Assembly (NCBI RefSeq): GCF_003173335.1
Contig: NZ_QGMZ01000014.1
Span: forward strand, 62,001 to 126,000
Direction of reading: 5' to 3'
Source: Methanospirillum stamsii
GTDB taxonomy: Archaea > Halobacteriota > Methanomicrobia > Methanomicrobiales > Methanospirillaceae
DNA length: 64,000 nucleotides
Every line of letters begins with the position of its first letter. Position 1 is the stretch's first letter. Below the pieces are notes generated by a model, which saw only the letters and a program-made list of their open reading frames with translations, did no database searches and had not been told where the DNA came from. A program made the translations under genes and the position numbers. Shown here in pieces: positions 1 to 64,000 of this stretch.

Positions 1-906
1 GCCCTTCCGGTGCCGAAGGTACATCTTGAAGATGTTTTCCGCTTCCCGGTACCGGTCAAAGGCCAGAAGAACTCCGGGAAGACTGATGAATGTGTCTCTT
101 CCCCATGACTCTGTAAACCAGGGGTATCCGGCGATTATCTCCTCATTCCTGATACCAAGGCATGATGCACGGTAGAGAAGGTCGGTTTCAATCTTAGGAA
201 ATGGTATGGGAAGTGGCCGGGGCGTTTTTGCCGGATAAACATTCAGTTCAATGGCATCATCTTTGATGGTTCCGGAATAAAAACCCGGAGATAAAAGGTT
301 TTCATATCCCTTGTATCCTCTTTCCTCATCTGTCGGATATCTCGCATTAAGATATGTCTGTGGATCCCGGATAAAAGAGAGAGTGCATGAAAACTGGTGT
401 CCGTTTCCAATAAACCCTCCGGATGAGTCTTCAAAAAGAACCGGTGGGTTTAACGTGAGTTCATGAACGCTTCTGGATGTTAACAGGGGACGTATCTTAA
501 AATCCGCGGTCCCATCCACGTCCCACCTGATAGTAAGACCCCGGTCAAGTGAGATGGTTTTTGTGATTGTGGCATCTTTTATGGCAAATTCCTGGACAAC
601 GGGGTATAGTCCTCCGGACTGGATATGTCGTGTTATGTTATCCGGAGAGCTGTTTCCCCACCAGCCGGGAAGAAGTGAAACACCATTGATAATCTCATGG
701 AGTGATGAAAGAATAATTGAATCATTGTCGATTAAAAGGCCATGATATCTGCGAGAATTTCCGGCAAAGGAGGAAGTACAGATCCTTCTTCCTTCGGTCA
801 TGAGAAACTCCCTGCCTGATGCTATCCTGGTATTTTGCAGTTCTCTTCCGTACCGGATATGATGAGGAATTATGGTAAGTTCTTCAGGTAGTGCAGGACA
901 GTCCAT
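1..906 (-). CDS. Glycogen debranching enzyme (amylo-alpha-1,6-glucosidase), N-terminal part, cut by window edge
   Basis: The reading frame opens at an ATG (904-906 on the minus strand) and stays open for 302 codons to the left edge, so the C-terminal half lies outside. The N-terminal ~250 residues match the beta-rich GDE_N domain, with the typical block SSFAGNSRRYHGLL around residue 48. The start of the (alpha/alpha)6 catalytic domain follows, with YPWFTESWGRDTFISLP near residue 270. The family hydrolyses alpha-1,6 branches of glycogen limit dextrins in the cytoplasm. It lies 18 nt downstream of a glycosyltransferase gene and is the third gene of a minus-strand glycogen operon. The family call is secure; specificity beyond alpha-glucan debranching is inferred. 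Confidence 0.9.
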   Translation of the reverse strand, partial: MDCPALPEELTIIPHHIRYGRELQNTRIASGREFLMTEGRRICTSSFAGNSRRYHGLLIDNDSIILSSLHEIINGVSLLPGWWGNSSPDNITRHIQSGGLYPVVQEFAIKDATITKTISLDRGLTIRWDVDGTADFKIRPLLTSRSVHELTLNPPVLFEDSSGGFIGNGHQFSCTLSFIRDPQTYLNARYPTDEERGYKGYENLLSPGFYSGTIKDDAIELNVYPAKTPRPLPIPFPKIETDLLYRASCLGIRNEEIIAGYPWFTESWGRDTFISLPGVLLAFDRYREAENIFKMYLRHRKG

Positions 907-924
907 GATAGGTATTCACTAAAA

Positions 925-2175
925 TTACGGTTGTTTTGGGTTATGAACCTGATGATAGATGGCAGCCGTTTTATCCGCTGCAACCTCCCAGGTGAAATCC
1001 TTCTCAATTCGTTTTCTTCCGGCAAGACCGAATTTTTTTCTCATGTCCGGATCTTTTAGGAGAATACACAGGTGTTTTGCGATGTCTTCCGGAGAATGTG
1101 GATTTACATGAAACCCGTTTTGTTCATCACCATGTATTGTAACCTGCTCATAAAAACCGCTTGTTCCAAGGACACCTGCTACTACCGGTTTTGCCATGGC
1201 CATGGCTTCAGTGCATACAATGCCAAAAGCTTCATATTTAGATGGAAAAACAGCACAGTCACAGGCTGCATAATGCATTTTTAGATCCTGTTCGGACACA
1301 TGCTGACAGGTAAAAATAATAGAATCCGAAAGTCCAAGTTCTTCTGTCATGGACCTGAGCCGGTTTTCCAGTTCACCAACCCCCAGGACAACCAGTTTTA
1401 CATCCGGAATTTCTCTCGCAATCTCCGGCATAGCCCGGATTAGATTCTCAATCCCCTTAACCGGTGTTAACCTGCCCACGTACAGGATCATCGGACTGTC
1501 ATGGACTCCTGTCTGACTCCGAAACTCAGAAATGCTATCAACTGTAAAAAGGTCCGGGGAAAAAGAGTCCGGGTCCACCCCGTTGTGTACAACATGAATT
1601 TTTTCCTCCTGGAATCCGAGTTTTACCAGGGCATTTTTCATGGCATGTGATACGGTGATTATTGCATCCGCTTTTTCGGCTGCCATCCTTTCGATGTCTG
1701 TAATTATCTGTGAAGGGTTTTCCATCCTTCCCTGTTCATGGGAATGAAAGTGGAAAATGAATGGAATATCCAGATTTTCCCTGATGATCAGTCCGGCAGT
1801 TGCGCTGGCCCAGTCGTGAGATACTACCAGTTGAAATGAGTGTTTTTTGGCCTGATGAAAAGTCCGGATATAATGATATGCTCCGAGCTGGTTGTACTGA
1901 ATTGTTTCCATGAAAAACTGCTGGTCTGGAAAATTCCAGGATTCCACACCAGAGGGAACCAGATATGGAATAATATCATTGGTTTTTAAGACGTCAGGGC
2001 GATAGACCGGTATTCCGTTCCAGAGGTCTGATAATGGAAGATTCCCCGTGTTCCGGGAAAGAACTGCCGGACGAACATGTCTTCTGCTGAGTCTTCCTGT
2101 CATTTCCCTTGCATATGTTCCAAGTCCTCCCCAGAAAACCGGTGGAAATTCATCAATACAGAATATTATGTTCAA
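925..2175 (-). CDS. GT4-type glycosyltransferase, probable glycogen/alpha-glucan synthase
   Basis: A 416-residue two-domain GT-B glycosyltransferase. The N-terminal glycine-rich acceptor loop (FWGGLGTYAREM, residues ~15-26) and the C-terminal retaining-GT4 motif E-x7-E (EAFGIVCTE, ~residue 317) are both visible, as is VGRLTPVKG at the start of the nucleotide-sugar domain. The start is a TTG (2173-2175) that overlaps the TGA stop of the upstream gene, which suggests translational coupling; no better in-frame ATG is present. Flanking genes are a second GT4 enzyme and a debranching enzyme, so a role in glycogen synthesis is likely. The sugar donor cannot be read from sequence. Confidence 0.85.
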   Translation of the reverse strand: MNIIFCIDEFPPVFWGGLGTYAREMTGRLSRRHVRPAVLSRNTGNLPLSDLWNGIPVYRPDVLKTNDIIPYLVPSGVESWNFPDQQFFMETIQYNQLGAYHYIRTFHQAKKHSFQLVVSHDWASATAGLIIRENLDIPFIFHFHSHEQGRMENPSQIITDIERMAAEKADAIITVSHAMKNALVKLGFQEEKIHVVHNGVDPDSFSPDLFTVDSISEFRSQTGVHDSPMILYVGRLTPVKGIENLIRAMPEIAREIPDVKLVVLGVGELENRLRSMTEELGLSDSIIFTCQHVSEQDLKMHYAACDCAVFPSKYEAFGIVCTEAMAMAKPVVAGVLGTSGFYEQVTIHGDEQNGFHVNPHSPEDIAKHLCILLKDPDMRKKFGLAGRKRIEKDFTWEVAADKTAAIYHQVHNPKQP

Positions 2176-3320
2176 ATCATCGCCTCCCGGTACACATACA
2201 TCATATGGTCTTTTATTGAATCCCAGAAGAACCGTTTATCAACCTGGATATACCCTCCCCTGGCCATTCTGATTCTGTCATTTTGATTATCCAGGTAATA
2301 ATTCACTCCCCATGCAATACCCTCCGGGGTGGTGTCGACAACAAGGCCGGTTACTCCGTGCTCGACATTTTCTGCAAGTCCGCCAACCCTGCTCACAACA
2401 ACCGGACGGTTTGCACTCCATGCTTCCAGGAGAATAATCCCAAACGGTTCATTCCTGCTTGGGATTACGATGATATCACTAGCATGAAGAAGACGAACAT
2501 ATTCAGAATCTGTTATAAATCCTGGAAACTGCACCGGCCATCCCCGGGTCCGATCCATCAGCCAGTCCCGCATTCCTCCGTCTCCGGCAAGAATGAAAGC
2601 TGCATTCCAGTGTTTTTCCCTGATAAGGGGTATTGCATCGACAAGAATGTCCGGCCCTTTCTGATAGGCCATTCTGCCGATATAGGAAATGAGAGGAGTT
2701 GAGTAATGCAGCCCGAATTTTTCTTTTATCGAGCCGGGATCAATACTGACATCGAACTGCTCTTTTACAACCCCATTTGGAATGACATGAACTTTTGCAG
2801 GATCTACTTTATAGAGATCAATGACTTCACTTCGGAGTGTCCAGGAAACCATGGTACATCTTCGTGCAATCAGGCCAGCATACCATTCTTTGCTACAAAT
2901 TTCGTGATATTCCCACCAGTCACCGTGAACGTTTCCGTTTCTGCCAAATTCAGTGGAGTGATAGGAAAAAACCGTTGGCCTGTGTTGCAGGAGATGAAGT
3001 GCTTCGGTTACATGCCAGTCGTGAAAATGTATTACATCAAAAGGCGGGCTGTCAAACTGGTAAAAACGATCAACAAGTCCTCTTGAAAGGTTGGCACAAT
3101 AATCAATGATATTGGTACCGGAGGGGCGAAACACGTGGTAATAGACCCCGTTCATCTCGAAGTCCTCGTCCCCCCGGGTAAAAAAATGTACTTCATGGTC
3201 TTTTGCAAGAGCCTGGGCGAGATAGGTTGATGCGTTTGAAAGACCTCCGACCCGGTCTCCATGGAGGTTTTCCCAGCAGAAAATGGCTATCTTGTATCGT
3301 TCTCCTGTCAAAATATGCAC
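2172..3320 (-). CDS. GT4-type glycosyltransferase, probable glycogen synthase-like
   Basis: 382 residues, GT-B fold. The N-terminus has IAIFCWENLHGDRVGGLSNA, a glycine-rich loop like that of starch/glycogen synthases. HFHDWH is near residue 98, IPNGVV near 183, and the retaining motif EPFGIILLE near 291. It is a paralogue of the next gene downstream, with which it overlaps by 4 nt. It is the first gene of the three-gene minus-strand run (GT, GT, debranching enzyme), so the promoter should lie in 3321-3450. The two GTs may divide chain initiation and elongation, or one may act on another glucan; this cannot be settled from sequence. Confidence 0.85.
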   Translation of the reverse strand: MHILTGERYKIAIFCWENLHGDRVGGLSNASTYLAQALAKDHEVHFFTRGDEDFEMNGVYYHVFRPSGTNIIDYCANLSRGLVDRFYQFDSPPFDVIHFHDWHVTEALHLLQHRPTVFSYHSTEFGRNGNVHGDWWEYHEICSKEWYAGLIARRCTMVSWTLRSEVIDLYKVDPAKVHVIPNGVVKEQFDVSIDPGSIKEKFGLHYSTPLISYIGRMAYQKGPDILVDAIPLIREKHWNAAFILAGDGGMRDWLMDRTRGWPVQFPGFITDSEYVRLLHASDIIVIPSRNEPFGIILLEAWSANRPVVVSRVGGLAENVEHGVTGLVVDTTPEGIAWGVNYYLDNQNDRIRMARGGYIQVDKRFFWDSIKDHMMYVYREAMI

Positions 3321-3728
3321 CTGTGGTTTCTTTTATTGAGTTTAGCGAATCCTGCAGAAAATCCGGCAGTATTACGAAGAATAACTAAATAATCTGCGGA
3401 TTTTTTGAAAATATTTGTGGGACACCACCGGAAGGGAAACGAATAAAAAACCATATTGAAAAAATGGATGAACCATCATTAAAATACTTGTCTGAAAACC
3501 GGGATCATGTAAGATATTTGTTATTGTAAGTTGGTTCTATCAAACACTTATCACCGCATACACAGGTTACATCTTTCAGTTCCTTAAGAAAATTGGATGG
3601 AATTACATGATATTGTCATTCCCCGCGCGAAATTGCAGTTCATAAAGATACGGATCGATGTTCGAAGGGCGGTAACTAATGATCATTCGTAATATCAGGA
3701 AGAATTGAAACGGTCAATAATTTAAAAA
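3321..3728. other. Intergenic region without recognised gene
   Basis: About 400 bases between the glycosyltransferase operon and the toxin gene. No open frame with family resemblance is present on either strand. It should hold the minus-strand promoter of the glycosyltransferase operon near 3340-3400, where the strand reads A/T-rich, but no clear TATA box stands out. It contains one copy (3516-3528) of a 13-bp sequence that recurs at the antitoxin start (4205-4217). Confidence 0.5.
3516..3528 (+). repeat. 13-bp direct repeat, left copy, flanking toxin-antitoxin pair
   Basis: ATTTGTTATTGTA occurs here and again at 4205-4217 in the same orientation, bracketing the relE-like/antitoxin genes. 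It may be a remnant of insertion of a ~690-bp unit, or two copies of an operator or promoter core, since the right copy touches the antitoxin start codon. Confidence 0.5.
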
Positions 3729-4001
3729 TTAAGGGAATACAGAATATATCTCTTCTCTACTCTTTATTCTATAAAATTTGATGATATTATCAGATATTTT
3801 AAGTCCAATGCGATATTTACCAACTCTGACACGATAACATTCAGGGTATCCTTTCATCGGAGTGATATCAAGGCCACATTCCCAAATACTATCTGATTCG
3901 GGTATATCCTCAAAAATTATTTTCGCTATTTTATCTTTATGTGTGGTGGGGACATTTACAAGATCTTTGATGCAGGCTTTCTTGTATTTGCATTCAACCA
4001 T
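3729..4001 (-). CDS. RelE/ParE-family toxin of a type II toxin-antitoxin module
   Basis: 90 residues with the RelE-fold pattern: MKGYPECYRVRVGKYRIGLK near residues 49-68 (the usual conserved G-x-x-x-x-R-x-R-x-G-x-Y-R block) and a C-terminal FYRIKSREEIYSVF strand. RelE toxins cleave mRNA on the ribosome; some relatives target gyrase. The gene overlaps the 3' end of the upstream small gene by 8 nt, the standard antitoxin-toxin arrangement. It sits inside a glycogen metabolism block and is unrelated to it, so probably acquired as a module. Target not inferable. Confidence 0.8.
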   Translation of the reverse strand: MVECKYKKACIKDLVNVPTTHKDKIAKIIFEDIPESDSIWECGLDITPMKGYPECYRVRVGKYRIGLKISDNIIKFYRIKSREEIYSVFP

Positions 4002-4206
4002 TATTTTGTCCGGTGATGGTTGATTTATAGAATTTTATTGCGCTTTCCCGATCCAATTCCTCATCGTCTTCTACTTCATTCATGAGATGAGATAATCCAT
4101 AATTCTCTATTATGGTTTCAATTTTTTGAAAAGTGGCAATATCCAGAATAACCCCTACTGGCTTACCATCTTCTGTTGTTATCGATTGGTGATGAATATC
4201 AAGCAT
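3994..4206 (-). CDS. Antitoxin partner of RelE-like toxin (Phd/YefM- or RelB-like)
   Basis: 70 residues, acidic. The N-terminal half (HHQSITTEDGKPVGVILDIA) is the beta-strand pattern of small Phd/YefM/RelB-like antitoxins in archaea and cyanobacteria. The C-terminal part is charged and probably disordered, suited to wrapping a toxin. It begins at ATG 4204-4206 and overlaps the toxin start by 8 nt. Such antitoxins usually autorepress their operon; the 13-bp repeat at 4205-4217 overlaps the start codon and could contribute to that. Confidence 0.7.
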   Translation of the reverse strand: MLDIHHQSITTEDGKPVGVILDIATFQKIETIIENYGLSHLMNEVEDDEELDRESAIKFYKSTITGQNNG

Positions 4207-4217
4207 TTGTTATTGTA
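4205..4217 (+). repeat. 13-bp direct repeat, right copy
   Basis: Identical to 3516-3528. It lies over the antitoxin start codon on the opposite strand. Confidence 0.5.
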
Positions 4218-4351
4218 TGGGATTGTGTTTCTCAAAAGCTTATTTGTTGAGAATTTGTTTTGAGCCCGGGACATAATGTAAGGTTGACGATGTAAAAAAG
4301 GATATAATAATTATGAGCGAATTTACAGCCCTCATTAACGGTGAGATCTCA

Positions 4352-5806
4352 CTATCTTAACCCTGCCCATAACTCAAATCTCCGGGTATCGGCTGCAAGT
4401 ATTAATTCCTGGCGGGTTTTTGCCTGTTCAATGGACCGGGCCAGTGGTTCATCTTTTATCTCATACCTGCACCATGAAGCAAAATCTCCTTTCTGGTGAT
4501 GAAATGATATTGAATCTGCAGGAACAATCTGGAGCATCTCTGCAAACTGGTCAAGATCAAATGCAACATGTCCGGTATACCCGACCGGACTGGAGAAATA
4601 AAAAGCATCATCAACCGAAAGCGAGCGAAGAGGAAATAAAAACTTTTTCTTTTCCATGGTATTTACCTCACGCTCTTCAAAATCAGCCAGTGCATCCATG
4701 TATGTTATAAATGCCTCATGTTCCGGCTGGTGGCTGAAATAATTATGGACTTCTCCGCATGAGCCATATTTGCAGGACATATAATAGAAATGGTCACTTA
4801 TCTGGAAGCATCTCCATAGGTGCTTGTTTTCACAGAATGATTCTGCCCGCTGAACTGCCCTGAAGGCATTTTTTTGTTTTCTGTTCTCTATCCAGGCACT
4901 CCCGTCTTTCTCTGCATCTGCCCAGGAAATCGGATAAGGAATAGAAAATTCGTGTTGGACGGGGAATGAAAGAATCTCAGATGGCTTTATCATCTTTACA
5001 TCTGAATTTCTCATTTCAGGTCCCAGGTGTCTTAAAAATTCCAGGATACCTGATTCTACCCAGTAATGTTCTCCGAGGGTTTCATAATCAATAAAAACCG
5101 GGATAAAATCGCCGGGTGTTTTTGATATCCAGGAAGCATACCGGTCGGCTGTAAGGGGCCACTCAGCCCAGTCACGGCAGGTAAACCGGAATGCAATGTC
5201 ATCAGAGAGTTTAAAATTTCTCATAATGACCGGAAGACCGGCACACTGATACAGATGGTTGGGACTTCTCCACTCCAGAATATGGTCCACTCCTTCGGTA
5301 AGACAGGCTTTATATCCCAGTTCCCGGACAGTTGCAGCAATCCGGTTGTCAAGAATGAATTCGGTATTTTCAAAAACCACCGGTTCAACGTGGAACACAT
5401 CTTTTATGAGTTCCCGGTGAAGGTTGACCTGGTTGCAAAATTCATCCATTGTCCAGAAAAGGCTGGCCATACTGTGAAAATAAGTCTGCCCAATCATCTC
5501 GACGTTTTTATGACTGGCTGCCTGAACAAAAAGATCAAGAATGTCCGGTGCCCATCGCTCCATCTGTTCAATGAGTACTCCGGAAATTGAGAAAGCACAT
5601 GCGAATCCTTCATCAAGCTTTTCAAGAATGATGGAGGTGGCTGGTCCGTAACACTTATTGGATACCCGAAGCAGGATTTCTTTATTTGCTCCATCAAAAT
5701 AGCGCTCCATGAGGTCTTCCTGGTTATTCTTCGATCCGGGCACAAATGCCTTTTTCAGGCGATATGGTTGATGTATTTCAAACCCGAGACAAAAACGTTG
5801 GTTCAT
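4352..5806 (-). CDS. GH57 alpha-amylase-type glycoside hydrolase with extra C-terminal domain
   Basis: 484 residues from the chosen start. GH57 landmarks in order: GFEIHQPYRL at the N-terminus, GQTYFHSM, FENTEFILDN (nucleophile Glu region) and IDYETLGEHYW (acid/base Asp region). This arrangement resembles the GH57 amylases of methanogens. The last ~85 residues (from about FYFSSPVGYTG) resemble the small DUF5752-type module sometimes found with sugar-metabolism enzymes. A longer start at 5851 exists, but ATG 5804-5806 is preceded by GGTGATC, complementary to the archaeal 16S 3' end, so I use it. Likely role: glycogen or maltodextrin turnover with the neighbouring cluster. Confidence 0.88.
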   Translation of the reverse strand: MNQRFCLGFEIHQPYRLKKAFVPGSKNNQEDLMERYFDGANKEILLRVSNKCYGPATSIILEKLDEGFACAFSISGVLIEQMERWAPDILDLFVQAASHKNVEMIGQTYFHSMASLFWTMDEFCNQVNLHRELIKDVFHVEPVVFENTEFILDNRIAATVRELGYKACLTEGVDHILEWRSPNHLYQCAGLPVIMRNFKLSDDIAFRFTCRDWAEWPLTADRYASWISKTPGDFIPVFIDYETLGEHYWVESGILEFLRHLGPEMRNSDVKMIKPSEILSFPVQHEFSIPYPISWADAEKDGSAWIENRKQKNAFRAVQRAESFCENKHLWRCFQISDHFYYMSCKYGSCGEVHNYFSHQPEHEAFITYMDALADFEEREVNTMEKKKFLFPLRSLSVDDAFYFSSPVGYTGHVAFDLDQFAEMLQIVPADSISFHHQKGDFASWCRYEIKDEPLARSIEQAKTRQELILAADTRRFELWAGLR

Positions 5807-5973
5807 GTGATCACCAAAAAAAAGTAAAAGTCTTGTCTGATTGATAAACAAGGAATTTTAAGCTGAACCATATTGTTACTATTCCTGCTACCATTATAAA
5901 TTATTAGTACCATTTTTTTTGGTTATTTCATGTTTAGGGCAGGGCCGTAATCTGATGGAAAAGAATAAACCTG

Positions 5974-6420
5974 ATGCCAGAAGATGGTAAAACAATGAAT
6001 GGAGCAATAATGCAGGTGCTCATGGATCCTGTAGTGATAATTTTTGTCCTCTGCACAATAGTTGCAGTGTTAGGCAAATTTTTCAGGTCATGGGTTATCT
6101 CATGTGTATTGCTCCTGTTATCTGGGCTACTCATAATTATTGTTGTTGTAACGATTGGCCAGCTAGCCGGACTCGAGGACCAAATTCGGTATCTAATTAC
6201 TGCTCAGTACTCATTTTTCTCTTCAATCTCTCTCTCGCTTCGTGATATTGTTCTGACCGTTATCATTATCTTTGCATTCCAACTGGCCCTGGCCCTGCAT
6301 GTCACGAAGGTTGACGTAGAATTCCAGAAAAGGTTCTACTGGCTTCCGAGAAAACACTGTTGTCACTATGAAATGGAATATACTCTTGATGACCTTGGGA
6401 AAAAAATAGGCAGAAAATAA
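5974..6420 (+). CDS. Hypothetical membrane protein, three predicted transmembrane segments
   Basis: 148 residues. Hydrophobic segments near residues 18-35, 38-63 and 89-108 are followed by a basic, cysteine-containing cytoplasmic-looking tail (RKHCCHYEMEYTL). An internal ATG at 5995 is an alternative start. I do not recognise the family. It diverges from the GH57 gene and converges on a methyltransferase gene; no functional context. Confidence 0.55.
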   Translation: MPEDGKTMNGAIMQVLMDPVVIIFVLCTIVAVLGKFFRSWVISCVLLLLSGLLIIIVVVTIGQLAGLEDQIRYLITAQYSFFSSISLSLRDIVLTVIIIFAFQLALALHVTKVDVEFQKRFYWLPRKHCCHYEMEYTLDDLGKKIGRK

Positions 6421-6431
6421 AAATGAAAGTG

Positions 6432-6448
6432 AGGATCTGATCCTTTTT
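6432..6448 (+). terminator. Short hairpin with T-tract at convergent gene ends
   Basis: AGGA and TCCT arms around a five-base loop, then TTTTT, lie 12 nt after the stop of the membrane protein gene and just before the end of the opposing methyltransferase gene. The T-tract suits archaeal termination on the plus strand. Confidence 0.5.
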
Positions 6449-7184
6449 ATTCCGGTTTTTTCCCTGCAGCAATCAGGTTATATGCAAGGTATGGAATATT
6501 GTCTTCAATGAAGGATTCCACTTTTTTTGCTATCATAAATAAGGGGCCTGCCAGGTTGAAATGAGCAAAAGAACACCTGAATATCTCAATGTCTTCAAAT
6601 CCTGCCATCTGAAGAAGGTCATACATCTCTTTTGCACTATAATAATGTTCAGCAAATGAGCCGACCCCGACCCTCCTGATTTTCATTTTCGCACCAATGG
6701 TATAGAGTGCCGGAAGACCTGATGTAAAAATATTTCTTCCAAGTGTACAAACAGCAAGTCTTCCTCCAGGAACTAAAACCCTGAAACAGTCCTGCATGGT
6801 AAGGTCAGGATTCTGGAGATAGGAAAATGCAAGGAGACTGGATATGGAATCAAATGAAGATGATTCGAACGGTAAAAATTCTCCATTTCCTACGACATAT
6901 GAGAGGTCCGGATACCGGTCCCGTGCCTTTCGAATCATTCCAAAGCTGATATCAATGCCGGTAGCGGTGCGGTTTTTCTCTTCTCTTAAGTACCGCTCAA
7001 GAAAAAGTCCGGTTCCGCATCCGATATCCAGGAGATGTCCGTTAGTATTTATTTTTCCAAGGACAGCTTCGGATATATGATCATAGTAGATCTTCCCCCG
7101 TTCCCGGTGGTCGTATCGCTGGTCATAAACATCGGCGATATCATCGTAGTGTGACTGGACACGGGTCTCTACCGATGCTTTCAT
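6447..7184 (-). CDS. Class I SAM-dependent methyltransferase (UbiE/Methyltransf_11-like)
   Basis: 245 residues with SAM-binding motif I LLDIGCGTGLFLERY near residue 50, the acidic motif II region TGIDISFGMIRKA near 76, and a post-I block VVGNGEFLPFESSSFD near 96, all typical of Methyltransf_11. Substrate unknown. The last gene of the long minus-strand run that starts at mptD; 5 nt separate it from the RFC-small-like gene. Confidence 0.8.
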   Translation of the reverse strand: MKASVETRVQSHYDDIADVYDQRYDHRERGKIYYDHISEAVLGKINTNGHLLDIGCGTGLFLERYLREEKNRTATGIDISFGMIRKARDRYPDLSYVVGNGEFLPFESSSFDSISSLLAFSYLQNPDLTMQDCFRVLVPGGRLAVCTLGRNIFTSGLPALYTIGAKMKIRRVGVGSFAEHYYSAKEMYDLLQMAGFEDIEIFRCSFAHFNLAGPLFMIAKKVESFIEDNIPYLAYNLIAAGKKPE

Positions 7185-7189
7185 TCCGG

Positions 7190-8185
7190 TTATGGAAACA
7201 CCTCCGCTACAATGGTTGCAACAAGGGCATTAACCTGGACATATTCATTGCCTGCATGGGTGAGTCGTGCATCGGCATCGGCCAGAAGTGTAATTATCTC
7301 CGGATCATGATATTCCCGCTCCACTACCTGAAGCAGGGTACTGATAACTTCTTTTCCTGATAGGCCCTGTGATATCATGAGGGACTGGATTGTTTTTTGT
7401 GCTGCTCCGACATCCTTGGCTTTCATGGCATGAAATGCAGTGGAAGTCTCTTCCTGTAATTCTGTCATGCTGAGGGTATCCGGATTAAAAGGTGTTTTTG
7501 TCTCTACCCTGACCTGAAGATACATGATTGCTTTTCGTAAATCACCTGCAGAGGCAGCAACAATAAGACCGATTTCATCAGAAGATACCCTGTCCTGTTC
7601 TGGTATGTCTTCCTGTATCTGATTTAGAGTATCCCTTATTATCTCCCGGGAGACCGGGGAAAAAAAGAGAGGAAGGCACCTTGATTTTATTGGGGGGATA
7701 AGGGATGAAACCTGTGTTGTGGTGAAGATAAACCGGCATGTTGCACTATACCGCTCCATGGTTCTGCGGAGAGCATGCTGCACATCATGGGATAAGGCCT
7801 GGGCATCTTCAAATAACATAACTTTGAATTCTGCGTCTATCGGACGAATCGATGCGTATGATGAGATGATATGTTTGAAATTGGACAGAAATGATTCATC
7901 AGAACGGTAGAGCTGAAAAAACCGTTCGTCTGATTCCAGGGCTGATTTTCCACGTTCCATGAAATCAGCAGTTCGGAAGAGTGTAACGTTATCCTGCCAC
8001 CGTTCCCCGTAAAGTTCTCGTAATGTTGTTTCAACAGCTACTGATTTACCGGTACCGGGAGGACCACAGACAACGAGATGGGGCAATGTCTTTGTTTCTG
8101 CACATCGTTTAAGAACTTCAGAGACCCTCTCCTGTCCATGAATCTGGTCAAAGCTGACCGGACGGTACTTCTCAATCCAGAACAT
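7190..8185 (-). CDS. Replication factor C small-subunit-like AAA+ ATPase, divergent
   Basis: 331 residues from ATG 8183-8185, which follows a strong GGAGG ribosome-binding site at about 10 nt; the longer frame to 8218 lacks this. It begins FWIEKYRPVSFDQIHGQE as RFC small subunits do, with Walker A GPPGTGKS. Walker B reads MLFEDAQAL rather than the usual DEAD-type box, and the SRC motif is present as IKSRCLPLFF. The C-terminal collar-like helical domain follows. RFC loads the PCNA clamp; the altered Walker B suggests a specialised or weakly ATP-hydrolysing paralogue. It overlaps the end of the phosphopantothenate synthetase gene by 14 nt and sits in a CoA biosynthesis run. Confidence 0.8.
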   Translation of the reverse strand: MFWIEKYRPVSFDQIHGQERVSEVLKRCAETKTLPHLVVCGPPGTGKSVAVETTLRELYGERWQDNVTLFRTADFMERGKSALESDERFFQLYRSDESFLSNFKHIISSYASIRPIDAEFKVMLFEDAQALSHDVQHALRRTMERYSATCRFIFTTTQVSSLIPPIKSRCLPLFFSPVSREIIRDTLNQIQEDIPEQDRVSSDEIGLIVAASAGDLRKAIMYLQVRVETKTPFNPDTLSMTELQEETSTAFHAMKAKDVGAAQKTIQSLMISQGLSGKEVISTLLQVVEREYHDPEIITLLADADARLTHAGNEYVQVNALVATIVAEVFP

Positions 8186-8903
8186 CCTGTAACTTCCTCC
8201 GTATATATTCCAGTGCATCCCTGATAAATTCGGTTCCGGTATAATTGCTGAGTATGTCCGGGATCTCTTCTTCGGTTATTTCCTTACAAAACCGGGTGAT
8301 ATGAGGTATTGCCCGTGTTACTTCATCGATAACCGGAAGGGTACAGGTCCGGGTGGTCCGGGAGAGGGGATTGAGGTCAATGGCAATGACTGTTTTTCCC
8401 ATTTTAATCAGTGCCTCAGCCCGGTCTCCATCTTCAAGGGGCACCAGGATTACATCTGCTGAATACATTCCGTCGTGATGACAAAGACCACGGTCATGAT
8501 CAAGAGGAATGAACCTGGAGACTTCTCCGGAAAGGACTTTTACTCCGTGTTTTTCAAGGAGACGGGTAATTGAGTCAATTCGCTCTTCAGTCCGGTGAAA
8601 GAGGTTTACTTCAACTATTGATCCTGAGGCCTGTTGTAATGCTGCAATTGCTTCTGCTGCAAGAGCGGCAGTGTTGCCATTTACCGATATCACCGGATGC
8701 CTGGCAGAGAGGAGAAGGGCTGCAGCTATTTTTTCTGCCCGGAGCGCCGAGGGTGTTGAAGCCTCTCCAAGCAGGTAATCAAATGCTTCTCCTCTTCCAT
8801 GGGCGGTGAGGCCTTCAAGTGAGACGATTCCTGTTTTTGCACAGGTTGCAAGGTGTTCCCTGGTAACAAGAGAACGATATCGGGGGTGAGTTTTTGGAAT
8901 CAT
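8172..8903 (-). CDS. 4-phosphopantoate--beta-alanine ligase (phosphopantothenate synthetase, archaeal)
   Basis: 243 residues. It starts IPKTHPRYRSLVTREHL and has GLTAHGRGEAFDYLLGE near residue 32, both signatures of the archaeal phosphopantothenate synthetase family (former DUF137, COG1701). The enzyme joins 4-phosphopantoate and beta-alanine using ATP, replacing bacterial pantothenate synthetase and kinase. Directly upstream and overlapping by 4 nt is pantoate kinase, which makes its substrate, and coaBC precedes that, so three consecutive CoA pathway steps are encoded together. Confidence 0.92.
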   Translation of the reverse strand: MIPKTHPRYRSLVTREHLATCAKTGIVSLEGLTAHGRGEAFDYLLGEASTPSALRAEKIAAALLLSARHPVISVNGNTAALAAEAIAALQQASGSIVEVNLFHRTEERIDSITRLLEKHGVKVLSGEVSRFIPLDHDRGLCHHDGMYSADVILVPLEDGDRAEALIKMGKTVIAIDLNPLSRTTRTCTLPVIDEVTRAIPHITRFCKEITEEEIPDILSNYTGTEFIRDALEYIRRKLQDVLD

Positions 8904-9769
8904 GACAGATATTCTCCGTGTAATATTCTGGGTCCTCCGGGGGAGAGGGAAAGGCGGTATACATTGCCAAATCCGGACAGGATCTTTTCAGCATCTCTTC
9001 CGGTGGCAAACACGCCGTTCCCGAGCATTGTCATACTTGCAGGAATGCCATGTGCATCACATTTGAGAAGGATGTTTCGTACATCTTCAGTAATAAGTCC
9101 GGTCCCTTCGGCAAATTTCCGTGCAACGGTCATAAATTCATCAAGAGTTTTGGGTATTGTGGTGGGGTATGCTCGTTTAAATTTTTCTATCTGTTCCGGT
9201 GAACTGAGAACAGATGAGGTTTTTATCGGGCTGATGGTTATTGCAAATATTGATCTTGTATCCATTGTCCGGTATATTTCACCATCAGGTCCGGGTGTGA
9301 CCCGGACAACAAACCCCCCTCCCTGACACCCAGATACATCTCCAAGGCCTGATCGTTCCATGACCTCAAGCCGGTGTGCGAGTCGTGCACATTCATGCTC
9401 ATTCATTCCGAACTGAAATAACCGGTTTAATGCATGAGTTGCTCCAAGAAGAGCCGCAGCAGACATCCCGTATCCACATCCGATGGGAAGATGGCAGCAG
9501 GTGGTTATCGATGCCGAAACATCAAGAGCATCCAGAAGATTCATGATGATATTGGATGATTCAGCAATTTTGTTGGGCATTCCGGTTCTGTCAGTCTGAT
9601 AAACGTCCACAGATGAGACCGGGTTTCTTGATGCGGTAACTTTTACCCCTTCTGAAATAACAAGTCCGGCGCCACAACTACCTGACTCATCAGGATTTTC
9701 AGATATGACCGGAAGAAAATATCCGGAAATCTGGCCAGGACAAAATGCCACGACATGCGATGATCCCAT
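8900..9769 (-). CDS. Pantoate kinase (archaeal, GHMP superfamily)
   Basis: 289 residues. AFCPGQISGYFLPVI at the N-terminus and the GHMP ATP loop PIGCGYGMSAAALLGATHAL near residue 100 identify the GHMP superfamily. GLGDVSGCQGGGFVVR near 147 and the operon position match archaeal pantoate kinase (COG1829). It phosphorylates pantoate for the archaeal CoA route. It overlaps the phosphopantothenate synthetase gene by 4 nt and lies 2 nt after coaBC. Confidence 0.92.
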   Translation of the reverse strand: MGSSHVVAFCPGQISGYFLPVISENPDESGSCGAGLVISEGVKVTASRNPVSSVDVYQTDRTGMPNKIAESSNIIMNLLDALDVSASITTCCHLPIGCGYGMSAAALLGATHALNRLFQFGMNEHECARLAHRLEVMERSGLGDVSGCQGGGFVVRVTPGPDGEIYRTMDTRSIFAITISPIKTSSVLSSPEQIEKFKRAYPTTIPKTLDEFMTVARKFAEGTGLITEDVRNILLKCDAHGIPASMTMLGNGVFATGRDAEKILSGFGNVYRLSLSPGGPRILHGEYLS

Positions 9770-9771
9770 GG

Positions 9772-10911
9772 TTATAGGTGTTTTGTAACAATTCTCTGGA
9801 ATATTTGCCGGGCAATATCCTGTTTTAAACCGCTTATCCGGGTCTCTCCGGAATAATCAAGGAGTGTGTAATTACCCTCTTCAGTGCCCAGGTTCTCCGG
9901 AGTATTTGCAAGGACCATGGTGACACCTTTTTTTAGAAGTGCCTGTGCATCAGTAATAGAATCTTCTCCCAGTTTGAATCCGACAATGACCGGAATGGTC
10001 CCGAGAACACTGTCAAGAATCTTCGGAAGTGGTTTAAACCTGATTGTAACTTCCTGTCCGCTTAGAATTTTTCCTGGAACCTTTTCCGGAGCAAAATCTG
10101 AAATCGCTGCGGCACTGATATAAATGTCGGGCTTTTTTTCCTTGACGACTGATTGTACCGCCTGTTCCATGGATGCAGCGGTAGTGATCCGGATATTTTC
10201 ACAGAATGGTACATAATCACGATGGATAATGGTAACATCTGCTCCTAATCTGAATGCTTCGAGGGCAAGTTCCTGGCCCATGATACCAGATGATCGTGAG
10301 GTGAGAACCCGGATATCATCAACCGGCTCTTCACATCTGCCACTGGTGATGAGGACCTTTTTTCCTGATAACGGACTTTGGGAAAGAATACGTTCACACC
10401 AGAGTACTATTTCATCCTGGGCTACAATTTTTGCTTTTCCTTCTTCAATCTTTGGTCCGATAACTATGATTCCGGCATCTATGAGTGCATTCAGATTTTT
10501 TACGACCATCTGGTGACGAAACATTGCATGGTGCATGGCAGGGACAAGTGCTACCGGCATGTTTCTTCCAAGAGCTGTCGTTGCAAAGGTGGTTACCGGT
10601 GTATCGTCGATACCACAGGCTATTTTTGATATGGTATTTGCCGTACAGGGGGCGATTAACAGGAGGTCGGAAAACCCTTCGTCCCCACAGTATTCTACAT
10701 GTTCAACATGACCGGATATCCGGGTAATGGTATCTCTGCCGCTTGCGTAGGTCAGGGCATCAGGGTGGAGTATTGAGCAGGCAGCCTGGCTCATAACCGG
10801 CTGAACAATCGCCCCTTTTCTCCGGAGTGCATGGACCAGCTTAACGGTTTCAACCGCTGCAATACTACCGGTTACTCCGAGGACTATAGTTTTTCCAGAT
10901 AGATAACTCAT
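9772..10911 (-). CDS. coaBC: Bifunctional phosphopantothenoylcysteine decarboxylase / phosphopantothenate--cysteine ligase
   Basis: 379 residues, two domains. The N-terminal flavoprotein decarboxylase (CoaC) shows GVTGSIAAVETVKLVHALRR and the PAMHHAMF block near residue 124. The C-terminal CTP-dependent ligase (CoaB) starts near 182 with KKVLITSGRCEEPVDDIRVL and has SAAAISDFAPE near 265. It converts 4'-phosphopantothenate to 4'-phosphopantetheine. The start ATG overlaps the stop of the upstream Trm5/Tyw2-type gene by 4 nt. Confidence 0.95.
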   Translation of the reverse strand: MSYLSGKTIVLGVTGSIAAVETVKLVHALRRKGAIVQPVMSQAACSILHPDALTYASGRDTITRISGHVEHVEYCGDEGFSDLLLIAPCTANTISKIACGIDDTPVTTFATTALGRNMPVALVPAMHHAMFRHQMVVKNLNALIDAGIIVIGPKIEEGKAKIVAQDEIVLWCERILSQSPLSGKKVLITSGRCEEPVDDIRVLTSRSSGIMGQELALEAFRLGADVTIIHRDYVPFCENIRITTAASMEQAVQSVVKEKKPDIYISAAAISDFAPEKVPGKILSGQEVTIRFKPLPKILDSVLGTIPVIVGFKLGEDSITDAQALLKKGVTMVLANTPENLGTEEGNYTLLDYSGETRISGLKQDIARQIFQRIVTKHL

Positions 10912-11774
10912 GAAATTACCACATCAGTGACGGTATGTGTCTTTTTTGGGCCTATTTTTTTTATAATCCGGTGGGTGCACGACCCTTGCCTGTCTGAATC
11001 AGATAATATTTGTTTTATTTCGCCGGTGATATCTCCGATTCCGTGAACATGCAGCACCGTTCCGGATACTACATGTTTTAAGGCTAAAGAAAGAAAATCA
11101 GTGGCATTGTAATGGCCCATGTGTATCCGGTCATAGATACCTTTCATGTTTTCTCTGCAGTCTCCTTCTGATATCCTAATGTGAGATTCCAGGTTGTTTT
11201 CAATACAATTTGTACGGAGGTACCTGACTGATTCAGGATTGAGTTCAATTGCATGGACCTCTGCACCGGCTTTTGCAAGAGGAAGGGTAAAGTATCCGAT
11301 TCCGGCAAACATGTCACATACCTGTTCACCTTTTGAAACCATATGTGACACCCGGATTTTTTCTTCCCGGTTGCCCTGAGAGAACATTATTCGGGAAGGG
11401 TCCAGCCGGTAGATTATCCCAGCTTCCTTGAAGGTAACCTCTCCTGTTTCACCATAGAGAGGTTCGATGTCCGGGATCCGCATCTTACCGGTATGTCCTT
11501 TGTACCAGATGATTCCCCTAGGATTATATGTGATGATAACCTCGTCAATCAGGTCCGGACCTGGTTTTGGTCCATGAAAGGCGATGATATCTCCGATCCT
11601 TTGGTATCCCCTTTTTTTCCGTTTTCTATCCGGGAGGATGTGAGTAAAAGGATATCCGTCCTGGACTGGAATAAAGGCTGTATCATTCAGAACATAGGGT
11701 TTTCTGGTCGTATCTACCCAGTGTTCTGATAGAATGGATTTTATTTCTTTCGTGGGAACAGCCCGGACATTCAT
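10908..11774 (-). CDS. Trm5/Tyw2-family tRNA-modifying enzyme, probable Taw2
   Basis: 288 residues. The N-terminal part matches the Trm5/Tyw2 family, with FHGPKPG and the SRIMFSQGNREEK block near residue 128. The SAM fold has VCDMFAGIGYFTLPLAKAGA near 152 and AIELNPESVRYL. The catalytic-site motif reads RIHMGHYNA; Trm5 methyltransferases normally carry an N-L-P motif here, whereas Tyw2-type aminocarboxypropyl transferases do not, so the wyosine pathway enzyme acting on tRNA-Phe G37 is favoured. Trm5 remains possible. Cotranscribed with NMD3 and coaBC. Confidence 0.75.
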   Translation of the reverse strand: MNVRAVPTKEIKSILSEHWVDTTRKPYVLNDTAFIPVQDGYPFTHILPDRKRKKRGYQRIGDIIAFHGPKPGPDLIDEVIITYNPRGIIWYKGHTGKMRIPDIEPLYGETGEVTFKEAGIIYRLDPSRIMFSQGNREEKIRVSHMVSKGEQVCDMFAGIGYFTLPLAKAGAEVHAIELNPESVRYLRTNCIENNLESHIRISEGDCRENMKGIYDRIHMGHYNATDFLSLALKHVVSGTVLHVHGIGDITGEIKQILSDSDRQGSCTHRIIKKIGPKKTHTVTDVVIS

Positions 11775-11795
11775 GATCGGCAGGAATTATGCTGA

Positions 11796-12833
11796 TTATA
11801 CGACAAGGACTTTGTCTTCATCACGGATGATATGAACACGTTCTCCGGAATTGATAGTACGCCATGAAAGAACCGGAACCTCTTCTGTTTTCCCTGATTC
11901 TTCCTCCATCAGGCCAAGCGTTTCCCCATCCTGGTATACAACCAGCATCGGAATGCCGTCCCTGACTGACCCGATATATCTTGATTCGGTGGAGACCGGA
12001 ACAGTCCGGGGAATACCTGAAGCAAGATCAAGGTAACTGATAGTCTTACCTTCAGCCCCGAGAATCTCTCCATAGGTGCCTCTTATGAAAATGATGTCTC
12101 CTTTGGTATACCGGGGCAGCCGCACTGCATAAGTAATCCGGAAAAGTTTTTTACCTTCTTTCTCTCCGACAAGAGTTGGATGCAGGGAATATCGTCCTCC
12201 CATCTTTCTGGTAATATCACGTGATATCTGCTCACCAAGGGTCTGGGTGCCTACGATGATATCCAGTCCTTCTCTTCCCTCTTCCATCCGGGTGACAAAT
12301 GAAAGGCGTTCTCCCTGAAGTTGTAACTCCTCTTCTGCAAGATAGGCGATCCGTTTTGCCCGTTCCTGCTCTTCAGGTGTGGCTTTTCTTCCTTCAGCCC
12401 TGAGCTGTACAACACCCTGCCAGTAATTACCATGGTACCTGCTGCATCGGTCACAGGAGTCAAACTGCCAGAGTATTTCAACCATACAAGCGGTTTCAAC
12501 TTTTTCTTTATATAGTTCTCCGGTCACGGATATGTGCGCAAATGATCTGTTTTTACTATTTTCTTCGAGTCTGATATCCAACTGAGGTTTTCTGATATCC
12601 TCATGGAGATGAACTGCAGACAATGCTGCATCATATTCAAGGTCTTCGCGTGAGCGTTCGCAATCATTCCATCCGTTTTTATCACGCATGGAATTACAAT
12701 TCGGACATCTTACAAGAATTACCCGCCCATCACACCGGAACCATTCCATCTTTCCTGCGCGGCATTTTCCACAAATATCTCCTTCAGGAGAAGGGCCGCC
12801 ACATTTAGGGCAGATTGCTTGTTGTAAATCCAT
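11796..12833 (-). CDS. NMD3-family ribosome-associated protein
   Basis: 345 residues. The N-terminus has two zinc-binding CxxC pairs (CPKCGG, CGKC) plus CPNC and a later CDRC, the pattern of archaeal NMD3. The middle and C-terminal beta-rich regions (for example RLPRYTKGDIIFIRGTYGE) correspond to the eIF5A-like/SH3-like parts. In eukaryotes NMD3 is the 60S export adaptor; in archaea it probably acts in large-subunit maturation. It lies between DUF424 and the Trm5/Tyw2-type gene, with gaps of 14 and 21 nt. Confidence 0.9.
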   Translation of the reverse strand: MDLQQAICPKCGGPSPEGDICGKCRAGKMEWFRCDGRVILVRCPNCNSMRDKNGWNDCERSREDLEYDAALSAVHLHEDIRKPQLDIRLEENSKNRSFAHISVTGELYKEKVETACMVEILWQFDSCDRCSRYHGNYWQGVVQLRAEGRKATPEEQERAKRIAYLAEEELQLQGERLSFVTRMEEGREGLDIIVGTQTLGEQISRDITRKMGGRYSLHPTLVGEKEGKKLFRITYAVRLPRYTKGDIIFIRGTYGEILGAEGKTISYLDLASGIPRTVPVSTESRYIGSVRDGIPMLVVYQDGETLGLMEEESGKTEEVPVLSWRTINSGERVHIIRDEDKVLVV

Positions 12834-12847
12834 GAAAATTCATCTTC

Positions 12848-13141
12848 TTATAGTCTGATTATGGTTGCATAAGGGATTCCTTCTACAAATTTGCAGGATT
12901 CCCTGTCTATTGCACCATGTTCGATAGCAAGAGTGATACATCGCTCTCCAAACATGGTAATATTATCTGAAGTATCTAAGGCTCGTCTTATCTCTTCTTC
13001 ACTCGCCGGAGTATCACCAAAAAAAGCACTGGTAATGGATATTGAAACCGGCCCTTCATTCAGCGTCTTTCCAACAAGTTCACGGTCACATATTCCGACA
13101 ACTTCCCGGTTTTCAGCCGACCGGTGAATACGAAGTAACAT
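12848..13141 (-). CDS. DUF424 family protein
   Basis: 97 residues. The full length matches the small archaeal DUF424 family: N-terminal beta strand MLLRIHRSAENREVVGICD, GKTLNEG near residue 25 and the ITMFGERCITLAIEHGAID block near 60. Function is unknown. It repeatedly neighbours translation and ribosome genes in archaea, and here lies directly upstream of NMD3. Confidence 0.85.
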   Translation of the reverse strand: MLLRIHRSAENREVVGICDRELVGKTLNEGPVSISITSAFFGDTPASEEEIRRALDTSDNITMFGERCITLAIEHGAIDRESCKFVEGIPYATIIRL

Positions 13142-13186
13142 TCAGTATTAATCGGGTTATAGTGGGAGAAATACTTTTCAGATACT

Positions 13187-14017
13187 TTATATGGTAATAT
13201 CTATCCCATAGAATTTCTTCGGGCTTTCCACATGAATCCGGTACACATCTTCTTCGGTAATATGTCCCTGCTCAAGGTATCGGTTGGTAAACCGGGGGAC
13301 TGATTTTGGACCGATTACAGCACCGGGTCTGGAATTTTCATCCATATAATCACTTTCAAGGGTGAATGTTCTCTTTTGCCTGCAAAGTTCTGGTATTTGT
13401 TCCTGTTTTGCGATAATAGATGCAGAAAGCGGAGTATCAGGGCTGGCAAAATGCTTGATGACACGGCAGGGGTTCAACCCGGCTTTTTGTGCCATGGTAA
13501 TCATATCCTCACAGGGTCCGGTTTCAGCATGGACCTGGATGGCACAGGATTCATCCGCTGCAAGCGTAAATCCATGGGTAAGCACCTGGTTGGATAGTGC
13601 CAAAATTTTTTCAGATACTTCGTAATGGGGACGGCCACTTTTAAGTCCTATGGCCCTTCCTTCCTGGACATATTGTGCCGCCAGCGTGAGACCGCCAGCC
13701 ATTATGTCAGCGGCCTCTTCCGGGGTCATCCTTTCTGAAAGAACGGTTATTTCTGCCGGATGAACTCCGAGGAGGACAAAGGTTACAACACCGGTATCTT
13801 CGGTGATTTCTCTTGCAATCTCAAGGGTTTCATCAAATACTCCCCTAAAATCATCACCGGTAGTCGGATGAACACCTAGCGACCATGAAGGTTTTGTAAC
13901 CAGACAGATATGTGTCCCGCCTGCCCGTTTAAACTCCTTTATTGCCTCAATCCCTTTTCCATTCCGGGGATCGATATGGATATGATCATCAAGGATTGGA
14001 AATTTCTGCGTCTTCAT
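13187..14017 (-). CDS. TatD-like metal-dependent hydrolase (amidohydrolase superfamily)
   Basis: 276 residues. An N-terminal metal-binding HxH (LDDHIHIDPRNG), a conserved E/K/H framework with GRAIGLKSGRPHYEV near residue 120 and VHAETG near 178, and a C-terminal catalytic Asp region (LESDYMDEN near 229) show the TatD/TIM-barrel amidohydrolase fold. TatD relatives are DNases or tRNA/peptide hydrolases; the archaeal clade's substrate is not known to me. The first 29 nt overlap the end of mptD. Confidence 0.8.
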   Translation of the reverse strand: MKTQKFPILDDHIHIDPRNGKGIEAIKEFKRAGGTHICLVTKPSWSLGVHPTTGDDFRGVFDETLEIAREITEDTGVVTFVLLGVHPAEITVLSERMTPEEAADIMAGGLTLAAQYVQEGRAIGLKSGRPHYEVSEKILALSNQVLTHGFTLAADESCAIQVHAETGPCEDMITMAQKAGLNPCRVIKHFASPDTPLSASIIAKQEQIPELCRQKRTFTLESDYMDENSRPGAVIGPKSVPRFTNRYLEQGHITEEDVYRIHVESPKKFYGIDITI

Positions 14018-14342
14018 CCATCCACTCGATTCTCATCATGGGATATTCTCCTTCACGGGCAATACAGGCATGACAACTTGCCTGGTTTACCCGGACGGTA
14101 AGTTCGACATCAAACATCAGTCCGGAAAGTTCACTATATCCGAAGGAATTAGGAATCATGAGTTCTCTGTCCAGTCTGACAGATACATCTGTCATATATG
14201 GCTGCTGAATGTGCGCATTCTCTATTGCCTTCTCAAGTGACGATGCAGATTCGCGGGAGATTGGAGCCCCGACCCATTGATGATATAATGCTCCCAGTTT
14301 TATTCCTGCCTCAAAGGCTGCCCGTTCCCGGTCAGTAATCAT
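13989..14342 (-). CDS. mptD: Archaeal dihydroneopterin aldolase (tetrahydromethanopterin biosynthesis)
   Basis: 117 residues matching the MptD family (former DUF381): TDRERAAFEAGIKLGALYHQ near the N-terminus, KAIENAHIQQPYM mid-protein and NSFGYSELSGLMFDVELTVR. The enzyme cleaves 7,8-dihydroneopterin to 6-hydroxymethyl-dihydropterin in the H4MPT pathway. It is the first gene of a ten-gene minus-strand run. Its ATG lies about 27 nt from a TATA box centred near 14369, so the message is probably leaderless. Confidence 0.9.
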   Translation of the reverse strand: MITDRERAAFEAGIKLGALYHQWVGAPISRESASSLEKAIENAHIQQPYMTDVSVRLDRELMIPNSFGYSELSGLMFDVELTVRVNQASCHACIAREGEYPMMRIEWMDEDAEISNP

Positions 14343-14363
14343 ACATTCTCATGAGGGACATAG

Positions 14364-14375
14364 CTCTATATAAGG
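14364..14375. promoter_or_regulatory. Shared TATA box between mptD and purB
   Basis: CTCTATATAAGG reads as a TATA box on both strands. On the minus strand the mptD ATG (14342) lies at the expected transcription start distance (~27 nt), so a leaderless message is likely. On the plus strand purB would have a ~50-nt leader. Confidence 0.6.
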
Positions 14376-14448
14376 TTCCTCAGTTCTGCCTGGTAATGAA
14401 AATATAGAAATTCATATGGTTAACTATCATGGCATCCAATCTGTACGC

Positions 14449-15786
14449 ATGGCGATACATCCAATAGAATTTCGTTATGGAACCGAAGAAATGAAAGAGG
14501 TTTTCAGCGAAAACCATCGGTTCAATTCCATAATAAACGCAGAGATAGCACTTGCAAAAGCCGAAAGCACGGTCGGGATGATACCACAGGAAGATGCAGA
14601 CATGATAGAGGCACATGCAAAGGCTGCATCACTTGAGCGTTCAAAAGAGATTGAAAACGAGATTCACCATGATATGATGGCAGTTGTCCGTGCGGTATCT
14701 GAAGTATGTGGTCCGGCCGGAAGATGGATTCACTACGGGGCAACATCAAATGATATCCTTGATACTGCAACCGGACTTCAAATCCGGGATGCACTGGATA
14801 TTCTTGATGCAAAACTGAAATGCATTCTTCAGGTGTTGTTAAACCGTGCGGATAAAACAAAATATCTGGTCTGTATTGGGAGAACTCACGGGCAGCATGG
14901 GGTCCCTACAACGTATGGTCTTCGTTTTGCCATCTGGGCAAGTGAAATTGGAAGACATATTGAAAGACTTTCCCAGATGAGACCCCGGGTTTGTGTGGGA
15001 CAGCTGACTGGTGCTGTGGGGACACAGGCCGCACTTGGAGAAAAGGGGATTGAGATACAGGAACATATGATGAAATATCTTGATCTCTCATCCGTAGATG
15101 TATCAAACCAGATAATCCAGCGTGACCGGTATGCAGAATATTTTTGTTTCCTTGCAAATCTGGCAACAACCCTTGATAAGATAGGAGTTGAAATCCGGTC
15201 TTTGCAGCGGACAGAAATCGGAGAAGTGGAAGAGGCATTTGGTTCAAAGCAGGTAGGTTCCTCTACGATGCCACATAAGAGAAACCCGATCAAAAGTGAA
15301 CAGGTCTGCGGTCTTGCACGGATTGTCAGGTCAGCAGTTGAACCGGCGTTTCAGAACAATACCCTGTGGGATGAGCGGGATCTAACGAACTCTTCTCCGG
15401 AGCGTATTCTGTTTCCCGAAGCAACGATTCTTACAGATCATATTTTAAAAGTCATGACATCAGTGCTTGATGGGTTAAACCTGAGAGAAGACAGGATAAA
15501 ACAAAACCTTTCCATGCTCCATGGTATCAACATGGCAGAATCTGTCATGATAGAACTGACCCGGAAAGGAATGGCCAGGCAGGATGCCCATGAAATCATC
15601 AGGGAAAAAAGTATGGAAGCTCTCTCGGCCGGACAGTCCCTTGCATCACTTCTTGCAAAAACCCCTGAAATAACGAAATATATCAAACCCGCTGACATTG
15701 AAAAACTGCTCTCTCCGGAAGAATATATTGGAACATCAGTCCGGCAGGTCGAACGGGTAATAAAAAAATTATCCGTTTTTATCTAA
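14449..15786 (+). CDS. purB: Adenylosuccinate lyase
   Basis: 445 residues from ATG 14449 (MAIHPIEFRYGT); a longer frame from 14416 adds 11 residues without family support. The fumarase/aspartase superfamily signature GSSTMPHKRNPIKSE occurs near residue 278, with IHYGATSNDILDTATG near 98 and GRTHGQHGVPTTYGLR near 147 supplying the catalytic His regions. It catalyses two fumarate-releasing steps of purine synthesis (SAICAR and adenylosuccinate cleavage). Single transcription unit diverging from mptD. Confidence 0.96.
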   Translation: MAIHPIEFRYGTEEMKEVFSENHRFNSIINAEIALAKAESTVGMIPQEDADMIEAHAKAASLERSKEIENEIHHDMMAVVRAVSEVCGPAGRWIHYGATSNDILDTATGLQIRDALDILDAKLKCILQVLLNRADKTKYLVCIGRTHGQHGVPTTYGLRFAIWASEIGRHIERLSQMRPRVCVGQLTGAVGTQAALGEKGIEIQEHMMKYLDLSSVDVSNQIIQRDRYAEYFCFLANLATTLDKIGVEIRSLQRTEIGEVEEAFGSKQVGSSTMPHKRNPIKSEQVCGLARIVRSAVEPAFQNNTLWDERDLTNSSPERILFPEATILTDHILKVMTSVLDGLNLREDRIKQNLSMLHGINMAESVMIELTRKGMARQDAHEIIREKSMEALSAGQSLASLLAKTPEITKYIKPADIEKLLSPEEYIGTSVRQVERVIKKLSVFI

Positions 15787-15789
15787 AAA

Positions 15790-16317
15790 TCAGTTAAATA
15801 TTCCGGTATAAATGGAACCATACCGTTCAAATTTAAAGTCGGTCCGGGTGATTGGCTCAGTGGAAAAAATCCATTCTCCTTTTGGTTCAAGGTAATCAAT
15901 TGATGCGTAAGCATTTCCAATCTGCTTCCCGTCAGCATTGAAGAGGTTAAATGTGATGATTATGACATCAATGGTCTTGTCATCAAGGTTTTTTATCTCA
16001 CCTTTGATATATGCCTTATCCCGGGAAACCCGGTCTATATAGGTCTTCCTGATTGAGAGATTTACCTGGGTGTCTTCAGATGTTTCCACATAGCCGTAGG
16101 GCCGTGAGATATAACAGGTTCTGCCTCCGGAGTCTTCTTTTTCGATGGTATTCTGTATCCGGTAGTTTACTGAATCATATATCGGAAAACTTTTTCCTGC
16201 ATCTTCAATCGAAAAAACCTGGTCTGATACCACCGTACTTGTGCCAATATACATAAGGATGAGAAAAAGGGCTATTATAAAACAAAAAATAACTCCTTTC
16301 TCGGAGATGAATTTCAT
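15790..16317 (-). CDS. Membrane-anchored extracytoplasmic protein with FxLYD-like domain
   Basis: 175 residues. One N-terminal hydrophobic helix (residues ~8-27) serves as signal anchor. The C-terminal ~90 residues (AYIKGEIKNLDDKTIDVIIITFNLFNA region, then IGNAYASIDYLEPKGEW) follow the FxLYD/DUF3426 pattern of small beta-sandwich domains on prokaryotic envelopes. Function unknown. It converges on purB with a 3-nt gap and opens the group of surface proteins to its right. Confidence 0.65.
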   Translation of the reverse strand: MKFISEKGVIFCFIIALFLILMYIGTSTVVSDQVFSIEDAGKSFPIYDSVNYRIQNTIEKEDSGGRTCYISRPYGYVETSEDTQVNLSIRKTYIDRVSRDKAYIKGEIKNLDDKTIDVIIITFNLFNADGKQIGNAYASIDYLEPKGEWIFSTEPITRTDFKFERYGSIYTGIFN

Positions 16318-16565
16318 ATCTGTCCACCAATTCTCAATTTTTTATATTCATGCACCATACTACATCAACCATTTATGAAATAAATGTCTCATAGGTTTAC
16401 TATGCCAATAAGACTACCGATATATATTGTAGTTCTCCAATGAGTATAGGTATCTAATTCAGGCAGAATTTCAACACCAGAAAATTGAGAATTAATAGGA
16501 TAGTAATGTACCCTAATCGCATTGAACAGAATATCATTTAATCAGGGAAAATTTTCGGTTTATTC

Positions 16566-17345
16566 ATGAAACTTATCACTATACCAATAGTAATCATTAT
16601 ACTTTTCTGCATTTTCGCAGTTTTCACTCCAGTGCTTCTCCTCCAGGCAAGTGAGCCGGTTCTCTCCCCTGAAATCCGGGTTTCCGGAGCAGAGGTATTA
16701 GCAGAGATTTCGTCCTTTTTGGGTAGATATGACTCCGCGATAGAACTCTATGACTATCTAATTGGTTTGAATCCGGATTCTGCGCAATATTATGGAAAAA
16801 AGGGACATCTCCTTCAGATTACCGGAAGACCTGAAGAGGCATTATCTGCTCTTGACGGGGCAATTGCCCGTGACAAGGAAAATCCTGATTACCTTCTCAA
16901 AAAAGCAAGACTGACCCGCTCATTAAAACAGACAGACGTGTCTGGAGAAACATATGCCCGTATAGATCAGATCTCTCCAAAAAATGCACAGGAGTTTGTG
17001 CTGAGTGGAGATGCTGCTCTTGACCGGGGTATGTATCTGCGGGCATATGAAAATTATTCGCGTGCTGTGAGTGCAAATCCAACTGATGGTGCAACCTGGG
17101 AAAAATTTGGTGATGTAATTTTTACCCTTCTGACCATCTATACCGGCGGATTAGATGCAGATGAGAAATTTAAAGAAAAAGATCTCTATACAGAAGGTGT
17201 TCAGAGTTATGAAAATGCCATCCGTCTGAATCCTTCAAAAGAAAATGAAATCCGATTAAAATTGGAGAAGAGATCAGATTCTTATATGCCCCACTCCATT
17301 GCAGAACTTGAATCACGCTATACCAGGTATCGGTATCTGGGATAA
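16566..17345 (+). CDS. Secreted or membrane-anchored TPR protein
   Basis: 259 residues. The N-terminal hydrophobic helix (residues 4-27) is a signal peptide or anchor. Several tetratricopeptide repeats follow (for example YDSAIELYDYLIGLNPDSAQYY, and the segment around GRPEEALSALDGAIARDKENP). TPRs mediate protein-protein contacts. It is 14 nt upstream of a second secreted protein, so the two are probably cotranscribed and may interact. Confidence 0.7.
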   Translation: MKLITIPIVIIILFCIFAVFTPVLLLQASEPVLSPEIRVSGAEVLAEISSFLGRYDSAIELYDYLIGLNPDSAQYYGKKGHLLQITGRPEEALSALDGAIARDKENPDYLLKKARLTRSLKQTDVSGETYARIDQISPKNAQEFVLSGDAALDRGMYLRAYENYSRAVSANPTDGATWEKFGDVIFTLLTIYTGGLDADEKFKEKDLYTEGVQSYENAIRLNPSKENEIRLKLEKRSDSYMPHSIAELESRYTRYRYLG

Positions 17346-17359
17346 TTTTTTTACTCTAT

Positions 17360-18928
17360 ATGAATAGCAATAAATTTTTTCGGTGTTTAATTCCAGGCAT
17401 TATTATTCTGCTTTTTTATATGGGATGTCCGGCATCCGCCGAATCCGGGAAATCATTTGATGAATGGAAAGAGATCCTTGCAATCGGAGATGACATCGAT
17501 CCTCTTGTCGGGGCAGAACTAAAACTTACCGTGAATCCTTCCCGGTATTATCAGATTACTGGAGATGAAATCGTTCTGAATGGATCTCTTACCGGAGTAT
17601 TTGGTCCTTTTCAGGACACGCCTATTATCATTGAGGAATGGAATAAAACCGGATCACGAACTGAACACGAGGTTATCACAGATAATTACGGTTATTTTTA
17701 TCTCAATACCATATTAGAAGAAGATGGATTGCACCAGTTTCAGGCAAATCTTACTTCCTCCTCTGAAATCTTAAAAGAACCCCTCAAAAGTGAAAAACTT
17801 GAGATTGTGTCTAATCCCTGTCCTGATGGATTTTGTCTATTTACCGATGATGTCAGCAAAAACACATCTGATTTTGAACAGGTAATTTCCGGTGAACCTG
17901 ATAACACGACTGGATCTGTATCGCTGTCTGTTTTTCCTTCCTTTTTTTATCCAGGGGAACCGGTTTTGTTATCCGGAAAGGTACTTGATGGTACAGACAT
18001 ACCTGTTCCATATTCTCGGGTTCTTCTTCACTTGAATAGTGCCGGAGATGATATCTCTACAGAAGGTGTTATTGAAGGGTTTACAAGCAGGTCAGGTTTG
18101 GTCACATTTAACCTATCAGTTCCTGGACCGTATCCCATATCCTGTGTTCTGGAATATTCTGGGAATAATAAGGGTTCATCACTATGGTCAAATTACGTGA
18201 CTCTAACCCCGACAATATCAGGGATTAACCCTCCGGTAAAAACAATCTCTGATGAAGAAGGACTTGAACTTTCAATTAAGGACACCACTATTCCTTCTCT
18301 TCAGAATATGACTTTGTATGGATGGTATAAAAATAATGATGAATCTGACCGGAAACTTCAGGTTCTTGAACTGGTCTGGTATAATTTTGGTGGAAAATTC
18401 TGGGATAATTATCAGAATAGTAGTGATATCCTGACAAATCAAAACGGCAAATTTGAATGTCAGATCCCTGCACCTGAGACAACCGGAATGTATCTCCTTA
18501 GTGTAAGAAAACCCGGTAATACGACCCGGAGTCCTTTGTATTCAGATGTTCAGGTGATTACTGTTATATCTTCCGAGTCTGCTGAAGAGGCGGTTTATTC
18601 TGAAGAATTTCCTGTTCTCCACATTACAAGTGACCAGTCTTATATTTATGAGAACGAAACTCTGAATCTCTCTCTTCGTTTTTATTATCCGGATAATACT
18701 CCTGTGCCAGGCACTCCTCTTAATCTGCTATTTTCAAACAATGGTATTGACTGGACACCGCTACCCGTTGATAATGTCATGACCGGTCCGGATGGTACAG
18801 CACCGATTCTTCTGAATCCTGACCGGGCGGGATACTGGTATTTCCGCGCCATTGCAGAAGATGACTCTCTAAATCTTATCAGTTCGGAGACTTTGGTAAT
18901 TCCGGTTCTTCCCTTTTCCGGAACCTGA
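17360..18928 (+). CDS. Large secreted protein with tandem Ig-like/carboxypeptidase-regulatory-like domains
   Basis: 522 residues. The signal peptide spans residues ~8-28 (LIPGIIILLFYMGCPASAES, with a Cys that could be a lipobox). The mature part holds repeated beta-sandwich units with the pattern of a strand, 'VPGTPLNL'/'IPVPYSRVLLHL' and 'SRSGLVTFNL'/'GPDGTAPILL', as in big-Ig or transthyretin-like surface domains. No C-terminal membrane helix is evident. It is probably a cell-surface or secreted structural or adhesive protein expressed with the upstream TPR protein. Exact family not recognised. Confidence 0.65.
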   Translation: MNSNKFFRCLIPGIIILLFYMGCPASAESGKSFDEWKEILAIGDDIDPLVGAELKLTVNPSRYYQITGDEIVLNGSLTGVFGPFQDTPIIIEEWNKTGSRTEHEVITDNYGYFYLNTILEEDGLHQFQANLTSSSEILKEPLKSEKLEIVSNPCPDGFCLFTDDVSKNTSDFEQVISGEPDNTTGSVSLSVFPSFFYPGEPVLLSGKVLDGTDIPVPYSRVLLHLNSAGDDISTEGVIEGFTSRSGLVTFNLSVPGPYPISCVLEYSGNNKGSSLWSNYVTLTPTISGINPPVKTISDEEGLELSIKDTTIPSLQNMTLYGWYKNNDESDRKLQVLELVWYNFGGKFWDNYQNSSDILTNQNGKFECQIPAPETTGMYLLSVRKPGNTTRSPLYSDVQVITVISSESAEEAVYSEEFPVLHITSDQSYIYENETLNLSLRFYYPDNTPVPGTPLNLLFSNNGIDWTPLPVDNVMTGPDGTAPILLNPDRAGYWYFRAIAEDDSLNLISSETLVIPVLPFSGT

Positions 18929-18955
18929 AAACAATTTTTTGAAAAAAAAGGGAGA

Positions 18956-19216
18956 TTAAACCAGTCCGAAAACATGGAGAATCATAAGAAGAATTGCTCC
19001 TGGTATTCCGGCAATTGCGCATACAAGAACTGATAGCCACCCTATTTCTATCTGTTCAAATCCGAGTGCCGGAAAGATATTCAAAACCTTCACAACTCCG
19101 AGTAATAATAACCCTACAATTGAATTTACAATCAGTTTCACGATATTATTCAGTAAATGCCAGAGGACTATAAGCACAATAAGGCATACAATGATAAGAA
19201 AAATTGTAACTATCAT
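18956..19216 (-). CDS. BofA-like small membrane protein
   Basis: 86 residues, almost entirely hydrophobic, three membrane segments. The pattern VKLIVNSIVGLLLLGVVKVL followed by GWLSVLVCAIAGIPGAILLMIL matches the BofA/SigmaK-processing inhibitor family, whose archaeal members have no known role. Archaea lack sigma-K, so the bacterial function cannot be transferred. It converges with the secreted protein gene across A/T tracts. Confidence 0.7.
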   Translation of the reverse strand: MIVTIFLIIVCLIVLIVLWHLLNNIVKLIVNSIVGLLLLGVVKVLNIFPALGFEQIEIGWLSVLVCAIAGIPGAILLMILHVFGLV

Positions 19217-19291
19217 CCCATACTTTCTCCAGATATTAGCATATTAACCTTTCAGAACCAAATAGGATAAGTAAATATTTCCAGGATGACT

Positions 19292-19336
19292 CTGACAATT
19301 GATGAATTACTGATCCTAATTCATGAATTGAGTCAG
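19292..19336. promoter_or_regulatory. 45-nt imperfect inverted repeat before the DUF155-like gene
   Basis: Left arm CTGAC-AATTGATGAATTA (19292-19309) and right arm TAATTCATGAATT-GAGTCAG (19317-19336) pair over 17 positions with one central mismatch and a two-base bulge, around a 7-nt loop. A TATA-like TAAATATTT lies at 19272-19280, so the dyad spans the likely transcription start. It could be a repressor operator or an RNA hairpin in the leader. Confidence 0.5.
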
Positions 19337-19362
19337 GATATGCTGGTAGGAGTCTGATAGGT

Positions 19363-20427
19363 GTGAATGCAATCCGGTTTTTCCGGATATATGATATCGG
19401 AAAAGAAATTGATATAACCCGTTTAGAGACTGCTCTCGCCAGAAGTTATTATACTGCCAGGGCTAATTTTCAGCGGATTAAACCGAAATCCATCATGATT
19501 GAGGATCCTCCGCTTTTTTTGCGTATGCATCCGGCAGAAGTGACGATTGGAGGTATACGATATGATCTCCAGGCTTCAGCCCGTATTTTTGACATCGGTG
19601 CAATAAGTCTTTGTTTTGTTCATGAATTTGATGAGAATGCCTATAATAAAAGTCTTGAAGAAATTGGGTTAATATTTGCCAATGATGAGGCAATTACGGA
19701 CGTATTCACTTCATATCTTGCCAATCTGAAAGAAATACTCAGTCCATATATCTCTGATATCTCAATTGATGCCTCGTTTTTTGAAGATTATTTTATTTAT
19801 TTTACCGATAACCTCCAGAGTACTCCTGACCCCGCAGTACTGCTTATGGGAGAAGACACGAAGTTTTCCTCCCAGATGCGGGAAGAGGTGCTAAAAAACA
19901 GTATGAGTTATTCCGTGGATGACATCATTTATCTCTCATGGGGGGCAGCATTTATAAAAAATTCAGAAATTCCAACTGATTTATTTGATTTAATAGAATA
20001 TGCAAATGTTCAGGTGCTCGAGTTACGGTATTACGACCAGGTGTTATCACGCAAAATGGAGAAAATGTATGATGATATAGAACTTGCTGATAAATCTACC
20101 TGGTTTTCCCGAATACGCCTGTATCATCAGATCATGGCAGATCTTATGGAAATTCATGCAGACGTATCTGAAATTACTGAAAAAGTAAATAATCTCATAA
20201 AAGTTACCGAAGATGTATATTATGCCCGTGTTTATGCAACTGCATTAAAGGTTCTCAGAAGTCCGCTCTGGAGTGATAGTGTTAATCGGAAGATACTGGT
20301 TATTCATGAAAATTACTCGATGCTTTCGGATGAAGTCCGCATACAACATTCGAATTTCCTGGAATGGATAATAATTATATTAATTACACTTGAGTTTGTT
20401 CTTGCAATCTGGCAAAGTATCAGGTAA
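19363..20427 (+). CDS. RMD1/DUF155-like protein with C-terminal membrane anchor
   Basis: 354 residues from a GTG start. The organisation fits the RMD1/YagE/DUF155 family: an N-terminal alpha/beta region, DDIIYLSWGAAFI near residue 186, a long helical segment, VLRSPLWSDS near 289 (family position of the D-x-P-x-x-W motif) and a C-terminal transmembrane helix LEWIIIILITLEFVLAIWQS. Mitochondrial homologues support translation; the archaeal role is unknown. Sequence is diverged, so the family call is moderate. It is followed after 7 nt by the 5-formyl-THF cyclo-ligase gene. The dyad at 19292-19336 probably controls it. Confidence 0.6.
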   Translation: MNAIRFFRIYDIGKEIDITRLETALARSYYTARANFQRIKPKSIMIEDPPLFLRMHPAEVTIGGIRYDLQASARIFDIGAISLCFVHEFDENAYNKSLEEIGLIFANDEAITDVFTSYLANLKEILSPYISDISIDASFFEDYFIYFTDNLQSTPDPAVLLMGEDTKFSSQMREEVLKNSMSYSVDDIIYLSWGAAFIKNSEIPTDLFDLIEYANVQVLELRYYDQVLSRKMEKMYDDIELADKSTWFSRIRLYHQIMADLMEIHADVSEITEKVNNLIKVTEDVYYARVYATALKVLRSPLWSDSVNRKILVIHENYSMLSDEVRIQHSNFLEWIIIILITLEFVLAIWQSIR

Positions 20428-20434
20428 GACAGAG

Positions 20435-21007
20435 ATGATTCAAAAGGAGGCGATCCGATCTGAACTCCGGGAAAGAAGATGGAGTATTCCTGAAGAAGAA
20501 CGAGAAAAAATGAGCAGGAAGATCTGTTCTTCTTTATCTGGTGTCATAACTCCGTGTGAGTCCGTTCTTGTATATTGTGCAAAAATTCCGGAAGTTGAAA
20601 CATGCTGGTTTATTGATAATCTTCTTTCTCAAAATCGGGATGTTATTGTTCCAATTATAGAAAAAGAGACGATCAGTCTTCGTCTTTCATATATAAAATC
20701 ACGAGACGTTCTGCTTCCTGGAACTTTTAACGTTCCAGAACCGATTGGGAATGAAATTCCTGCATCTGCAAAGGATATCACCTGCGCAATTATTCCCATG
20801 CTTGGATATGACCGGACAGGGGGGAGAATCGGGTATGGAGCCGGGTATTATGATCGGTTTTTATCAGACAATCCATATATAAAAAAGATAGGAATTGCAT
20901 ATTCTGCACAGGAAGTTCCCTCAATACCGGTACAGCCACATGATATCAGAATGGATGTTATTGTCACTGAAACGTCTGTAATCCGGTGTAATGGTGGACA
21001 ATTATGA
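20435..21007 (+). CDS. 5-formyltetrahydrofolate cyclo-ligase family protein
   Basis: 190 residues from ATG 20435, just after the previous stop; a longer frame from 20390 would overlap the upstream gene. MIQKEAIRSELRERRWSI at the N-terminus, PIIEKETISLRL, and the signature MLGYDRTGGRIGYGAGYYDR near residue 125 (nucleotide and folate site) identify the family. The enzyme converts 5-formyl-THF to methenyl-THF with ATP. Methanogens use H4MPT rather than folate, so the true pterin substrate is open. It overlaps the start of the CDC48 gene by 4 nt. Confidence 0.88.
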   Translation: MIQKEAIRSELRERRWSIPEEEREKMSRKICSSLSGVITPCESVLVYCAKIPEVETCWFIDNLLSQNRDVIVPIIEKETISLRLSYIKSRDVLLPGTFNVPEPIGNEIPASAKDITCAIIPMLGYDRTGGRIGYGAGYYDRFLSDNPYIKKIGIAYSAQEVPSIPVQPHDIRMDVIVTETSVIRCNGGQL

Positions 21008-23379
21008 CAGTAAAATCTGGAATCCGGCTTGAGGTCCGGCGTGCAGCTGAAGAAGATGCTGGGAAAGGTCTTGCACGGATTCATCCTGCAGTAATGCGTG
21101 CCCTTGGTATTGTAAATGGAGAATTTATTGAGATACTTGGGGCAAAAAGGGCAGTTGCTACTGCCTGGAGTTCACAGAGTACCACTCATGGCAGAAATGA
21201 CATTGCAATCGATGGAGAGATTCGCAGTAATGCCGGTAGTGGAATCGATGAACGTGTTATTGTCCGGCGTGTTACGGTGCATGATGTCCGGAAAGTTGTT
21301 CTGCAACCGGTAACAAGCATCTCTCTTAATAATCCCGAGATTCTCCTGGCAAAAAAACTCCGGGGCAGACCGGTTATTGAAGGTCAGACCGTACGAATTG
21401 ATCTTATTGGTAACACTGTTACTTTCGTTGTTGCTATGATTGAACCCAGGGGAACCGGGGTTGTAACATTTACTACTGAAGTGGTCCTACACGATACTCC
21501 TTATAAAACTGAAGAAAAAAAGAAAGAAGAGTTATTAATTCAGTATGAAGATATCGGAGGTTTATCCCGGGAGATAAGCCTGATTAGAGAGATGGTTGAG
21601 ATACCTCTTCGATATCCCCGTATTTTTGAGCATCTTGGTATTGATTCACCAAAAGGTGTGCTGCTTTACGGGCCTCCGGGAACCGGGAAAACTTTGCTCG
21701 CCCGTGCGGTTGCCAGTGAAGTGGAGGCACATTTCATTCCTCTTTCAGGCCCCGAGGTAATGAGCAGGTATTATGGAGATTCGGAGAAGAAGATCCGGGA
21801 AATTTTTGAAGAGGCCCGTCAGAAAGCTCCCTCGATAATTTTTATCGATGAAATAGATTCAATTGCAACCAAACGCCAGGATACTACCGGGGAAGTAGAG
21901 CGGCGTGTCACTGCCCAGATTCTGACCATGATGGACGGTCTTGCAAGCAGAGGCCAGGTTGTAGTTATTGCCGCAACCAATATGCCTGATTCCATCGATC
22001 CTGCTCTTCGCCGGGGCGGCCGCTTTGACCGCGAGATAGAGATTGGCATACCTGACCGGGCCGGAAGACTGGAAATTTATCATGTGCATACCAGGACTAT
22101 GCCTCTTGCCGATGATGTGGATCTGGAAAATTATGCCGAGACAAGTTATGGGTTTGTCGGAGCCGACATAGCGCTTCATTGTAAGGAAGCTGCCATGCAT
22201 GCACTTCGGGGTATCATGGGTTGGATGAAAGAGGATCAGGAGGTTCCTGCTGAACTGATTGATTCGCTCATGATAACCAATTCCGATTTCATGGAATCCA
22301 GGAAAGGGATTGAACCTTCTGCAATGCGTGAGCTTTATGTTGAAATCCCTGAGGTTCCCTGGGAAATGGTGGAAGGTCTTGATAAAGAAAAGCATGAGAT
22401 CGAAAAGATTATCGAGTGGCCTGTTCACCGGCGGGATGCATTTGAAAAATTAAAGATCAAACCTCCCAAAGGAATTTTACTATTTGGTCCTCCGGGGACG
22501 GGAAAAACATTAATTGCGCGTGCGGTAGCGGCAAAGTCAAGGATGAATTTCATCTCAGTGAAAGGTCCGGAACTGCTCTCCAAGTGGGTTGGAGAATCTG
22601 AAAAGCAGGTAAGAGAGGCATTTCGAAAGGCGCGACAATCAGCTCCATCAATAATATTTTTTGATGAAATTGATGCTCTTGTTCAGAAAAGAGGTCAGGA
22701 GCATGCCAGTTCACGTGTCGGAGAGAGTGTACTATCCCAGATACTCACGGAAATGGATGGAGTTGAAGATCTTTCCGGTGTTGTCATCATTGCTGCGACA
22801 AATCGTCCTGACCTTCTTGATCCTGCCCTGCTCAGACCCGGACGACTTGAAAAGCATATTTATATCAGACCTCCTTGTGTAGAAGGGCGAAGTGCCATAC
22901 TCCGGTTATATCTTAAGGATCTCTCTTCTCTTCTGGACCCGGAAATTGATTATGATGCTCTTGCCAGGGAAATGAAATATTTTGTAGGTGCAGATATCAA
23001 TGCGTTTGTCCGGGAGGTAAAGATGAACCTCCTTGATGACCTGTTTACAAAAACCAAAAAGACAAGTGATGTTCCGGTTATTACTACCGATTCGCTGCGT
23101 GAGGTACTGAGTAATATGCAAGGAACACTGGATAACCGAAATCTTGAACAATTTGAGGCTGGAGCCTGGGCACTTTTGTATCCAAGGACGAGGCAGCAGA
23201 TCCTTTATCGTTCAGCATATATTCTGCATCAGGTGGAACGTGCCGGATTAACTCAGGAATTATCACCTGAACTTCTGGAAAAAGCCGCAGAACTCAGAGA
23301 TTTAACATTCTGGCAGGAAAAGGATTTTGAGAGGATTGAAGAACTGATAAGAAAAGTCGAAGAAAACCTTCATCCATAA
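21004..23379 (+). CDS. CDC48/VAT-type double-AAA+ ATPase
   Basis: 791 residues. N-terminal double-psi barrel and alpha/beta subdomains (1-170) are followed by AAA module D1 with Walker A GPPGTGKT at 223-230 and Walker B IIFIDEID, and module D2 with Walker A near 495 and IIFFDEID. The D2 arginine-finger region reads [17 protein letters not shown]1 has [15 protein letters not shown], where the usual residue before GRFD is P or F. The family unfolds ubiquitin-like-tagged or proteasome-bound substrates. It is translationally coupled to the cyclo-ligase gene (4-nt overlap), and a small heat-shock protein follows. Confidence 0.95.
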
Positions 23380-23457
23380 CTGATTTTAACCGAATAAAAA
23401 AATAGCTGAGGAACTTGATAAGTGATAAACCCCAAGGAATAAAGGAGAATAACATAT

Positions 23458-23961
23458 ATGAATGATACCCCCCCCGAAGATTTTCACAATATGGAAGATT
23501 TACTTCGAAAAATCCTCTCACAGGCCTTTGGACAGGGACAGATTAAACCTGGTGTAATCGGCGTGAATATTATCATGGCCGGAAACATTCCGCCCGGGTT
23601 TCCCTTTCCGGGAAGTTCAAACTCAGGTAATGATGTCCGGCACCCCCCCATTGAAGTTGTGGAGTGGGACGAGCGGGTTTTTGTTACCTGTGAATTAAAA
23701 GGACTGGTGGATGAACACGTAAATGTAGCGATCGCAGAAAATACTCTCCATATTATCGGATTTAATGGACAAATCAGATACCGGAGTTCTGCTCCATTGC
23801 CTCCGGTTGTTGAATCATCATGCACAAGAAGTTTTCAAAATGGAGTTCTTGAACTCGTGTACATGGTCAGAAATCCTGATTCTCCCGATGCAGTTCTTCA
23901 GGTGCAGGCAGGAGAACCGGTTCAGGAAAGTGAACAAACATCAAATGAAGATACGAGTTAA
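23458..23961 (+). CDS. Hsp20/alpha-crystallin-family protein
   Basis: 167 residues. A proline-rich N-terminal region precedes an alpha-crystallin-type beta sandwich from about residue 61: IEVVEWDERVFVTCELKGL, VNVAIAENTLHIIG and FQNGVLELVYMVRN. The C-terminal tail is acidic. It resembles the archaeal GvpH/Hsp20-like group rather than the canonical IXI-containing chaperones; I see no clear terminal I-x-I. It follows CDC48 and has an AAGGAG ribosome-binding site. Probable holdase or scaffold; client unknown. Confidence 0.75.
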   Translation: MNDTPPEDFHNMEDLLRKILSQAFGQGQIKPGVIGVNIIMAGNIPPGFPFPGSSNSGNDVRHPPIEVVEWDERVFVTCELKGLVDEHVNVAIAENTLHIIGFNGQIRYRSSAPLPPVVESSCTRSFQNGVLELVYMVRNPDSPDAVLQVQAGEPVQESEQTSNEDTS

Positions 23962-23963
23962 TC

Positions 23964-24356
23964 TTATCCGTATCCGGTTATTTCATATTTCCAATCAGAA
24001 GAGGAGAGGCGGCATTCCTTTCCATGCGTTACCATTTCTTCAACCATTTTTTTAAGCATAGCTGGAAAAACCGCTCCGACCCGGGTCTGAACCGGTTTTC
24101 CTCCACAAAAGAACATAAACGTCGGTGTTGCCATAACACCATATCGTTCTCCGATGTACTGATATCTGACCAGGTTTAGTGTGATGAAATCAACTTCAGT
24201 ACCGAAATCTTTTGCAAGTTCTTCAACATGAGGTTGTATTCTGATACAATGACTACATGAAGGACTGTAAAACATTACAAAAACCGGTTTATTACTATGT
24301 TCTACTCTATTTTCCCATTCTTTATCTTCAATATCCAAAAGATAATCCGACGTCAT
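23964..24356 (-). CDS. Thioredoxin-family protein
   Basis: 130 residues, thioredoxin fold: PVFVMFYSPSCSHCIRIQP carries a CSHC active site near residue 34-37, and the cis-proline region is VMATPTFMFF near 75. No signal peptide, so cytoplasmic disulfide reductase is likely. The C-x-x-C dipeptide SH differs from the usual GP/PH. It converges on the Hsp20 gene with 2 nt between stops. Confidence 0.85.
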   Translation of the reverse strand: MTSDYLLDIEDKEWENRVEHSNKPVFVMFYSPSCSHCIRIQPHVEELAKDFGTEVDFITLNLVRYQYIGERYGVMATPTFMFFCGGKPVQTRVGAVFPAMLKKMVEEMVTHGKECRLSSSDWKYEITGYG

Positions 24357-24380
24357 AGAGATTCATAACTTGATAATGGT

Positions 24381-24390
24381 ATATATATCT
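24381..24390. promoter_or_regulatory. Shared TATA box between thioredoxin and TMEM175-like genes
   Basis: ATATATATCT within GGTATATATATCT is near-symmetrical. The thioredoxin ATG (24356) lies about 28 nt away on the minus strand, consistent with a leaderless transcript; the plus-strand gene starts at 24420. Confidence 0.5.
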
Positions 24391-24419
24391 TCATTCGTTC
24401 AGAGTTCCCATGATATGAT

Positions 24420-25256
24420 ATGAAATCACGTGATCTTTATCATGCTCTTATATCATCAGATTCTGAACATAATCCCCATCGTCTTGAAGCATTTTTTGAT
24501 GCGGTCTATGCTATTGCACTCACTATCCTGGTACTGGGTATTTCTCTTCCCGAACACAGCCAGTCGCTAACAATATTTCAGATATTTAATCTGATGATTC
24601 CACAATTATATCATTTCGCTCTTGCCTTCTTTATATTGGCAGCCTTCTGGATTGCTCATCACCGGTTTTTTATTTTCATAAAAAAGGTAAATCCGATGTT
24701 TATCCGTATCACCTTTGTCACCTTATTTATCACCTGTCTTCTTCCCTTTACCTCAACCCTTGCAGGTGACTATCATACCGATCCTACCTCTGTAGTGTTT
24801 TTCTATTCCAATCTTTTGATTCTGGGGTTATTATTCCTAGTGCAATGGTTATATGCTAAAAAAGCCGGTTTAACTATACACGTTCCGGATGATATGTCAC
24901 GGTACATTATTGTAAAATTGTTATTTGTACCAATTATTGCAGGTATAGCAATTATCGTTGCTTTTTACAGCACTGTGTTAAGTTCACTCTGTTTTCTTTT
25001 GATAGTGCTTAAAAATATTTTCATGTTGCCTTTTTTGCCTAAAGAGACTGAAATAACAGGAAATTCACCGGAAGATATCTCTGAAGATGAGATTTCTATC
25101 CGGCTTGAAAAAGATCCGGGTTTATCTCAACTTCTTACTGAGGTATCTCATGAGATGGATCTTACCCGGGAAGATCTGCTCCTGAAGATTTTACAGAGAT
25201 GGAAAGACGAAACAGAAGTAAATGTTGGAGAAAAGGGAAAATTGTGCCAACTTTGA
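24420..25256 (+). CDS. TMEM175-family (DUF1211) membrane protein, putative potassium channel
   Basis: 278 residues. The N-terminal motif HRLEAFFDAVYAIALTILVL is the FSD-like TM1 signature of TMEM175/DUF1211, here with FFD in place of FSD. About six hydrophobic segments lie in residues 22-205, then a charged C-terminal tail of ~70 residues. Prokaryotic homologues are tetrameric K+ channels. The tail contains a predicted helical segment (LSQLLTEVSHEMDLTREDLL) absent from minimal members. Ion selectivity is inferred from family only. Confidence 0.82.
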   Translation: MKSRDLYHALISSDSEHNPHRLEAFFDAVYAIALTILVLGISLPEHSQSLTIFQIFNLMIPQLYHFALAFFILAAFWIAHHRFFIFIKKVNPMFIRITFVTLFITCLLPFTSTLAGDYHTDPTSVVFFYSNLLILGLLFLVQWLYAKKAGLTIHVPDDMSRYIIVKLLFVPIIAGIAIIVAFYSTVLSSLCFLLIVLKNIFMLPFLPKETEITGNSPEDISEDEISIRLEKDPGLSQLLTEVSHEMDLTREDLLLKILQRWKDETEVNVGEKGKLCQL

Positions 25257-25289
25257 TTTCATGATTCTAAACTTTTTTCATCATCAATC

Positions 25290-26228
25290 ATGCCGTTATT
25301 AAATAGAACGAAGTATAACGTGTATTCCATGGCTGATGAATCGTATCGAGAAACTGAAATAGACGGACAGATGGTCAAATGGGATCCGGACCAGATACGA
25401 AAAATCCAGGAACATCCCTGTTATAGTGAAAAAGCCAGTCACACATTTGGAAGAGCCCATCTCCCCGTTGCTCCAAAATGCAATATTCAATGCAATTACT
25501 GTATAAGAAAATTTGACTGTGTCAATGAGAGCCGTCCTGGTGTTACAAGTGTAATATTAAATCCGCAGGAAGCTCTAGAGAAGGTCAGAGATATAATCAG
25601 TCAGTATCATTTTATAAAAGTTATCGGTATTGCAGGCCCCGGAGATCCTCTTGATAATGAAGAAACATTTGAGACGTTCCGGCTGGTTCATGAAGAATAT
25701 CCTCATCTTATTCTTTGTGTCAGTACAAATGGTCTCCTTCTGCCTGACAAAATCGATCTCCTGGAAAAATACGGAGTCACCAATATCACCGTGACTATGA
25801 ATGCAATTGATCCGGATATTGCTGCTAAAATATATCAGTACATTGACTTTAACGGCCGCAGATATTATTCAGGCCATGAAATGGGTGAGATACTGGTGTC
25901 ACGACAACTTGATGGCATAAAAAAAGCAGTCGAGAAAAAGATGCTTATCAAGGTCAATACCGTATATATTCCTGGAATTAATGATTCACATATTCCTGAA
26001 ATTGCAAAAAAAATCAGTGAAATGGGAGTTTTCATTCATAATATCATACCACTCATTGCCCAGGCAAAATTTGCACATATTACTCCTCCGACAATGGAAG
26101 AGAAACTGGCTATGCAGGAAAGATGTAAGCCGTATGTCCGGCAGATGTCACACTGTCAGCGGTGCAGATCTGATGCAATTGGGTGTTTAGGAAAAGATAT
26201 TAATTCCTGTATGGGTAGAAAACCCTGA
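25290..26228 (+). CDS. nifB: NifB-type radical SAM protein
   Basis: 312 residues. HPCYSEKASHTFGRAHLPVA followed by the radical-SAM cluster CNIQCNYC near residue 67, the IAGPGDPLDN block near 113, and a C-terminal CQRCRSDAIGCLG are the hallmarks of archaeal NifB without a NifX domain. NifB builds the 8Fe-9S-C NifB-co precursor of nitrogenase cofactors. No nitrogenase structural genes lie in the window, so whether it serves nitrogen fixation depends on loci elsewhere. Confidence 0.93.
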   Translation: MPLLNRTKYNVYSMADESYRETEIDGQMVKWDPDQIRKIQEHPCYSEKASHTFGRAHLPVAPKCNIQCNYCIRKFDCVNESRPGVTSVILNPQEALEKVRDIISQYHFIKVIGIAGPGDPLDNEETFETFRLVHEEYPHLILCVSTNGLLLPDKIDLLEKYGVTNITVTMNAIDPDIAAKIYQYIDFNGRRYYSGHEMGEILVSRQLDGIKKAVEKKMLIKVNTVYIPGINDSHIPEIAKKISEMGVFIHNIIPLIAQAKFAHITPPTMEEKLAMQERCKPYVRQMSHCQRCRSDAIGCLGKDINSCMGRKP

Positions 26229-26312
26229 TCTGATTTGCCGGAAACAGATCATTTTTTAACCAGGCCTTCCAATATTGCGTACCCCCGACAACCTGTGGCG
26301 GGAGGAAACGGC

Positions 26313-27668
26313 ATGAAAAAACTCCTCCCTGTACTCTTTATCCTACTTTTGGTTATTGCATGTAGTGGTGAAGAGAATGAGTCCGTAGATACTATTACGA
26401 TAGATGACCTGCTCAAGGAAAATGATTTCATCCTTGCAGAGGACTCGGGCAATATTACTGCACTCCAATTCAGGTCATTAATTTTCTTTAATGACAAGCA
26501 ATACCCTGAAGCAATCAATGCCTCTGAACAATGCCTGAAAGTTGATCCGACATGCAGTCTTTGTTGGCATATCATTGGAAGTTCGTGGGGATTTTTGAAC
26601 CAGCCTGAAAAAGCTGCTGAAGCATTTCAAAAAGTCGTTGCATTAGATCCGGATGATCCTATCCAGTATAATATTCAGGGTGTTGCGTTATCAAGGACTG
26701 GTGATACAACCGGTGCAGTTCATGCATTAGAGAAAGCCATCCAGATTGATCCCCGGTATGCTGCTGCCTGGAACAATCTGGGTGTCACCTATTTTGGTAT
26801 GGATGATATCGGAAAAGCACTTGAAGCGTTTGATCGTGCCATTGCTTTGAAACCGGATGAACCGGAGTTTTATTCTAACAAGGGATACGCCCTTCTTAAA
26901 AAACATGATTACAGTGGGGCCCTCTCCTCAGCAAAAACTGCCAGGAATATTGATATGACCTGTGTTCCTGCCTGGTTTGTTTCAGGTGAAGCCCAGTTTA
27001 ATCAAGGAAATTTTAAAGATGCTTTTTACTCTTTTGATGGTGGTTTTAATGCCCAATCAAATAGTGAATTATGGTATTATCAAGGCTCTAAAAACACCCA
27101 GATAACAAGTGATCTGCAGGCAATGGATGCATATTATAGTGCTGTTGCGAGTAATGTCAGATTTACCGGTTTATGGGACCGGACAACTGTCATTCAATAC
27201 AAAATTAAACGGTATCAGGATACTCTTGATCTCTATGATCAGATATTAGCCATTACTCCTGATTATCCAGCAGGATGGAAGAACAAGGGTTTTTGCGCGA
27301 TAAAATTAAGCAGGTTTGAAAGTGCAAAGGATGCATATGAGCGTGCAATGGAATCATTTCCAAATGATCCAGATGTACTCTCCGGATATGGATATGCCTG
27401 TGGTATTCTTGGTGATTACCTGAAAGCAATGAATAATATTAATAAGGCAATTGAACTGGAACCTGCTTCAGCTTCCGCCTACCTTTATAAAGGATTGACA
27501 TATTCGTATTATGGTCAGCGGGAAGATGCAATATCTGCCTATAAGAAAGGATTGGAATACAATCCACACGATGCCGAACTCTTTGAAGCATTATCTGATG
27601 TTCAGTTTAAAAATGGTGATACTCTGGGTGGAATAATAAACTCAGTACGTGCAATTATCGGATTTTAA
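26313..27668 (+). CDS. TPR-repeat lipoprotein
   Basis: 451 residues from ATG 26313, preceded by GGGAGG at about 8 nt; an upstream in-frame start at 26235 would destroy the signal sequence. MKKLLPVLFILLLVIACSG is a lipoprotein-type signal with lipobox VIAC. At least eight TPR units follow (for example AWNNLGVTYFGMDDIGKALE and AWKNKGFCAIKLSRFESAKD). It is probably an extracytoplasmic scaffold. Distantly similar in design to the TPR protein at 16566. Confidence 0.8.
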   Translation: MKKLLPVLFILLLVIACSGEENESVDTITIDDLLKENDFILAEDSGNITALQFRSLIFFNDKQYPEAINASEQCLKVDPTCSLCWHIIGSSWGFLNQPEKAAEAFQKVVALDPDDPIQYNIQGVALSRTGDTTGAVHALEKAIQIDPRYAAAWNNLGVTYFGMDDIGKALEAFDRAIALKPDEPEFYSNKGYALLKKHDYSGALSSAKTARNIDMTCVPAWFVSGEAQFNQGNFKDAFYSFDGGFNAQSNSELWYYQGSKNTQITSDLQAMDAYYSAVASNVRFTGLWDRTTVIQYKIKRYQDTLDLYDQILAITPDYPAGWKNKGFCAIKLSRFESAKDAYERAMESFPNDPDVLSGYGYACGILGDYLKAMNNINKAIELEPASASAYLYKGLTYSYYGQREDAISAYKKGLEYNPHDAELFEALSDVQFKNGDTLGGIINSVRAIIGF

Positions 27669-27673
27669 GACTG

Positions 27674-28003
27674 TTATGCATGATACTGACCGATATCTGC
27701 ATCTGCAATTCCAAGTTCCTTATCAACAGATACAATTATCCTGTTTAGAAGTCTTTTCACATCTGTATACATCTCTTTGTCAACCGGTCCTCCGGCCTGA
27801 TGCCACATGACTTTTTGCCTGAGAAGATCTGTTAAAGTTTCAACCTCTGTTCCCTTGAATTGGTCCGGAAGAATGAATTCGGTAAAATAGTCCTGAACTC
27901 CGGGCCATGCCTGTTCAGGTGGAAGAGAAAATTTCACCACCAGATGGCTGATATTTACCAGAAAACCTCTTCCAAATTTACTTCCCGGTTTGTTTGGAAC
28001 CAT
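27674..28003 (-). CDS. Conserved-looking hypothetical protein
   Basis: 109 residues, soluble, mixed alpha/beta. A beta strand FLVNISHLVVKFSLPPEQAW is followed by a helix-rich second half (TLTDLLRQKVMWHQAGGPVD, then YTDVKRLLNRIIVSVDKELG). I do not recognise a family. Codon use and the good start suggest a real gene. It converges on the TPR lipoprotein gene and follows the geranylgeranyl reductase-like gene after 31 nt on the same strand. Confidence 0.55.
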   Translation of the reverse strand: MVPNKPGSKFGRGFLVNISHLVVKFSLPPEQAWPGVQDYFTEFILPDQFKGTEVETLTDLLRQKVMWHQAGGPVDKEMYTDVKRLLNRIIVSVDKELGIADADIGQYHA

Positions 28004-28034
28004 GGATAATAATCAGAAATAATGAATTAAGGAT

Positions 28035-29198
28035 TTATCTATTCAGTATTGAATGGATACCTGCTTTCATGAGGATTGAATACGCAGGTAACATCCGTGG
28101 ATTTACCATGAGGGCTGCAGCAAGCCTGGATGGTCTGTCCATATCTCCTTTAGAGACAATGAGATTCCTAATTTTTTCATGAGACAGAGTGCTGATTAGT
28201 TGTTCCATCTCTACAGGAGATATTTGTCTACGGATATTGAATAATGAAAATCCTTTCCGAATTTCATGACCAAAATCTTTTTTCCAGGCCTTCTCATATC
28301 GTGCCATCATTGGTATAGTGTAATTATCCTGCTCAATGGTTTTAATAGCAACATCAGCAGCATGTCTTGCTGATCTGCAACCAGTGTAAACTCCACCCCC
28401 TGAAGTAGGTTTAGCCATTGCTGCTGCATCTCCGCAGATCAAAATGCGTTCATCATATGTTCTGGATTTTAGTCCAAGTGGTATTGTCCCGCTTACAAAG
28501 TGAGTACATCTGTCCTGGTACGGATGGATGAAAGAAAAAAACCTGCTTCTGACATCTTTAATTCCACAAAGGCCCACTCGTGCATGATCTGAATCAAGTG
28601 GAATTATCCAAGCGAAAAAATCCGGAGATGCATTGGGAAAAATATGTACCTGTTCCCTGATGACTTCCATATTGACATCACATTGAAGGCCGGAGAGATA
28701 AACCGGGGCACCGGGGATTCCAAGGGCTCTTGATATTACACTTCGGGGACCATCTGCGGCAATGAGCATAGAATATGAGATATCTTCCTTTCCATTGAGT
28801 CCGGAAACGGTTATGGTATGTTGTGTGCGCGAGATGTTTTTTGCGATGGTTTTTAATTGTATTTCTGCTCCGGCATCTGCACTATTCATTGCCATTTCAC
28901 GGTCCAGGATACCACGGTCTACGACATAGGCCATGGTTTTGCCGGCATCAAAAGAACAATGTGCATTTCCTGCTCTGATATCTGCTCCGGAGACGGTGTT
29001 CATGACTGAAGTGGAAGAGACTTCACATTCCTCAAATGCGTGATTTGACAAAAGACCTGCACACTGGACCGGATACCCGATATGTGCCTGCTCTTCCAGA
29101 AGAAGCGTTGAGAGCCCGGATTTTGCACAGATCCTGGCTGCTGTGGAGCCGGTAGGCCCTGCTCCGACTACAACTACGTCATACTTCCGCTCCATCAT
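28035..29198 (-). CDS. Geranylgeranyl reductase-family FAD-dependent oxidoreductase
   Basis: 387 residues. The N-terminal FAD-binding motif VVVGAGPTGSTAARICAKSG, the family motif IGYPVQCAGLLSN near residue 42 (CxG-type substrate site) and the second FAD motif ILICGDAAAMAKPTSGGGVY near 251 identify the family. Members reduce the isoprenoid chains of archaeal membrane lipids, or isoprenoid quinones and dolichols. Which acceptor applies cannot be read from sequence. The start could be either of two adjacent ATGs. Confidence 0.87.
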   Translation of the reverse strand: MMERKYDVVVVGAGPTGSTAARICAKSGLSTLLLEEQAHIGYPVQCAGLLSNHAFEECEVSSTSVMNTVSGADIRAGNAHCSFDAGKTMAYVVDRGILDREMAMNSADAGAEIQLKTIAKNISRTQHTITVSGLNGKEDISYSMLIAADGPRSVISRALGIPGAPVYLSGLQCDVNMEVIREQVHIFPNASPDFFAWIIPLDSDHARVGLCGIKDVRSRFFSFIHPYQDRCTHFVSGTIPLGLKSRTYDERILICGDAAAMAKPTSGGGVYTGCRSARHAADVAIKTIEQDNYTIPMMARYEKAWKKDFGHEIRKGFSLFNIRRQISPVEMEQLISTLSHEKIRNLIVSKGDMDRPSRLAAALMVNPRMLPAYSILMKAGIHSILNR

Positions 29199-29277
29199 CC
29201 GGTATGTACTCTTCCGGCCGGCCTATCAACCCACCGGAGTCATACATTTGTGTTCATGATTCCAATGGTGTAGGCAG

Positions 29278-29640
29278 ATGGAATCAGAACCTGAATTCAA
29301 ATATAAACAATGTATCATAATTCGCAATGATGTGAAGATGAGTTGTGGGAAACGTTGTGCCCAGGCAGGACATGCTGCAATCGGGGCGTATGAGAAAAGT
29401 TCTCCGACCTTAAAAAAGGCATGGCTTTCTGAAGGTCAGAAAAAAGTGGTACTGAAGGTCAATGATCAGCGGGCATTATTTGAGATAAAAACCCTGGCTG
29501 AAACTGCTGGAATTGCCGCTGTTCTCATTCAGGATGCAGGAATGACCGAGATTCCTCCCGGAACAATAACGGCATTAGGACTTGGGCCTGCGAAGAGTGA
29601 AGACCTTGATAAAATCACCGGTTCGCTTTCATTATTATGA
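29278..29640 (+). CDS. Peptidyl-tRNA hydrolase, archaeal/eukaryotic type (Pth2)
   Basis: 120 residues, full length. KQCIIIRNDVKMSCGKRCAQ at the N-terminus, AGHAAIGAY, the catalytic Lys/Asp framework and IQDAGMTEIPPGTITALGLG define Pth2. It recycles peptidyl-tRNAs dropped off from ribosomes. The stop overlaps the truD start by 4 nt, a common archaeal pairing. Confidence 0.96.
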   Translation: MESEPEFKYKQCIIIRNDVKMSCGKRCAQAGHAAIGAYEKSSPTLKKAWLSEGQKKVVLKVNDQRALFEIKTLAETAGIAAVLIQDAGMTEIPPGTITALGLGPAKSEDLDKITGSLSLL

Positions 29641-30905
29641 TAAAAAGTCCCTGGGATATTGACAAGGAGCTTGGATTATGGTGGTATTCTACCGAAACAC
29701 CGGGGACTGGCGGTAAACTGCGGACAGTACCTGAAGATTTCTTAGTAGAAGAGATTGGCGATCACCCTGATAGTTCCGGGCCGTACCTTCTGTGTAAACT
29801 TACCAAAACAAACTGGGATCAACACCGGGCAATAAAAGCAATCGCATCAGGCCTTGGTATGAGCCACCAGCGAATAGGGTTTGCCGGAACAAAAGACAAA
29901 CGGGCCATAACAACCCAGTATATCTCCCTCTTTAAGGTAACTGCTGATGATATTGAAAAGCTTACAATCCCTGATATCGCGTTGACTCCTCTTGGATTTA
30001 CTCAGCATCCCATTGATCTCGGAGACCTGAAAGAAAACAGGTTTTCAATTCGGATTAGAAGCATTGTTGACAAAACTCTCTATTCCGGATTTAATGAATT
30101 TCAGAATTCATTAGATGAGGGTATACCTAATTATGTGGGATATCAGCGTTTTGGTGTTACGCGCCCGGTTACTCATCTCATCGGTCTTGAAGTACTCCGG
30201 GGTGATTTCCAGGAAGCAGTACGAGTAATGGTTGGAAAACCAGGGACACATATGGGTGAGCATGAGAGAGAAGGAAGGGCCTGTTATCTTGAATCGGGTG
30301 ATCCTGCTGCTGCACTTCACCTGCTGCCACCCCGCCTCTCTCTTGAACGATCTGTCTTACATCACCTTGTTGAAAAACCAGGTGATTATCTGGGAGCAAT
30401 CCAGTCACTCCCACGAACTCTTCGTTCGATGTACGTGAGTGCGGTTCAGTCATGGTTTTTTAACCTTACACTCAGTATACGACTGGAAGAAGGTCGGTCT
30501 TTGACTGAACCGGATACTGGTGATCGGCTTATCTGGCCGGATGGTCGGACAGATCAGATAACATCTTCAACACTCCGGGCCGCAAAGGTTCAGATCAAAC
30601 GGGGCACTTGTTCGATAAGTCTTCTTCTTCCGGGCGGAAAATTAATTCCGGAAACCGGGGCGGATGACCGGATTATTGAACATATACTTGAAGAAAATGG
30701 AATAAAAACGGAGATGTTTGATAAGATGTCTTCAGTTTTAAATACTACCTTTGCCGGATCATTTCGCTCGACAGTAATGAAACCGCAAATAGATCATCAT
30801 ATTGAGGACGAAGATCTTTGTGTCCGGTTTTCGTTACCTCCCGGACATTATGCAACAAGTGTTCTTCGTGAATATATGAAGGCTGATCCACTCAATATGA
30901 CTTAA
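29637..30905 (+). CDS. truD: tRNA pseudouridine(13) synthase
   Basis: 422 residues. The TruD catalytic motif GFAGTKDKRAITTQYIS carries the active Asp near residue 87; PNYVGYQRFGVTRP near 161 and the C-terminal LPPGHYATSVLREYM complete the family. It makes pseudouridine at U13 of tRNA. Translationally coupled to pth2. Confidence 0.95.
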   Translation: MIKSPWDIDKELGLWWYSTETPGTGGKLRTVPEDFLVEEIGDHPDSSGPYLLCKLTKTNWDQHRAIKAIASGLGMSHQRIGFAGTKDKRAITTQYISLFKVTADDIEKLTIPDIALTPLGFTQHPIDLGDLKENRFSIRIRSIVDKTLYSGFNEFQNSLDEGIPNYVGYQRFGVTRPVTHLIGLEVLRGDFQEAVRVMVGKPGTHMGEHEREGRACYLESGDPAAALHLLPPRLSLERSVLHHLVEKPGDYLGAIQSLPRTLRSMYVSAVQSWFFNLTLSIRLEEGRSLTEPDTGDRLIWPDGRTDQITSSTLRAAKVQIKRGTCSISLLLPGGKLIPETGADDRIIEHILEENGIKTEMFDKMSSVLNTTFAGSFRSTVMKPQIDHHIEDEDLCVRFSLPPGHYATSVLREYMKADPLNMT

Positions 30906-30906
30906 A

Positions 30907-31596
30907 TTAAGATTTGAGCACGTGCCATCTGGTGATGAGATTCTCACCAGCAAGGAACTGCTCATCAAGTTTTACTTTTAAGAGGTCGGTTACATCTCGT
31001 GGGTTAAGACCGGTAACAAGAGAGGGCGTATTCTCTCCTCCGGCAATAAATGGCAGATGTATCAATAATAATTCGTCGATAAGACCCTCCTGAAACATCA
31101 TACCATTAAGCGTTGAACCTCCTTCTATCATCAGGCGCCTGATTTCATATTTTTCATAAAGAATTTTCATCAAATAAGGAAGGTCTACTTTTCTGGAACC
31201 ACAAATTTCAACCTTTGCTCCCTTTTCTGTGATTTGTGTGATATTTTCTTGTGTTGCAAGTTCAGAAACAGCAATTATCGTTTCTGCATCCTGAGAAAAG
31301 ACATTTGAATCCGGAGATATCTCTCCTTTGGATGAAGGAACAACACGAACCGGGTTTTTACCCGGAACATGCCGGACGGTAAGAAAGGAGTTATCGATTC
31401 GTATTGTATTGGCACCGACCATGATTGCATCAGAATCGGCTCGTACCTGATGGAGAAGAACCTCAGCCTCATGAGACATGAACTGCATCAGAAGTTTGGA
31501 TGAGGCGCCCTTTGTTACGGTTAATTTTCCGTCAACGGTAACTTCAGATACGAGTGTTACATGAGGACGATTAAGATGGCCGGACATACGTAGCAA
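30907..31596 (-). CDS. 2,5-diamino-6-(ribosylamino)-4(3H)-pyrimidinone 5'-phosphate reductase
   Basis: 229 residues, RibD-C/DHFR-like fold. RPHVTLVSEVTVDGKLTV at the N-terminus, DAIMVGANTIRIDNSFLTVR near residue 55 (NADPH site) and MIEGGSTLNGMM near 156 match archaeal/fungal RED enzymes of riboflavin (and hence F420/FAD) biosynthesis. The archaeal enzyme reduces before deamination, unlike the bacterial route. It converges on truD with a 1-nt gap. Confidence 0.9.
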   Translation of the reverse strand: MLRMSGHLNRPHVTLVSEVTVDGKLTVTKGASSKLLMQFMSHEAEVLLHQVRADSDAIMVGANTIRIDNSFLTVRHVPGKNPVRVVPSSKGEISPDSNVFSQDAETIIAVSELATQENITQITEKGAKVEICGSRKVDLPYLMKILYEKYEIRRLMIEGGSTLNGMMFQEGLIDELLLIHLPFIAGGENTPSLVTGLNPRDVTDLLKVKLDEQFLAGENLITRWHVLKS

Positions 31597-31738
31597 TACT
31601 ATTGGATTGATACAGACTAATAAATGATGTTTTATAAAATTTCGATAATTCGTTTATCAATAACCTATTGAATAAAACTTCAGTTTCTCCTGAATCGGCA
31701 GACATATCACTAATGGATTATCAACGATTACGTGAAGA

Positions 31739-32371
31739 ATGAATATTACTGCATTTCGGTATAAATTTGTCCGGTATCTAGAACCGATCGCAGAAGTATG
31801 TAAAAGAGCAGGTCTTTCCCCAAATATTATAACCATTTTATCCATCATTGCCGGGCTTGGTTGCGCTATTTGTTATATCCTGCATAATTTTATTGCAGGA
31901 AGTATCCTTTTATTCTGTTCAGCCATTCTGGATTTGGTTGATGGTTCTGTGGCAAGGATGAGCGGTAGGGAAACACCCTTCGGGGCGGTTTTTGATTGGA
32001 TTGCAGATAAATATGTGGATACCATTGTTCTCCTTGGTGTTGGGCTATCCGGCATTTCGATTATCTCTGATATTTTTGGAGTTTCACATCTCTGGGATTT
32101 TGCTATCGTTGCAATTGCCATCATCGGTTCAATGATGAATACCTTTATAAAACCGGTAACATATGCTGAGATAGGATTTACAAAAAGAGTTGATGGAAAA
32201 ATAGATGATCCGCTTGAAGGAATTGGGTTTTTTGGAAGGCCGGAAACAGTCCTGGTACTTATTCTTGGAGGAATATCTGGATTTATCTGGATTTCAGTCC
32301 TGATAATTGCGGTTTGTACCAATCTGTCCGCTCTCCAGAGAATTATTTATCTTTACAGAAAATTTTCCTAA
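31739..32371 (+). CDS. CDP-alcohol phosphatidyltransferase
   Basis: 210 residues, about six membrane helices. The signature D-G-x2-A-R-x8-G-x3-D-x3-D appears as LDLVDGSVARMSG followed by FGAVFDWIADKY, near residue 62-83. It condenses CDP-archaeol with an alcohol. The resemblance is nearest to archaetidylinositol-phosphate synthase-type enzymes, but a phosphatidylserine synthase-like role is possible, which matters because the converging neighbour is archaeosortase A. The 3' ends overlap by 29 nt. Confidence 0.88.
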   Translation: MNITAFRYKFVRYLEPIAEVCKRAGLSPNIITILSIIAGLGCAICYILHNFIAGSILLFCSAILDLVDGSVARMSGRETPFGAVFDWIADKYVDTIVLLGVGLSGISIISDIFGVSHLWDFAIVAIAIIGSMMNTFIKPVTYAEIGFTKRVDGKIDDPLEGIGFFGRPETVLVLILGGISGFIWISVLIIAVCTNLSALQRIIYLYRKFS

Positions 32372-33197
32372 TCTCTTTTTCATAAGTTCCGACAAGTGAA
32401 GTAGCAAATTCTCCTAATTCCGGAATGAGCCTGAAAAGACTATATGCCAGAATTATCAGGAATATAAGGGCAATTCCTTCAGCAAATATATTGTGTGCCC
32501 AGAAAAAACTGGAAAAACCATACTCAGAACTGCCTGAAATATCCGGAAGCCATGAGAACATCTGGCTGGTGTATGTCATGATAACTCCAGCATTCCTGAA
32601 AAGATTCAGGATGTAAATAACCGGAGCGATAAGTAAAAATGCCTGGATTTTTTGTTTTATGGTGGTCGGGACTGCAGCAGCAACACCCAACATAATTGCA
32701 ATTGCCTGGATGCCCGTACAGGCAAGAATTATTTCCACTCTGAAAAAACCATGCTGGAATGTATTCCATAATACTATATCCACGGGATATTGAAATAATT
32801 CAAGAACTATTGTAGTTTGCAAAACAACAAGAGAGATCAGGAAATTTCCAATTTCATTAATAAACGCAAATGGCGCATAAATTATAAAAGCAACTCCTGC
32901 TGCCCGTGTCAGATTTAATACTGCTTCATTTTCTCTGAAAAGTAGATGAATGGTGATAAAGAGGAATGGTATGGATAACACAGCCATAACTGGGTACATG
33001 ATGTTACTCTCTTCCATCCAGGCAGGAAGGCCAGATATAAACGCACCTATTATTGAAATCCATGCAGCAATCGCACAATATTTTCTGCTTTTTCCCGGGA
33101 TAAAAAACAAAATAAAAAAAGTGCACGAAACTGGAATAAGAAATTCAAACATTTGCCTAATAATCTGAAGGGCGAACAGATATTTTTTCTGACCCAT
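32343..33197 (-). CDS. artA: Archaeosortase A (exosortase/archaeosortase-family transpeptidase)
   Basis: 284 residues, about eight membrane helices. The catalytic set is visible: Cys160 in LACTGIQAIAIML, Arg201 in LFRNAGVIMTYT and His235 in FWAHNIFAEG. Archaeosortase A removes the C-terminal PGF-CTERM helix of surface proteins and enables their lipid attachment. It shares a TATA region with the divergent transcription factor S gene and converges on a CDP-alcohol phosphatidyltransferase. No clear PGF-CTERM substrate is encoded in this window. Confidence 0.9.
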   Translation of the reverse strand: MGQKKYLFALQIIRQMFEFLIPVSCTFFILFFIPGKSRKYCAIAAWISIIGAFISGLPAWMEESNIMYPVMAVLSIPFLFITIHLLFRENEAVLNLTRAAGVAFIIYAPFAFINEIGNFLISLVVLQTTIVLELFQYPVDIVLWNTFQHGFFRVEIILACTGIQAIAIMLGVAAAVPTTIKQKIQAFLLIAPVIYILNLFRNAGVIMTYTSQMFSWLPDISGSSEYGFSSFFWAHNIFAEGIALIFLIILAYSLFRLIPELGEFATSLVGTYEKEIRKIFCKDK

Positions 33198-33239
33198 CTA
33201 TCCGTCAATTTTGATGGGAGGATCTAATCTTTCTACATG

Positions 33240-33249
33240 TTATAAATGT
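33240..33249. promoter_or_regulatory. TATA box between archaeosortase and transcription factor S genes
   Basis: GTTATAAATG lies 27 nt (from its centre) before the transcription factor S ATG at 33271, implying a leaderless message. On the other strand CATTTATAAC could serve archaeosortase (start 33197) with a ~20-nt leader. Confidence 0.5.
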
Positions 33250-33270
33250 ATCTTTATCAGACCTTAGTAT

Positions 33271-33588
33271 ATGTTTTGTGAGAAGTGCGGTAAATTACTC
33301 AAAAATAAAGGTGGTTCGTTCGTCTGCACCTCCTGTGGTTGGGAAAAAACTGGTGCGGGCGATGCAAAAATGAAGATTACAGATAAAAGAAAAGAGAAGG
33401 AAATTGTAATCGTTGAAGATGTCGAAGCAATCCGCACTCTTCCGACAATTGCAGTCAAGTGCCCGCATTGTGGGAATGGAGAAGCCTTCTGGTGGCTTAG
33501 GCAGCTGAGATCTGCTGATGAAAGTGAAGTCAGGTTCTTTAGATGTACAAATAGTAAATGTAACCACACCTGGCGTGAATATGATTAA
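33271..33588 (+). CDS. Transcription factor S (TFIIS/RPB9-like)
   Basis: 105 residues with two zinc ribbons. The N-terminal ribbon has CEKCGKLL and CTSCGW; the C-terminal TFIIS-type ribbon has CPHCGNGEAFWW and CTNSKCNHTW, with the catalytic acidic hairpin RSADESE near residue 79-85. It stimulates transcript cleavage by archaeal RNA polymerase. Confidence 0.95.
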   Translation: MFCEKCGKLLKNKGGSFVCTSCGWEKTGAGDAKMKITDKRKEKEIVIVEDVEAIRTLPTIAVKCPHCGNGEAFWWLRQLRSADESEVRFFRCTNSKCNHTWREYD

Positions 33589-33702
33589 GCATTAATATCT
33601 ATATCAAAAAAATAATTTTCTTTTTATTTTTCTCATTAATTTTTAAAACGAGCCGTCTGAAGATTGATGTCCTGACATCAAAGAAAAAAACCTGATAAGA
33701 GT

Positions 33703-34026
33703 TTAGAATTTTCTCCCTTTTGTTCTTCTATTTGATGTCATTGACCTTCTGGACTGTACAGAAGTTCTGAACCGGAGGGATTCATTTACCAGACTCTTTA
33801 CCCACGAATCCACGGATACCTCAATCTCTTCCGGGGTAAGGTTGAACATACACGGCCATCGGATTAAATCTGATAATTCAGATAATTCCCATCTTCTGGA
33901 TTCATAATCTTCCCGTTCATCTTTAGCCAGGTTGCATCTTCCCTCACCACAATTGGTGGTATATACAAAAAAGGCACAAACCGAGCATGGCCGTATCTGA
34001 CGTTCTTCTGCCGGAGTAATTGACAT
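33703..34026 (-). CDS. Small cysteine-motif hypothetical protein
   Basis: 107 residues. Four cysteines near the N-terminus (CSVCAFFVYTTNCGEGRC) could bind a metal. The middle is acidic and helical (ESRRWELSELSDLIRWPC), and the tail is very basic (SRRSMTSNRRTKGRKF), which suggests nucleic-acid contact. Family not recognised. Confidence 0.5.
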   Translation of the reverse strand: MSITPAEERQIRPCSVCAFFVYTTNCGEGRCNLAKDEREDYESRRWELSELSDLIRWPCMFNLTPEEIEVSVDSWVKSLVNESLRFRTSVQSRRSMTSNRRTKGRKF

Positions 34027-34045
34027 GGTAAAATGTTGAGGTTGA

Positions 34046-34603
34046 TTAAAGGCTGTTAGTCTCCAGGAATAAGAGAAAACCAGCTATCATCAGAGCCATT
34101 AGTATAACAACTATCCATCTTGGTAAATGAATAAGTTCCGGAATTGTTTCAGCAGAGAAAATTTTTATTGAAAGTATTTTTGAGTTGATTGCCGGATAAA
34201 AATGAGCGAAAATCCCGGTTCCAATTAATATTCCGACTGCACCACCAACCAGTGCGTCAAGCTGGCCCTGACCGATTGCTCCTGCGACTGTTCCCGGACA
34301 ATATCCAAGTAGTGCAAATCCGACCCCAAATATTAAACTTCCAATGATACTGGAACCGACTGAACCGGTTGTGGTGTGAAAATGTATCCAGCCAAGACTT
34401 TTCATCAGATGAATGCCAATCATGCCGACAATCACTGCAGTTCCCATGACTTTTATTACCGTAAAATCTGTCAGGAGTAATTGATGAATGATGGTATCAT
34501 AGGATGTTACTCCACCTTTTTGAAGGCAGAATCCAAATCCTATCCCTATCAGAAGACCCAGCATTTTTTGTATCGTTAATTGGGAATGTAATCTTTCAAA
34601 CAT
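34046..34603 (-). CDS. YeeE/YedE-family transporter, second half-gene
   Basis: 185 residues, about five membrane helices. IGFGFCLQKGGVTSYD near residue 17 and LLGYCPGTVAGAIGQG near 98 are the half-repeats of the YeeE/YedE (TsuA-like) fold; family members import thiosulfate or related sulfur species through cysteine relays. The partner half lies 10 nt upstream on the same strand, so the two products probably form one pore. Confidence 0.85.
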   Translation of the reverse strand: MFERLHSQLTIQKMLGLLIGIGFGFCLQKGGVTSYDTIIHQLLLTDFTVIKVMGTAVIVGMIGIHLMKSLGWIHFHTTTGSVGSSIIGSLIFGVGFALLGYCPGTVAGAIGQGQLDALVGGAVGILIGTGIFAHFYPAINSKILSIKIFSAETIPELIHLPRWIVVILMALMIAGFLLFLETNSL

Positions 34604-34613
34604 GATTTTTTAC

Positions 34614-35138
34614 TCACAAAGAAAAAATAATCGTTGCCGTAAAAATTCCTGCGATAAAAAACCCCATTACTGCAACCAGGCTGGCTAATGACAATTGGGA
34701 TAACCCGGAGATTCCATGACCACTTGTACATCCCCGTGACCAGCGTGCTCCAAGCCCCATGAGAATGCCTCCGGTAAGAGCAAAAATGAACCTGATTAGA
34801 ATGTTGTCACTAATATTTAATTCGAAGGTATCGGGAATGAAAGAAAAATGAAATGTTCCAGATATAAAAGAAGAAATGAAACTTCCACAAACAATACCCA
34901 CAATCAGCATAACCTGCCAATCCACCTCTGGTGGAAAAAGTTTAAAATATTCTTTATTCCTGACCTTTTCTCCTGATAATATGCTCTCAATCATACCGGA
35001 TATACGAGAAAAAGCAGTACTACACCCAAGTGGTTTGTTTGAGAACAAAAATGAAAACCAAAGTAATATTCCAATGCCTGCACCAGCAATGTATGGTGAC
35101 CACCGGGGTTCCATTAACAGTTCAATCATACCTCTCAC
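34614..35138 (-). CDS. YeeE/YedE-family transporter, first half-gene
   Basis: 174 residues, about five membrane helices. GIGILLWFSFLFSNKPLGCS near residue 20 and RWSRGCTSGHGISGLSQLS near 132 carry the conserved Cys and the RGCTSG hallmark. Together with the next gene it equals one full-length YeeE/YedE protein. Likely substrate is a sulfur compound such as thiosulfate, inferred from family. ATG 35129 is an alternative start. Confidence 0.85.
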   Translation of the reverse strand: MRGMIELLMEPRWSPYIAGAGIGILLWFSFLFSNKPLGCSTAFSRISGMIESILSGEKVRNKEYFKLFPPEVDWQVMLIVGIVCGSFISSFISGTFHFSFIPDTFELNISDNILIRFIFALTGGILMGLGARWSRGCTSGHGISGLSQLSLASLVAVMGFFIAGIFTATIIFSL

Positions 35139-35326
35139 TTATCTTCCTAATACAGATTTGATTAGTTAGATGTTTTCAGTTAAAAAATTACGTTTCGATA
35201 ATAAATAACGGATTTAGTTGTTAAGAAAACAAATTTAAGTATCCTTTTTTCTCCTCATTAATGAACCGGTTGAATTACCCTGTGGAATAGGTATTGTTTT
35301 ATTGATTTTCAAATGAAAGATGTACT

Positions 35327-35941
35327 ATGAAATTTTCTCTACCTACGGGTCTGTTAATATTTATTTTTCTTTTAAGTACCATTAGCTGTGGTACGGCTGA
35401 TTTTTCTTTTTCTCCGATACATACGATAGGAGATGATATCGTCATTGAGGGTTTTACTAATTTTAATGCCGATAATACTGTCCTCGTGGAAGTCTGGCCT
35501 GCTTCATTTGGTCCAAAAGGGAAATATGAATCGTCCATGACCGGAGGAGGTTCTGTAATGGTACCTGTTACCCAGGGGAATGATTCAGCGTACAGATGGA
35601 GTGCAGTCTTTGAATCGGCTGAATGGGAACCTGGTATGTATATGATACGTGCGGAGGTAATCGGAAAAGATTATGCCGAAACCGGAACCTTTTCCCTATC
35701 AGAAGGTATCCCTGTGGATTCAATAGGAGATAGCGAACTGGCAATCTCAAATGAAAGCGAAAAACATGACATTATCACTCCGGTCATTACTCCTCTATCT
35801 GAAACCAATCGGTCCGAAAATATGGCTCCTGAAAAACCTGCAGAGCCTGTAGAGACACAAAAAAGTGGATTGGGTTTTCTCACCATTGGAATATCTGTAA
35901 TGGTCTTTATACTAGGATATGTTGTTGTCAGTCGCCAATAA
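35327..35941 (+). CDS. Surface protein with signal peptide, beta domain and C-terminal membrane helix
   Basis: 204 residues. Signal peptide at residues 5-24, a beta-rich domain at ~25-125 (GDDIVIEGFTNFNADNTVLV) and a Thr/Pro/Glu-rich linker lead to a terminal helix LGFLTIGISVMVFILGYVVV ending in SRQ. The layout is that of methanogen envelope proteins. The tail lacks the PGF tripeptide, so I do not call it an archaeosortase substrate. Its last 14 nt overlap the opposing small gene. Confidence 0.6.
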   Translation: MKFSLPTGLLIFIFLLSTISCGTADFSFSPIHTIGDDIVIEGFTNFNADNTVLVEVWPASFGPKGKYESSMTGGGSVMVPVTQGNDSAYRWSAVFESAEWEPGMYMIRAEVIGKDYAETGTFSLSEGIPVDSIGDSELAISNESEKHDIITPVITPLSETNRSENMAPEKPAEPVETQKSGLGFLTIGISVMVFILGYVVVSRQ

Positions 35942-36161
35942 ATTCCTGAATCTGTGCTTTAAAGTATTTTTCAACCTCAAGCATTACATCTTTTTTTCCC
36001 CTTGCTGCGATAAGATTACGGGTATCACTATCCATATTTGCAAATGATAACTGCTCTTCGCGGTCTACAAGTTCAATATCGAATTTATTCATAATATCCC
36101 GGATAATCGTCCTGGGTGTTCCGGGGGGAAAAACGAGGTCATAGAGTTGCTCATCTTCCAT
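35928..36161 (-). CDS. Small hypothetical protein downstream of methanogenesis marker 14
   Basis: 77 residues, soluble and acidic: DLVFPPGTPRTIIRDIMNKF then SDTRNLIAARGKKDVMLEVE. No family recognised with confidence. Position directly after the marker 14 gene (55 nt) on the same strand suggests a methanogen-linked role and cotranscription. Confidence 0.55.
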   Translation of the reverse strand: MEDEQLYDLVFPPGTPRTIIRDIMNKFDIELVDREEQLSFANMDSDTRNLIAARGKKDVMLEVEKYFKAQIQEFIGD

Positions 36162-36216
36162 GCTTCATTCGTTTACAATTAAACATGGATGAGCATTTCC
36201 TTTTGAATCCTGATAA

Positions 36217-37725
36217 TCATCTTCCAATAGCAATACGTCTGGACATGATACATTTCCCTCCCCGCATTCCTCCAATAGGTTTCCCTGGTTTTCCAAGAGA
36301 GTTCATGCAGCGTCCCATAAGAGCAGCTCCCCGGGCCAAACCGTCATCTACAAATACCACATGGTTTACCGGGTCAGTGAAGAATTTACGGTTGATAATC
36401 CCCTGGAGAATGTATTCTGGTTTTTTCCCGGATATTGCAGCCCTACCTGTAAAACCTATAGATGTTTCCGGATAGATCATGCCCTGTTCATTTACAACAT
36501 CTATCATTCGAAGGGCCATATTTGCGCAGACATTATCTATTACTTCATTGAGGACCGGGATGGAATGATCTTTTATGATCTCCTTTCCGATTTCTCCAAG
36601 AGCATGAAAATTCGAACCATTGACTCCGGCATCAACACCAATAAGTGCCACACCGGATTTAATTGCCACTTCTGCGTAAACCGGGACTTTCCCATATCTG
36701 GTCCGGTCTTCAGGGACAATCTCCACTGAAATCAGATCATCGCATCGTTTTACATAGGAAAGAATAGTATCTGATGCTTTTCGTGATCCGATTACACCTG
36801 AAAGTCTGCTTTTTTCACCGAAAATGTCAAGTGCAGTCCCGTTATTTTCATTGACAAGTCCAGTTCCTTTCACTATTGCATCCGGTATCGCACCCGCAAG
36901 TCCACAGAAATTTCCGACTGTTTTTGCAAAAGGATTTGTTGCTTCCGGATCGACAGGAGATGTGATTCTTCCATCAAGAGTAGTTCCAAAATCTATGGAA
37001 ATGCAAGGATTTCTAAAATCGACAGGAGTCCATTTGGCACCTTCTTTAATCCCTGCCATCGCAAGTTCACCTTCCATTTCATTTGCAACCATCTCAACCC
37101 CGGTAGTTCCTTGTGGCGGTACAACACCTGCAACCGCTCCTGAAAAGTTCACCCGGTCTGCAAAGGAAAAGGGCTGAAGTTTTTCGGGCTGGTTTGCCTT
37201 GGACATGGGGGGAGTCATTTTTTTCGGAGGAACGCCCGCTTCAAGGCACCCATTTGCCAGAGCTATAACAAAATCACCGACCTGGTCAGGAGAATCCATC
37301 GCTGCCACTACACCTGTGCTTCTCACTACGAAATCCAGATCTTTTTTAATGTCAAGTTTTGCGTCTTTGTGGGATTTTATAAGGGTATCTCGTACAAGTT
37401 CAGTTACTGATTCCCTGGTCAAATCGGTTCCGTCAAGTGTCCGGCCAAATATTTCTTCACCCTCTTTAGGGGGCCGGACGTCACGACTCATGCTGACGGT
37501 TTTATTGATGACATAACACATCCCTGTTTCAAGATTGACTCCGGTTAAAATGCATTTTGTTGTAGTATTTCCCATCTCAACCGATGCTACAATAAAATAT
37601 GGTTTTTCATCAAATTCCCGGTACTCCATCCCGGGCCCTCTTATGATCAGGGGTGGCGGGGGGCTTTCGACAATATGTGGCTTTGGAAGAGGTTTAAAAA
37701 ATTTGTCGAAGATTCCCGGATTCAT
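36217..37725 (-). CDS. Methanogenesis marker 14 protein (actin-like ATPase-fold)
   Basis: 502 residues from ATG 37725 (MNPGIFDKFFKPLPKP). A longer frame to 37842 would run over the start of the divergent gene. ASKHA-type phosphate loops are visible: VASVEMGNTTTKCILTG near residue 48 and CISIDFGTTLDGRI near 245, plus VGVNGS-like GVDAGVNGSNFHALGEIG near 388. It belongs to the methanogenesis marker 14 family, found in methanogens and resembling corrinoid-activation ATPases (RamA/DUF4445 type), though its task is not established. Confidence 0.88.
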   Translation of the reverse strand: MNPGIFDKFFKPLPKPHIVESPPPPLIIRGPGMEYREFDEKPYFIVASVEMGNTTTKCILTGVNLETGMCYVINKTVSMSRDVRPPKEGEEIFGRTLDGTDLTRESVTELVRDTLIKSHKDAKLDIKKDLDFVVRSTGVVAAMDSPDQVGDFVIALANGCLEAGVPPKKMTPPMSKANQPEKLQPFSFADRVNFSGAVAGVVPPQGTTGVEMVANEMEGELAMAGIKEGAKWTPVDFRNPCISIDFGTTLDGRITSPVDPEATNPFAKTVGNFCGLAGAIPDAIVKGTGLVNENNGTALDIFGEKSRLSGVIGSRKASDTILSYVKRCDDLISVEIVPEDRTRYGKVPVYAEVAIKSGVALIGVDAGVNGSNFHALGEIGKEIIKDHSIPVLNEVIDNVCANMALRMIDVVNEQGMIYPETSIGFTGRAAISGKKPEYILQGIINRKFFTDPVNHVVFVDDGLARGAALMGRCMNSLGKPGKPIGGMRGGKCIMSRRIAIGR

Positions 37726-37827
37726 GGAAATCTGTGACTCCGGGAGCAGGATATATGTTTCGATTTGATTGTGCCAGAGGAAGAAAGGTATATCTTTATG
37801 ACCGGATGAAAACAGAACTACATTGTC

Positions 37828-38046
37828 ATGTCTGATCCACATTTTTGTCAGAACTGTCAGTTTTGTGTACCAATTTTAGGAAAAAATAAAGAAATATTAA
37901 GATTCGAATGCTGGCGCTATCCTCCGAGTCCAGTATATGCTGGCACCGATAATGAAGGCAGGTATAAAATAATTCCCGTTCGACCGAAGATAGAACCAGG
38001 TTGGAAATGTGCTGAATGGAAGGAGAAAAAAATGGGATTCTGGTGA
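37828..38046 (+). CDS. Small cysteine-rich protein, possible zinc or Fe-S binding
   Basis: 72 residues with five cysteines: HFCQNCQFC at the N-terminus, RFECWRYPPSP mid-protein and GWKCAEWKEKK near the end. The spacing is compatible with a metal site. Family not recognised. It diverges from marker 14 and precedes fprA on the same strand by 105 nt. Confidence 0.55.
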   Translation: MSDPHFCQNCQFCVPILGKNKEILRFECWRYPPSPVYAGTDNEGRYKIIPVRPKIEPGWKCAEWKEKKMGFW

Positions 38047-38151
38047 TCTCACTCCTTTTTTAAAGATATTTTTTAATGCTTCTTTCTTGTAAGACGGGCT
38101 CTTTATCTGCTTGTCATGAGAATAATTCACATAATAATCCAGAGGTAAATT

Positions 38152-39342
38152 ATGGTAGTCAGAACCATCACTGAAGACGTTTATTCTATTGGTGTTATCG
38201 ATTGGGATAGAAGATTATTTGATAATTTGATCCCTCTTCCTGAGGGAACATCTTACAATTCATATCTTGTTAAAGGGAGTTTAAAAACAGCATTAATTGA
38301 CACGGTTGATCCTTCATTTGAAGAAGAATTTATTGGAAACCTTGTAAAAGCACGCTGTGACCGGATTGATGCGATAATTGTTAACCATGCAGAACAGGAC
38401 CATTCCGGTGCCCTTCCCCTAATTTTGGAATTATTTCCATCAGCGTCGATATATTGTACAGAAAAATGTAGCGATCTGTTATCAGCATTGCTGGATATAC
38501 CGTCAGATCGTATTAAAATTATAAAATCAGGCGAAAAACTGGATCTTGGGGGTGTATCTCTTGAATTTATTGAGATGCCATGGGTTCACTGGCCTGAAAC
38601 CATGGTGACCTACTGCCCTGAGAAAAAAATTCTCTTTCCATGTGATCTTTTTGGTGCACACCATGCAACCTCTTCACTTTTCATGGATGATCCATGTCGG
38701 ACTGAAATCCTGGCAAAACGTTATTATGCTGAAATAATGATGCCTTTTAGGAACAGTATCCGTGAATATCTTGAAAAAATATCCAAAATGGATATTTCAA
38801 TTATCGCGCCAAGTCACGGGCCCCTTTATGATTCTCCACCCTGGATCCTGGACAAATATTCTGATTGGACAAGTGATAAAGTCCAAAATATCGTTCTGAT
38901 TCCCTATGTCTCAATGCATGGAAGTACCGAAAAGATGGTCAGGATGCTTACTGGCCTTCTCATGGAACGCGGGATTAATGTAAGGCCCTTTAATCTGACC
39001 GGATCTGATTCAGGATTACTTGCTATGGAACTTGTAGATGCTGCAACAGTCGTGTTTGGAACTCCGACTGTGCTTTTCGGTCCTCATCCGGATATGGTTT
39101 CAACGGCATATCTTGCAAATCTGGTTAAACCAAAAACCAGGTATGCTACGGTTATTGGATCATTTGGATGGGGAGGAAAAACTGTTGATACAATAAAAAG
39201 TCTTATTCCTCATATAAAAGCAGAACTTCTGCCTCCTGTGTATCTGAAAGGAGCGCCTGGGGAAAAGACACTTGAGGAATTGACCACTCTTGCTGATATA
39301 ATTGCAGAAAAACATGCACAGGATCCAAACATCACAAAATAA
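38152..39342 (+). CDS. fprA: FprA-type flavodiiron protein (F420H2 oxidase)
   Basis: 396 residues. N-terminal metallo-beta-lactamase-like diiron domain with HAEQDHSG near residue 79 and further ligands at WVHWPET and CDLFGAHHA. C-terminal flavodoxin domain from about 247 with IPYVSMHGSTEKM (FMN phosphate loop). In methanogens FprA reduces O2 to water with F420H2, protecting anaerobic enzymes. First gene of a plus-strand run with phosphoribulokinase (30-nt gap) and CfbC (27-nt gap). Confidence 0.95.
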   Translation: MVVRTITEDVYSIGVIDWDRRLFDNLIPLPEGTSYNSYLVKGSLKTALIDTVDPSFEEEFIGNLVKARCDRIDAIIVNHAEQDHSGALPLILELFPSASIYCTEKCSDLLSALLDIPSDRIKIIKSGEKLDLGGVSLEFIEMPWVHWPETMVTYCPEKKILFPCDLFGAHHATSSLFMDDPCRTEILAKRYYAEIMMPFRNSIREYLEKISKMDISIIAPSHGPLYDSPPWILDKYSDWTSDKVQNIVLIPYVSMHGSTEKMVRMLTGLLMERGINVRPFNLTGSDSGLLAMELVDAATVVFGTPTVLFGPHPDMVSTAYLANLVKPKTRYATVIGSFGWGGKTVDTIKSLIPHIKAELLPPVYLKGAPGEKTLEELTTLADIIAEKHAQDPNITK

Positions 39343-39372
39343 AATTTCAAAAATTTCCCGGAGAAAAATTCA

Positions 39373-40356
39373 ATGAATTCTTCACATAATTTTAGTGATA
39401 CCATACGTGAATCTCCGTATGTTTTTGTTATAGGGGTTGCCGGAGATTCAGGATCAGGAAAAACCACGTTTTCACGTGCAATAACTGAAATTTTTGGTGA
39501 AGAACTTGTTTTAACAATTACAGTTGATGATTATCATCTGTATGACCGGAAAACACGTAATGAAATGGGCATAACCCCGCTTCTTTTGTCCGCAAATAAC
39601 CTGACATTATTAGCTCAGCACATTACCGACTTAAAAGCAGGTAAATCGATAATAAAACCTGTTTATGATCATGCTACCGGAACCTTTTCAGATCCGGAAA
39701 CAATCAAATCAAAAAAATTCGTTATTTTTGAGGGGCTTCATCCTTATGCTACTGAAGACCTTCGAAACCTTTATGATTATACCATTTTCGTGGATCCGGA
39801 TTATGAAGTGAAATATGACTGGAAGATTCGTCGGGATATCGGAAACAGGAATTATAATCATGAAGCATTGCTTGCTGAGATGGAGATGCGAAAATCTGAT
39901 TATAATCTCTATGTAAAACCTCAACGAAAAACTGCGGATGCCTTAATAGAAATTTTTTATTCATCCTATGGAAAGCAGGAAGGAACCCTTCGGAATATGT
40001 ACCAGGTAATTCTTTCCATGCCTGCGCAGGAATATTGCTTTGAAGATATTGAGTTGAACATCGATCTCTGCGATCTCTTTAAAAAATCAACACATAATTT
40101 TTCCTTATCATGCATTTCCCATAAAATTGATGAACGGGTGGTGCGTGGTCTCATTGTTGATGGTGAACTGATTCCTGATACGATACATAAAATTGAAAAA
40201 CAGATTGAATACCAGACTCAGGTCGGGCCTATAAATATTTTTAACAATCAGAGTCATATTACCGGAACAGATCTCATCAGGCTTATTCTTTCCTGGCAGA
40301 TCATCAATCGGAGAATATCCATCTCAAGAAATCCTGCTGATAAACCGCATGCCTGA
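39373..40356 (+). CDS. prk: Phosphoribulokinase, archaeal type
   Basis: 327 residues. The P-loop GVAGDSGSGKTTFSRAI near residue 19, TVDDYHLYDR near 50 and VIFEGLHPYATEDLRNLYDY near 118 give the PRK/uridine-kinase fold, and the last ~120 residues the PRK-specific part. Archaeal PRK acts with RuBisCO in the reductive hexulose-phosphate pathway of methanogens such as Methanospirillum. No RuBisCO gene is in the window. The position between fprA and cfbC suggests joint regulation. Confidence 0.93.
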   Translation: MNSSHNFSDTIRESPYVFVIGVAGDSGSGKTTFSRAITEIFGEELVLTITVDDYHLYDRKTRNEMGITPLLLSANNLTLLAQHITDLKAGKSIIKPVYDHATGTFSDPETIKSKKFVIFEGLHPYATEDLRNLYDYTIFVDPDYEVKYDWKIRRDIGNRNYNHEALLAEMEMRKSDYNLYVKPQRKTADALIEIFYSSYGKQEGTLRNMYQVILSMPAQEYCFEDIELNIDLCDLFKKSTHNFSLSCISHKIDERVVRGLIVDGELIPDTIHKIEKQIEYQTQVGPINIFNNQSHITGTDLIRLILSWQIINRRISISRNPADKPHA

Positions 40357-40383
40357 TATCATCTGCATTATCACTTAGTAAGG

Positions 40384-41217
40384 ATGAAACAGATCGCGAT
40401 TTATGGGAAAGGTGGAATTGGAAAATCTACTACTTCTGCCAATCTTTCTGCTGCCTTAGCAACCCGTGGCCTTACTGTAATGCAGATTGGATGCGACCCA
40501 AAACGCGATAGTACCCGGATGCTTATGAAAGGGACTCTTATCCCCACTGTTCTGGATCTCATCAGAGAAAAAGGTGAAGAAAACCTGACCCTTGATGATG
40601 TTGTTTTTACCGGATATTCGGGTGTCCGGTGTGTTGAAGCAGGAGGTCCTGAACCTGGAGTAGGATGTGCAGGAAGAGGAATTATTGCAACATTTCAGGT
40701 TCTTGAACGACTATCTGCTTTTACTGAAGATATTATCCTGTATGATGTGCTCGGAGATGTTGTCTGTGGCGGTTTTGCGATGCCCATGCGGAAAGGATAT
40801 GCTCAGGAGATCTATCTTGTGACCTCCGGTGAACTCATGTCCTTGTATGCGGCCAATAATATCTGTAAAGCGATTGCAAGGATTGCCCAGAATGTAAGGC
40901 AGGTATGCAGACTTGGGGGAGTTATCTGTAACAGCAGAAATCTTCCGGAGGAAGAAGAATTAGTGTCATCTTTTGCTAAATCCGTAGGTTCCAAAATAGT
41001 TGCGTATATTCCAAGAAGCTCTCTGGTTCAACATGCAGAGTTACATAACCAGACCGTTATTGAGTTTGCTTCTGATTCACCACTGGCTGAAGAGTATCGC
41101 TTACTGGCTGAAGCCATTATTTCAAACACGGAATTTATCATCCCCGTCCCCATGGAAATAGCTGACCTTGAACAACTTGCCCGATCATATCTTCCGCCCA
41201 TGACCGGGATGGTTTAA
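40384..41217 (+). CDS. cfbC: NifH-like ATPase, probable CfbC of coenzyme F430 biosynthesis
   Basis: 277 residues. P-loop [15 protein letters not shown] at residue 7, [12 protein letters not shown] near 38 (nitrogenase Fe protein has KADST), and the two 4Fe-4S cysteines in PGVGCAGRG near 98 and [11 protein letters not shown] near 131. The C-terminus ([19 protein letters not shown]) and absence of nifDK neighbours favour the group IV NifH homologue CfbC, which delivers electrons for Ni-sirohydrochlorin diamide reduction. A nitrogenase Fe protein cannot be fully excluded. Confidence 0.82.
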
Positions 41218-41331
41218 GAGAAAAAAGGTAATTTTCCGAAAGTGAAAGTTGAAAAAAATGCCTTCACATTCCGAATATTTTTTAAAAATGGTCAATATTT
41301 AAATTTTATTTTATTTTTTAAATTTAATTTT

Positions 41332-41350
41332 TTTCACTTTCACCCTGTTT
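41332..41350 (+). promoter_or_regulatory. 19-bp element upstream of TATA box, copy 1
   Basis: TTTCACTTTCACCCTGTTT is identical to the minus-strand sequence at 62766-62784. Here it ends 7 nt before the TATA-like ATTTAAATA (41358-41366) of the gene starting at 41408. A partial inverted copy (GAAAGTGAAA) lies at 41238-41247. Probable activator or regulator binding site. Confidence 0.6.
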
Positions 41351-41357
41351 TTTAAAG

Positions 41358-41366
41358 ATTTAAATA
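41358..41366 (+). promoter_or_regulatory. TATA box of the unknown gene at 41408
   Basis: ATTTAAATA within GATTTAAATAGGG, preceded by a very T/A-rich 60-nt stretch. The expected start near 41388 leaves a ~20-nt leader holding the GGGTGA ribosome-binding site. Confidence 0.5.
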
Positions 41367-41407
41367 GGGATCTGCAGACCCTTTAGTATAATAACAGGGT
41401 GAATAAA

Positions 41408-41818
41408 ATGCTCGAAAAAGCAGGATATATGCAGAAGGCAAAAACGGTAACTATTGATGAAGAAGGTCTTCCAACAGAAATAATAGAACTGATTCTTGAT
41501 GGAAAGAGATTTGGAATTGTTTTAGAAGAATTAAAAAAAGCAATCCGGGGAAAAAATTCTGCACGGACATTCCGGCTCCGAATTAATTGGAAACAATATA
41601 TCAGTACCACCACCGGTCTTGCGTATTTATCTGGATCAGGAAAAGCATTGAATATTGAACTTATGGATGGAAATCGGTATACTGTATCACTGGATTCATT
41701 AAAGTCATTATTAATCCGGAGATCTTTGTATGCACCGGTTGCCAGGCTGCCAATGAGCAGTTCCTTAAAGTATCCGGCCATGATGGGTAATGCTCAGCGT
41801 AATCTGGCTACCTGTTAA
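41408..41818 (+). CDS. Hypothetical protein of unknown family
   Basis: 136 residues from ATG 41408, chosen because GGGTGA (archaeal Shine-Dalgarno) sits 5-6 nt upstream; a GTG at 41399 lies inside that site. The N-terminal half is charged and mixed alpha/beta (VTIDEEGLPTEIIELILDGK), the middle basic (SARTFRLRINWKQY), then a beta-rich block (ALNIELMDGNRYTVSLDSLK) and a Met/Pro-rich tail. No membrane segment. No family recognised. It follows the cfbC operon but has its own promoter with the 19-bp element. Confidence 0.6.
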   Translation: MLEKAGYMQKAKTVTIDEEGLPTEIIELILDGKRFGIVLEELKKAIRGKNSARTFRLRINWKQYISTTTGLAYLSGSGKALNIELMDGNRYTVSLDSLKSLLIRRSLYAPVARLPMSSSLKYPAMMGNAQRNLATC

Positions 41819-42055
41819 TACTTCCATTGAATGATTTATGCGTTATTATCCCTGTTTCTTTTTTTTCAGTTTAGTATACGTGAAGTCTATTCTTAATTAT
41901 CATAACCTTTAACTAATTAAACCGGTAATATTTCAACGGTTTTCTTACGTAGAGATGACACACAGGTTTTGTTTATCAACATCCTATAGCGATACCTTCA
42001 ATTACCTCATTATTCTCTGTGCCGGATTACCATCGGATATTCAATCTTTTCGAAT

Positions 42056-42517
42056 ATGGAGCACGAATCATATATGGAACGAAATCTTGGATTTAAAGAA
42101 CGAAGATACATTGAAGAACTCAGAATCCTGACAAAATCTACAGCACTTGATTGTTTAATCGACGAAAAATTCGACCGCATTATTTTTGTTATCAAAGGCG
42201 GTGACATGGGTTATGCCATTGGAAAGAAAGGGGATAACATCCGTCGTCTTCAGGGAGTTACCGGTCGTAAGGTTGAGATGGTAGAATTTGCTGAAAAAAT
42301 GGAAGAGTTCCTGGCAAATATTTTCAAACCCGCTGCTATTCTTCGTTATGCCTGTGATGAACAGACAAAAAAGATGAACATCTATGTTTCAGGGAAAAAT
42401 GATGTGGGTATTGCCATCGGGAAAGGGGGATGTACTATTGAAAAGGCACGTCTGCTTATCCGCCGGTTTTATGGATACGAAATAGGGGAAGTTTTTCCTG
42501 AAGAGGGAACTGAATGA
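42056..42517 (+). CDS. Archaeal NusA-like transcription factor (two KH domains)
   Basis: 153 residues. Two KH-type GxxG loops are visible, YAIGKKGDNIRRLQ near residue 58 and IAIGKGGCTIEKARLL near 128, matching archaeal NusA, which keeps only the RNA-binding KH domains of bacterial NusA. In many archaea it lies in the rpo/rps12 cluster; here it is paired with hisE (4-nt overlap). ATG 42074 is an alternative start. Confidence 0.9.
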   Translation: MEHESYMERNLGFKERRYIEELRILTKSTALDCLIDEKFDRIIFVIKGGDMGYAIGKKGDNIRRLQGVTGRKVEMVEFAEKMEEFLANIFKPAAILRYACDEQTKKMNIYVSGKNDVGIAIGKGGCTIEKARLLIRRFYGYEIGEVFPEEGTE

Positions 42518-42807
42518 ATGGTCCGGATATCCTCAATGAAATTTGGGATATCATTGAAGAAAGGGCATGTAACCCATCAGAATCTTCATATACTTCAAAA
42601 ATACTGACTCACCGGAAGGGAATAGACAAAGCTCTTGAAAAAGTGGGTGAGGAGTGTACTGAATTTATTATTGCCATAAAAAATGGGGATAAAACCCGCA
42701 TATCTGAAGAAGCAGCAGATGTCATTTATCACATGATGCTTGCATTAAAAGGTGCAGATGTACCTGTCTCCTCAGTATGGGATGAACTTGTTTCCCGCCG
42801 CAATTAA
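42514..42807 (+). CDS. hisE: Phosphoribosyl-ATP pyrophosphatase
   Basis: 97 residues, all-alpha MazG-like fold. SYTSKILTHRKGIDKALEKV, the metal-binding E-E-x2-E segment GEECTEFIIAIKNGD, and EEAADVIYHMMLAL with its E..D pair identify HisE, the second step of histidine synthesis. Its end overlaps the opposing DUF357 gene by 4 nt. Confidence 0.93.
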   Translation: MNGPDILNEIWDIIEERACNPSESSYTSKILTHRKGIDKALEKVGEECTEFIIAIKNGDKTRISEEAADVIYHMMLALKGADVPVSSVWDELVSRRN

Positions 42808-43388
42808 CGCTCTGTAGTGAATAATTCCGGATGGGATGTTATTTTTACAAGTCCTGACCTTATTGCAGTATCCAGCCAGCCATATCCATAGCAAAGATAT
42901 CCCAGGGCTGGAAAAAGATCATTTTTTTTCTGTAAATTTTCTGCTTCTCGCACAGCTTCCTGGGCGATTTTGACACAGTGCTTTCCTGCAGTATGTAGTG
43001 GTGAACCAGTCGCTGGAAAATTTGATATTGAGGTAAGTGCTGTGGTTAACATAGAGAAATATCGGGTTTCTTTCTCTATTAACTGGGATGAATTGTATGT
43101 AACCGGAGATATTACAGATAAGAAATCTGTCTTATTATCCTGAGCAGAAATTATACCCAGGAAAATTGCTGCATCCAGCCATCCATGGGCATAGACAAGG
43201 GATGCATACTGGTTGACGATATCATTTTGAGATGAAAAGTAACATGAATCGTCTAAATAAGAGGATATCATCTCAGTAATTTCTTTTCCCAGAATGTGAT
43301 AGGGGGATCCTTTAGGGCAGGAACAGGTGAGAGACTCACATTGCTCTTGAAGTCTTAGAAAATATTCAGGCAGGTGCATAACCGGCAA
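42804..43388 (-). CDS. Tandem DUF357 protein
   Basis: 194 residues with two copies of the DUF357 helical unit, each ending in the same motif: [15 protein letters not shown] near residue 66 and [15 protein letters not shown] near 166. Single DUF357 genes commonly follow dph5 in archaea. Function unknown. The 5' end overlaps dph5 by 23 nt. Confidence 0.8.
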
Positions 43389-44124
43389 ATAATGTCAGAT
43401 ATTCCTGTTCAATATCATGAAGCGTTGCAGGCACGATAAGAATATGTAAGGGTGGTCCAAAGTTTACGTCTTTTAGTTTCTCACTTGTACCTGCTGCGAC
43501 CACCGGGTTTTCTGACCCTGCTCGGGCGATACCCACATATAAGGATATTTTTTCTGAATCGCCGGTTATTAACTGTTCCAGAATCCCTATTCCTTCCTGA
43601 ACTGACATGAATGCCGTTTCCTGAATATCCAGATAAACAAGGGTATGAAGGTTCTGTATCAGATTTGAGAGTATGGTATCGAGGGGAGTTCTTGGGAACC
43701 AGTTTTTCGCAGGATATGGAATCGAACAGGATTTACCAAATCGGTAATTCTGTAATCCGGATAGTCCGCATACTGCGCTTACTATTGATGATCCGTGAAT
43801 AATTCTCGTTTCAATCCCCAGGTTTTTTGCTCTGATACGAAGGTCTGCATGGGTTGTTGAAACCATTGGATCACCTCCTGTCAGAAATGCAACTTTTCCG
43901 GTTTTTGCTGCATCGAGAATTGGTTCTGGATGTTGTTCAACATCCTGTCTTTTTAAGATCTTGATCGGTTTCCCATATCTTTTTTCAAGTTCTGCCGGAC
44001 TGGTTCCGGTAAGGATTGATGTGTATGATTCAAGAAAAACAGCATCTGCTTCAATTATGGCATTTTGCCCTTTGAGAGATATATCATCAAGGTCATACAG
44101 ACCTAATCCGATAAATGTTAACAT
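43366..44124 (-). CDS. dph5: Diphthine synthase
   Basis: 252 residues. [19 protein letters not shown] at the N-terminus, [16 protein letters not shown] near residue 80 and [22 protein letters not shown] near 109 are the Dph5 tetrapyrrole-methylase-fold signatures. It methylates the diphthamide intermediate on elongation factor 2. Same strand as the KaiC-like gene (5-nt gap) and DUF357. Confidence 0.95.
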
Positions 44125-44129
44125 GGATG

Positions 44130-44834
44130 TCAGGGATTTAAACTGAGTTTTCCGTTATCAATAGAGAAATGCTGCCAGTTCATGGATAATCCCATGGAAC
44201 CCTGCAGACGAATTCTCTTACCTTCTTCATTATTCTGAATTTCAACAACAATGTTCATCAGTTGTTTTATGATAGCCAATGTTTTCTGGTCAAATGATTC
44301 ACTATTAAGCAAAAAAACGCCTATAGATCCCATTTTCCTGAGTTTAGATGTAACGACATGGAGAAACTGATAGATAACATCAATTTTCCGGAACATGAGC
44401 ATTGAGGTTAATGAAAGAATACAATATCTGACAGGAGTCGGGAATAACTGGTTAGGATCATCGGTAAACTCTCCTTTCATGATCTCCTCAGTTAACTGAG
44501 AAAATTTTATGTCCATCCCGGTCAAGTCACTTGGACTTCCGACATATTTTATCTTATGAGTATCTTCTATTGTCGTCAGAGATGTCCGGGTTATCGCATC
44601 AATTACACCAATATAATTAGTATCAAACCCACAACCCGCAAAAAAGTCCAGTAAGTCTTCTGACTGGGTCTCTGTAGATAAGACAATCATGTATTCGTTT
44701 GGCAGAGGTTTAGCCAGTATTGATGCTACCTGTTCTCCGTCACTGAACGCAGGAGCTAAAACAAGGATATTTGTCCCGGGATTAACCCCTCCCTTTTGAT
44801 CTATAATATTGATGCCGGTCAGGTATTTGTACAT
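44130..44834 (-). CDS. Degenerate RecA/KaiC-superfamily protein
   Basis: 234 residues. [20 protein letters not shown] near residue 15 aligns with the N-terminal Walker A region of KaiC/RadA-like ATPases (GG-x2-x-G-x-ILV), but the GKT of the P-loop is missing. A beta-alpha core ([20 protein letters not shown] then VFLLNS) and a terminal beta segment follow, as in archaeal KaiC-like sensors. Probably non-hydrolysing. Situated upstream of dph5. Confidence 0.6.
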
Positions 44835-45040
44835 CAGTGTTTAAAAAATGGATTTGCTATCTTATTAACCCAATGATATCATACTGCTTCTCTTAGTTCT
44901 TACTATACTGAATCGAATTATTTTATACCTTTCACAAAGAAGTTATAAGGCCAGTAATTCCTGAATTTTTCTGCCTGTCAGGATCATGTTGGATATAAAT
45001 AATAAAGCAACTATGATCTGATTCGGATTTCAAAATATTT

Positions 45041-45700
45041 GTGGAATTTTCCTGGTTTAACCCTGAGGATATAATGATTTATCAGATCTATGAATGGAGA
45101 CTCCTGCGTTATCTGGACAATATTCCTCAGGTAATTTGCTTTATGATCTCGGATGAAGAGATGGAGAATGACCCGGAACAGATTGAACGAATTATCCGTT
45201 GGTGCAGTGAAATATCTGATAAAGTCCGGAAAAATAATTCCTCCTGTCCGGGAATAAAAGAAATAATTGTTCATATCAGTACGTCAAATCCGGATGAAGT
45301 TCCGGGTTACCTTTCTTATATCCGTTCATTATCATCGTTTGTTTCTCTAGATCTCCATTATGGAGATAATACCGAGAGAAGTGGCGCTGGTATTCCTGTT
45401 ACTGTTGCTATTGGAAAATCAGGGCGCGAGGAGATTGCTGATGCAATTCAGTCCATGGCTCTTGATAATGTATCTTCAAAAGATGTAACCCCAGAGTTAC
45501 TTGAGAAGTACCTGACATTTTCTCACAGTCCGGATTTTATGATTAAAACCGGCGGGGCACATCTTGTTGATTTTTTAATCTGGCAATCTGTTTATTCTGA
45601 ATTGTTTTTTCTTGATTTAAACTGGGAGAGGATAAGAAAAATTGATCTTGTCCGCGCGTTCAGGGATTATTTATCAAGAAGCCGCAGATTTGGTTCGTAA
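45041..45700 (+). CDS. cis-Prenyltransferase homologue lacking catalytic N-terminal motif (accessory subunit-like)
   Basis: 219 residues. The C-terminal ~85 residues match UPP-synthase/cis-prenyltransferase regions IV-V closely: SPDFMIKTGGAHLVDFLIWQ, YSELFFLDLNW and AFRDYLSRSRRFG. The N-terminal half keeps a weak similarity only; the H-x-A-x-I-x-D-G-N pyrophosphate-binding motif is absent. This resembles NgBR/Nus1-type partners of heteromeric enzymes. It converges, 11 nt apart, on a complete cis-prenyltransferase. Start codon could be further in (ATG 45074). Confidence 0.75.
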   Translation: MEFSWFNPEDIMIYQIYEWRLLRYLDNIPQVICFMISDEEMENDPEQIERIIRWCSEISDKVRKNNSSCPGIKEIIVHISTSNPDEVPGYLSYIRSLSSFVSLDLHYGDNTERSGAGIPVTVAIGKSGREEIADAIQSMALDNVSSKDVTPELLEKYLTFSHSPDFMIKTGGAHLVDFLIWQSVYSELFFLDLNWERIRKIDLVRAFRDYLSRSRRFGS

Positions 45701-45711
45701 AAAAAGGGTAG

Positions 45712-46488
45712 TCAGGAATGAGATTTCTTTCTCATTTCCTGTCTTTCGGAATAAACTCTTATTGCACGGAGCATATCGAGTTTCCTGAACATCGGCCAGT
45801 ATGGAGCACAGAAATAAACCGCTGATTCATGTCCGTTTGCAAGCCAGGGTAGAAAATTAGATGTTCTGCATTCATTCCCTGTTCTGATTATCAAATCAAC
45901 CGGGGGAATCGTAACATTGTTTCCATAGAGGTTTTCTTCAAAGAGATCCGGTGTTATTTGCTCTTTAGTTATCCGGTTATTTTGAACATCATCTAGTAAT
46001 TTGGCGGTTGTTCTGAGCATTTCATTTCTTCCGCCATATGCAAGTGCCATATTCAGATAGAAGTTATCATAATGAGCAGTCGCTGCTTCTGCCTGTTCTA
46101 ATGCTCCTTTCAAATCATCCGGAAGCATATCCCTGTCACCAATCATCTGGATATGAATTCCATATTTATGGACGCGCTCATCAATGCTGATTCGGGTTAA
46201 TTTTTCCTTGAAGAGTTGAAACAGATTCTTTATCTCTTCATCAGTCCTGCTGAAATTTTCAGTGGAAAATGTGTAGAGCGTGATGTGCCGGATTCCAAGT
46301 TCCTGTGCCCATTCCAATACCTCTTCAGTTCTGTCTGCACCTGCCCGGTGACCGGAGGATGTTGCGATTCCCTTCTTTTTGGCAAATCTCCGGTTCCCAT
46401 CCTGAATGATGGCTATATGAACCGGAATATGAGTACATTGTTTTGTAATGGTGTATTCATAGAGGTGCTCAATCAACCTTCGAATCAT
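45712..46488 (-). CDS. uppS: cis-Prenyltransferase (undecaprenyl/dolichyl diphosphate synthase family)
   Basis: 258 residues. Catalytic region I HIAIIQDGNRRFAKKKG near residue 25, region II ITLYTFSTENFSR near 72, LNMALAYGGRNEML near 143 and region V IIRTGNECRTSNFLPW near 199. It makes the polyprenyl diphosphate chain of the glycosyl carrier lipid. Cotranscribed with the upstream radical SAM gene (4-nt overlap). Probable partner: the homologue at 45041. Confidence 0.93.
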   Translation of the reverse strand: MIRRLIEHLYEYTITKQCTHIPVHIAIIQDGNRRFAKKKGIATSSGHRAGADRTEEVLEWAQELGIRHITLYTFSTENFSRTDEEIKNLFQLFKEKLTRISIDERVHKYGIHIQMIGDRDMLPDDLKGALEQAEAATAHYDNFYLNMALAYGGRNEMLRTTAKLLDDVQNNRITKEQITPDLFEENLYGNNVTIPPVDLIIRTGNECRTSNFLPWLANGHESAVYFCAPYWPMFRKLDMLRAIRVYSERQEMRKKSHS

Positions 46489-47498
46489 GCTGGTGTCACC
46501 TCGATAATGATACCGCCATCCGGGTATCGTTCAACATAATATGCCGGACCTTCGATGAAATCCGCGATATCTTCCAATATCCACCAGCCCATTTCTATCC
46601 GGTCATCAAAGCGGTTAAAAAGTGAATCATCCGGCTCTCCTGGCATGCTGATATGTCTGCCATCGCATTCCCATACCCCATAGATGACTGTACCGTCCTC
46701 AGTTATTTCTTCAAATTCTCTGGCTGTGTTTGATGCGACCCGTTTCAGTCTCATTCTGAGTTGGACTCTGTCCTTGAAATCAGAGGAACACCAGTGCACT
46801 TTTTGGTGTTTTACTATGTTCTGGGCGGATTCCCATCCCCCTTGAGTGGCATTAGAAACATCTCCCCTGAGCAGAAAACCTCTTCTCCTCATCTCATGGG
46901 CATTAGAATCTCCCCATTCAAGCTCATTAATATTGAGAAAATCTACATATGGGAGATAATGTTCAAGATCATCCAGATTTGACAGGGAAGGAACTTCAAT
47001 TCCTGTATCAAATCCAAGTTCTTTTGCCAGTTGAATACTGGTATGGTAGGGGGTATGTTCAAGTTCCTTCCATAGAGAGTTTGGAGGGTGGAAACGGATT
47101 TCGTCCACCAGTCCCTGGATAGAAATGAGTGTTTCTCTGTCCGGGGTGGATGCAGTATAGAGATGTATCTGATGCTCTGGGCCAAATTCGTCTTTTAATG
47201 CCTGTGAATATTGTACCAGACGATCCGGTTTAACAAAGGGTTCACCACCTGTTATGCCGGTACCAAGGGCGGACATCCGCTTTGCTACCGAAATCATTTC
47301 TTCTGGAGAAGAAATCAGGTGCTCATTTGCATAGATACGATCCTGGTTTTTTCTGTCTTTTGAAAGCGGACAATACCAGCAATCACGATGGCAGATGCCA
47401 GTCAGGAAAAGTACGAGTTTGGCTCCTTCATAACAGAGTTTGCATCCAGCAGAAAGTCTACTATGAGGAGGAATATCTTCAGTATTGTTATCTTCCAT
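46485..47498 (-). CDS. Radical SAM protein (COG2108-like)
   Basis: 337 residues. The radical SAM cluster motif is CHRDCWYCPL near residue 38, with SAM-binding GTGITGGEPFVKPDR near 75. Two extra cysteines precede it (SAGCKLCYEGAKLV). The C-terminal part contains GVWECDGRHISMPGE. The family resembles pyruvate-formate-lyase-activating-like archaeal proteins of unknown substrate. The overlap with uppS makes a lipid-related role conceivable but not shown. Confidence 0.82.
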   Translation of the reverse strand: MEDNNTEDIPPHSRLSAGCKLCYEGAKLVLFLTGICHRDCWYCPLSKDRKNQDRIYANEHLISSPEEMISVAKRMSALGTGITGGEPFVKPDRLVQYSQALKDEFGPEHQIHLYTASTPDRETLISIQGLVDEIRFHPPNSLWKELEHTPYHTSIQLAKELGFDTGIEVPSLSNLDDLEHYLPYVDFLNINELEWGDSNAHEMRRRGFLLRGDVSNATQGGWESAQNIVKHQKVHWCSSDFKDRVQLRMRLKRVASNTAREFEEITEDGTVIYGVWECDGRHISMPGEPDDSLFNRFDDRIEMGWWILEDIADFIEGPAYYVERYPDGGIIIEVTPA

Positions 47499-47699
47499 TG
47501 CGAATCAGATATTTTCCATCTATATTGAATAACGAGAGATATATACTATCCGGAGAGTGGGGTTATACTTAAAACAGGTTTTGCATGGATCATTTTTTTC
47601 TGTTCTGATAGTGTCAGAAATATATTGTTCCAGGATGAATGAAATAAAAAAACCAATTGTGATACTACATTAAATACAATAGGGTAGAATTTTGTTGCA

Positions 47700-49031
47700 A
47701 TGTCTGATCCTAACGTTAATAAAATGCTTGAACGCATAAAGGCAGATAATGTAAAATTTATCCGGCTTCAATTCAATGATATCCTTGGCATCCCAAAAAA
47801 CGTAGCAATACCGGTTAAACAGGTTGAGAAGGCTCTGACCGAAGGAATCTGGATTGATGGTTCCTCAATTGAAGGTTTTGCCCGGATTGATGAATCTGAT
47901 ATGATTCTCAAACCTGATTTGGATACATATCAGATTCTCCCCTGGAGACCTGTTGACAAAAAAGCCGCCCGGTTTATCTGTGATGTATATACCTACGGTA
48001 ATAAACCGTTTGAAGGTGACCCGAGATCCGTTCTCAAGAAAAATCTTGCTGAAGCAGCAAAACTCGGGTATACCTATAACTGTGGTCCGGAACTTGAATT
48101 TTTTGTTTTTAAGAGAGATGAAAATGGTCAGCCAACAACAGAATTTGTTGATCATGGAGGATATTTTGATCTTGCACCAAGTGATGCAGCAGAAGATCTT
48201 CGTCGGGAAATTGTACTTGCTCTCACTGACATGGGCTTTGAAATTGAAGCATCCCATCATGAAGTCGCCGATTCCCAGCATGAAATCGACTTCAAGTATG
48301 GTGATGCATTATCTGTTGCTGACAAGGTTATCACTTTTAAGTTTGCAGCAAAGACCCTTGCGCTGATGAATGGGCTTCATGCAACCTTTATGGCAAAACC
48401 TATTAGTCGCATTGCCGGGACCGGTATGCATACTCATGGTTCCTTGAGCAAAGATGGCAAAAACGTGTTCTTTGATCCGAGTGCAGAGAATCAGATCTCT
48501 GATGTCATGTTATATTATATCGGAGGATTGATGAAGCATGCAAAGGCAATTGCCCGTCTCGGAAATCCGACCATTAACTCATACAAGCGTCTTGTTCCTG
48601 GATATGAAGCACCGGTTTACATCACCTGGAGTGCAGCAAATCGTTCTGCCATGATTCGTGTTCCTGCAGCCCGTGGAAACAGTACCCGTGCCGAGCTTCG
48701 AAGTCCCGATCCGACCTGTAACCCCTATCTTCTCTTCTCAGCAATGATTGCTGCAGGTTTAGATGGTATCAATAATAAAATTCTCCCACCCCCGGCTACT
48801 GATGTGAATATCTATCACCTCAGTCCTGAAGAAATAAAGAGTCGTGGAATAGAAATGCTTCCGGGCTCACTAATTGAAGCAAACAATGAATTATTAAAGG
48901 ATAAGGTTATCTGCGATGCACTGGGGCCGCATATTATTGAAAACCTGACAAAAATTGCAATCGCTGAAGAAGAATCATTCCGCCTCACCGTTCATCCATG
49001 GGAAGTTGAGCGATACATAAATAATTACTAA
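47700..49031 (+). CDS. glnA: Glutamine synthetase, type I
   Basis: 443 residues. IWIDGSSIEGFARIDESDM near residue 50, metal and glutamate site GPELEFFVF near 127, HEVADSQHEIDFKYGD near 189, ATP site and MIRVPAARG near 319. The length and lack of a recognisable adenylylation-loop Tyr block suit the GSI-alpha type. Ammonia assimilation. A G-GAA-type NrpR operator was looked for upstream and not found; an A/T-rich promoter region precedes the ATG. A long T-tract follows the stop (49032-49049). Confidence 0.97.
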   Translation: MSDPNVNKMLERIKADNVKFIRLQFNDILGIPKNVAIPVKQVEKALTEGIWIDGSSIEGFARIDESDMILKPDLDTYQILPWRPVDKKAARFICDVYTYGNKPFEGDPRSVLKKNLAEAAKLGYTYNCGPELEFFVFKRDENGQPTTEFVDHGGYFDLAPSDAAEDLRREIVLALTDMGFEIEASHHEVADSQHEIDFKYGDALSVADKVITFKFAAKTLALMNGLHATFMAKPISRIAGTGMHTHGSLSKDGKNVFFDPSAENQISDVMLYYIGGLMKHAKAIARLGNPTINSYKRLVPGYEAPVYITWSAANRSAMIRVPAARGNSTRAELRSPDPTCNPYLLFSAMIAAGLDGINNKILPPPATDVNIYHLSPEEIKSRGIEMLPGSLIEANNELLKDKVICDALGPHIIENLTKIAIAEEESFRLTVHPWEVERYINNY

Positions 49032-49047
49032 ATTTTTTTCTCTTTTT

Positions 49048-50007
49048 TTGAAAACTCATAGTTCTTATAGTTCCTTATTAAATCTGTATATGATGGAAAT
49101 TCCAAGGGAACAGGTATGTATTCTCATTCCTACCCTGAATGAAGAACCTACGATCGGATCACTGATAAAAAATTTTTTGAAAACTGGCTATTCTGATATT
49201 TTAGTCATTGACGGAAATAGTACCGACAATACCCGGAAGATTGCAACAGAATCCGGAGCCAGAGTCATTATTCAGGATGGAAAAGGAAAAGGTGCTGCAT
49301 TTATCCAGGCAATAAAATATCTCTCAAAACCATACGTAATTCTTATTGACGGAGATAATACCTATGATCCAGAAGATGCAGATTTCCTGGTTGAACCACT
49401 ATTGAGTGGTCATGACCAGGTTATTGGAAACCGCCTCATAAGATCAAATAATGCTGCATTTAATCGTCTGAACCTTTTTGGTAACCGGGTTTTAAACTGG
49501 CTTTTTCAGGTTGGTCATGGTAGTTACCTGTATGATCTCCTGACCGGATATCGTTCATTTACGCTTGAATCCCTGCAGAGGATGCGGTTATATGAAGAGG
49601 GATTTGGTATTGAGACGGAAATATCTTCAGAAGCTGTTCGTAATGATGACAGGATTGCAATTATTCCGGTAAAGTACGGTGTCAGGGTTGGGACAGAGAC
49701 AAAACTTGATCCGGTCCATGATGGAATAAAAATTGCGAGGACCATCTACCGTCTCGCAAAAATGAATAACCCGATGTTTTATTTTGGGATAATCGGCCTA
49801 ACATTTCTTGTATCTGGTGGTCTGATTGGTATCTATATTGTTCTTGACTGGTTCAAAAATATCGACCATCTTCCTTTGACAATCCTGACGATGATGCTGG
49901 TTATTGTGGGTATTCAGGTTATTATGTTCGGGATTCAATCTGACATCCAGCTTGCAAATCAACGCGAGTTTATTAAAGAAATCAGAAGGTTAAGACGGGA
50001 GAAATAA
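49048..50007 (+). CDS. GT2-family glycosyltransferase, AglJ/dolichyl-phosphate sugar transferase-like
   Basis: 319 residues (305 if the ATG at 49090 is used, which places the start at MMEIPREQVCILIPTLNEE and is more family-like). GT2 motifs: LIPTLNEEPTIGSLI, VIDGNSTDNT and the D-x-D region LIDGDNTYDPEDA near residue 106. Two C-terminal membrane helices (~239-260, 269-291). It resembles AglJ, which puts the first sugar on dolichyl phosphate for S-layer N-glycosylation. The polyprenyl carrier synthase is encoded 3 kb away. Confidence 0.85.
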   Translation: MKTHSSYSSLLNLYMMEIPREQVCILIPTLNEEPTIGSLIKNFLKTGYSDILVIDGNSTDNTRKIATESGARVIIQDGKGKGAAFIQAIKYLSKPYVILIDGDNTYDPEDADFLVEPLLSGHDQVIGNRLIRSNNAAFNRLNLFGNRVLNWLFQVGHGSYLYDLLTGYRSFTLESLQRMRLYEEGFGIETEISSEAVRNDDRIAIIPVKYGVRVGTETKLDPVHDGIKIARTIYRLAKMNNPMFYFGIIGLTFLVSGGLIGIYIVLDWFKNIDHLPLTILTMMLVIVGIQVIMFGIQSDIQLANQREFIKEIRRLRREK

Positions 50008-50065
50008 ATTTCTTCTCTAATTGTAACCTTTATCTGTAATTATCAATAATATGAATGGTGCAATT

Positions 50066-50136
50066 GCGGTAATAGTCTAGCGGCAGGACAGGGGCTTCCC
50101 AAGCCCTTAGCCCGGGTTCGATCCCCGGTTACCGCA
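50066..50136 (+). tRNA. tRNA-Gly(CCC)
   Basis: 71 nt folding into a full cloverleaf: acceptor GCGGTAA/TTACCGC with discriminator A, D stem GTCT/GGAC, anticodon stem GGGGC/GCCCT with loop TTCCCAA (anticodon CCC), T stem CCGGG/CCCGG with loop TTCGATC. No intron and no encoded CCA. Confidence 0.97.
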
Positions 50137-50287
50137 TCTAAAGTTATATAATACTATTCTAACTTTTTTATCAATAATTAGTCTCAATATGAATGACCAT
50201 TCTATTGTTTAGAAACTTGTATCACTCTAAAACTCTTACGATTAATAGAGAAGATTTTATCTGAATCATCATGGGGTGGAGAGACTG

Positions 50288-50962
50288 GTGTCAGAAGATA
50301 ACCTGAAGGCCGTCTGCATATATGCACGTAATCAGAAAGGTGTCCTCAAAGAGATTGCCGGAACCTTTGCAGAACATAATGCTAATATTGTAATGATCCA
50401 CCTTGAAACAATTCAGGGTCGGACCGAAGATGTATTTGATGAGCTTTATATTGAATATGAAGGTGTGGTAAACCAGGATGCTCTGCTTTTGTCTCTTCAA
50501 TCGTTATCCGGAGTAAAAGATGTTATAGAGCATATCTCCTTTGGTGATATTTATGGAAAAAGAGTCATCATTATCGGGGGTGGAGCCCAGGTTGCCCAGG
50601 TAGCGATGGGCGCAGTCAATGAAGCTGACCGTCATAATATCAGGGGAGAAAGAATTTCTGTCGATACCATTCCATTAGTTGGTGAAAAAACCCTGACACA
50701 GGCTGTTGATGCAGTAACACGCCTCCCCAGGGTGGAAATTCTGGTCCTGGCCGGATCGATAATGGGTGGAGATGTATCACGAGCGGTTGACAGAGTTAAG
50801 GAAGCAGGTATTCCGGTTATAGCGCTAAACATGGCCGGAAGTGTTGTTGATCATGCTGACCTGATTGTTACCGATCCAATTCAGGCCGGAATTTTTGCAG
50901 TTATGCATGTTTCAAAAATTGCAGTATTTGATGTGAACCGTGTGAGGGGGAGAAAATTCTGA
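50288..50962 (+). CDS. ACT-domain regulatory protein (DUF5612-like)
   Basis: 224 residues from GTG 50288, preceded by GGTGGAG at ~6 nt; a GTG at 50276 is possible. An N-terminal ACT domain (AVCIYARNQKGVLKEIAGTF, residues ~6-75) is joined to a ~140-residue alpha/beta domain with a glycine loop KRVIIIGGGAQVAQVAMG and GSIMGGDVSRAVDRVKEAGI. The layout matches the archaeal ACT+DUF5612 family, of unknown function, possibly an amino-acid-sensing regulator. Its stop overlaps the proposed CTG start of the Sua5 gene. Confidence 0.72.
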   Translation: MSEDNLKAVCIYARNQKGVLKEIAGTFAEHNANIVMIHLETIQGRTEDVFDELYIEYEGVVNQDALLLSLQSLSGVKDVIEHISFGDIYGKRVIIIGGGAQVAQVAMGAVNEADRHNIRGERISVDTIPLVGEKTLTQAVDAVTRLPRVEILVLAGSIMGGDVSRAVDRVKEAGIPVIALNMAGSVVDHADLIVTDPIQAGIFAVMHVSKIAVFDVNRVRGRKF

Positions 50963-51537
50963 ATTCACAAATTGAAAGGGCTATTAATGTCCTGATGCAC
51001 GACGGTCTGATTGTGTATCCAACTGATACGCTCTATGGTCTTGGGGCCGACGCTCTCTCTGATGAAGCAATTTTAAAAGTTTTTGAAGCCAAGGGGAGAG
51101 AATATCATCGTCCGATCTCAATTGCAGTATCTGATGTTGAGATGATGGAGGCGGTTGCCTATATTGATGAGATATCACAGGCATGTATTGATGAGTTTTT
51201 GCCCGGCCCTGTCACCATTGTGTTAAAAGCCAGAAATATTTTGTCCCCATATCTGACCGCAGGGACCAAAAAAATCGGAATCCGATATCCTGATCATGAA
51301 ACGGCTCTGGAAATCATAAAAAAATATGACAGTCCGATTACTGCAACCAGTGCGAATATCTCCGGAGGGCCTGAACCTCTCAGCATCGAGTTATGTAATG
51401 TTCCATATGATTTTGCGGTGAATGCAGGACAGCTTCCTGGAACTCCATCAACGGTAGTAGATCTTGTTGATGGGGAGATTATCCGTGCCGGGGCTGATAT
51501 TGAAAAGATTGCAGCCTTTCTTGCAAAGTGGTGCTGA
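50959..51537 (+). CDS. Sua5/YrdC L-threonylcarbamoyladenylate synthase, probable CTG start
   Basis: YrdC core LIVYPTDTLYGLGADALSDE, KGREYHRPISIAV, PGPVTIVLKA and TATSANISGGPEP are plain; the enzyme makes the activated precursor of tRNA t6A37. The first in-frame ATG (50995) would cut off the usual N-terminal helix (SQIERAINVL), which is encoded upstream. No ATG, GTG or TTG exists back to the in-frame stop at 50929. A CTG at 50959-50961, overlapping the previous stop as CTGA and preceded by GAGGGGGAG, is the best start candidate. Length then 192 residues. Confidence 0.88.
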   Translation: MNSQIERAINVLMHDGLIVYPTDTLYGLGADALSDEAILKVFEAKGREYHRPISIAVSDVEMMEAVAYIDEISQACIDEFLPGPVTIVLKARNILSPYLTAGTKKIGIRYPDHETALEIIKKYDSPITATSANISGGPEPLSIELCNVPYDFAVNAGQLPGTPSTVVDLVDGEIIRAGADIEKIAAFLAKWC

Positions 51538-52466
51538 TGAACCCGATTCGTCTTCGTGATTTTATCAAAGATAAAAACGGGTGGTATTATGCCGTTGCTG
51601 CTTATGATAATGATTCCCGGATAGGTTCTGTTTTACGGTATATCCCAGATAATTCCGGAGATAGGGTAGATAGTGCGGGCACCAGGTACCGAAAGGTGGA
51701 TTTTGAAGAGGCATATCAGATAATTTCCAGAGCCCATCCGGACTGGAGTGACCTGGTACATCGGGTTCCGCAATCAGAGGTTTCCTCGGTTCTTAAACCG
51801 GATGAACGGTTCGAAGATATCATGGCATCCCACTCCAGGGTTTCAAAACTGGTCAAAGCACTGCATCTGCCTCCCTGTTCGTTTGGGGTCACCGGATCCC
51901 TTCTTTGTGGGCTTGGAAGTGTCAGTTCAGATATTGACGGGGTGGTTTATGGTGACGCATTCAGGTATGCCCAAAAACAACTTGTCCAGTCGATAAAAGA
52001 AGGGAGTATCGAGGAACTAAGTGATGAACTCTGGAATACGGTGTATAAAAAACGAAATCCTGACACTTCATATGAAGAATTCATTCTGCATGAGAAAAGG
52101 AAACTCAACCGGGGACAGGTAGACGGGACCTATTTTGATCTTCTCTATACCCGGGCATACCAGGATCTTCCGGGATTTAAAATGGAGAAAGGGGAGATCC
52201 TTGGGAAAAAGACAATTGAAGCAATGGTTACCGATGATCGCTTCGTATTTGATAGTCCGGCTATCTATGAGATTAACCACCCGGAAATCTCAAGAGTCTT
52301 ATCATTTACCCATACTTACACCGGTCAGGCTTTTACCGGAGAATTGATTGAAGCCAGGGGAGTTATTGAACAGCATGGGAAGGAAAAATGGCTGGTCGTC
52401 GGCACCACCCGTGAAGCGAAGGGTGAACATATCCGATCGTTATCACTTCTTGAACAGGCCGGATAA
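51537..52466 (+). CDS. COG1665-type archaeal protein, predicted nucleotidyltransferase
   Basis: 309 residues from ATG 51537, overlapping the Sua5 stop by one base (TGATG). NPIRLRDFIKDKNGWYYAV at the start, GVTGSLLCGLGSVSSDIDGV near residue 117 (a G-S-x8-S-D-x-D nucleotidyltransferase-like motif), and HTYTGQAFTGELIEARGVIE near 262. The family is archaeal and uncharacterised. Context with Sua5 hints at a tRNA role. Its 3' end overlaps an opposing Cas4-like gene by 24 nt. Confidence 0.78.
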   Translation: MNPIRLRDFIKDKNGWYYAVAAYDNDSRIGSVLRYIPDNSGDRVDSAGTRYRKVDFEEAYQIISRAHPDWSDLVHRVPQSEVSSVLKPDERFEDIMASHSRVSKLVKALHLPPCSFGVTGSLLCGLGSVSSDIDGVVYGDAFRYAQKQLVQSIKEGSIEELSDELWNTVYKKRNPDTSYEEFILHEKRKLNRGQVDGTYFDLLYTRAYQDLPGFKMEKGEILGKKTIEAMVTDDRFVFDSPAIYEINHPEISRVLSFTHTYTGQAFTGELIEARGVIEQHGKEKWLVVGTTREAKGEHIRSLSLLEQAG

Positions 52467-53141
52467 TCTCCGTGGTTCATGGCTTTTACATTTTTCTTCA
52501 AACCGGCACCATGAACAGGGCGGTTTCATTGGTTTTGGAGGGAATTCTCCATTTTCAATCTTTTGAATCTGCCTGAGGATAAGTAGCACCTGTCTTTTGT
52601 CCCTGGGTGATGGTTCGTAATATCTGATGATTCCGGAGGGAATGTATTCAATATAGATACCGGATGGCCGGCCGTTTCCGGTCTCCCATATGCAAAGAAG
52701 AAGAGCAGCGGCTCTGATACGGTCTTCCGGCCAGCATCCGGTTTTAGGTGATGGTGTACATCTGGTAAGAGTGCATTCACCCGTTCCGGCATCATATTTG
52801 TCAAGAAGTCCGTATAGGTGAAGTTTATTGGAATGGACAGTAATATCAAGATCTGTCCAGGGTCTTACCGGAGCAGTTATCATAGCCTGAAGACAGGATG
52901 TGAGAAAGGGTCGTTTATCTGGTGAAATATCCGGGTGTATCATGCAGATGGTATTCCAGATGTTCTCTTCATCTGCATCCTTTTCTGCGACTGATATTTG
53001 TTTACAAATGGAATATTTCTCCGACGATTTCCATTCAGTGTTTTTTAAAAAATAATATTGCCTGGGACAATGAAATGCCCGGATTAATGATGATATGGCA
53101 ATTTCCGGATGATTTTTTTTGCCAGATAAAGATGCGGTCAT
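52443..53141 (-). CDS. Cas4-like PD-(D/E)XK-family protein with degraded catalytic motif
   Basis: 232 residues. The N-terminal Fe-S cysteine block AISSLIRAFHCPRQYYFLK and the C-terminal cluster CSWCRFEEKC frame a Cas4/Dna2-like nuclease core. GLLDKYD near residue 114 keeps the first metal-binding Asp, but the E-x-K motif is replaced (ECTLTRCTPSPK) and the Q of motif QxxxY by Ala (RIRAAALLL). It may be a non-nucleolytic Fe-S DNA-binding protein. No CRISPR array or other cas gene is in the window. Confidence 0.7.
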   Translation of the reverse strand: MTASLSGKKNHPEIAISSLIRAFHCPRQYYFLKNTEWKSSEKYSICKQISVAEKDADEENIWNTICMIHPDISPDKRPFLTSCLQAMITAPVRPWTDLDITVHSNKLHLYGLLDKYDAGTGECTLTRCTPSPKTGCWPEDRIRAAALLLCIWETGNGRPSGIYIEYIPSGIIRYYEPSPRDKRQVLLILRQIQKIENGEFPPKPMKPPCSWCRFEEKCKSHEPRRLSGLFKK

Positions 53142-53172
53142 TTTATGGGAATGGCTGTCACATAGGTGAGAG

Positions 53173-53463
53173 ATGGCATCAAACGAAATTCAGGTAACCA
53201 TCCCGCCACAATTAGAGCCTGTCTACAGTAATATGATCCAGATTGCGTATAAAGAGGATGAATTTACATTTCTCTTTCTCCACCAGATACCGGGGATCAA
53301 CCAGGCTAAGGGAAAAGCAGTCGTCAGTATCAGCCCGACACATGCAAAAAACCTGCTAGCAGTTCTGCAACGGACCGTCGGAGAATATGAACAGAAATTC
53401 AGAACTCTTGACGCTCCCCAGGAAAAGCCACAAAATGTTACGGCAATGACCGGATATTCTTAA
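53173..53463 (+). CDS. DUF3467 family protein
   Basis: 96 residues: PPQLEPVYSNMIQIAYKEDEF, then FLFLHQIPG and VSISPTHAKNLLAVLQRTV match the small DUF3467 family found in bacteria and archaea. Function unknown. Followed by T-rich bidirectional termination sequence before the opposing acetyl-CoA synthetase gene. Confidence 0.85.
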   Translation: MASNEIQVTIPPQLEPVYSNMIQIAYKEDEFTFLFLHQIPGINQAKGKAVVSISPTHAKNLLAVLQRTVGEYEQKFRTLDAPQEKPQNVTAMTGYS

Positions 53464-53488
53464 AAAAAATATTTTTTTGGGAGTCTTT

Positions 53489-55555
53489 TTAGTAGACACC
53501 CTGAGCTTTTACCCGGTAGATCTGGTAGAGTAGTCTTCCTACAACCCTGAACATCATATCCAGTTCTTCAAAGGTTGGGATACTGTGTGCATGGAGAATA
53601 TGTCTTCCTCTATCCATGGATGCTCCACCAAGGAGTGTTGGAACAATTCTTTTATCCGTGGATTTTGAGAATTTCAGGATTTGGTTTGCAAGCTGCTCGG
53701 ATGAAAGGATGTTATTTGGGAACCCGATGATAAAGCACATGTCCCAGAGTGCATCGTTCTTTGCAAGCACCTCAAAAGTCTTTTCAAACCGTGCCTCGGT
53801 TGCGTCACCAAGCAGATCTACAGGGTTTCCCCTGTTCCAGAACTCAGGCAGGAATGAGTCCATCTCTTTTACGAGGTAATCGGGGAGGTCAATGATCTTA
53901 ATTCCGTACCGTTCTGAGTAATCAGATGACAGGACGGCAAAACCTCCTGCATTAGTAACAACAATTGCACGGCGACCTTTCGGATATCTCTTCGGGTGTG
54001 ATAGCATCTCTGCTGCAAGGAAAGCTCCGGAGAGCGTGTGAACTAGGAGAACTCCGGATTTTCTAAAGGCCTCGACATAGACATCATATGAACCAGAAAG
54101 TGAACCGGTGTGAGACGCGGCTGCAGCCTGACCACGGGCAGATGAACCGGCTTTCAATGCTACAACCGGTTTATGGCGGGATACTTCATTCACTATTTCC
54201 ATGAATGCTTTGCCGTTCTTGATCTGTTCAATGTACATGATGATGACTTTTGTCTCCGGATCTGCTGCTGCAGCACGGAGATAGTCAAAGAAGTTCAGAT
54301 CTCCCTGGTTTCCTACAGATACAACCATAGAAAACCCGATATCCTTGGTGAGAGACCAGTCTACAACCGTGTTGACAATTGCGCCACTCTGGGAGATGAA
54401 TGCAATGTTTCCGGGGTTTGGTGACTGGGACACGTAGGTTGTATCCAGACCGATGGGCGGAATAATAAGTCCCAGACAGTTCGGACCTACGATGCGGGTA
54501 CCATACCGGTGGGCAATCTCAACAATTCTTTCTTCCAATAACCGGCCTTCATCACTCATCTCCTTAAATCCGGCAGTGATAACCACGGCAATTTTTACGC
54601 CCTTCTTACCGCATTCTTCCATGACTCCCGGAACATGACGGGCAGGGACGGTAATGACGGCAAGATCAATCTCTTCTTCAGGAATCTCAAGAACAGTTGG
54701 ATAAGCCTTCAGCCCCTGGATGGTATCTCGTTTATTATTAATTGGGAAAACCTTGCCTGGGAAATGAAGCAGGTTGTGCATTACTGCATATCCCATCTTG
54801 GACTTCTCATCTGAAGCACCAATGACGGCAACAGACTTCGGTTTGAAATATTCAACCGGAACGGGATCACGTTCATCCACATGCAGAAGCTGGATGTTGT
54901 CATCAAGAATTACTCTGGCATCCACTGCACAGGCACCGGAGTCATAGAGCCTGATTGGATTGATGTCAAATTCGCGGAGATTTGTGTGGGATTCAAACAT
55001 CTTGCAGACATTTTTAATGATTTGAATCAGGCATTCAATGTCTTTTGGTTTGGATCCCCGGTATCCGGTGATGAGTGGGTATGAATTAATTTCAGTAACC
55101 ATTTTTCGGATTTCTTCTTCATCAATCGGAAGTATCCGAAGTGTTACATCTTTCATCAGTTCAACAAGAGTTCCACCAATACCAAAGGTTATAACTTTTC
55201 CAAAGGTCGGGTCGGTCTTCCCACCGATAATCAGTTCCAGTCCGGGTGCTGCCTGGTTTTCAACAATGACTCCTTCAATGTGGGCATTCTGGTCGTAAGC
55301 CCGGGCATTGGAGATAATCTGGTTAAATGAAGACTGGGCTGCCTCTTTTGTTCCTACTCCGACAATAACACCGCCAGCATCACTCTTGTGGCTGATGTTC
55401 GGGGAAATAATCTTCATTACAACCGGAAACCCGATTGCCTCAGCAGCAGATCCCGCTTCTTCGGCTCTGGTTACAATGCGGTACTTGGGTGTTGGTATCC
55501 CGTATTTTGAAAGCAGATCATATCCTTCAGATTCACTAAGCATCCATTCTGTCAT
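53489..55555 (-). CDS. ADP-forming acetyl-CoA synthetase, fused with beta-type ATP-grasp domain first
   Basis: 688 residues. The N-terminal ~215 residues are the ATP-grasp (beta-type) part with PNISHKSDAGGV, which holds the phosphate-shuttle His of the beta subunit. The remainder is the alpha-type part: CoA-binding domain (KSVAVIGASDEKSKMGYAV near 240) and ligase domain with catalytic His in SHTGSLSGS near 486. It interconverts acetyl-CoA + ADP + Pi and acetate + ATP. The start has GAGGT at ~7 nt. Divergent from an AMP-forming acetyl-CoA synthetase. Confidence 0.92.
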   Translation of the reverse strand: MTEWMLSESEGYDLLSKYGIPTPKYRIVTRAEEAGSAAEAIGFPVVMKIISPNISHKSDAGGVIVGVGTKEAAQSSFNQIISNARAYDQNAHIEGVIVENQAAPGLELIIGGKTDPTFGKVITFGIGGTLVELMKDVTLRILPIDEEEIRKMVTEINSYPLITGYRGSKPKDIECLIQIIKNVCKMFESHTNLREFDINPIRLYDSGACAVDARVILDDNIQLLHVDERDPVPVEYFKPKSVAVIGASDEKSKMGYAVMHNLLHFPGKVFPINNKRDTIQGLKAYPTVLEIPEEEIDLAVITVPARHVPGVMEECGKKGVKIAVVITAGFKEMSDEGRLLEERIVEIAHRYGTRIVGPNCLGLIIPPIGLDTTYVSQSPNPGNIAFISQSGAIVNTVVDWSLTKDIGFSMVVSVGNQGDLNFFDYLRAAAADPETKVIIMYIEQIKNGKAFMEIVNEVSRHKPVVALKAGSSARGQAAAASHTGSLSGSYDVYVEAFRKSGVLLVHTLSGAFLAAEMLSHPKRYPKGRRAIVVTNAGGFAVLSSDYSERYGIKIIDLPDYLVKEMDSFLPEFWNRGNPVDLLGDATEARFEKTFEVLAKNDALWDMCFIIGFPNNILSSEQLANQILKFSKSTDKRIVPTLLGGASMDRGRHILHAHSIPTFEELDMMFRVVGRLLYQIYRVKAQGVY

Positions 55556-55745
55556 ATCTTACCTCTGAGTGCTCACCGGGATCTCCGGCATCAACAAATG
55601 ACGTATGAAGGTTCGTCAAATTCTTCACTTACGATTTGATCCATTAAAACATATAAATGATTTGTAATATTTGATCATGAACAATTATGGGAAATAATAA
55701 AGACTTTAAGGATTTGTCCATGATAAATAATGATAATTGGAGTGA

Positions 55746-57644
55746 ATTATTATCCCTGCTGAAGAAGTTCTAAAACCGGATCAGAAAGTCTATTATCCTG
55801 ACCCCTCTTACCAGAATTCGGCGCTTATTCGCGATTATGATGAATTATATCGTGAGTTTGAAAAAGACCCTGATGCCTTCTGGCGCAGGATCGCGTCAGA
55901 TCTGCTCTGGTTTAAGCAATGGGATACGGTCAGGACATGGGATCACCCACATGCCAGCTGGTTTACCAACGCAGAATTGAATATTACCTATAATTGTCTT
56001 GAGCGGCATGTCAATAATGACCGGAGAAATAAAGTCGCAATTTTCTGGGCTGGTGAGAACGGAAAAGAGAGGATTCTGACTTATTACCAGCTGTACAAAG
56101 ACGTCATGCGAATGGGTAATGCCCTTAAATCTCTTGGTGTCCGGAAAGGTGACAGGGTTTGTATTTATCTTCCTGGTATACCTGAACTGGTCGTTTCCAT
56201 GCTTGCCTGTGCACGGATAGGTGCAGTTCACACGGTGGTGTTTGCCGGGTATGGTGCAAAAGCTCTGAATGAACGTATCACCGGAGCCGGAGCAAAAATT
56301 GTTATCACTGCTGATGCATCGGTCAGGCGTGGGGGAAGTATTCCATTAAAACCGATTGTCGAAGAAGCTCTTATCCATGCCCCGACGGTTGAGAAAGTCA
56401 TCATCCTCAGGACTCAGGAACCAAAAGTAGGTCTCCTTGATGATTTTGAACTGGATTATGAAGAACTCATATCACAGGCAGACCGGAACTGTGAACCTGA
56501 ACATGTCAATTCAGAAGATCCTCTGTTTATTCTTTACACCTCCGGAACTACCGGAGCACCTAAAGGAATAGTTCATACCGCAGGTGGCTATATGGTCGGA
56601 GCATATTATACGACGAAATATGTTCTGACACTCCGTGAGAATGATGTGTACTGGTGTACTGCTGATCCTGGCTGGATCACCGGTCATACGTATGGTATTT
56701 ATGGGCCGCTGCTTGTCGGAGGAACTATCTTTCTGACTGAATATACTCCGGATTATCCGGATGCCGGTATCTGGTGGAAACTTATCGAAGAGTACGGAGT
56801 AACAATTTTTTATACGGCTCCTACAGCAATCAGAATGTTCATGCGGATGGGTGAAGAATGGTCTGAAAAATATGATCTTTCTTCTCTGCGTCTTCTCGGG
56901 TCCGTTGGTGAACCACTCAATCCTGAAGCATTTGAATGGTTTTACAAACATATCGGGAAGAAAAACTGTCCGATTCTTGACACCTGGTGGCAGACTGAAA
57001 CCGGTATGCACATGATCACAACGATGGTTGGTCTTCCGATGAAACCAGGATTTGCGGGAAAACCAATACCCGGGGTAGTTGCAACAGTTGTTAATGAAGA
57101 GGGAGATCCGGTTCCCCCTGGAACAAACGGGTTCCTGGCTATCAAAGAGCCATGGCCATCTATGATGAAAACCGTATATCAGAATGATGAAAGGTATCGT
57201 CAGTACTGGAATTTTGGTAAATACGGATACTATAGCAGTAATGATATTGCCATGATGGATGAAGATGGGTATATCATGCTGCTTGGCCGTTCTGATGATA
57301 TCATCATTGTAGCAGGGCATAATGTGGGAACTGCAGAAATTGAGAGTGCTTTGGTATCTCATAGTGCCGTTGCCGAAGCAGCAGCTATTGGAAAACCTGA
57401 TCCTCTGAAAGGAAATATTATTAAGGCATTTGTCATCCTGAGAAATGGAGTAAGCCCCACACCAAAGCTCATTCATGATTTGAAATATCACGTCAGAATA
57501 ATGCTTGGACCGATATCTGTCCCCGCAGAACTTGATTTTGTAGACAATCTGCCTAAAACACGAAGTGGTAAAATTATGCGGCGTGTTTTAAAGGCACAAG
57601 AAATGGGAATTGATCCCGGTGATGTCTCAACTCTGGATGAATAA
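55746..57644 (+). CDS. acsA: AMP-forming acetyl-CoA synthetase, non-canonical start
   Basis: Up to 632 residues. Adenylation-domain motifs: YTSGTTGAPKGIVHT, DTWWQTETGMHM and the C-terminal catalytic Lys in TRSGKIMRRVLK. The usual ACS N-terminal segment (DPDAFWRRIASDLLWFKQWD, then ASWFTNAELNITYNC) is fully encoded in frame upstream of the first TTG (55977) and opens right after a TGA at 55743. No ATG, GTG or TTG lies between. ATT 55746/55749 or ATC 55752, behind GGAGTGA (55739-55745), are the only start candidates; a sequencing frameshift is the alternative. It activates acetate for carbon assimilation. Confidence 0.9.
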   Translation: MIIPAEEVLKPDQKVYYPDPSYQNSALIRDYDELYREFEKDPDAFWRRIASDLLWFKQWDTVRTWDHPHASWFTNAELNITYNCLERHVNNDRRNKVAIFWAGENGKERILTYYQLYKDVMRMGNALKSLGVRKGDRVCIYLPGIPELVVSMLACARIGAVHTVVFAGYGAKALNERITGAGAKIVITADASVRRGGSIPLKPIVEEALIHAPTVEKVIILRTQEPKVGLLDDFELDYEELISQADRNCEPEHVNSEDPLFILYTSGTTGAPKGIVHTAGGYMVGAYYTTKYVLTLRENDVYWCTADPGWITGHTYGIYGPLLVGGTIFLTEYTPDYPDAGIWWKLIEEYGVTIFYTAPTAIRMFMRMGEEWSEKYDLSSLRLLGSVGEPLNPEAFEWFYKHIGKKNCPILDTWWQTETGMHMITTMVGLPMKPGFAGKPIPGVVATVVNEEGDPVPPGTNGFLAIKEPWPSMMKTVYQNDERYRQYWNFGKYGYYSSNDIAMMDEDGYIMLLGRSDDIIIVAGHNVGTAEIESALVSHSAVAEAAAIGKPDPLKGNIIKAFVILRNGVSPTPKLIHDLKYHVRIMLGPISVPAELDFVDNLPKTRSGKIMRRVLKAQEMGIDPGDVSTLDE

Positions 57645-57653
57645 TCATCCAAC

Positions 57654-57664
57654 TCTTTATATAC
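57654..57664 (+). promoter_or_regulatory. TATA box of the TBP gene
   Basis: CTTTATATACT lies ~27 nt (centre) before the TBP ATG at 57686, so transcription should begin at or next to the start codon (leaderless). Confidence 0.6.
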
Positions 57665-57685
57665 TGTTTTAATAGATTTATATCC

Positions 57686-58246
57686 ATGTCTGCAACTCCT
57701 GATACTTCGCTCCGGATAGAAAATATCGTGGCTTCAGCGAAGATCTCTGAATCCCTGGACCTTCCTCAAATTGCATCTAGTATAAAAGATGCAGAATATA
57801 ATAAAAAGAGATTTCCGGGTGTTGTAATCAGAATGCAAAACCCGAAGATAGCAGCTCTTGTGTTTGGATCCGGAAAGGTGGTTCTCACCGGTGCAAAAAG
57901 TATGGATAGTCTGAATAAAGGACTTGAAATTCTTGGCGGATTATTACGGGATCTCAATATTGAAATTGCAAGCGAATTGACTTATAAAGTCCAAAATATT
58001 GTCACTTCAGCTGATCTTGGTTCTGGTATCAATCTGAATAAAATTGCAGTCGGTTTTAATCTTGAACGTATTGAATATGAGCCTGAACAATTCCCGGGTC
58101 TTGTCTATCGGCTGGATGATCCCAAGGTGGTTGTCCTGTTATTTGGATCTGGAAAACTCATCATCACCGGAGGGAAAGAGCCGGAGGATGCAAAGAAAGC
58201 TGTTCTTAAGATAGTTGATGATCTCAAGGGACTCGGACTTTTATAA
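57686..58246 (+). CDS. tbp: TATA-box-binding protein
   Basis: 186 residues made of two direct TBP repeats: RIENIVASAKISESLDLPQI, then YNKKRFPGVVIRMQNPKIAA with VFGSGKVVLTGAKS; and KVQNIVTSADLGSGINLNKI, then YEPEQFPGLVYRLDDPK with LFGSGKLIITGGKE. It nucleates archaeal transcription initiation with TFB. Confidence 0.98.
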   Translation: MSATPDTSLRIENIVASAKISESLDLPQIASSIKDAEYNKKRFPGVVIRMQNPKIAALVFGSGKVVLTGAKSMDSLNKGLEILGGLLRDLNIEIASELTYKVQNIVTSADLGSGINLNKIAVGFNLERIEYEPEQFPGLVYRLDDPKVVVLLFGSGKLIITGGKEPEDAKKAVLKIVDDLKGLGLL

Positions 58247-58321
58247 TTATCGAATAATTCACAAAATTTTATATTTAAAATTCTATATTTTTAAATACTA
58301 TAAAATTAAAAATTTATTATA

Positions 58322-58378
58322 CCGCTATCCGGGGGATTTGTTGTGGTAATATCACAAGGATACGGCTCCTTTTTTTTT
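58322..58378 (+). ncRNA. Structured element ending in T-tract, terminator or small RNA
   Basis: CCG-C-TATCC (58322-58330) pairs with GGATACGG (58358-58365), enclosing an inner stem TTGTG/CACAA (58341-58345/58353-58357), followed by CTCC and nine T residues. It lies 75 nt after TBP behind a very A/T-rich stretch. It could be the TBP terminator or a small RNA with its own promoter. Confidence 0.4.
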
Positions 58379-58400
58379 AAAAAGATTTGATGATTTATCA

Positions 58401-58426
58401 CCGGAACTATTCTATGTTCCTGCCGG
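58401..58426 (-). terminator. Hairpin after rpiA
   Basis: CCGGAAC (58401-58407) pairs with GTTCC (58416-58420) and CCGG (58423-58426) with a two-base bulge. On the minus strand it follows the rpiA stop and precedes a T-run, consistent with an rpiA terminator. Confidence 0.45.
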
Positions 58427-58432
58427 ATGAAT

Positions 58433-59146
58433 TCATAATGAAATAACTCTTGGTCCTTCTTCTTCACCAATAATTACCGTGGTTTTTTCTGAAAATTCGG
58501 CAAATATCCCGCAACAGACTACTCCAGGTATCATGTTGATTGCCGTTTCCAGATCCATCGGATTATATTTTTGTGCCGGGTGGTAATCCAGGATGATATT
58601 TCCGTTGTCTGATATGACCGGACCATCCTTTTTCACCCCATCCCGTAAAACCGGATTACCCCCCATTTTTATTAGTACGTTTTGTACATGAGAGAGAGCA
58701 AACGGTATAATTTCTATTGGGACCGGGCCGGTGAGTTCCGTGCACAATTTCGTAGGATCAGCAACGATGATAAGTCGGTCAGATATATCTGCAAGTATTC
58801 GTTCTCTAACATGAGCAGCACCCCGGCCCTTAATTAACCTGAGCTGAGGATCTATCTGGTCAGCTCCATCTATTGTGAGATTGATTTTTTCTGCCTGTTC
58901 AAGACCTATGATCGGGATCCCGAGTTCTCCTGCCCGTATCAGGGTCTGGATGGATGTAGGAACTCCCCGGATTGTTAGACTTTCATCACGTATCCTCTCT
59001 TTAAGCCTTGCCATGGTGAATGCAACTGTAGAGCCGGTTCCAAGGCCGATAGTCATTCCATCTTTGACATATTCTGCAGCTTTAAATCCTGCCCGCTGTT
59101 TTGCTTTTTCCTGTGGTGATAATTCTATATTGCTCATGGTTTTCAC
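58433..59146 (-). CDS. rpiA: Ribose-5-phosphate isomerase A
   Basis: 237 residues. Phosphate-binding TIGLGTGSTVAF near residue 31, TIDGADQIDPQL near 91 and the catalytic region LIKGRGAAHVRERI near 103 (usually KGGGGA) define RpiA. It interconverts ribose and ribulose 5-phosphate, feeding both nucleotide synthesis and phosphoribulokinase. A 10-nt gap separates it from surE upstream. Confidence 0.95.
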   Translation of the reverse strand: MKTMSNIELSPQEKAKQRAGFKAAEYVKDGMTIGLGTGSTVAFTMARLKERIRDESLTIRGVPTSIQTLIRAGELGIPIIGLEQAEKINLTIDGADQIDPQLRLIKGRGAAHVRERILADISDRLIIVADPTKLCTELTGPVPIEIIPFALSHVQNVLIKMGGNPVLRDGVKKDGPVISDNGNIILDYHPAQKYNPMDLETAINMIPGVVCCGIFAEFSEKTTVIIGEEEGPRVISL

Positions 59147-59156
59147 GTATATGATT

Positions 59157-59990
59157 TTATAAAAAAAGTTTTTTCAATTCATCTGAACCCGAGTATGCCG
59201 TACAATCAAGGGTAATCGGGGTAATAGAGATATTTCCCTTATGAATAGAATGAACATCAGTTCCTTCCGGTGCATCTGTAATCAGGGGGCCGTTTATCCA
59301 GTAGTACGGTTTTCCTCTTGGATCCAGTCGTTTTTCTACACCGGTTACAAACAGGTGTTCGGCAAGATGGGGTATCTCATATTCTCCGGTTATCACTGAT
59401 GGAATATTTACATTGATGACATGAGTGAATGTGGGAAATCCTTTTTCGAGGACCCGTAAGATAATATCTTTTACAACCCCTTTTGATTCCAGAAATCTAT
59501 CTGCCAGATGTCGTGCATCATCGAATTTTTCTTTCTGATCTTCTATCTGGAGTGAGAATGCAACGGAAGGATACCCGTGGTTTGCTGCTTCAAGTGCAGC
59601 TCCGACGGTACCGGATGTGGTTATCGCTTCATATGAGACATTTTCACCGATATTAATCCCGGATACGACAATATCCGGTTTCACTCCCAATGCAAAAAGT
59701 GCCAGTATTACCGAATCAGTAGGTTTACCACCAACTGCATATGCGGTAACATGACCTCTCTTAACGGTATTAACCCTGAGTGGCTCAAAGATTGAAAGGG
59801 ATCGTCCGACTGCACTCTGCTGGGTTGCCGGGGCACAGACAATTACTTCCCCAAGTTCTGAAAGGGCTTCATAAGCTGCCCATAAACCCTCGGAATTTAC
59901 TCCGTCATCGTTGGTAAGAAGAATACAGGGTTTATGAGTCTCGTGAGGGTAGTGGGAGGCCTGGGTTTCAGGAGGAAATCCTGATATCAT
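59157..59990 (-). CDS. surE: 5'/3'-nucleotidase SurE
   Basis: 277 residues. The metal site LLTNDDGVNSEGLWA appears only at residue ~26, so the N-terminus is longer than usual. PATQQSAVGRSLSIF near 56 and SGINIGENVSYEAITTSGTV near 110 complete the SurE signature. It dephosphorylates nucleoside monophosphates. Cotranscribed with rpiA. Confidence 0.93.
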   Translation of the reverse strand: MISGFPPETQASHYPHETHKPCILLTNDDGVNSEGLWAAYEALSELGEVIVCAPATQQSAVGRSLSIFEPLRVNTVKRGHVTAYAVGGKPTDSVILALFALGVKPDIVVSGINIGENVSYEAITTSGTVGAALEAANHGYPSVAFSLQIEDQKEKFDDARHLADRFLESKGVVKDIILRVLEKGFPTFTHVINVNIPSVITGEYEIPHLAEHLFVTGVEKRLDPRGKPYYWINGPLITDAPEGTDVHSIHKGNISITPITLDCTAYSGSDELKKLFL

Positions 59991-60117
59991 GTATCCGGAT
60001 CATTCGCTCTTCACATTCATAAATGGATGAGGAAAACAAGAACTCTTTCCAAATATTGTAAACCTGTTGTAACCCGAAAGACAGATTTTTTTATTCTATT
60101 CAGGCAAACAAGTAGCG

Positions 60118-61017
60118 ATGAATATTCTGCTCGCTGAATATACTGTCAGTCATGACCCTGCCCTTGCACCTGAAGGTCGCGCCATGCTTGATGTTCTGAC
60201 AAGGAGTTTTACAAAAATCGGTTATACGGTTTATACACCTGAAGAAGGAAAAAATTTTGCTGAAGAGATCACCCGACTTGGAAAGATTTGTGACGAAGGT
60301 CTTGTCATTGCTCCTGATCATCTGCTTGCAGGATATACAAAGAAGCTAGAAGATGTCACACGCAGCATCGGATGTAATTCATTCTCTATTGCAGTTTGTG
60401 CAAATAAAAAGAGAACCGGACAGATATTACGGTCTCATGGTATCGATGTGCCTGGCGAAGTAGAATCCGGAAAAAGAATAGTGAAACAGATATCCGGTTG
60501 TGGAGCGGTTGGAGTCAGGATAACAGACGGGCCTTTGGAAGACGGAGAGTTTGGTCAGGAGTATATCGAAGGTGAGCACTTTTCCATAAGCCTTATCGGA
60601 TCCCGTGTTGTAGGAGAAACCTGCCTTTATTATACCGGTTCTGCTCCATTATTTCTTGCGTTAAATCGTCAGGATATCAGATTTGGTCCGGATGGAACGG
60701 TCAGTTATCATGGGGGTGAAACCCCGTTCCTGCATCCGAGAAAAGAGGAGATGTTCGAACTTGCCTCAAAGGCAGTCACAGTACTTGGATGTCAGGGGTA
60801 TGTTGGGATTGATTTGGTGGTAACACCCGGAAGGATCGTTATTGTTGATGTTAACCCACGACCGACAACCAGTATTGTCGGAATTGCCGCCTGTATGGAA
60901 GAAGAGATAGGGCAGCTAATTCTTGATGCTTCGTATGGTAAAGCTCCTGCATCTGTCCATCTGAATGGTCATGCCAGATTTACAGCAGATGGGAAAGTTA
61001 CGTATGATCGGTGTTGA
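60118..61017 (+). CDS. mfnD: Tyramine--L-glutamate ligase (methanofuran biosynthesis)
   Basis: 299 residues, ATP-grasp fold (COG1821). NILLAEYTVSHDPALAPEGR at the N-terminus, VGVRITDGPLEDGEFGQEYI near residue 131 and the metal site VIVDVNPRPTTSIVG near 240. The family member MfnD links glutamate to tyramine in methanofuran synthesis. The next gene, overlapping by 14 nt, is a hydantoinase-like kin of MfnF, which supports the assignment. Confidence 0.87.
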   Translation: MNILLAEYTVSHDPALAPEGRAMLDVLTRSFTKIGYTVYTPEEGKNFAEEITRLGKICDEGLVIAPDHLLAGYTKKLEDVTRSIGCNSFSIAVCANKKRTGQILRSHGIDVPGEVESGKRIVKQISGCGAVGVRITDGPLEDGEFGQEYIEGEHFSISLIGSRVVGETCLYYTGSAPLFLALNRQDIRFGPDGTVSYHGGETPFLHPRKEEMFELASKAVTVLGCQGYVGIDLVVTPGRIVIVDVNPRPTTSIVGIAACMEEEIGQLILDASYGKAPASVHLNGHARFTADGKVTYDRC

Positions 61018-61927
61018 TATCGGTGGGGCTAATCTGAAGGTCTTTGATGGATCTGGGACGCACATTCACTACTGCCCACTTTGGAAAGAGACTCCAATCC
61101 GGGAGATATTATCAGAATATTCGTTTGCGGATAATGCAGCGGTGGTGATGAGTGGGGAACTTGCCGATTGTTTCTCCTCCAAGCAGGAAGGAATTGAATT
61201 TATCGTGAGTGCTGTCAAAGATGTTTTTCCGGGTGCATGGTTTTACGGGACAGACGGATGCTTTCATCAGGATGCTGTCCCTGAACTTGCTGCTGCAAAC
61301 TGGCTGGTTATGGCAGATGTCCTTAAGGAGAGATACCCGAATGCACTCCTGATTGATATGGGGAGCACAACTACGGATATTATCCCGCTCAATGCCTGGG
61401 ATATCCTGAAAGGGCAGACAGATTATACTCGTCTGAAGGCCGGGTTACTCCTTTATTATGGGTTACTGAGAACCCCTGTTTCTTCTCTTCTCCGAACGGT
61501 TTCGATTAAAGGGCAGGAAACCGGAATCAGCACGGAATATTTTGCATGCTCTGGTGATGCTCACGTGCTTACAGGAATTATTACTCAAGAAGAATATTCA
61601 ACGGCAACTCCGGACTCCTGCAGTCCATCAAGGGAACATTCAATGCGACGAATGGCCCGGATGATCTGTGCAGATATTGAAGAAGTCGGTGAAGAGCAGG
61701 TTCTTGCGATAGCAGAATCGTTTGTGAATGAAGAAAAACAGGTACTAATACATGCAGTTCAGAGGATCATGGATACGTATCATTGTAACCGGATAATAAC
61801 TGCCGGAATTGGTTCCCGGCTCCTTTCAACCTGGTTTGATGCCATTGATCTGAATCGTGAGATGGGATCATATTCTGATGCGATGCCAGCATGGGCAGTC
61901 CGGGAGGCTTTCTTACGAACCGTCTGA
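61004..61927 (+). CDS. mfnF: MfnF-like enzyme of methanofuran assembly (hydantoinase/oxoprolinase-fold)
   Basis: 307 residues from ATG 61004 (MIGVDIGGANLKVFDG); a longer frame from 60965 is less family-like. The ASKHA-type ATP loop at the N-terminus, LLIDMGSTTTDIIPLN near residue 114 and IITAGIGSRLLS near 265 fit the hydantoinase/oxoprolinase family (COG1548). MfnF couples the furan (F1) unit to gamma-glutamyltyramine. It follows mfnD with overlapping frames. Confidence 0.85.
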   Translation: MIGVDIGGANLKVFDGSGTHIHYCPLWKETPIREILSEYSFADNAAVVMSGELADCFSSKQEGIEFIVSAVKDVFPGAWFYGTDGCFHQDAVPELAAANWLVMADVLKERYPNALLIDMGSTTTDIIPLNAWDILKGQTDYTRLKAGLLLYYGLLRTPVSSLLRTVSIKGQETGISTEYFACSGDAHVLTGIITQEEYSTATPDSCSPSREHSMRRMARMICADIEEVGEEQVLAIAESFVNEEKQVLIHAVQRIMDTYHCNRIITAGIGSRLLSTWFDAIDLNREMGSYSDAMPAWAVREAFLRTV

Positions 61928-62148
61928 TCCTTTCGTTCGTCCTCTTTTTTGGATCACTCGGCCTCAGTGTTCTTCTCTGGACTCTGGGATTTCCTTTCTT
62001 CTTTCTGTTTCTCTTCATTCCGTTAATACCATTCCTGGGACAGAAACAAAAAATCCGGAAATGTCCTATCTGCGGTTTTGAGACAAAAGGGAATGAACGA
62101 TACTGCCCGTATGATGGTGTTCTGCTCGATGAAATTAATCCTGATTGA
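61891..62148 (+). CDS. Small membrane protein with C-terminal zinc ribbon
   Basis: 85 residues. Two hydrophobic segments (residues ~12-28 and 32-47) are followed by CPICGF and CPYDG, a rubredoxin-like zinc-ribbon pattern. The start overlaps the end of mfnF by 37 nt in another frame; the exact start is uncertain. Function unknown. Confidence 0.6.
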   Translation: MGSPGGFLTNRLILSFVLFFGSLGLSVLLWTLGFPFFFLFLFIPLIPFLGQKQKIRKCPICGFETKGNERYCPYDGVLLDEINPD

Positions 62149-62152
62149 TTAT

Positions 62153-62725
62153 TTATTTAAAAATCAGGTGCTGTTGTCCGTATTGTTTTGTGTCTCCTGA
62201 CGAAGGAGAGGTTCTTACAGAGCAGGGGGATTCATTGAGTGTTTTCTGTATTTTGTGATTTCTTCCTCCAACTGACTTCCTGATTTTATCTGAGAGAATG
62301 ATGTACCGGTCAGACAGTGTTCCAAGAGCTTCGATGATGTTGTCATGCCGGACCGATAGCAGAACAACCGGTGCAATGTATCGTGCATGGGTTTTGCATT
62401 CCTCGGCAAGGGCAGGGATACTACTCTCGTATTCTTCCAGGTGTTCATGAGAGTACTGGATGAAGAGCAGATGTGATTCATCTTTTTTCATGGCACCGAT
62501 AAGACCGGAGATTCCCTCAACATTTCTGTAATGGATACGGTGTTTAAGATTTACCGGGAGTGTAAGGAGTGGGTCTGTATATCTGAATGAAAGGTATGAG
62601 ATTGGGCCATGAGTTGTCTGTACTGGGCCTGATATTAGTGCAATCTGAAGATCCCGTCCTGGAGCGATATAAACTGAGAACGTATTCTGGTTAATTTTCT
62701 GAAGTAAATCATATCGCCCGGTCAT
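62153..62725 (-). CDS. Hypothetical protein under the shared 19-bp element
   Basis: 190 residues from ATG 62725; the preceding TTG (62728) is less likely. Mixed alpha/beta, no membrane helix: a beta-rich first half (TFSVYIAPGRDLQIALISGP), then LLFIQYSHEHLEEYESSIPA, then a basic Ser/Lys tail. No family recognised. A TATA-like TCTTTACATA ~28 nt upstream predicts a leaderless message, with the 19-bp element directly before it. Confidence 0.6.
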   Translation of the reverse strand: MTGRYDLLQKINQNTFSVYIAPGRDLQIALISGPVQTTHGPISYLSFRYTDPLLTLPVNLKHRIHYRNVEGISGLIGAMKKDESHLLFIQYSHEHLEEYESSIPALAEECKTHARYIAPVVLLSVRHDNIIEALGTLSDRYIILSDKIRKSVGGRNHKIQKTLNESPCSVRTSPSSGDTKQYGQQHLIFK

Positions 62726-62765
62726 CAACTACGCATCTTTCACAAAAGGTATGTAAAGATTATCC

Positions 62766-62784
62766 AAACAGGGTGAAAGTGAAA
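62766..62784 (-). promoter_or_regulatory. 19-bp element upstream of TATA box, copy 2
   Basis: On the minus strand this reads TTTCACTTTCACCCTGTTT, identical to 41332-41350, and ends about 6 nt before the TATA-like TCTTTACATA of the gene starting at 62725. Same orientation and spacing relative to the promoter as copy 1. Confidence 0.6.
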
Positions 62785-62956
62785 CCGAAATAGAATTGCG
62801 TTTATTTCCCGGTTCTTGGAACAGAAGTTATTCTCATCTTTCGAGACTTAAAAGTATATGAAATAATCTGAAAATAATCAGTACCACTATCAAAGAAGGG
62901 TCTGACCTAGTACCTGATTTTTATAAAATAAAAATAGTATTCCGGGTTTTAGATTT

Positions 62957-63838
62957 TCAATAAGGGTCTGAACGGTTCTTTAATTTAACCGTGGTTGTGA
63001 TAAGGACACATCCAGCCAGCATAATGATGATTCCCAAAATTATGAATAATAATTCAAGAATAATTGCAGGAGCATAAAAAATTGTGATAAAGAGAATCAA
63101 AGAGATGATGGCAATTGCTAATCTACTGTAAAAACCTTCGGGTACAGCAGATTTTCCTTTCCTTATCCGGTTAAAAAGAAGAGCTGCACTAAAAAACATC
63201 CAGGCACCAAGAATAGAAATCAGGAGCAGGCTCCAGAAAATGAGGGGAATGTATCCGAGAATACATCCGAGAAAAATAGTAAATCCACCGTAAATTATCT
63301 CTTTTTTCTGATTCACAACTCGTGATCTCCAATCAATTCCTTTCACAATTGCAATAATACCTACCAGAATGACAAAAAATGGAATAATTTCCTCGAAAAG
63401 GCTAACGTACATTTTCTCCGGAGATAAGACGAAGGTTAATCCAAGGAGAATGAGAAATAATCCAAAAAGGGTGCCGTTTCTGATAAATGTTTCCTGGTTT
63501 TTTATTATATCCTGGGTATGGGTTGATCTTCCCCTGGCTTCAGAAAAGAGTGTGATTATTGTTTCTGAAATCATGAGGAACAGGGGGGCATCATCGATAA
63601 GATGAAGAAACGGGTGTTTCTTTGGATCATAACGGTCAAGATGAATTCGCCACTCTGTTTTAGTCTCATGGACATGATATTGACCATTCCGGTAACTGGC
63701 AATAGTTCCTGGTGAAGGAACATTAATGGTGGATTTTACCCATTCTTCACCGGGCAATTCTGTCACATTTTCTTTTGGTATTGCAATCTCCCATACTCCC
63801 TGATGCAAAGGTTTTAGGTAATCGTCGATTTTTGTCAT
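62957..63838 (-). CDS. Multi-pass membrane protein, HdeD-like C-terminal half
   Basis: 293 residues. The N-terminal ~110 residues are soluble (for example GTIASYRNGQYHVHETKTEW, then IHLDRYDPKKHPFLHLIDDA). Six or so hydrophobic helices follow from residue ~120, with paired helices as in HdeD/DUF308 proteins. Function unknown. It is 232 nt from the next gene on the same strand. Confidence 0.6.
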   Translation of the reverse strand: MTKIDDYLKPLHQGVWEIAIPKENVTELPGEEWVKSTINVPSPGTIASYRNGQYHVHETKTEWRIHLDRYDPKKHPFLHLIDDAPLFLMISETIITLFSEARGRSTHTQDIIKNQETFIRNGTLFGLFLILLGLTFVLSPEKMYVSLFEEIIPFFVILVGIIAIVKGIDWRSRVVNQKKEIIYGGFTIFLGCILGYIPLIFWSLLLISILGAWMFFSAALLFNRIRKGKSAVPEGFYSRLAIAIISLILFITIFYAPAIILELLFIILGIIIMLAGCVLITTTVKLKNRSDPY

Positions 63839-64000
63839 AATAATCGAAAGATCTGATGGAATTTTCTATGCGATTAAGAATCTTTATTTGAGAATATTCT
63901 TGTAAATGAGTATTGTTTCAATTGATATATGAAGTAAACACATTTTTAAACCGGAAACGGTCTCGACAAATTATTTTTATGAGACCCGGTCATTGAATAA

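Follow-up and report, generated by a model that had tools for sequence, protein, structure and literature searches.

In Halobacterium NRC-1, the 11-bp motif TTTCACTTTCA is found in the promoters of the UV-B-induced genes radA1, top6B, vng17, and vng280, upstream of the TATA box and ~50 nt ahead of the start codon (Boubriak et al. 2008, PMC2556686). The same study reported a similar motif for radA in other halophiles and in Methanospirillum hungatei and proposed an unknown regulator for the genes carrying TTTCACTTTCA (PMC2556686). Judged by the titles listed, no other archaeal paper among those searched contains this string. The promoter element of Methanospirillum stamsii described here has in common with the Halobacterium motif the 11-bp core, the location upstream of the TATA box, radA as the lead gene, and the presence of top6B among the genes preceded by the box. 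It differs from that motif in being longer (TTTCACTTTCRCCC, with a G preferred two bases further on), in heading about ten operons in a single methanogen, among them those with the PolB2 gene and with genes of unknown function, and in being accompanied, at some promoters, by a distal inverted partner that is apparently in phase with it. The element itself is of a known kind, since its 11-bp TTTCACTTTCA was published in 2008, and the regulon is largely new.

In Sulfolobus, the A(N)TTTC motif, including ACTTTC, is required upstream of the BRE in ups promoters and is essential for one S. acidocaldarius ups promoter (PMC5817253). ANTTTC is bound by Orc1-2 (PMC9738581). The methanogen box resembles this element in containing ACTTTC, in being non-palindromic and directed at the BRE and TATA box, and in preceding DNA-damage genes; Orc paralogues are likewise found within the wider regulon. 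Unlike the Sulfolobus element, which is located at positions -44 to -39, next to the BRE, the box is longer and its hexamer is located about one helical turn further upstream (~25 bp between the centers of the hexamer and of the TATA box versus ~15 bp in Sulfolobus, with deduced transcription start sites in the methanogen). Unlike Sulfolobus Orc1-2, the universal Cdc6-2 is not under the control of the box. In bacteria, the LexA operator of the SOS response is palindromic and overlaps the promoter. The two regulons are similar in placing a recombinase, an error-prone polymerase cassette, and accessory genes under one short box. They differ by the non-palindromic sequence and activator position of the methanogen box, by its archaeal promoter context, by the absence of evidence for LexA, and by the unrelated proteins involved. 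The analyses presented below indicate that the 19-bp element is very probably the proximal operator, or activator site, of a DNA-damage-response (SOS-like) regulon, with the box most likely marking an archaeal equivalent of the SOS response of bacteria.

Layout of the two promoters

The window, which is the whole 64,000-nt stretch of M. stamsii DNA that was analyzed (C6:62001-126000), contains two exact copies of the 19-mer TTTCACTTTCACCCTGTTT, at positions 41332-41350 (plus strand) in the promoter of the gene encoding P0001 and at positions 62766-62784 (minus strand) in the promoter of the gene encoding P0002. Both copies are intergenic, as reported by the first-pass annotation. No further match with up to 3 mismatches was detected in the window, 0.03 being expected in shuffles. 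The same annotation had placed a TATA-like box 6 to 7 nt downstream of the 19-mer; the TATA-like box was found, with a gap of 8 nt. The octamers TTTAAATA (41359-41366) and TTTACATA (62750..62757, minus strand) both begin 27 nt past the first base of the box. In the P0001 promoter, the box includes the core TTTCACTTTCACCC (41332-41345) and the ACTTTC hexamer (41336-41341), is conserved in the genome and the order, and is followed by a BRE-like stretch and the TATA box (together, 41351..41366). The box is located upstream of the BRE and overlaps neither the TATA box nor the start site. Rfam returned nothing convincing for the promoter region.

The first base of the box is located 76 nt from the ATG of P0001 (position 41408) and 59 nt from the ATG of P0002 (position 62725), both start codons being in agreement with the family alignments. 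Because of the latter distance, the P0002 mRNA probably has little or no leader, the positions of the transcription start sites following from the standard archaeal spacing between TATA box and start site.

Copies of the element in the M. stamsii genome

Scanning of the 3.74-Mb genome revealed 4 exact 19-mers and a total of 10 copies when up to 2 mismatches were allowed; by chance, 5e-5 exact 19-mers and 0.03 exact 14-mer cores are expected in a genome of this size. All of the 10 copies precede a BRE/TATA-like sequence at about the same spacing (27 to 29 nt from the start of the box), and their flanks are unrelated to each other except for the BRE and TATA box. The two matches with 3 mismatches are both located in coding sequence and have no TATA-like box. 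The copies are not located at random coding positions, an outcome that, like a lack of conservation upstream of orthologues (see below), would have refuted the reading of the first-pass annotation. The 11-bp TTTCACTTTCA is exact at both window sites and in 7/10 of the genome promoters, the remaining three being one base off (TTTTACTTTCA twice and GTTCACTTTCA once).

In addition to the P0001 gene (41408 in the window), the box precedes four paralogues of one family, namely, P0002 (62725), C37:15865, C19:39317, and C6:61114, the last of which is located outside the window and leads an operon with PolB2. The box also precedes radA, encoding the main DNA repair recombinase (C78:19369), genes for glyoxalase and a flavodoxin-like protein (C82), a gene for a double Zn-ribbon protein (C8:44624), an operon for a Cys-rich protein and an acetate-CoA-ligase-like (ACS) protein (C8:66972; product name assigned by eye), and a locus without a clear first gene (C14). 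The small regulon proposed by the first-pass annotation is supported by these results; it is larger than was thought and includes DNA repair genes.

The fixed spacing to the TATA box is what would be expected of a constitutive core-promoter variant, in other words an extended BRE of strong, unregulated promoters. This explanation has very little probability, since the box is located upstream of the BRE proper, 14 of its base pairs are nearly invariant, and only about ten promoters per genome, with a common function, carry it.

Conservation in the genus, in the order, and beyond

The motif is present in 12/12 genomes of the genus Methanospirillum, preceding radA orthologues, P0002 paralogues, P0001, the Cys-rich/ACS operon, and the glyoxalase and Zn-ribbon genes. 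The radA genes recovered via the motif in the genus follow the box, in the form TTTCACTTTCGCCC in one subclade, and the boxed iRadA-like/PolB2 pair recurs in other Methanospirillum records. In the order, the core TTTCACTTTCRCCC was detected in 83 of 232 genomes, with all six families represented, versus about 1 match for the reversed pattern; the exact core is missing from the other 149 genomes, including all those of one genus (g23). A TATA box was present at the right offset for 106 of 137 sites; the corresponding figures were 8 of 132 for upstream control segments and 10% for the shuffles. The box is thus conserved upstream of orthologues in both the genus and the order, and its interpretation by the first-pass annotation as an activator-type site just upstream of the BRE and TATA box agrees with the whole-genome and comparative data.

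In the order outside the genus (90 boxed genes, 35 of them unclassified), the box precedes genes encoding P0001 homologues (n = 19), RadA (n = 11), Orc1/Cdc6 (n = 11), RNase_H_2-domain proteins (n = 6), RPA (n = 3), members of the P0002 family (n = 2), TnpB (n = 2), and a radical-SAM repair protein (n = 1). In the order, few members of the regulon are as consistent as P0001. Outside the order, the TTTCACTTTCRCCC pattern alone was moderately enriched over the reversed control; the boxed genes were top6B (n = 6), radA (n = 4), and those encoding Hef (n = 2), the P0002 family (n = 2), and RPA (n = 1), with 15/30 unclassified. Gene content suggests that these genomes belong to haloarchaea.

Several boxed genes are not obviously involved in repair. 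The presence of the box upstream of the glyoxalase/flavodoxin, Zn-ribbon, and Cys-rich/ACS operons in the genus would fit a real regulon responding to redox, oxidative, or detoxification stress, with radA as one target. Such a signal is highly unlikely, since these peripheral members were found boxed only in Methanospirillum, whereas the members conserved across families or outside the order act in recombination or replication-repair (radA, RPA, top6B, Hef, an RNase H exonuclease-like protein, and PolB2 together with its iRadA-like partner) and the genes carrying the motif in Halobacterium are UV-B induced (PMC2556686).

Two TnpB-like (IS200/IS605) genes, L039/L130 (G040) and L219 (G150), carry the box, recalling the putative transposase gene npa of Halobacterium, which is UV-B induced and is preceded by a near-match (PMC2556686). 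Genome G011, from the same family as M. stamsii, contains seven identical near-copies (ATTCACTTTCACCCGGTTA), which may correspond to a repeat family or to an expanded regulon. Five box matches were found in viral contigs, four within open reading frames and one in an intergenic region without a TATA box at the expected spacing (L303:2648-2666; IMGVR_UViG_3300037318_000083). Use of the box by viruses was rejected, the matches being mostly coding and devoid of a TATA box.

The G011 near-copies, if they are a repeat, and the boxed TnpB-like genes could be taken as signs of chance recurrence or of a mobile repeat carrying the sequence. The probability of this origin is practically nil: it is refuted by the genome scan (0.03 copies of the core expected, with unrelated flanks at the 10 sites except for the BRE and TATA box), by conservation in the genus and the order, and by the spacing to the TATA box, and the viral matches also argue against it.

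The SOS response was thought to be absent from halophilic archaea in a 2017 review (PMC5626843). A regulon defined by the box, extending from Methanospirillum to genomes outside the order, provides a concrete list of targets, comprising radA, the PolB2 cassette, RPA, Topo VI, Hef, Orc paralogues, and the P0001 and P0002 families. It also yields a consensus, rules for its spacing, and DNA that can serve as bait for the regulator, and DNA damage sensing in euryarchaea thereby becomes directly testable.

P0001, P0002, and the PolB2 operon

P0001 (136 aa; 41408..41818, plus strand) is encoded by a gene boxed in the genome, in the genus, and in many genomes of the order. It belongs to no known family: Pfam and NCBIfam contained no family for it, the PDB sequence search returned nothing reliable, and the AlphaFold model of P0001 alone had a pLDDT of 43 and was unusable.

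P0002 (190 aa; 62153..62725, minus strand) was assigned to a probable degenerate RAD51/RadA-like (iRadA-like) family. The first-pass annotation had considered the two downstream proteins as unrelated to each other and of no known family. They are mutually unrelated, but P0002 is not a singleton: three boxed paralogues are encoded at other loci of the genome, and its family is predicted to adopt a RAD51/RecA-like fold. The P0002 family had no reliable match in Pfam, in NCBIfam, or in the PDB sequence search, and profile-profile comparisons were not significant, either between P0002 and P0001 or between each of them and RadA. The family includes the protein encoded just before PolB2 (pairwise E value, 2e-6), and the model of this relative (pLDDT, 81.5) had RAD51, RecA, and RadA as its best PDB matches (E values from 3e-5, but TM of only ~0.5 to 0.6). 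The family alignment contains no Walker A motif. Its strongest conservation is a C-terminal QxxL, PIP-box-like in some members (RQTTLEAF and QNTLEGLW), which is predicted to be a PCNA-binding-like motif. Because comparison of sequence profiles gave no significant similarity to RadA, the iRadA-like assignment is based on the fold, the order of the structural elements, and the gene context, and that of P0002 itself is based on family membership.

The polymerase of the operon is the translesion polymerase PolB2 (NF004416 match; E value, 7e-276), in which IID replaces the DxD of other polymerases, as in S. islandicus PolB2. Based on the model and the alignment, the P0002 family fits the inactive RadA partner of PolB2 (PMC11791011, PMC4104785). 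The operon has in common with the PolB2-iRadA-PPB2 translesion mutasome an IID-containing PolB2 beside a predicted degenerate RAD51-fold protein and a clamp-binding-like motif at the C terminus of the latter (PMC11791011, PMC4104785). Unlike its counterpart in the mutasome, the iRadA-like protein is composed of ~165 to 190 aa and is multiplied into several separately boxed paralogues. PPB2 of the mutasome operon is a small helical protein with an N-terminal MGRT sequence (PMC11791011, PMC4104785); no convincing MGRT-type open reading frame was found near the PolB2 operon, and a divergent PPB2 may be encoded elsewhere.

Distal inverted element

The partial inverted copy of the box noticed by the first-pass annotation at positions 41238-41247 (GAAAGTGAAA, minus strand; consensus about CTTYYSCGAAAGTGAAG) is located exactly 94 bp upstream of the proximal box and is conserved in orthologous promoters. 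In the 250 bp upstream of the boxes, 20 inverted copies and 1 direct copy were found, versus 1 inverted copy in the background segments. The offsets are -94 for P0001 and the Cys-rich operon, -85/-84 for radA, and -75 for a further locus, with several species for each. Helical phasing is suggested by the occurrence of the 94-bp offset in two unrelated promoters and by differences of ~9 to 10 bp, about one helical turn, between offsets; with only four independent promoter families, the helical register of the distal and proximal elements is suggestive rather than proven. The distal element was not found outside the genus, and the radA promoter of one subclade of the genus is devoid of it.

Mode of action and candidate regulator

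We infer that the box acts by activation rather than by repression from its position upstream of the BRE, its directed, non-palindromic sequence, and the up-regulation of the Halobacterium box genes. General features of archaeal promoters point to the same mode of action. A sequence-specific protein would bind the box and contact TFB/TBP at the core promoter, and damaged DNA or stalled forks would turn on radA, the iRadA-like/PolB2 cassette, the P0002 paralogues, P0001, and other operons. The Methanospirillum radA, P0001, and Cys-rich/ACS promoters have a second half-box, which is inverted, located 94 or 85 bp upstream, and apparently in helical register with the box. This arrangement suggests that two bound regulators might interact through bending or looping of the intervening DNA.

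By analogy with Sulfolobus Orc1-2, an Orc1/Cdc6 paralogue is our guess for the leading candidate binder. Binding by a protein of this family, either Cdc6-2 or a boxed accessory Orc, is a sub-hypothesis compatible with the damage-response regulon, and we propose it tentatively, as a somewhat doubtful possibility. In favor of this proposal, ACTTTC is part of the box, and 11 boxed sites in four other families belong to accessory Orc1/Cdc6 paralogues. In addition, two or more Orc1/Cdc6 genes are present in nearly all near-complete genomes of the order, and PolB2 neighborhoods are enriched in orc1/cdc6 (PMC11791011, PMC4104785). Against this proposal, the universal Cdc6-2 was unboxed in 20/20 genomes checked outside the genus and in 10/10 within it, an accessory Orc was not found in Methanospirillum, the hexamer is displaced upstream by about one turn relative to that of Sulfolobus, and a resemblance over 6 bp is weak. 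Cdc6-2 as a boxed self-regulator in Methanospirillum was rejected, there being no box upstream of its gene, and the analogy with the self-regulating Orc1-2 is incomplete because the universal Cdc6-2 is unboxed.

The near-complete genomes of the order encode an initiator-type Cdc6, preceded in the genus by origin-type repeats, and nearly all of them encode at least one additional Orc1/Cdc6, so that co-occurrence of the box and Cdc6-2 is uninformative. The boxed accessory Orc1/Cdc6 proteins are divergent and branch outside the Cdc6-2 group in a tree with long branches, and the boxed accessory group may or may not be monophyletic. The Orc hypothesis is attractive but incomplete, and the regulator may instead be P0001 or an unseen protein.

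A broader scheme, which we regard as rather unlikely, is that of an ancient SOS-like regulon of the Methanomicrobiales and some outside lineages controlled by an Orc1/Cdc6-family activator, the Methanospirillum radA, P0001, and Cys-rich/ACS promoters having two opposed operators in helical phase (94/85/75 bp) that would form a looping or wrapping switch. If this scheme is true, such a switch is one not described for archaeal damage responses, and P0001 would be a new conserved damage-response protein.

Leaders and transcripts downstream of the box

The Cys-rich/ACS operon has a conserved leader of ~180 nt after the box (L009, L055, L058, L070, L074, and L078; about 35 to 215 nt past the box), in which two stems (TGTGCAG/CTGCACA and CCGGAGC/GCTCCGG) are accompanied by a C-rich loop and a T-tract. 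This leader is a candidate box-driven structured RNA. It displays little covariation because the stems hardly vary, and neither this leader nor the other box-driven leaders had a convincing Rfam match. In another genus of the family (L242, L243, L257, L261, L262, L266, and L268), the box is followed by a leader of ~200 nt, with weak common structure, and by a conserved protein (MSAMALRSLNLPGVGTKYE...). A further boxed transcript, conserved in Methanospirillum and without a clear first open reading frame (L010, L053, L069, L076, L081, L096, and L105), contains a small basic open reading frame (MRLRRR...EYPRSIIQLAG) ~350 nt downstream.
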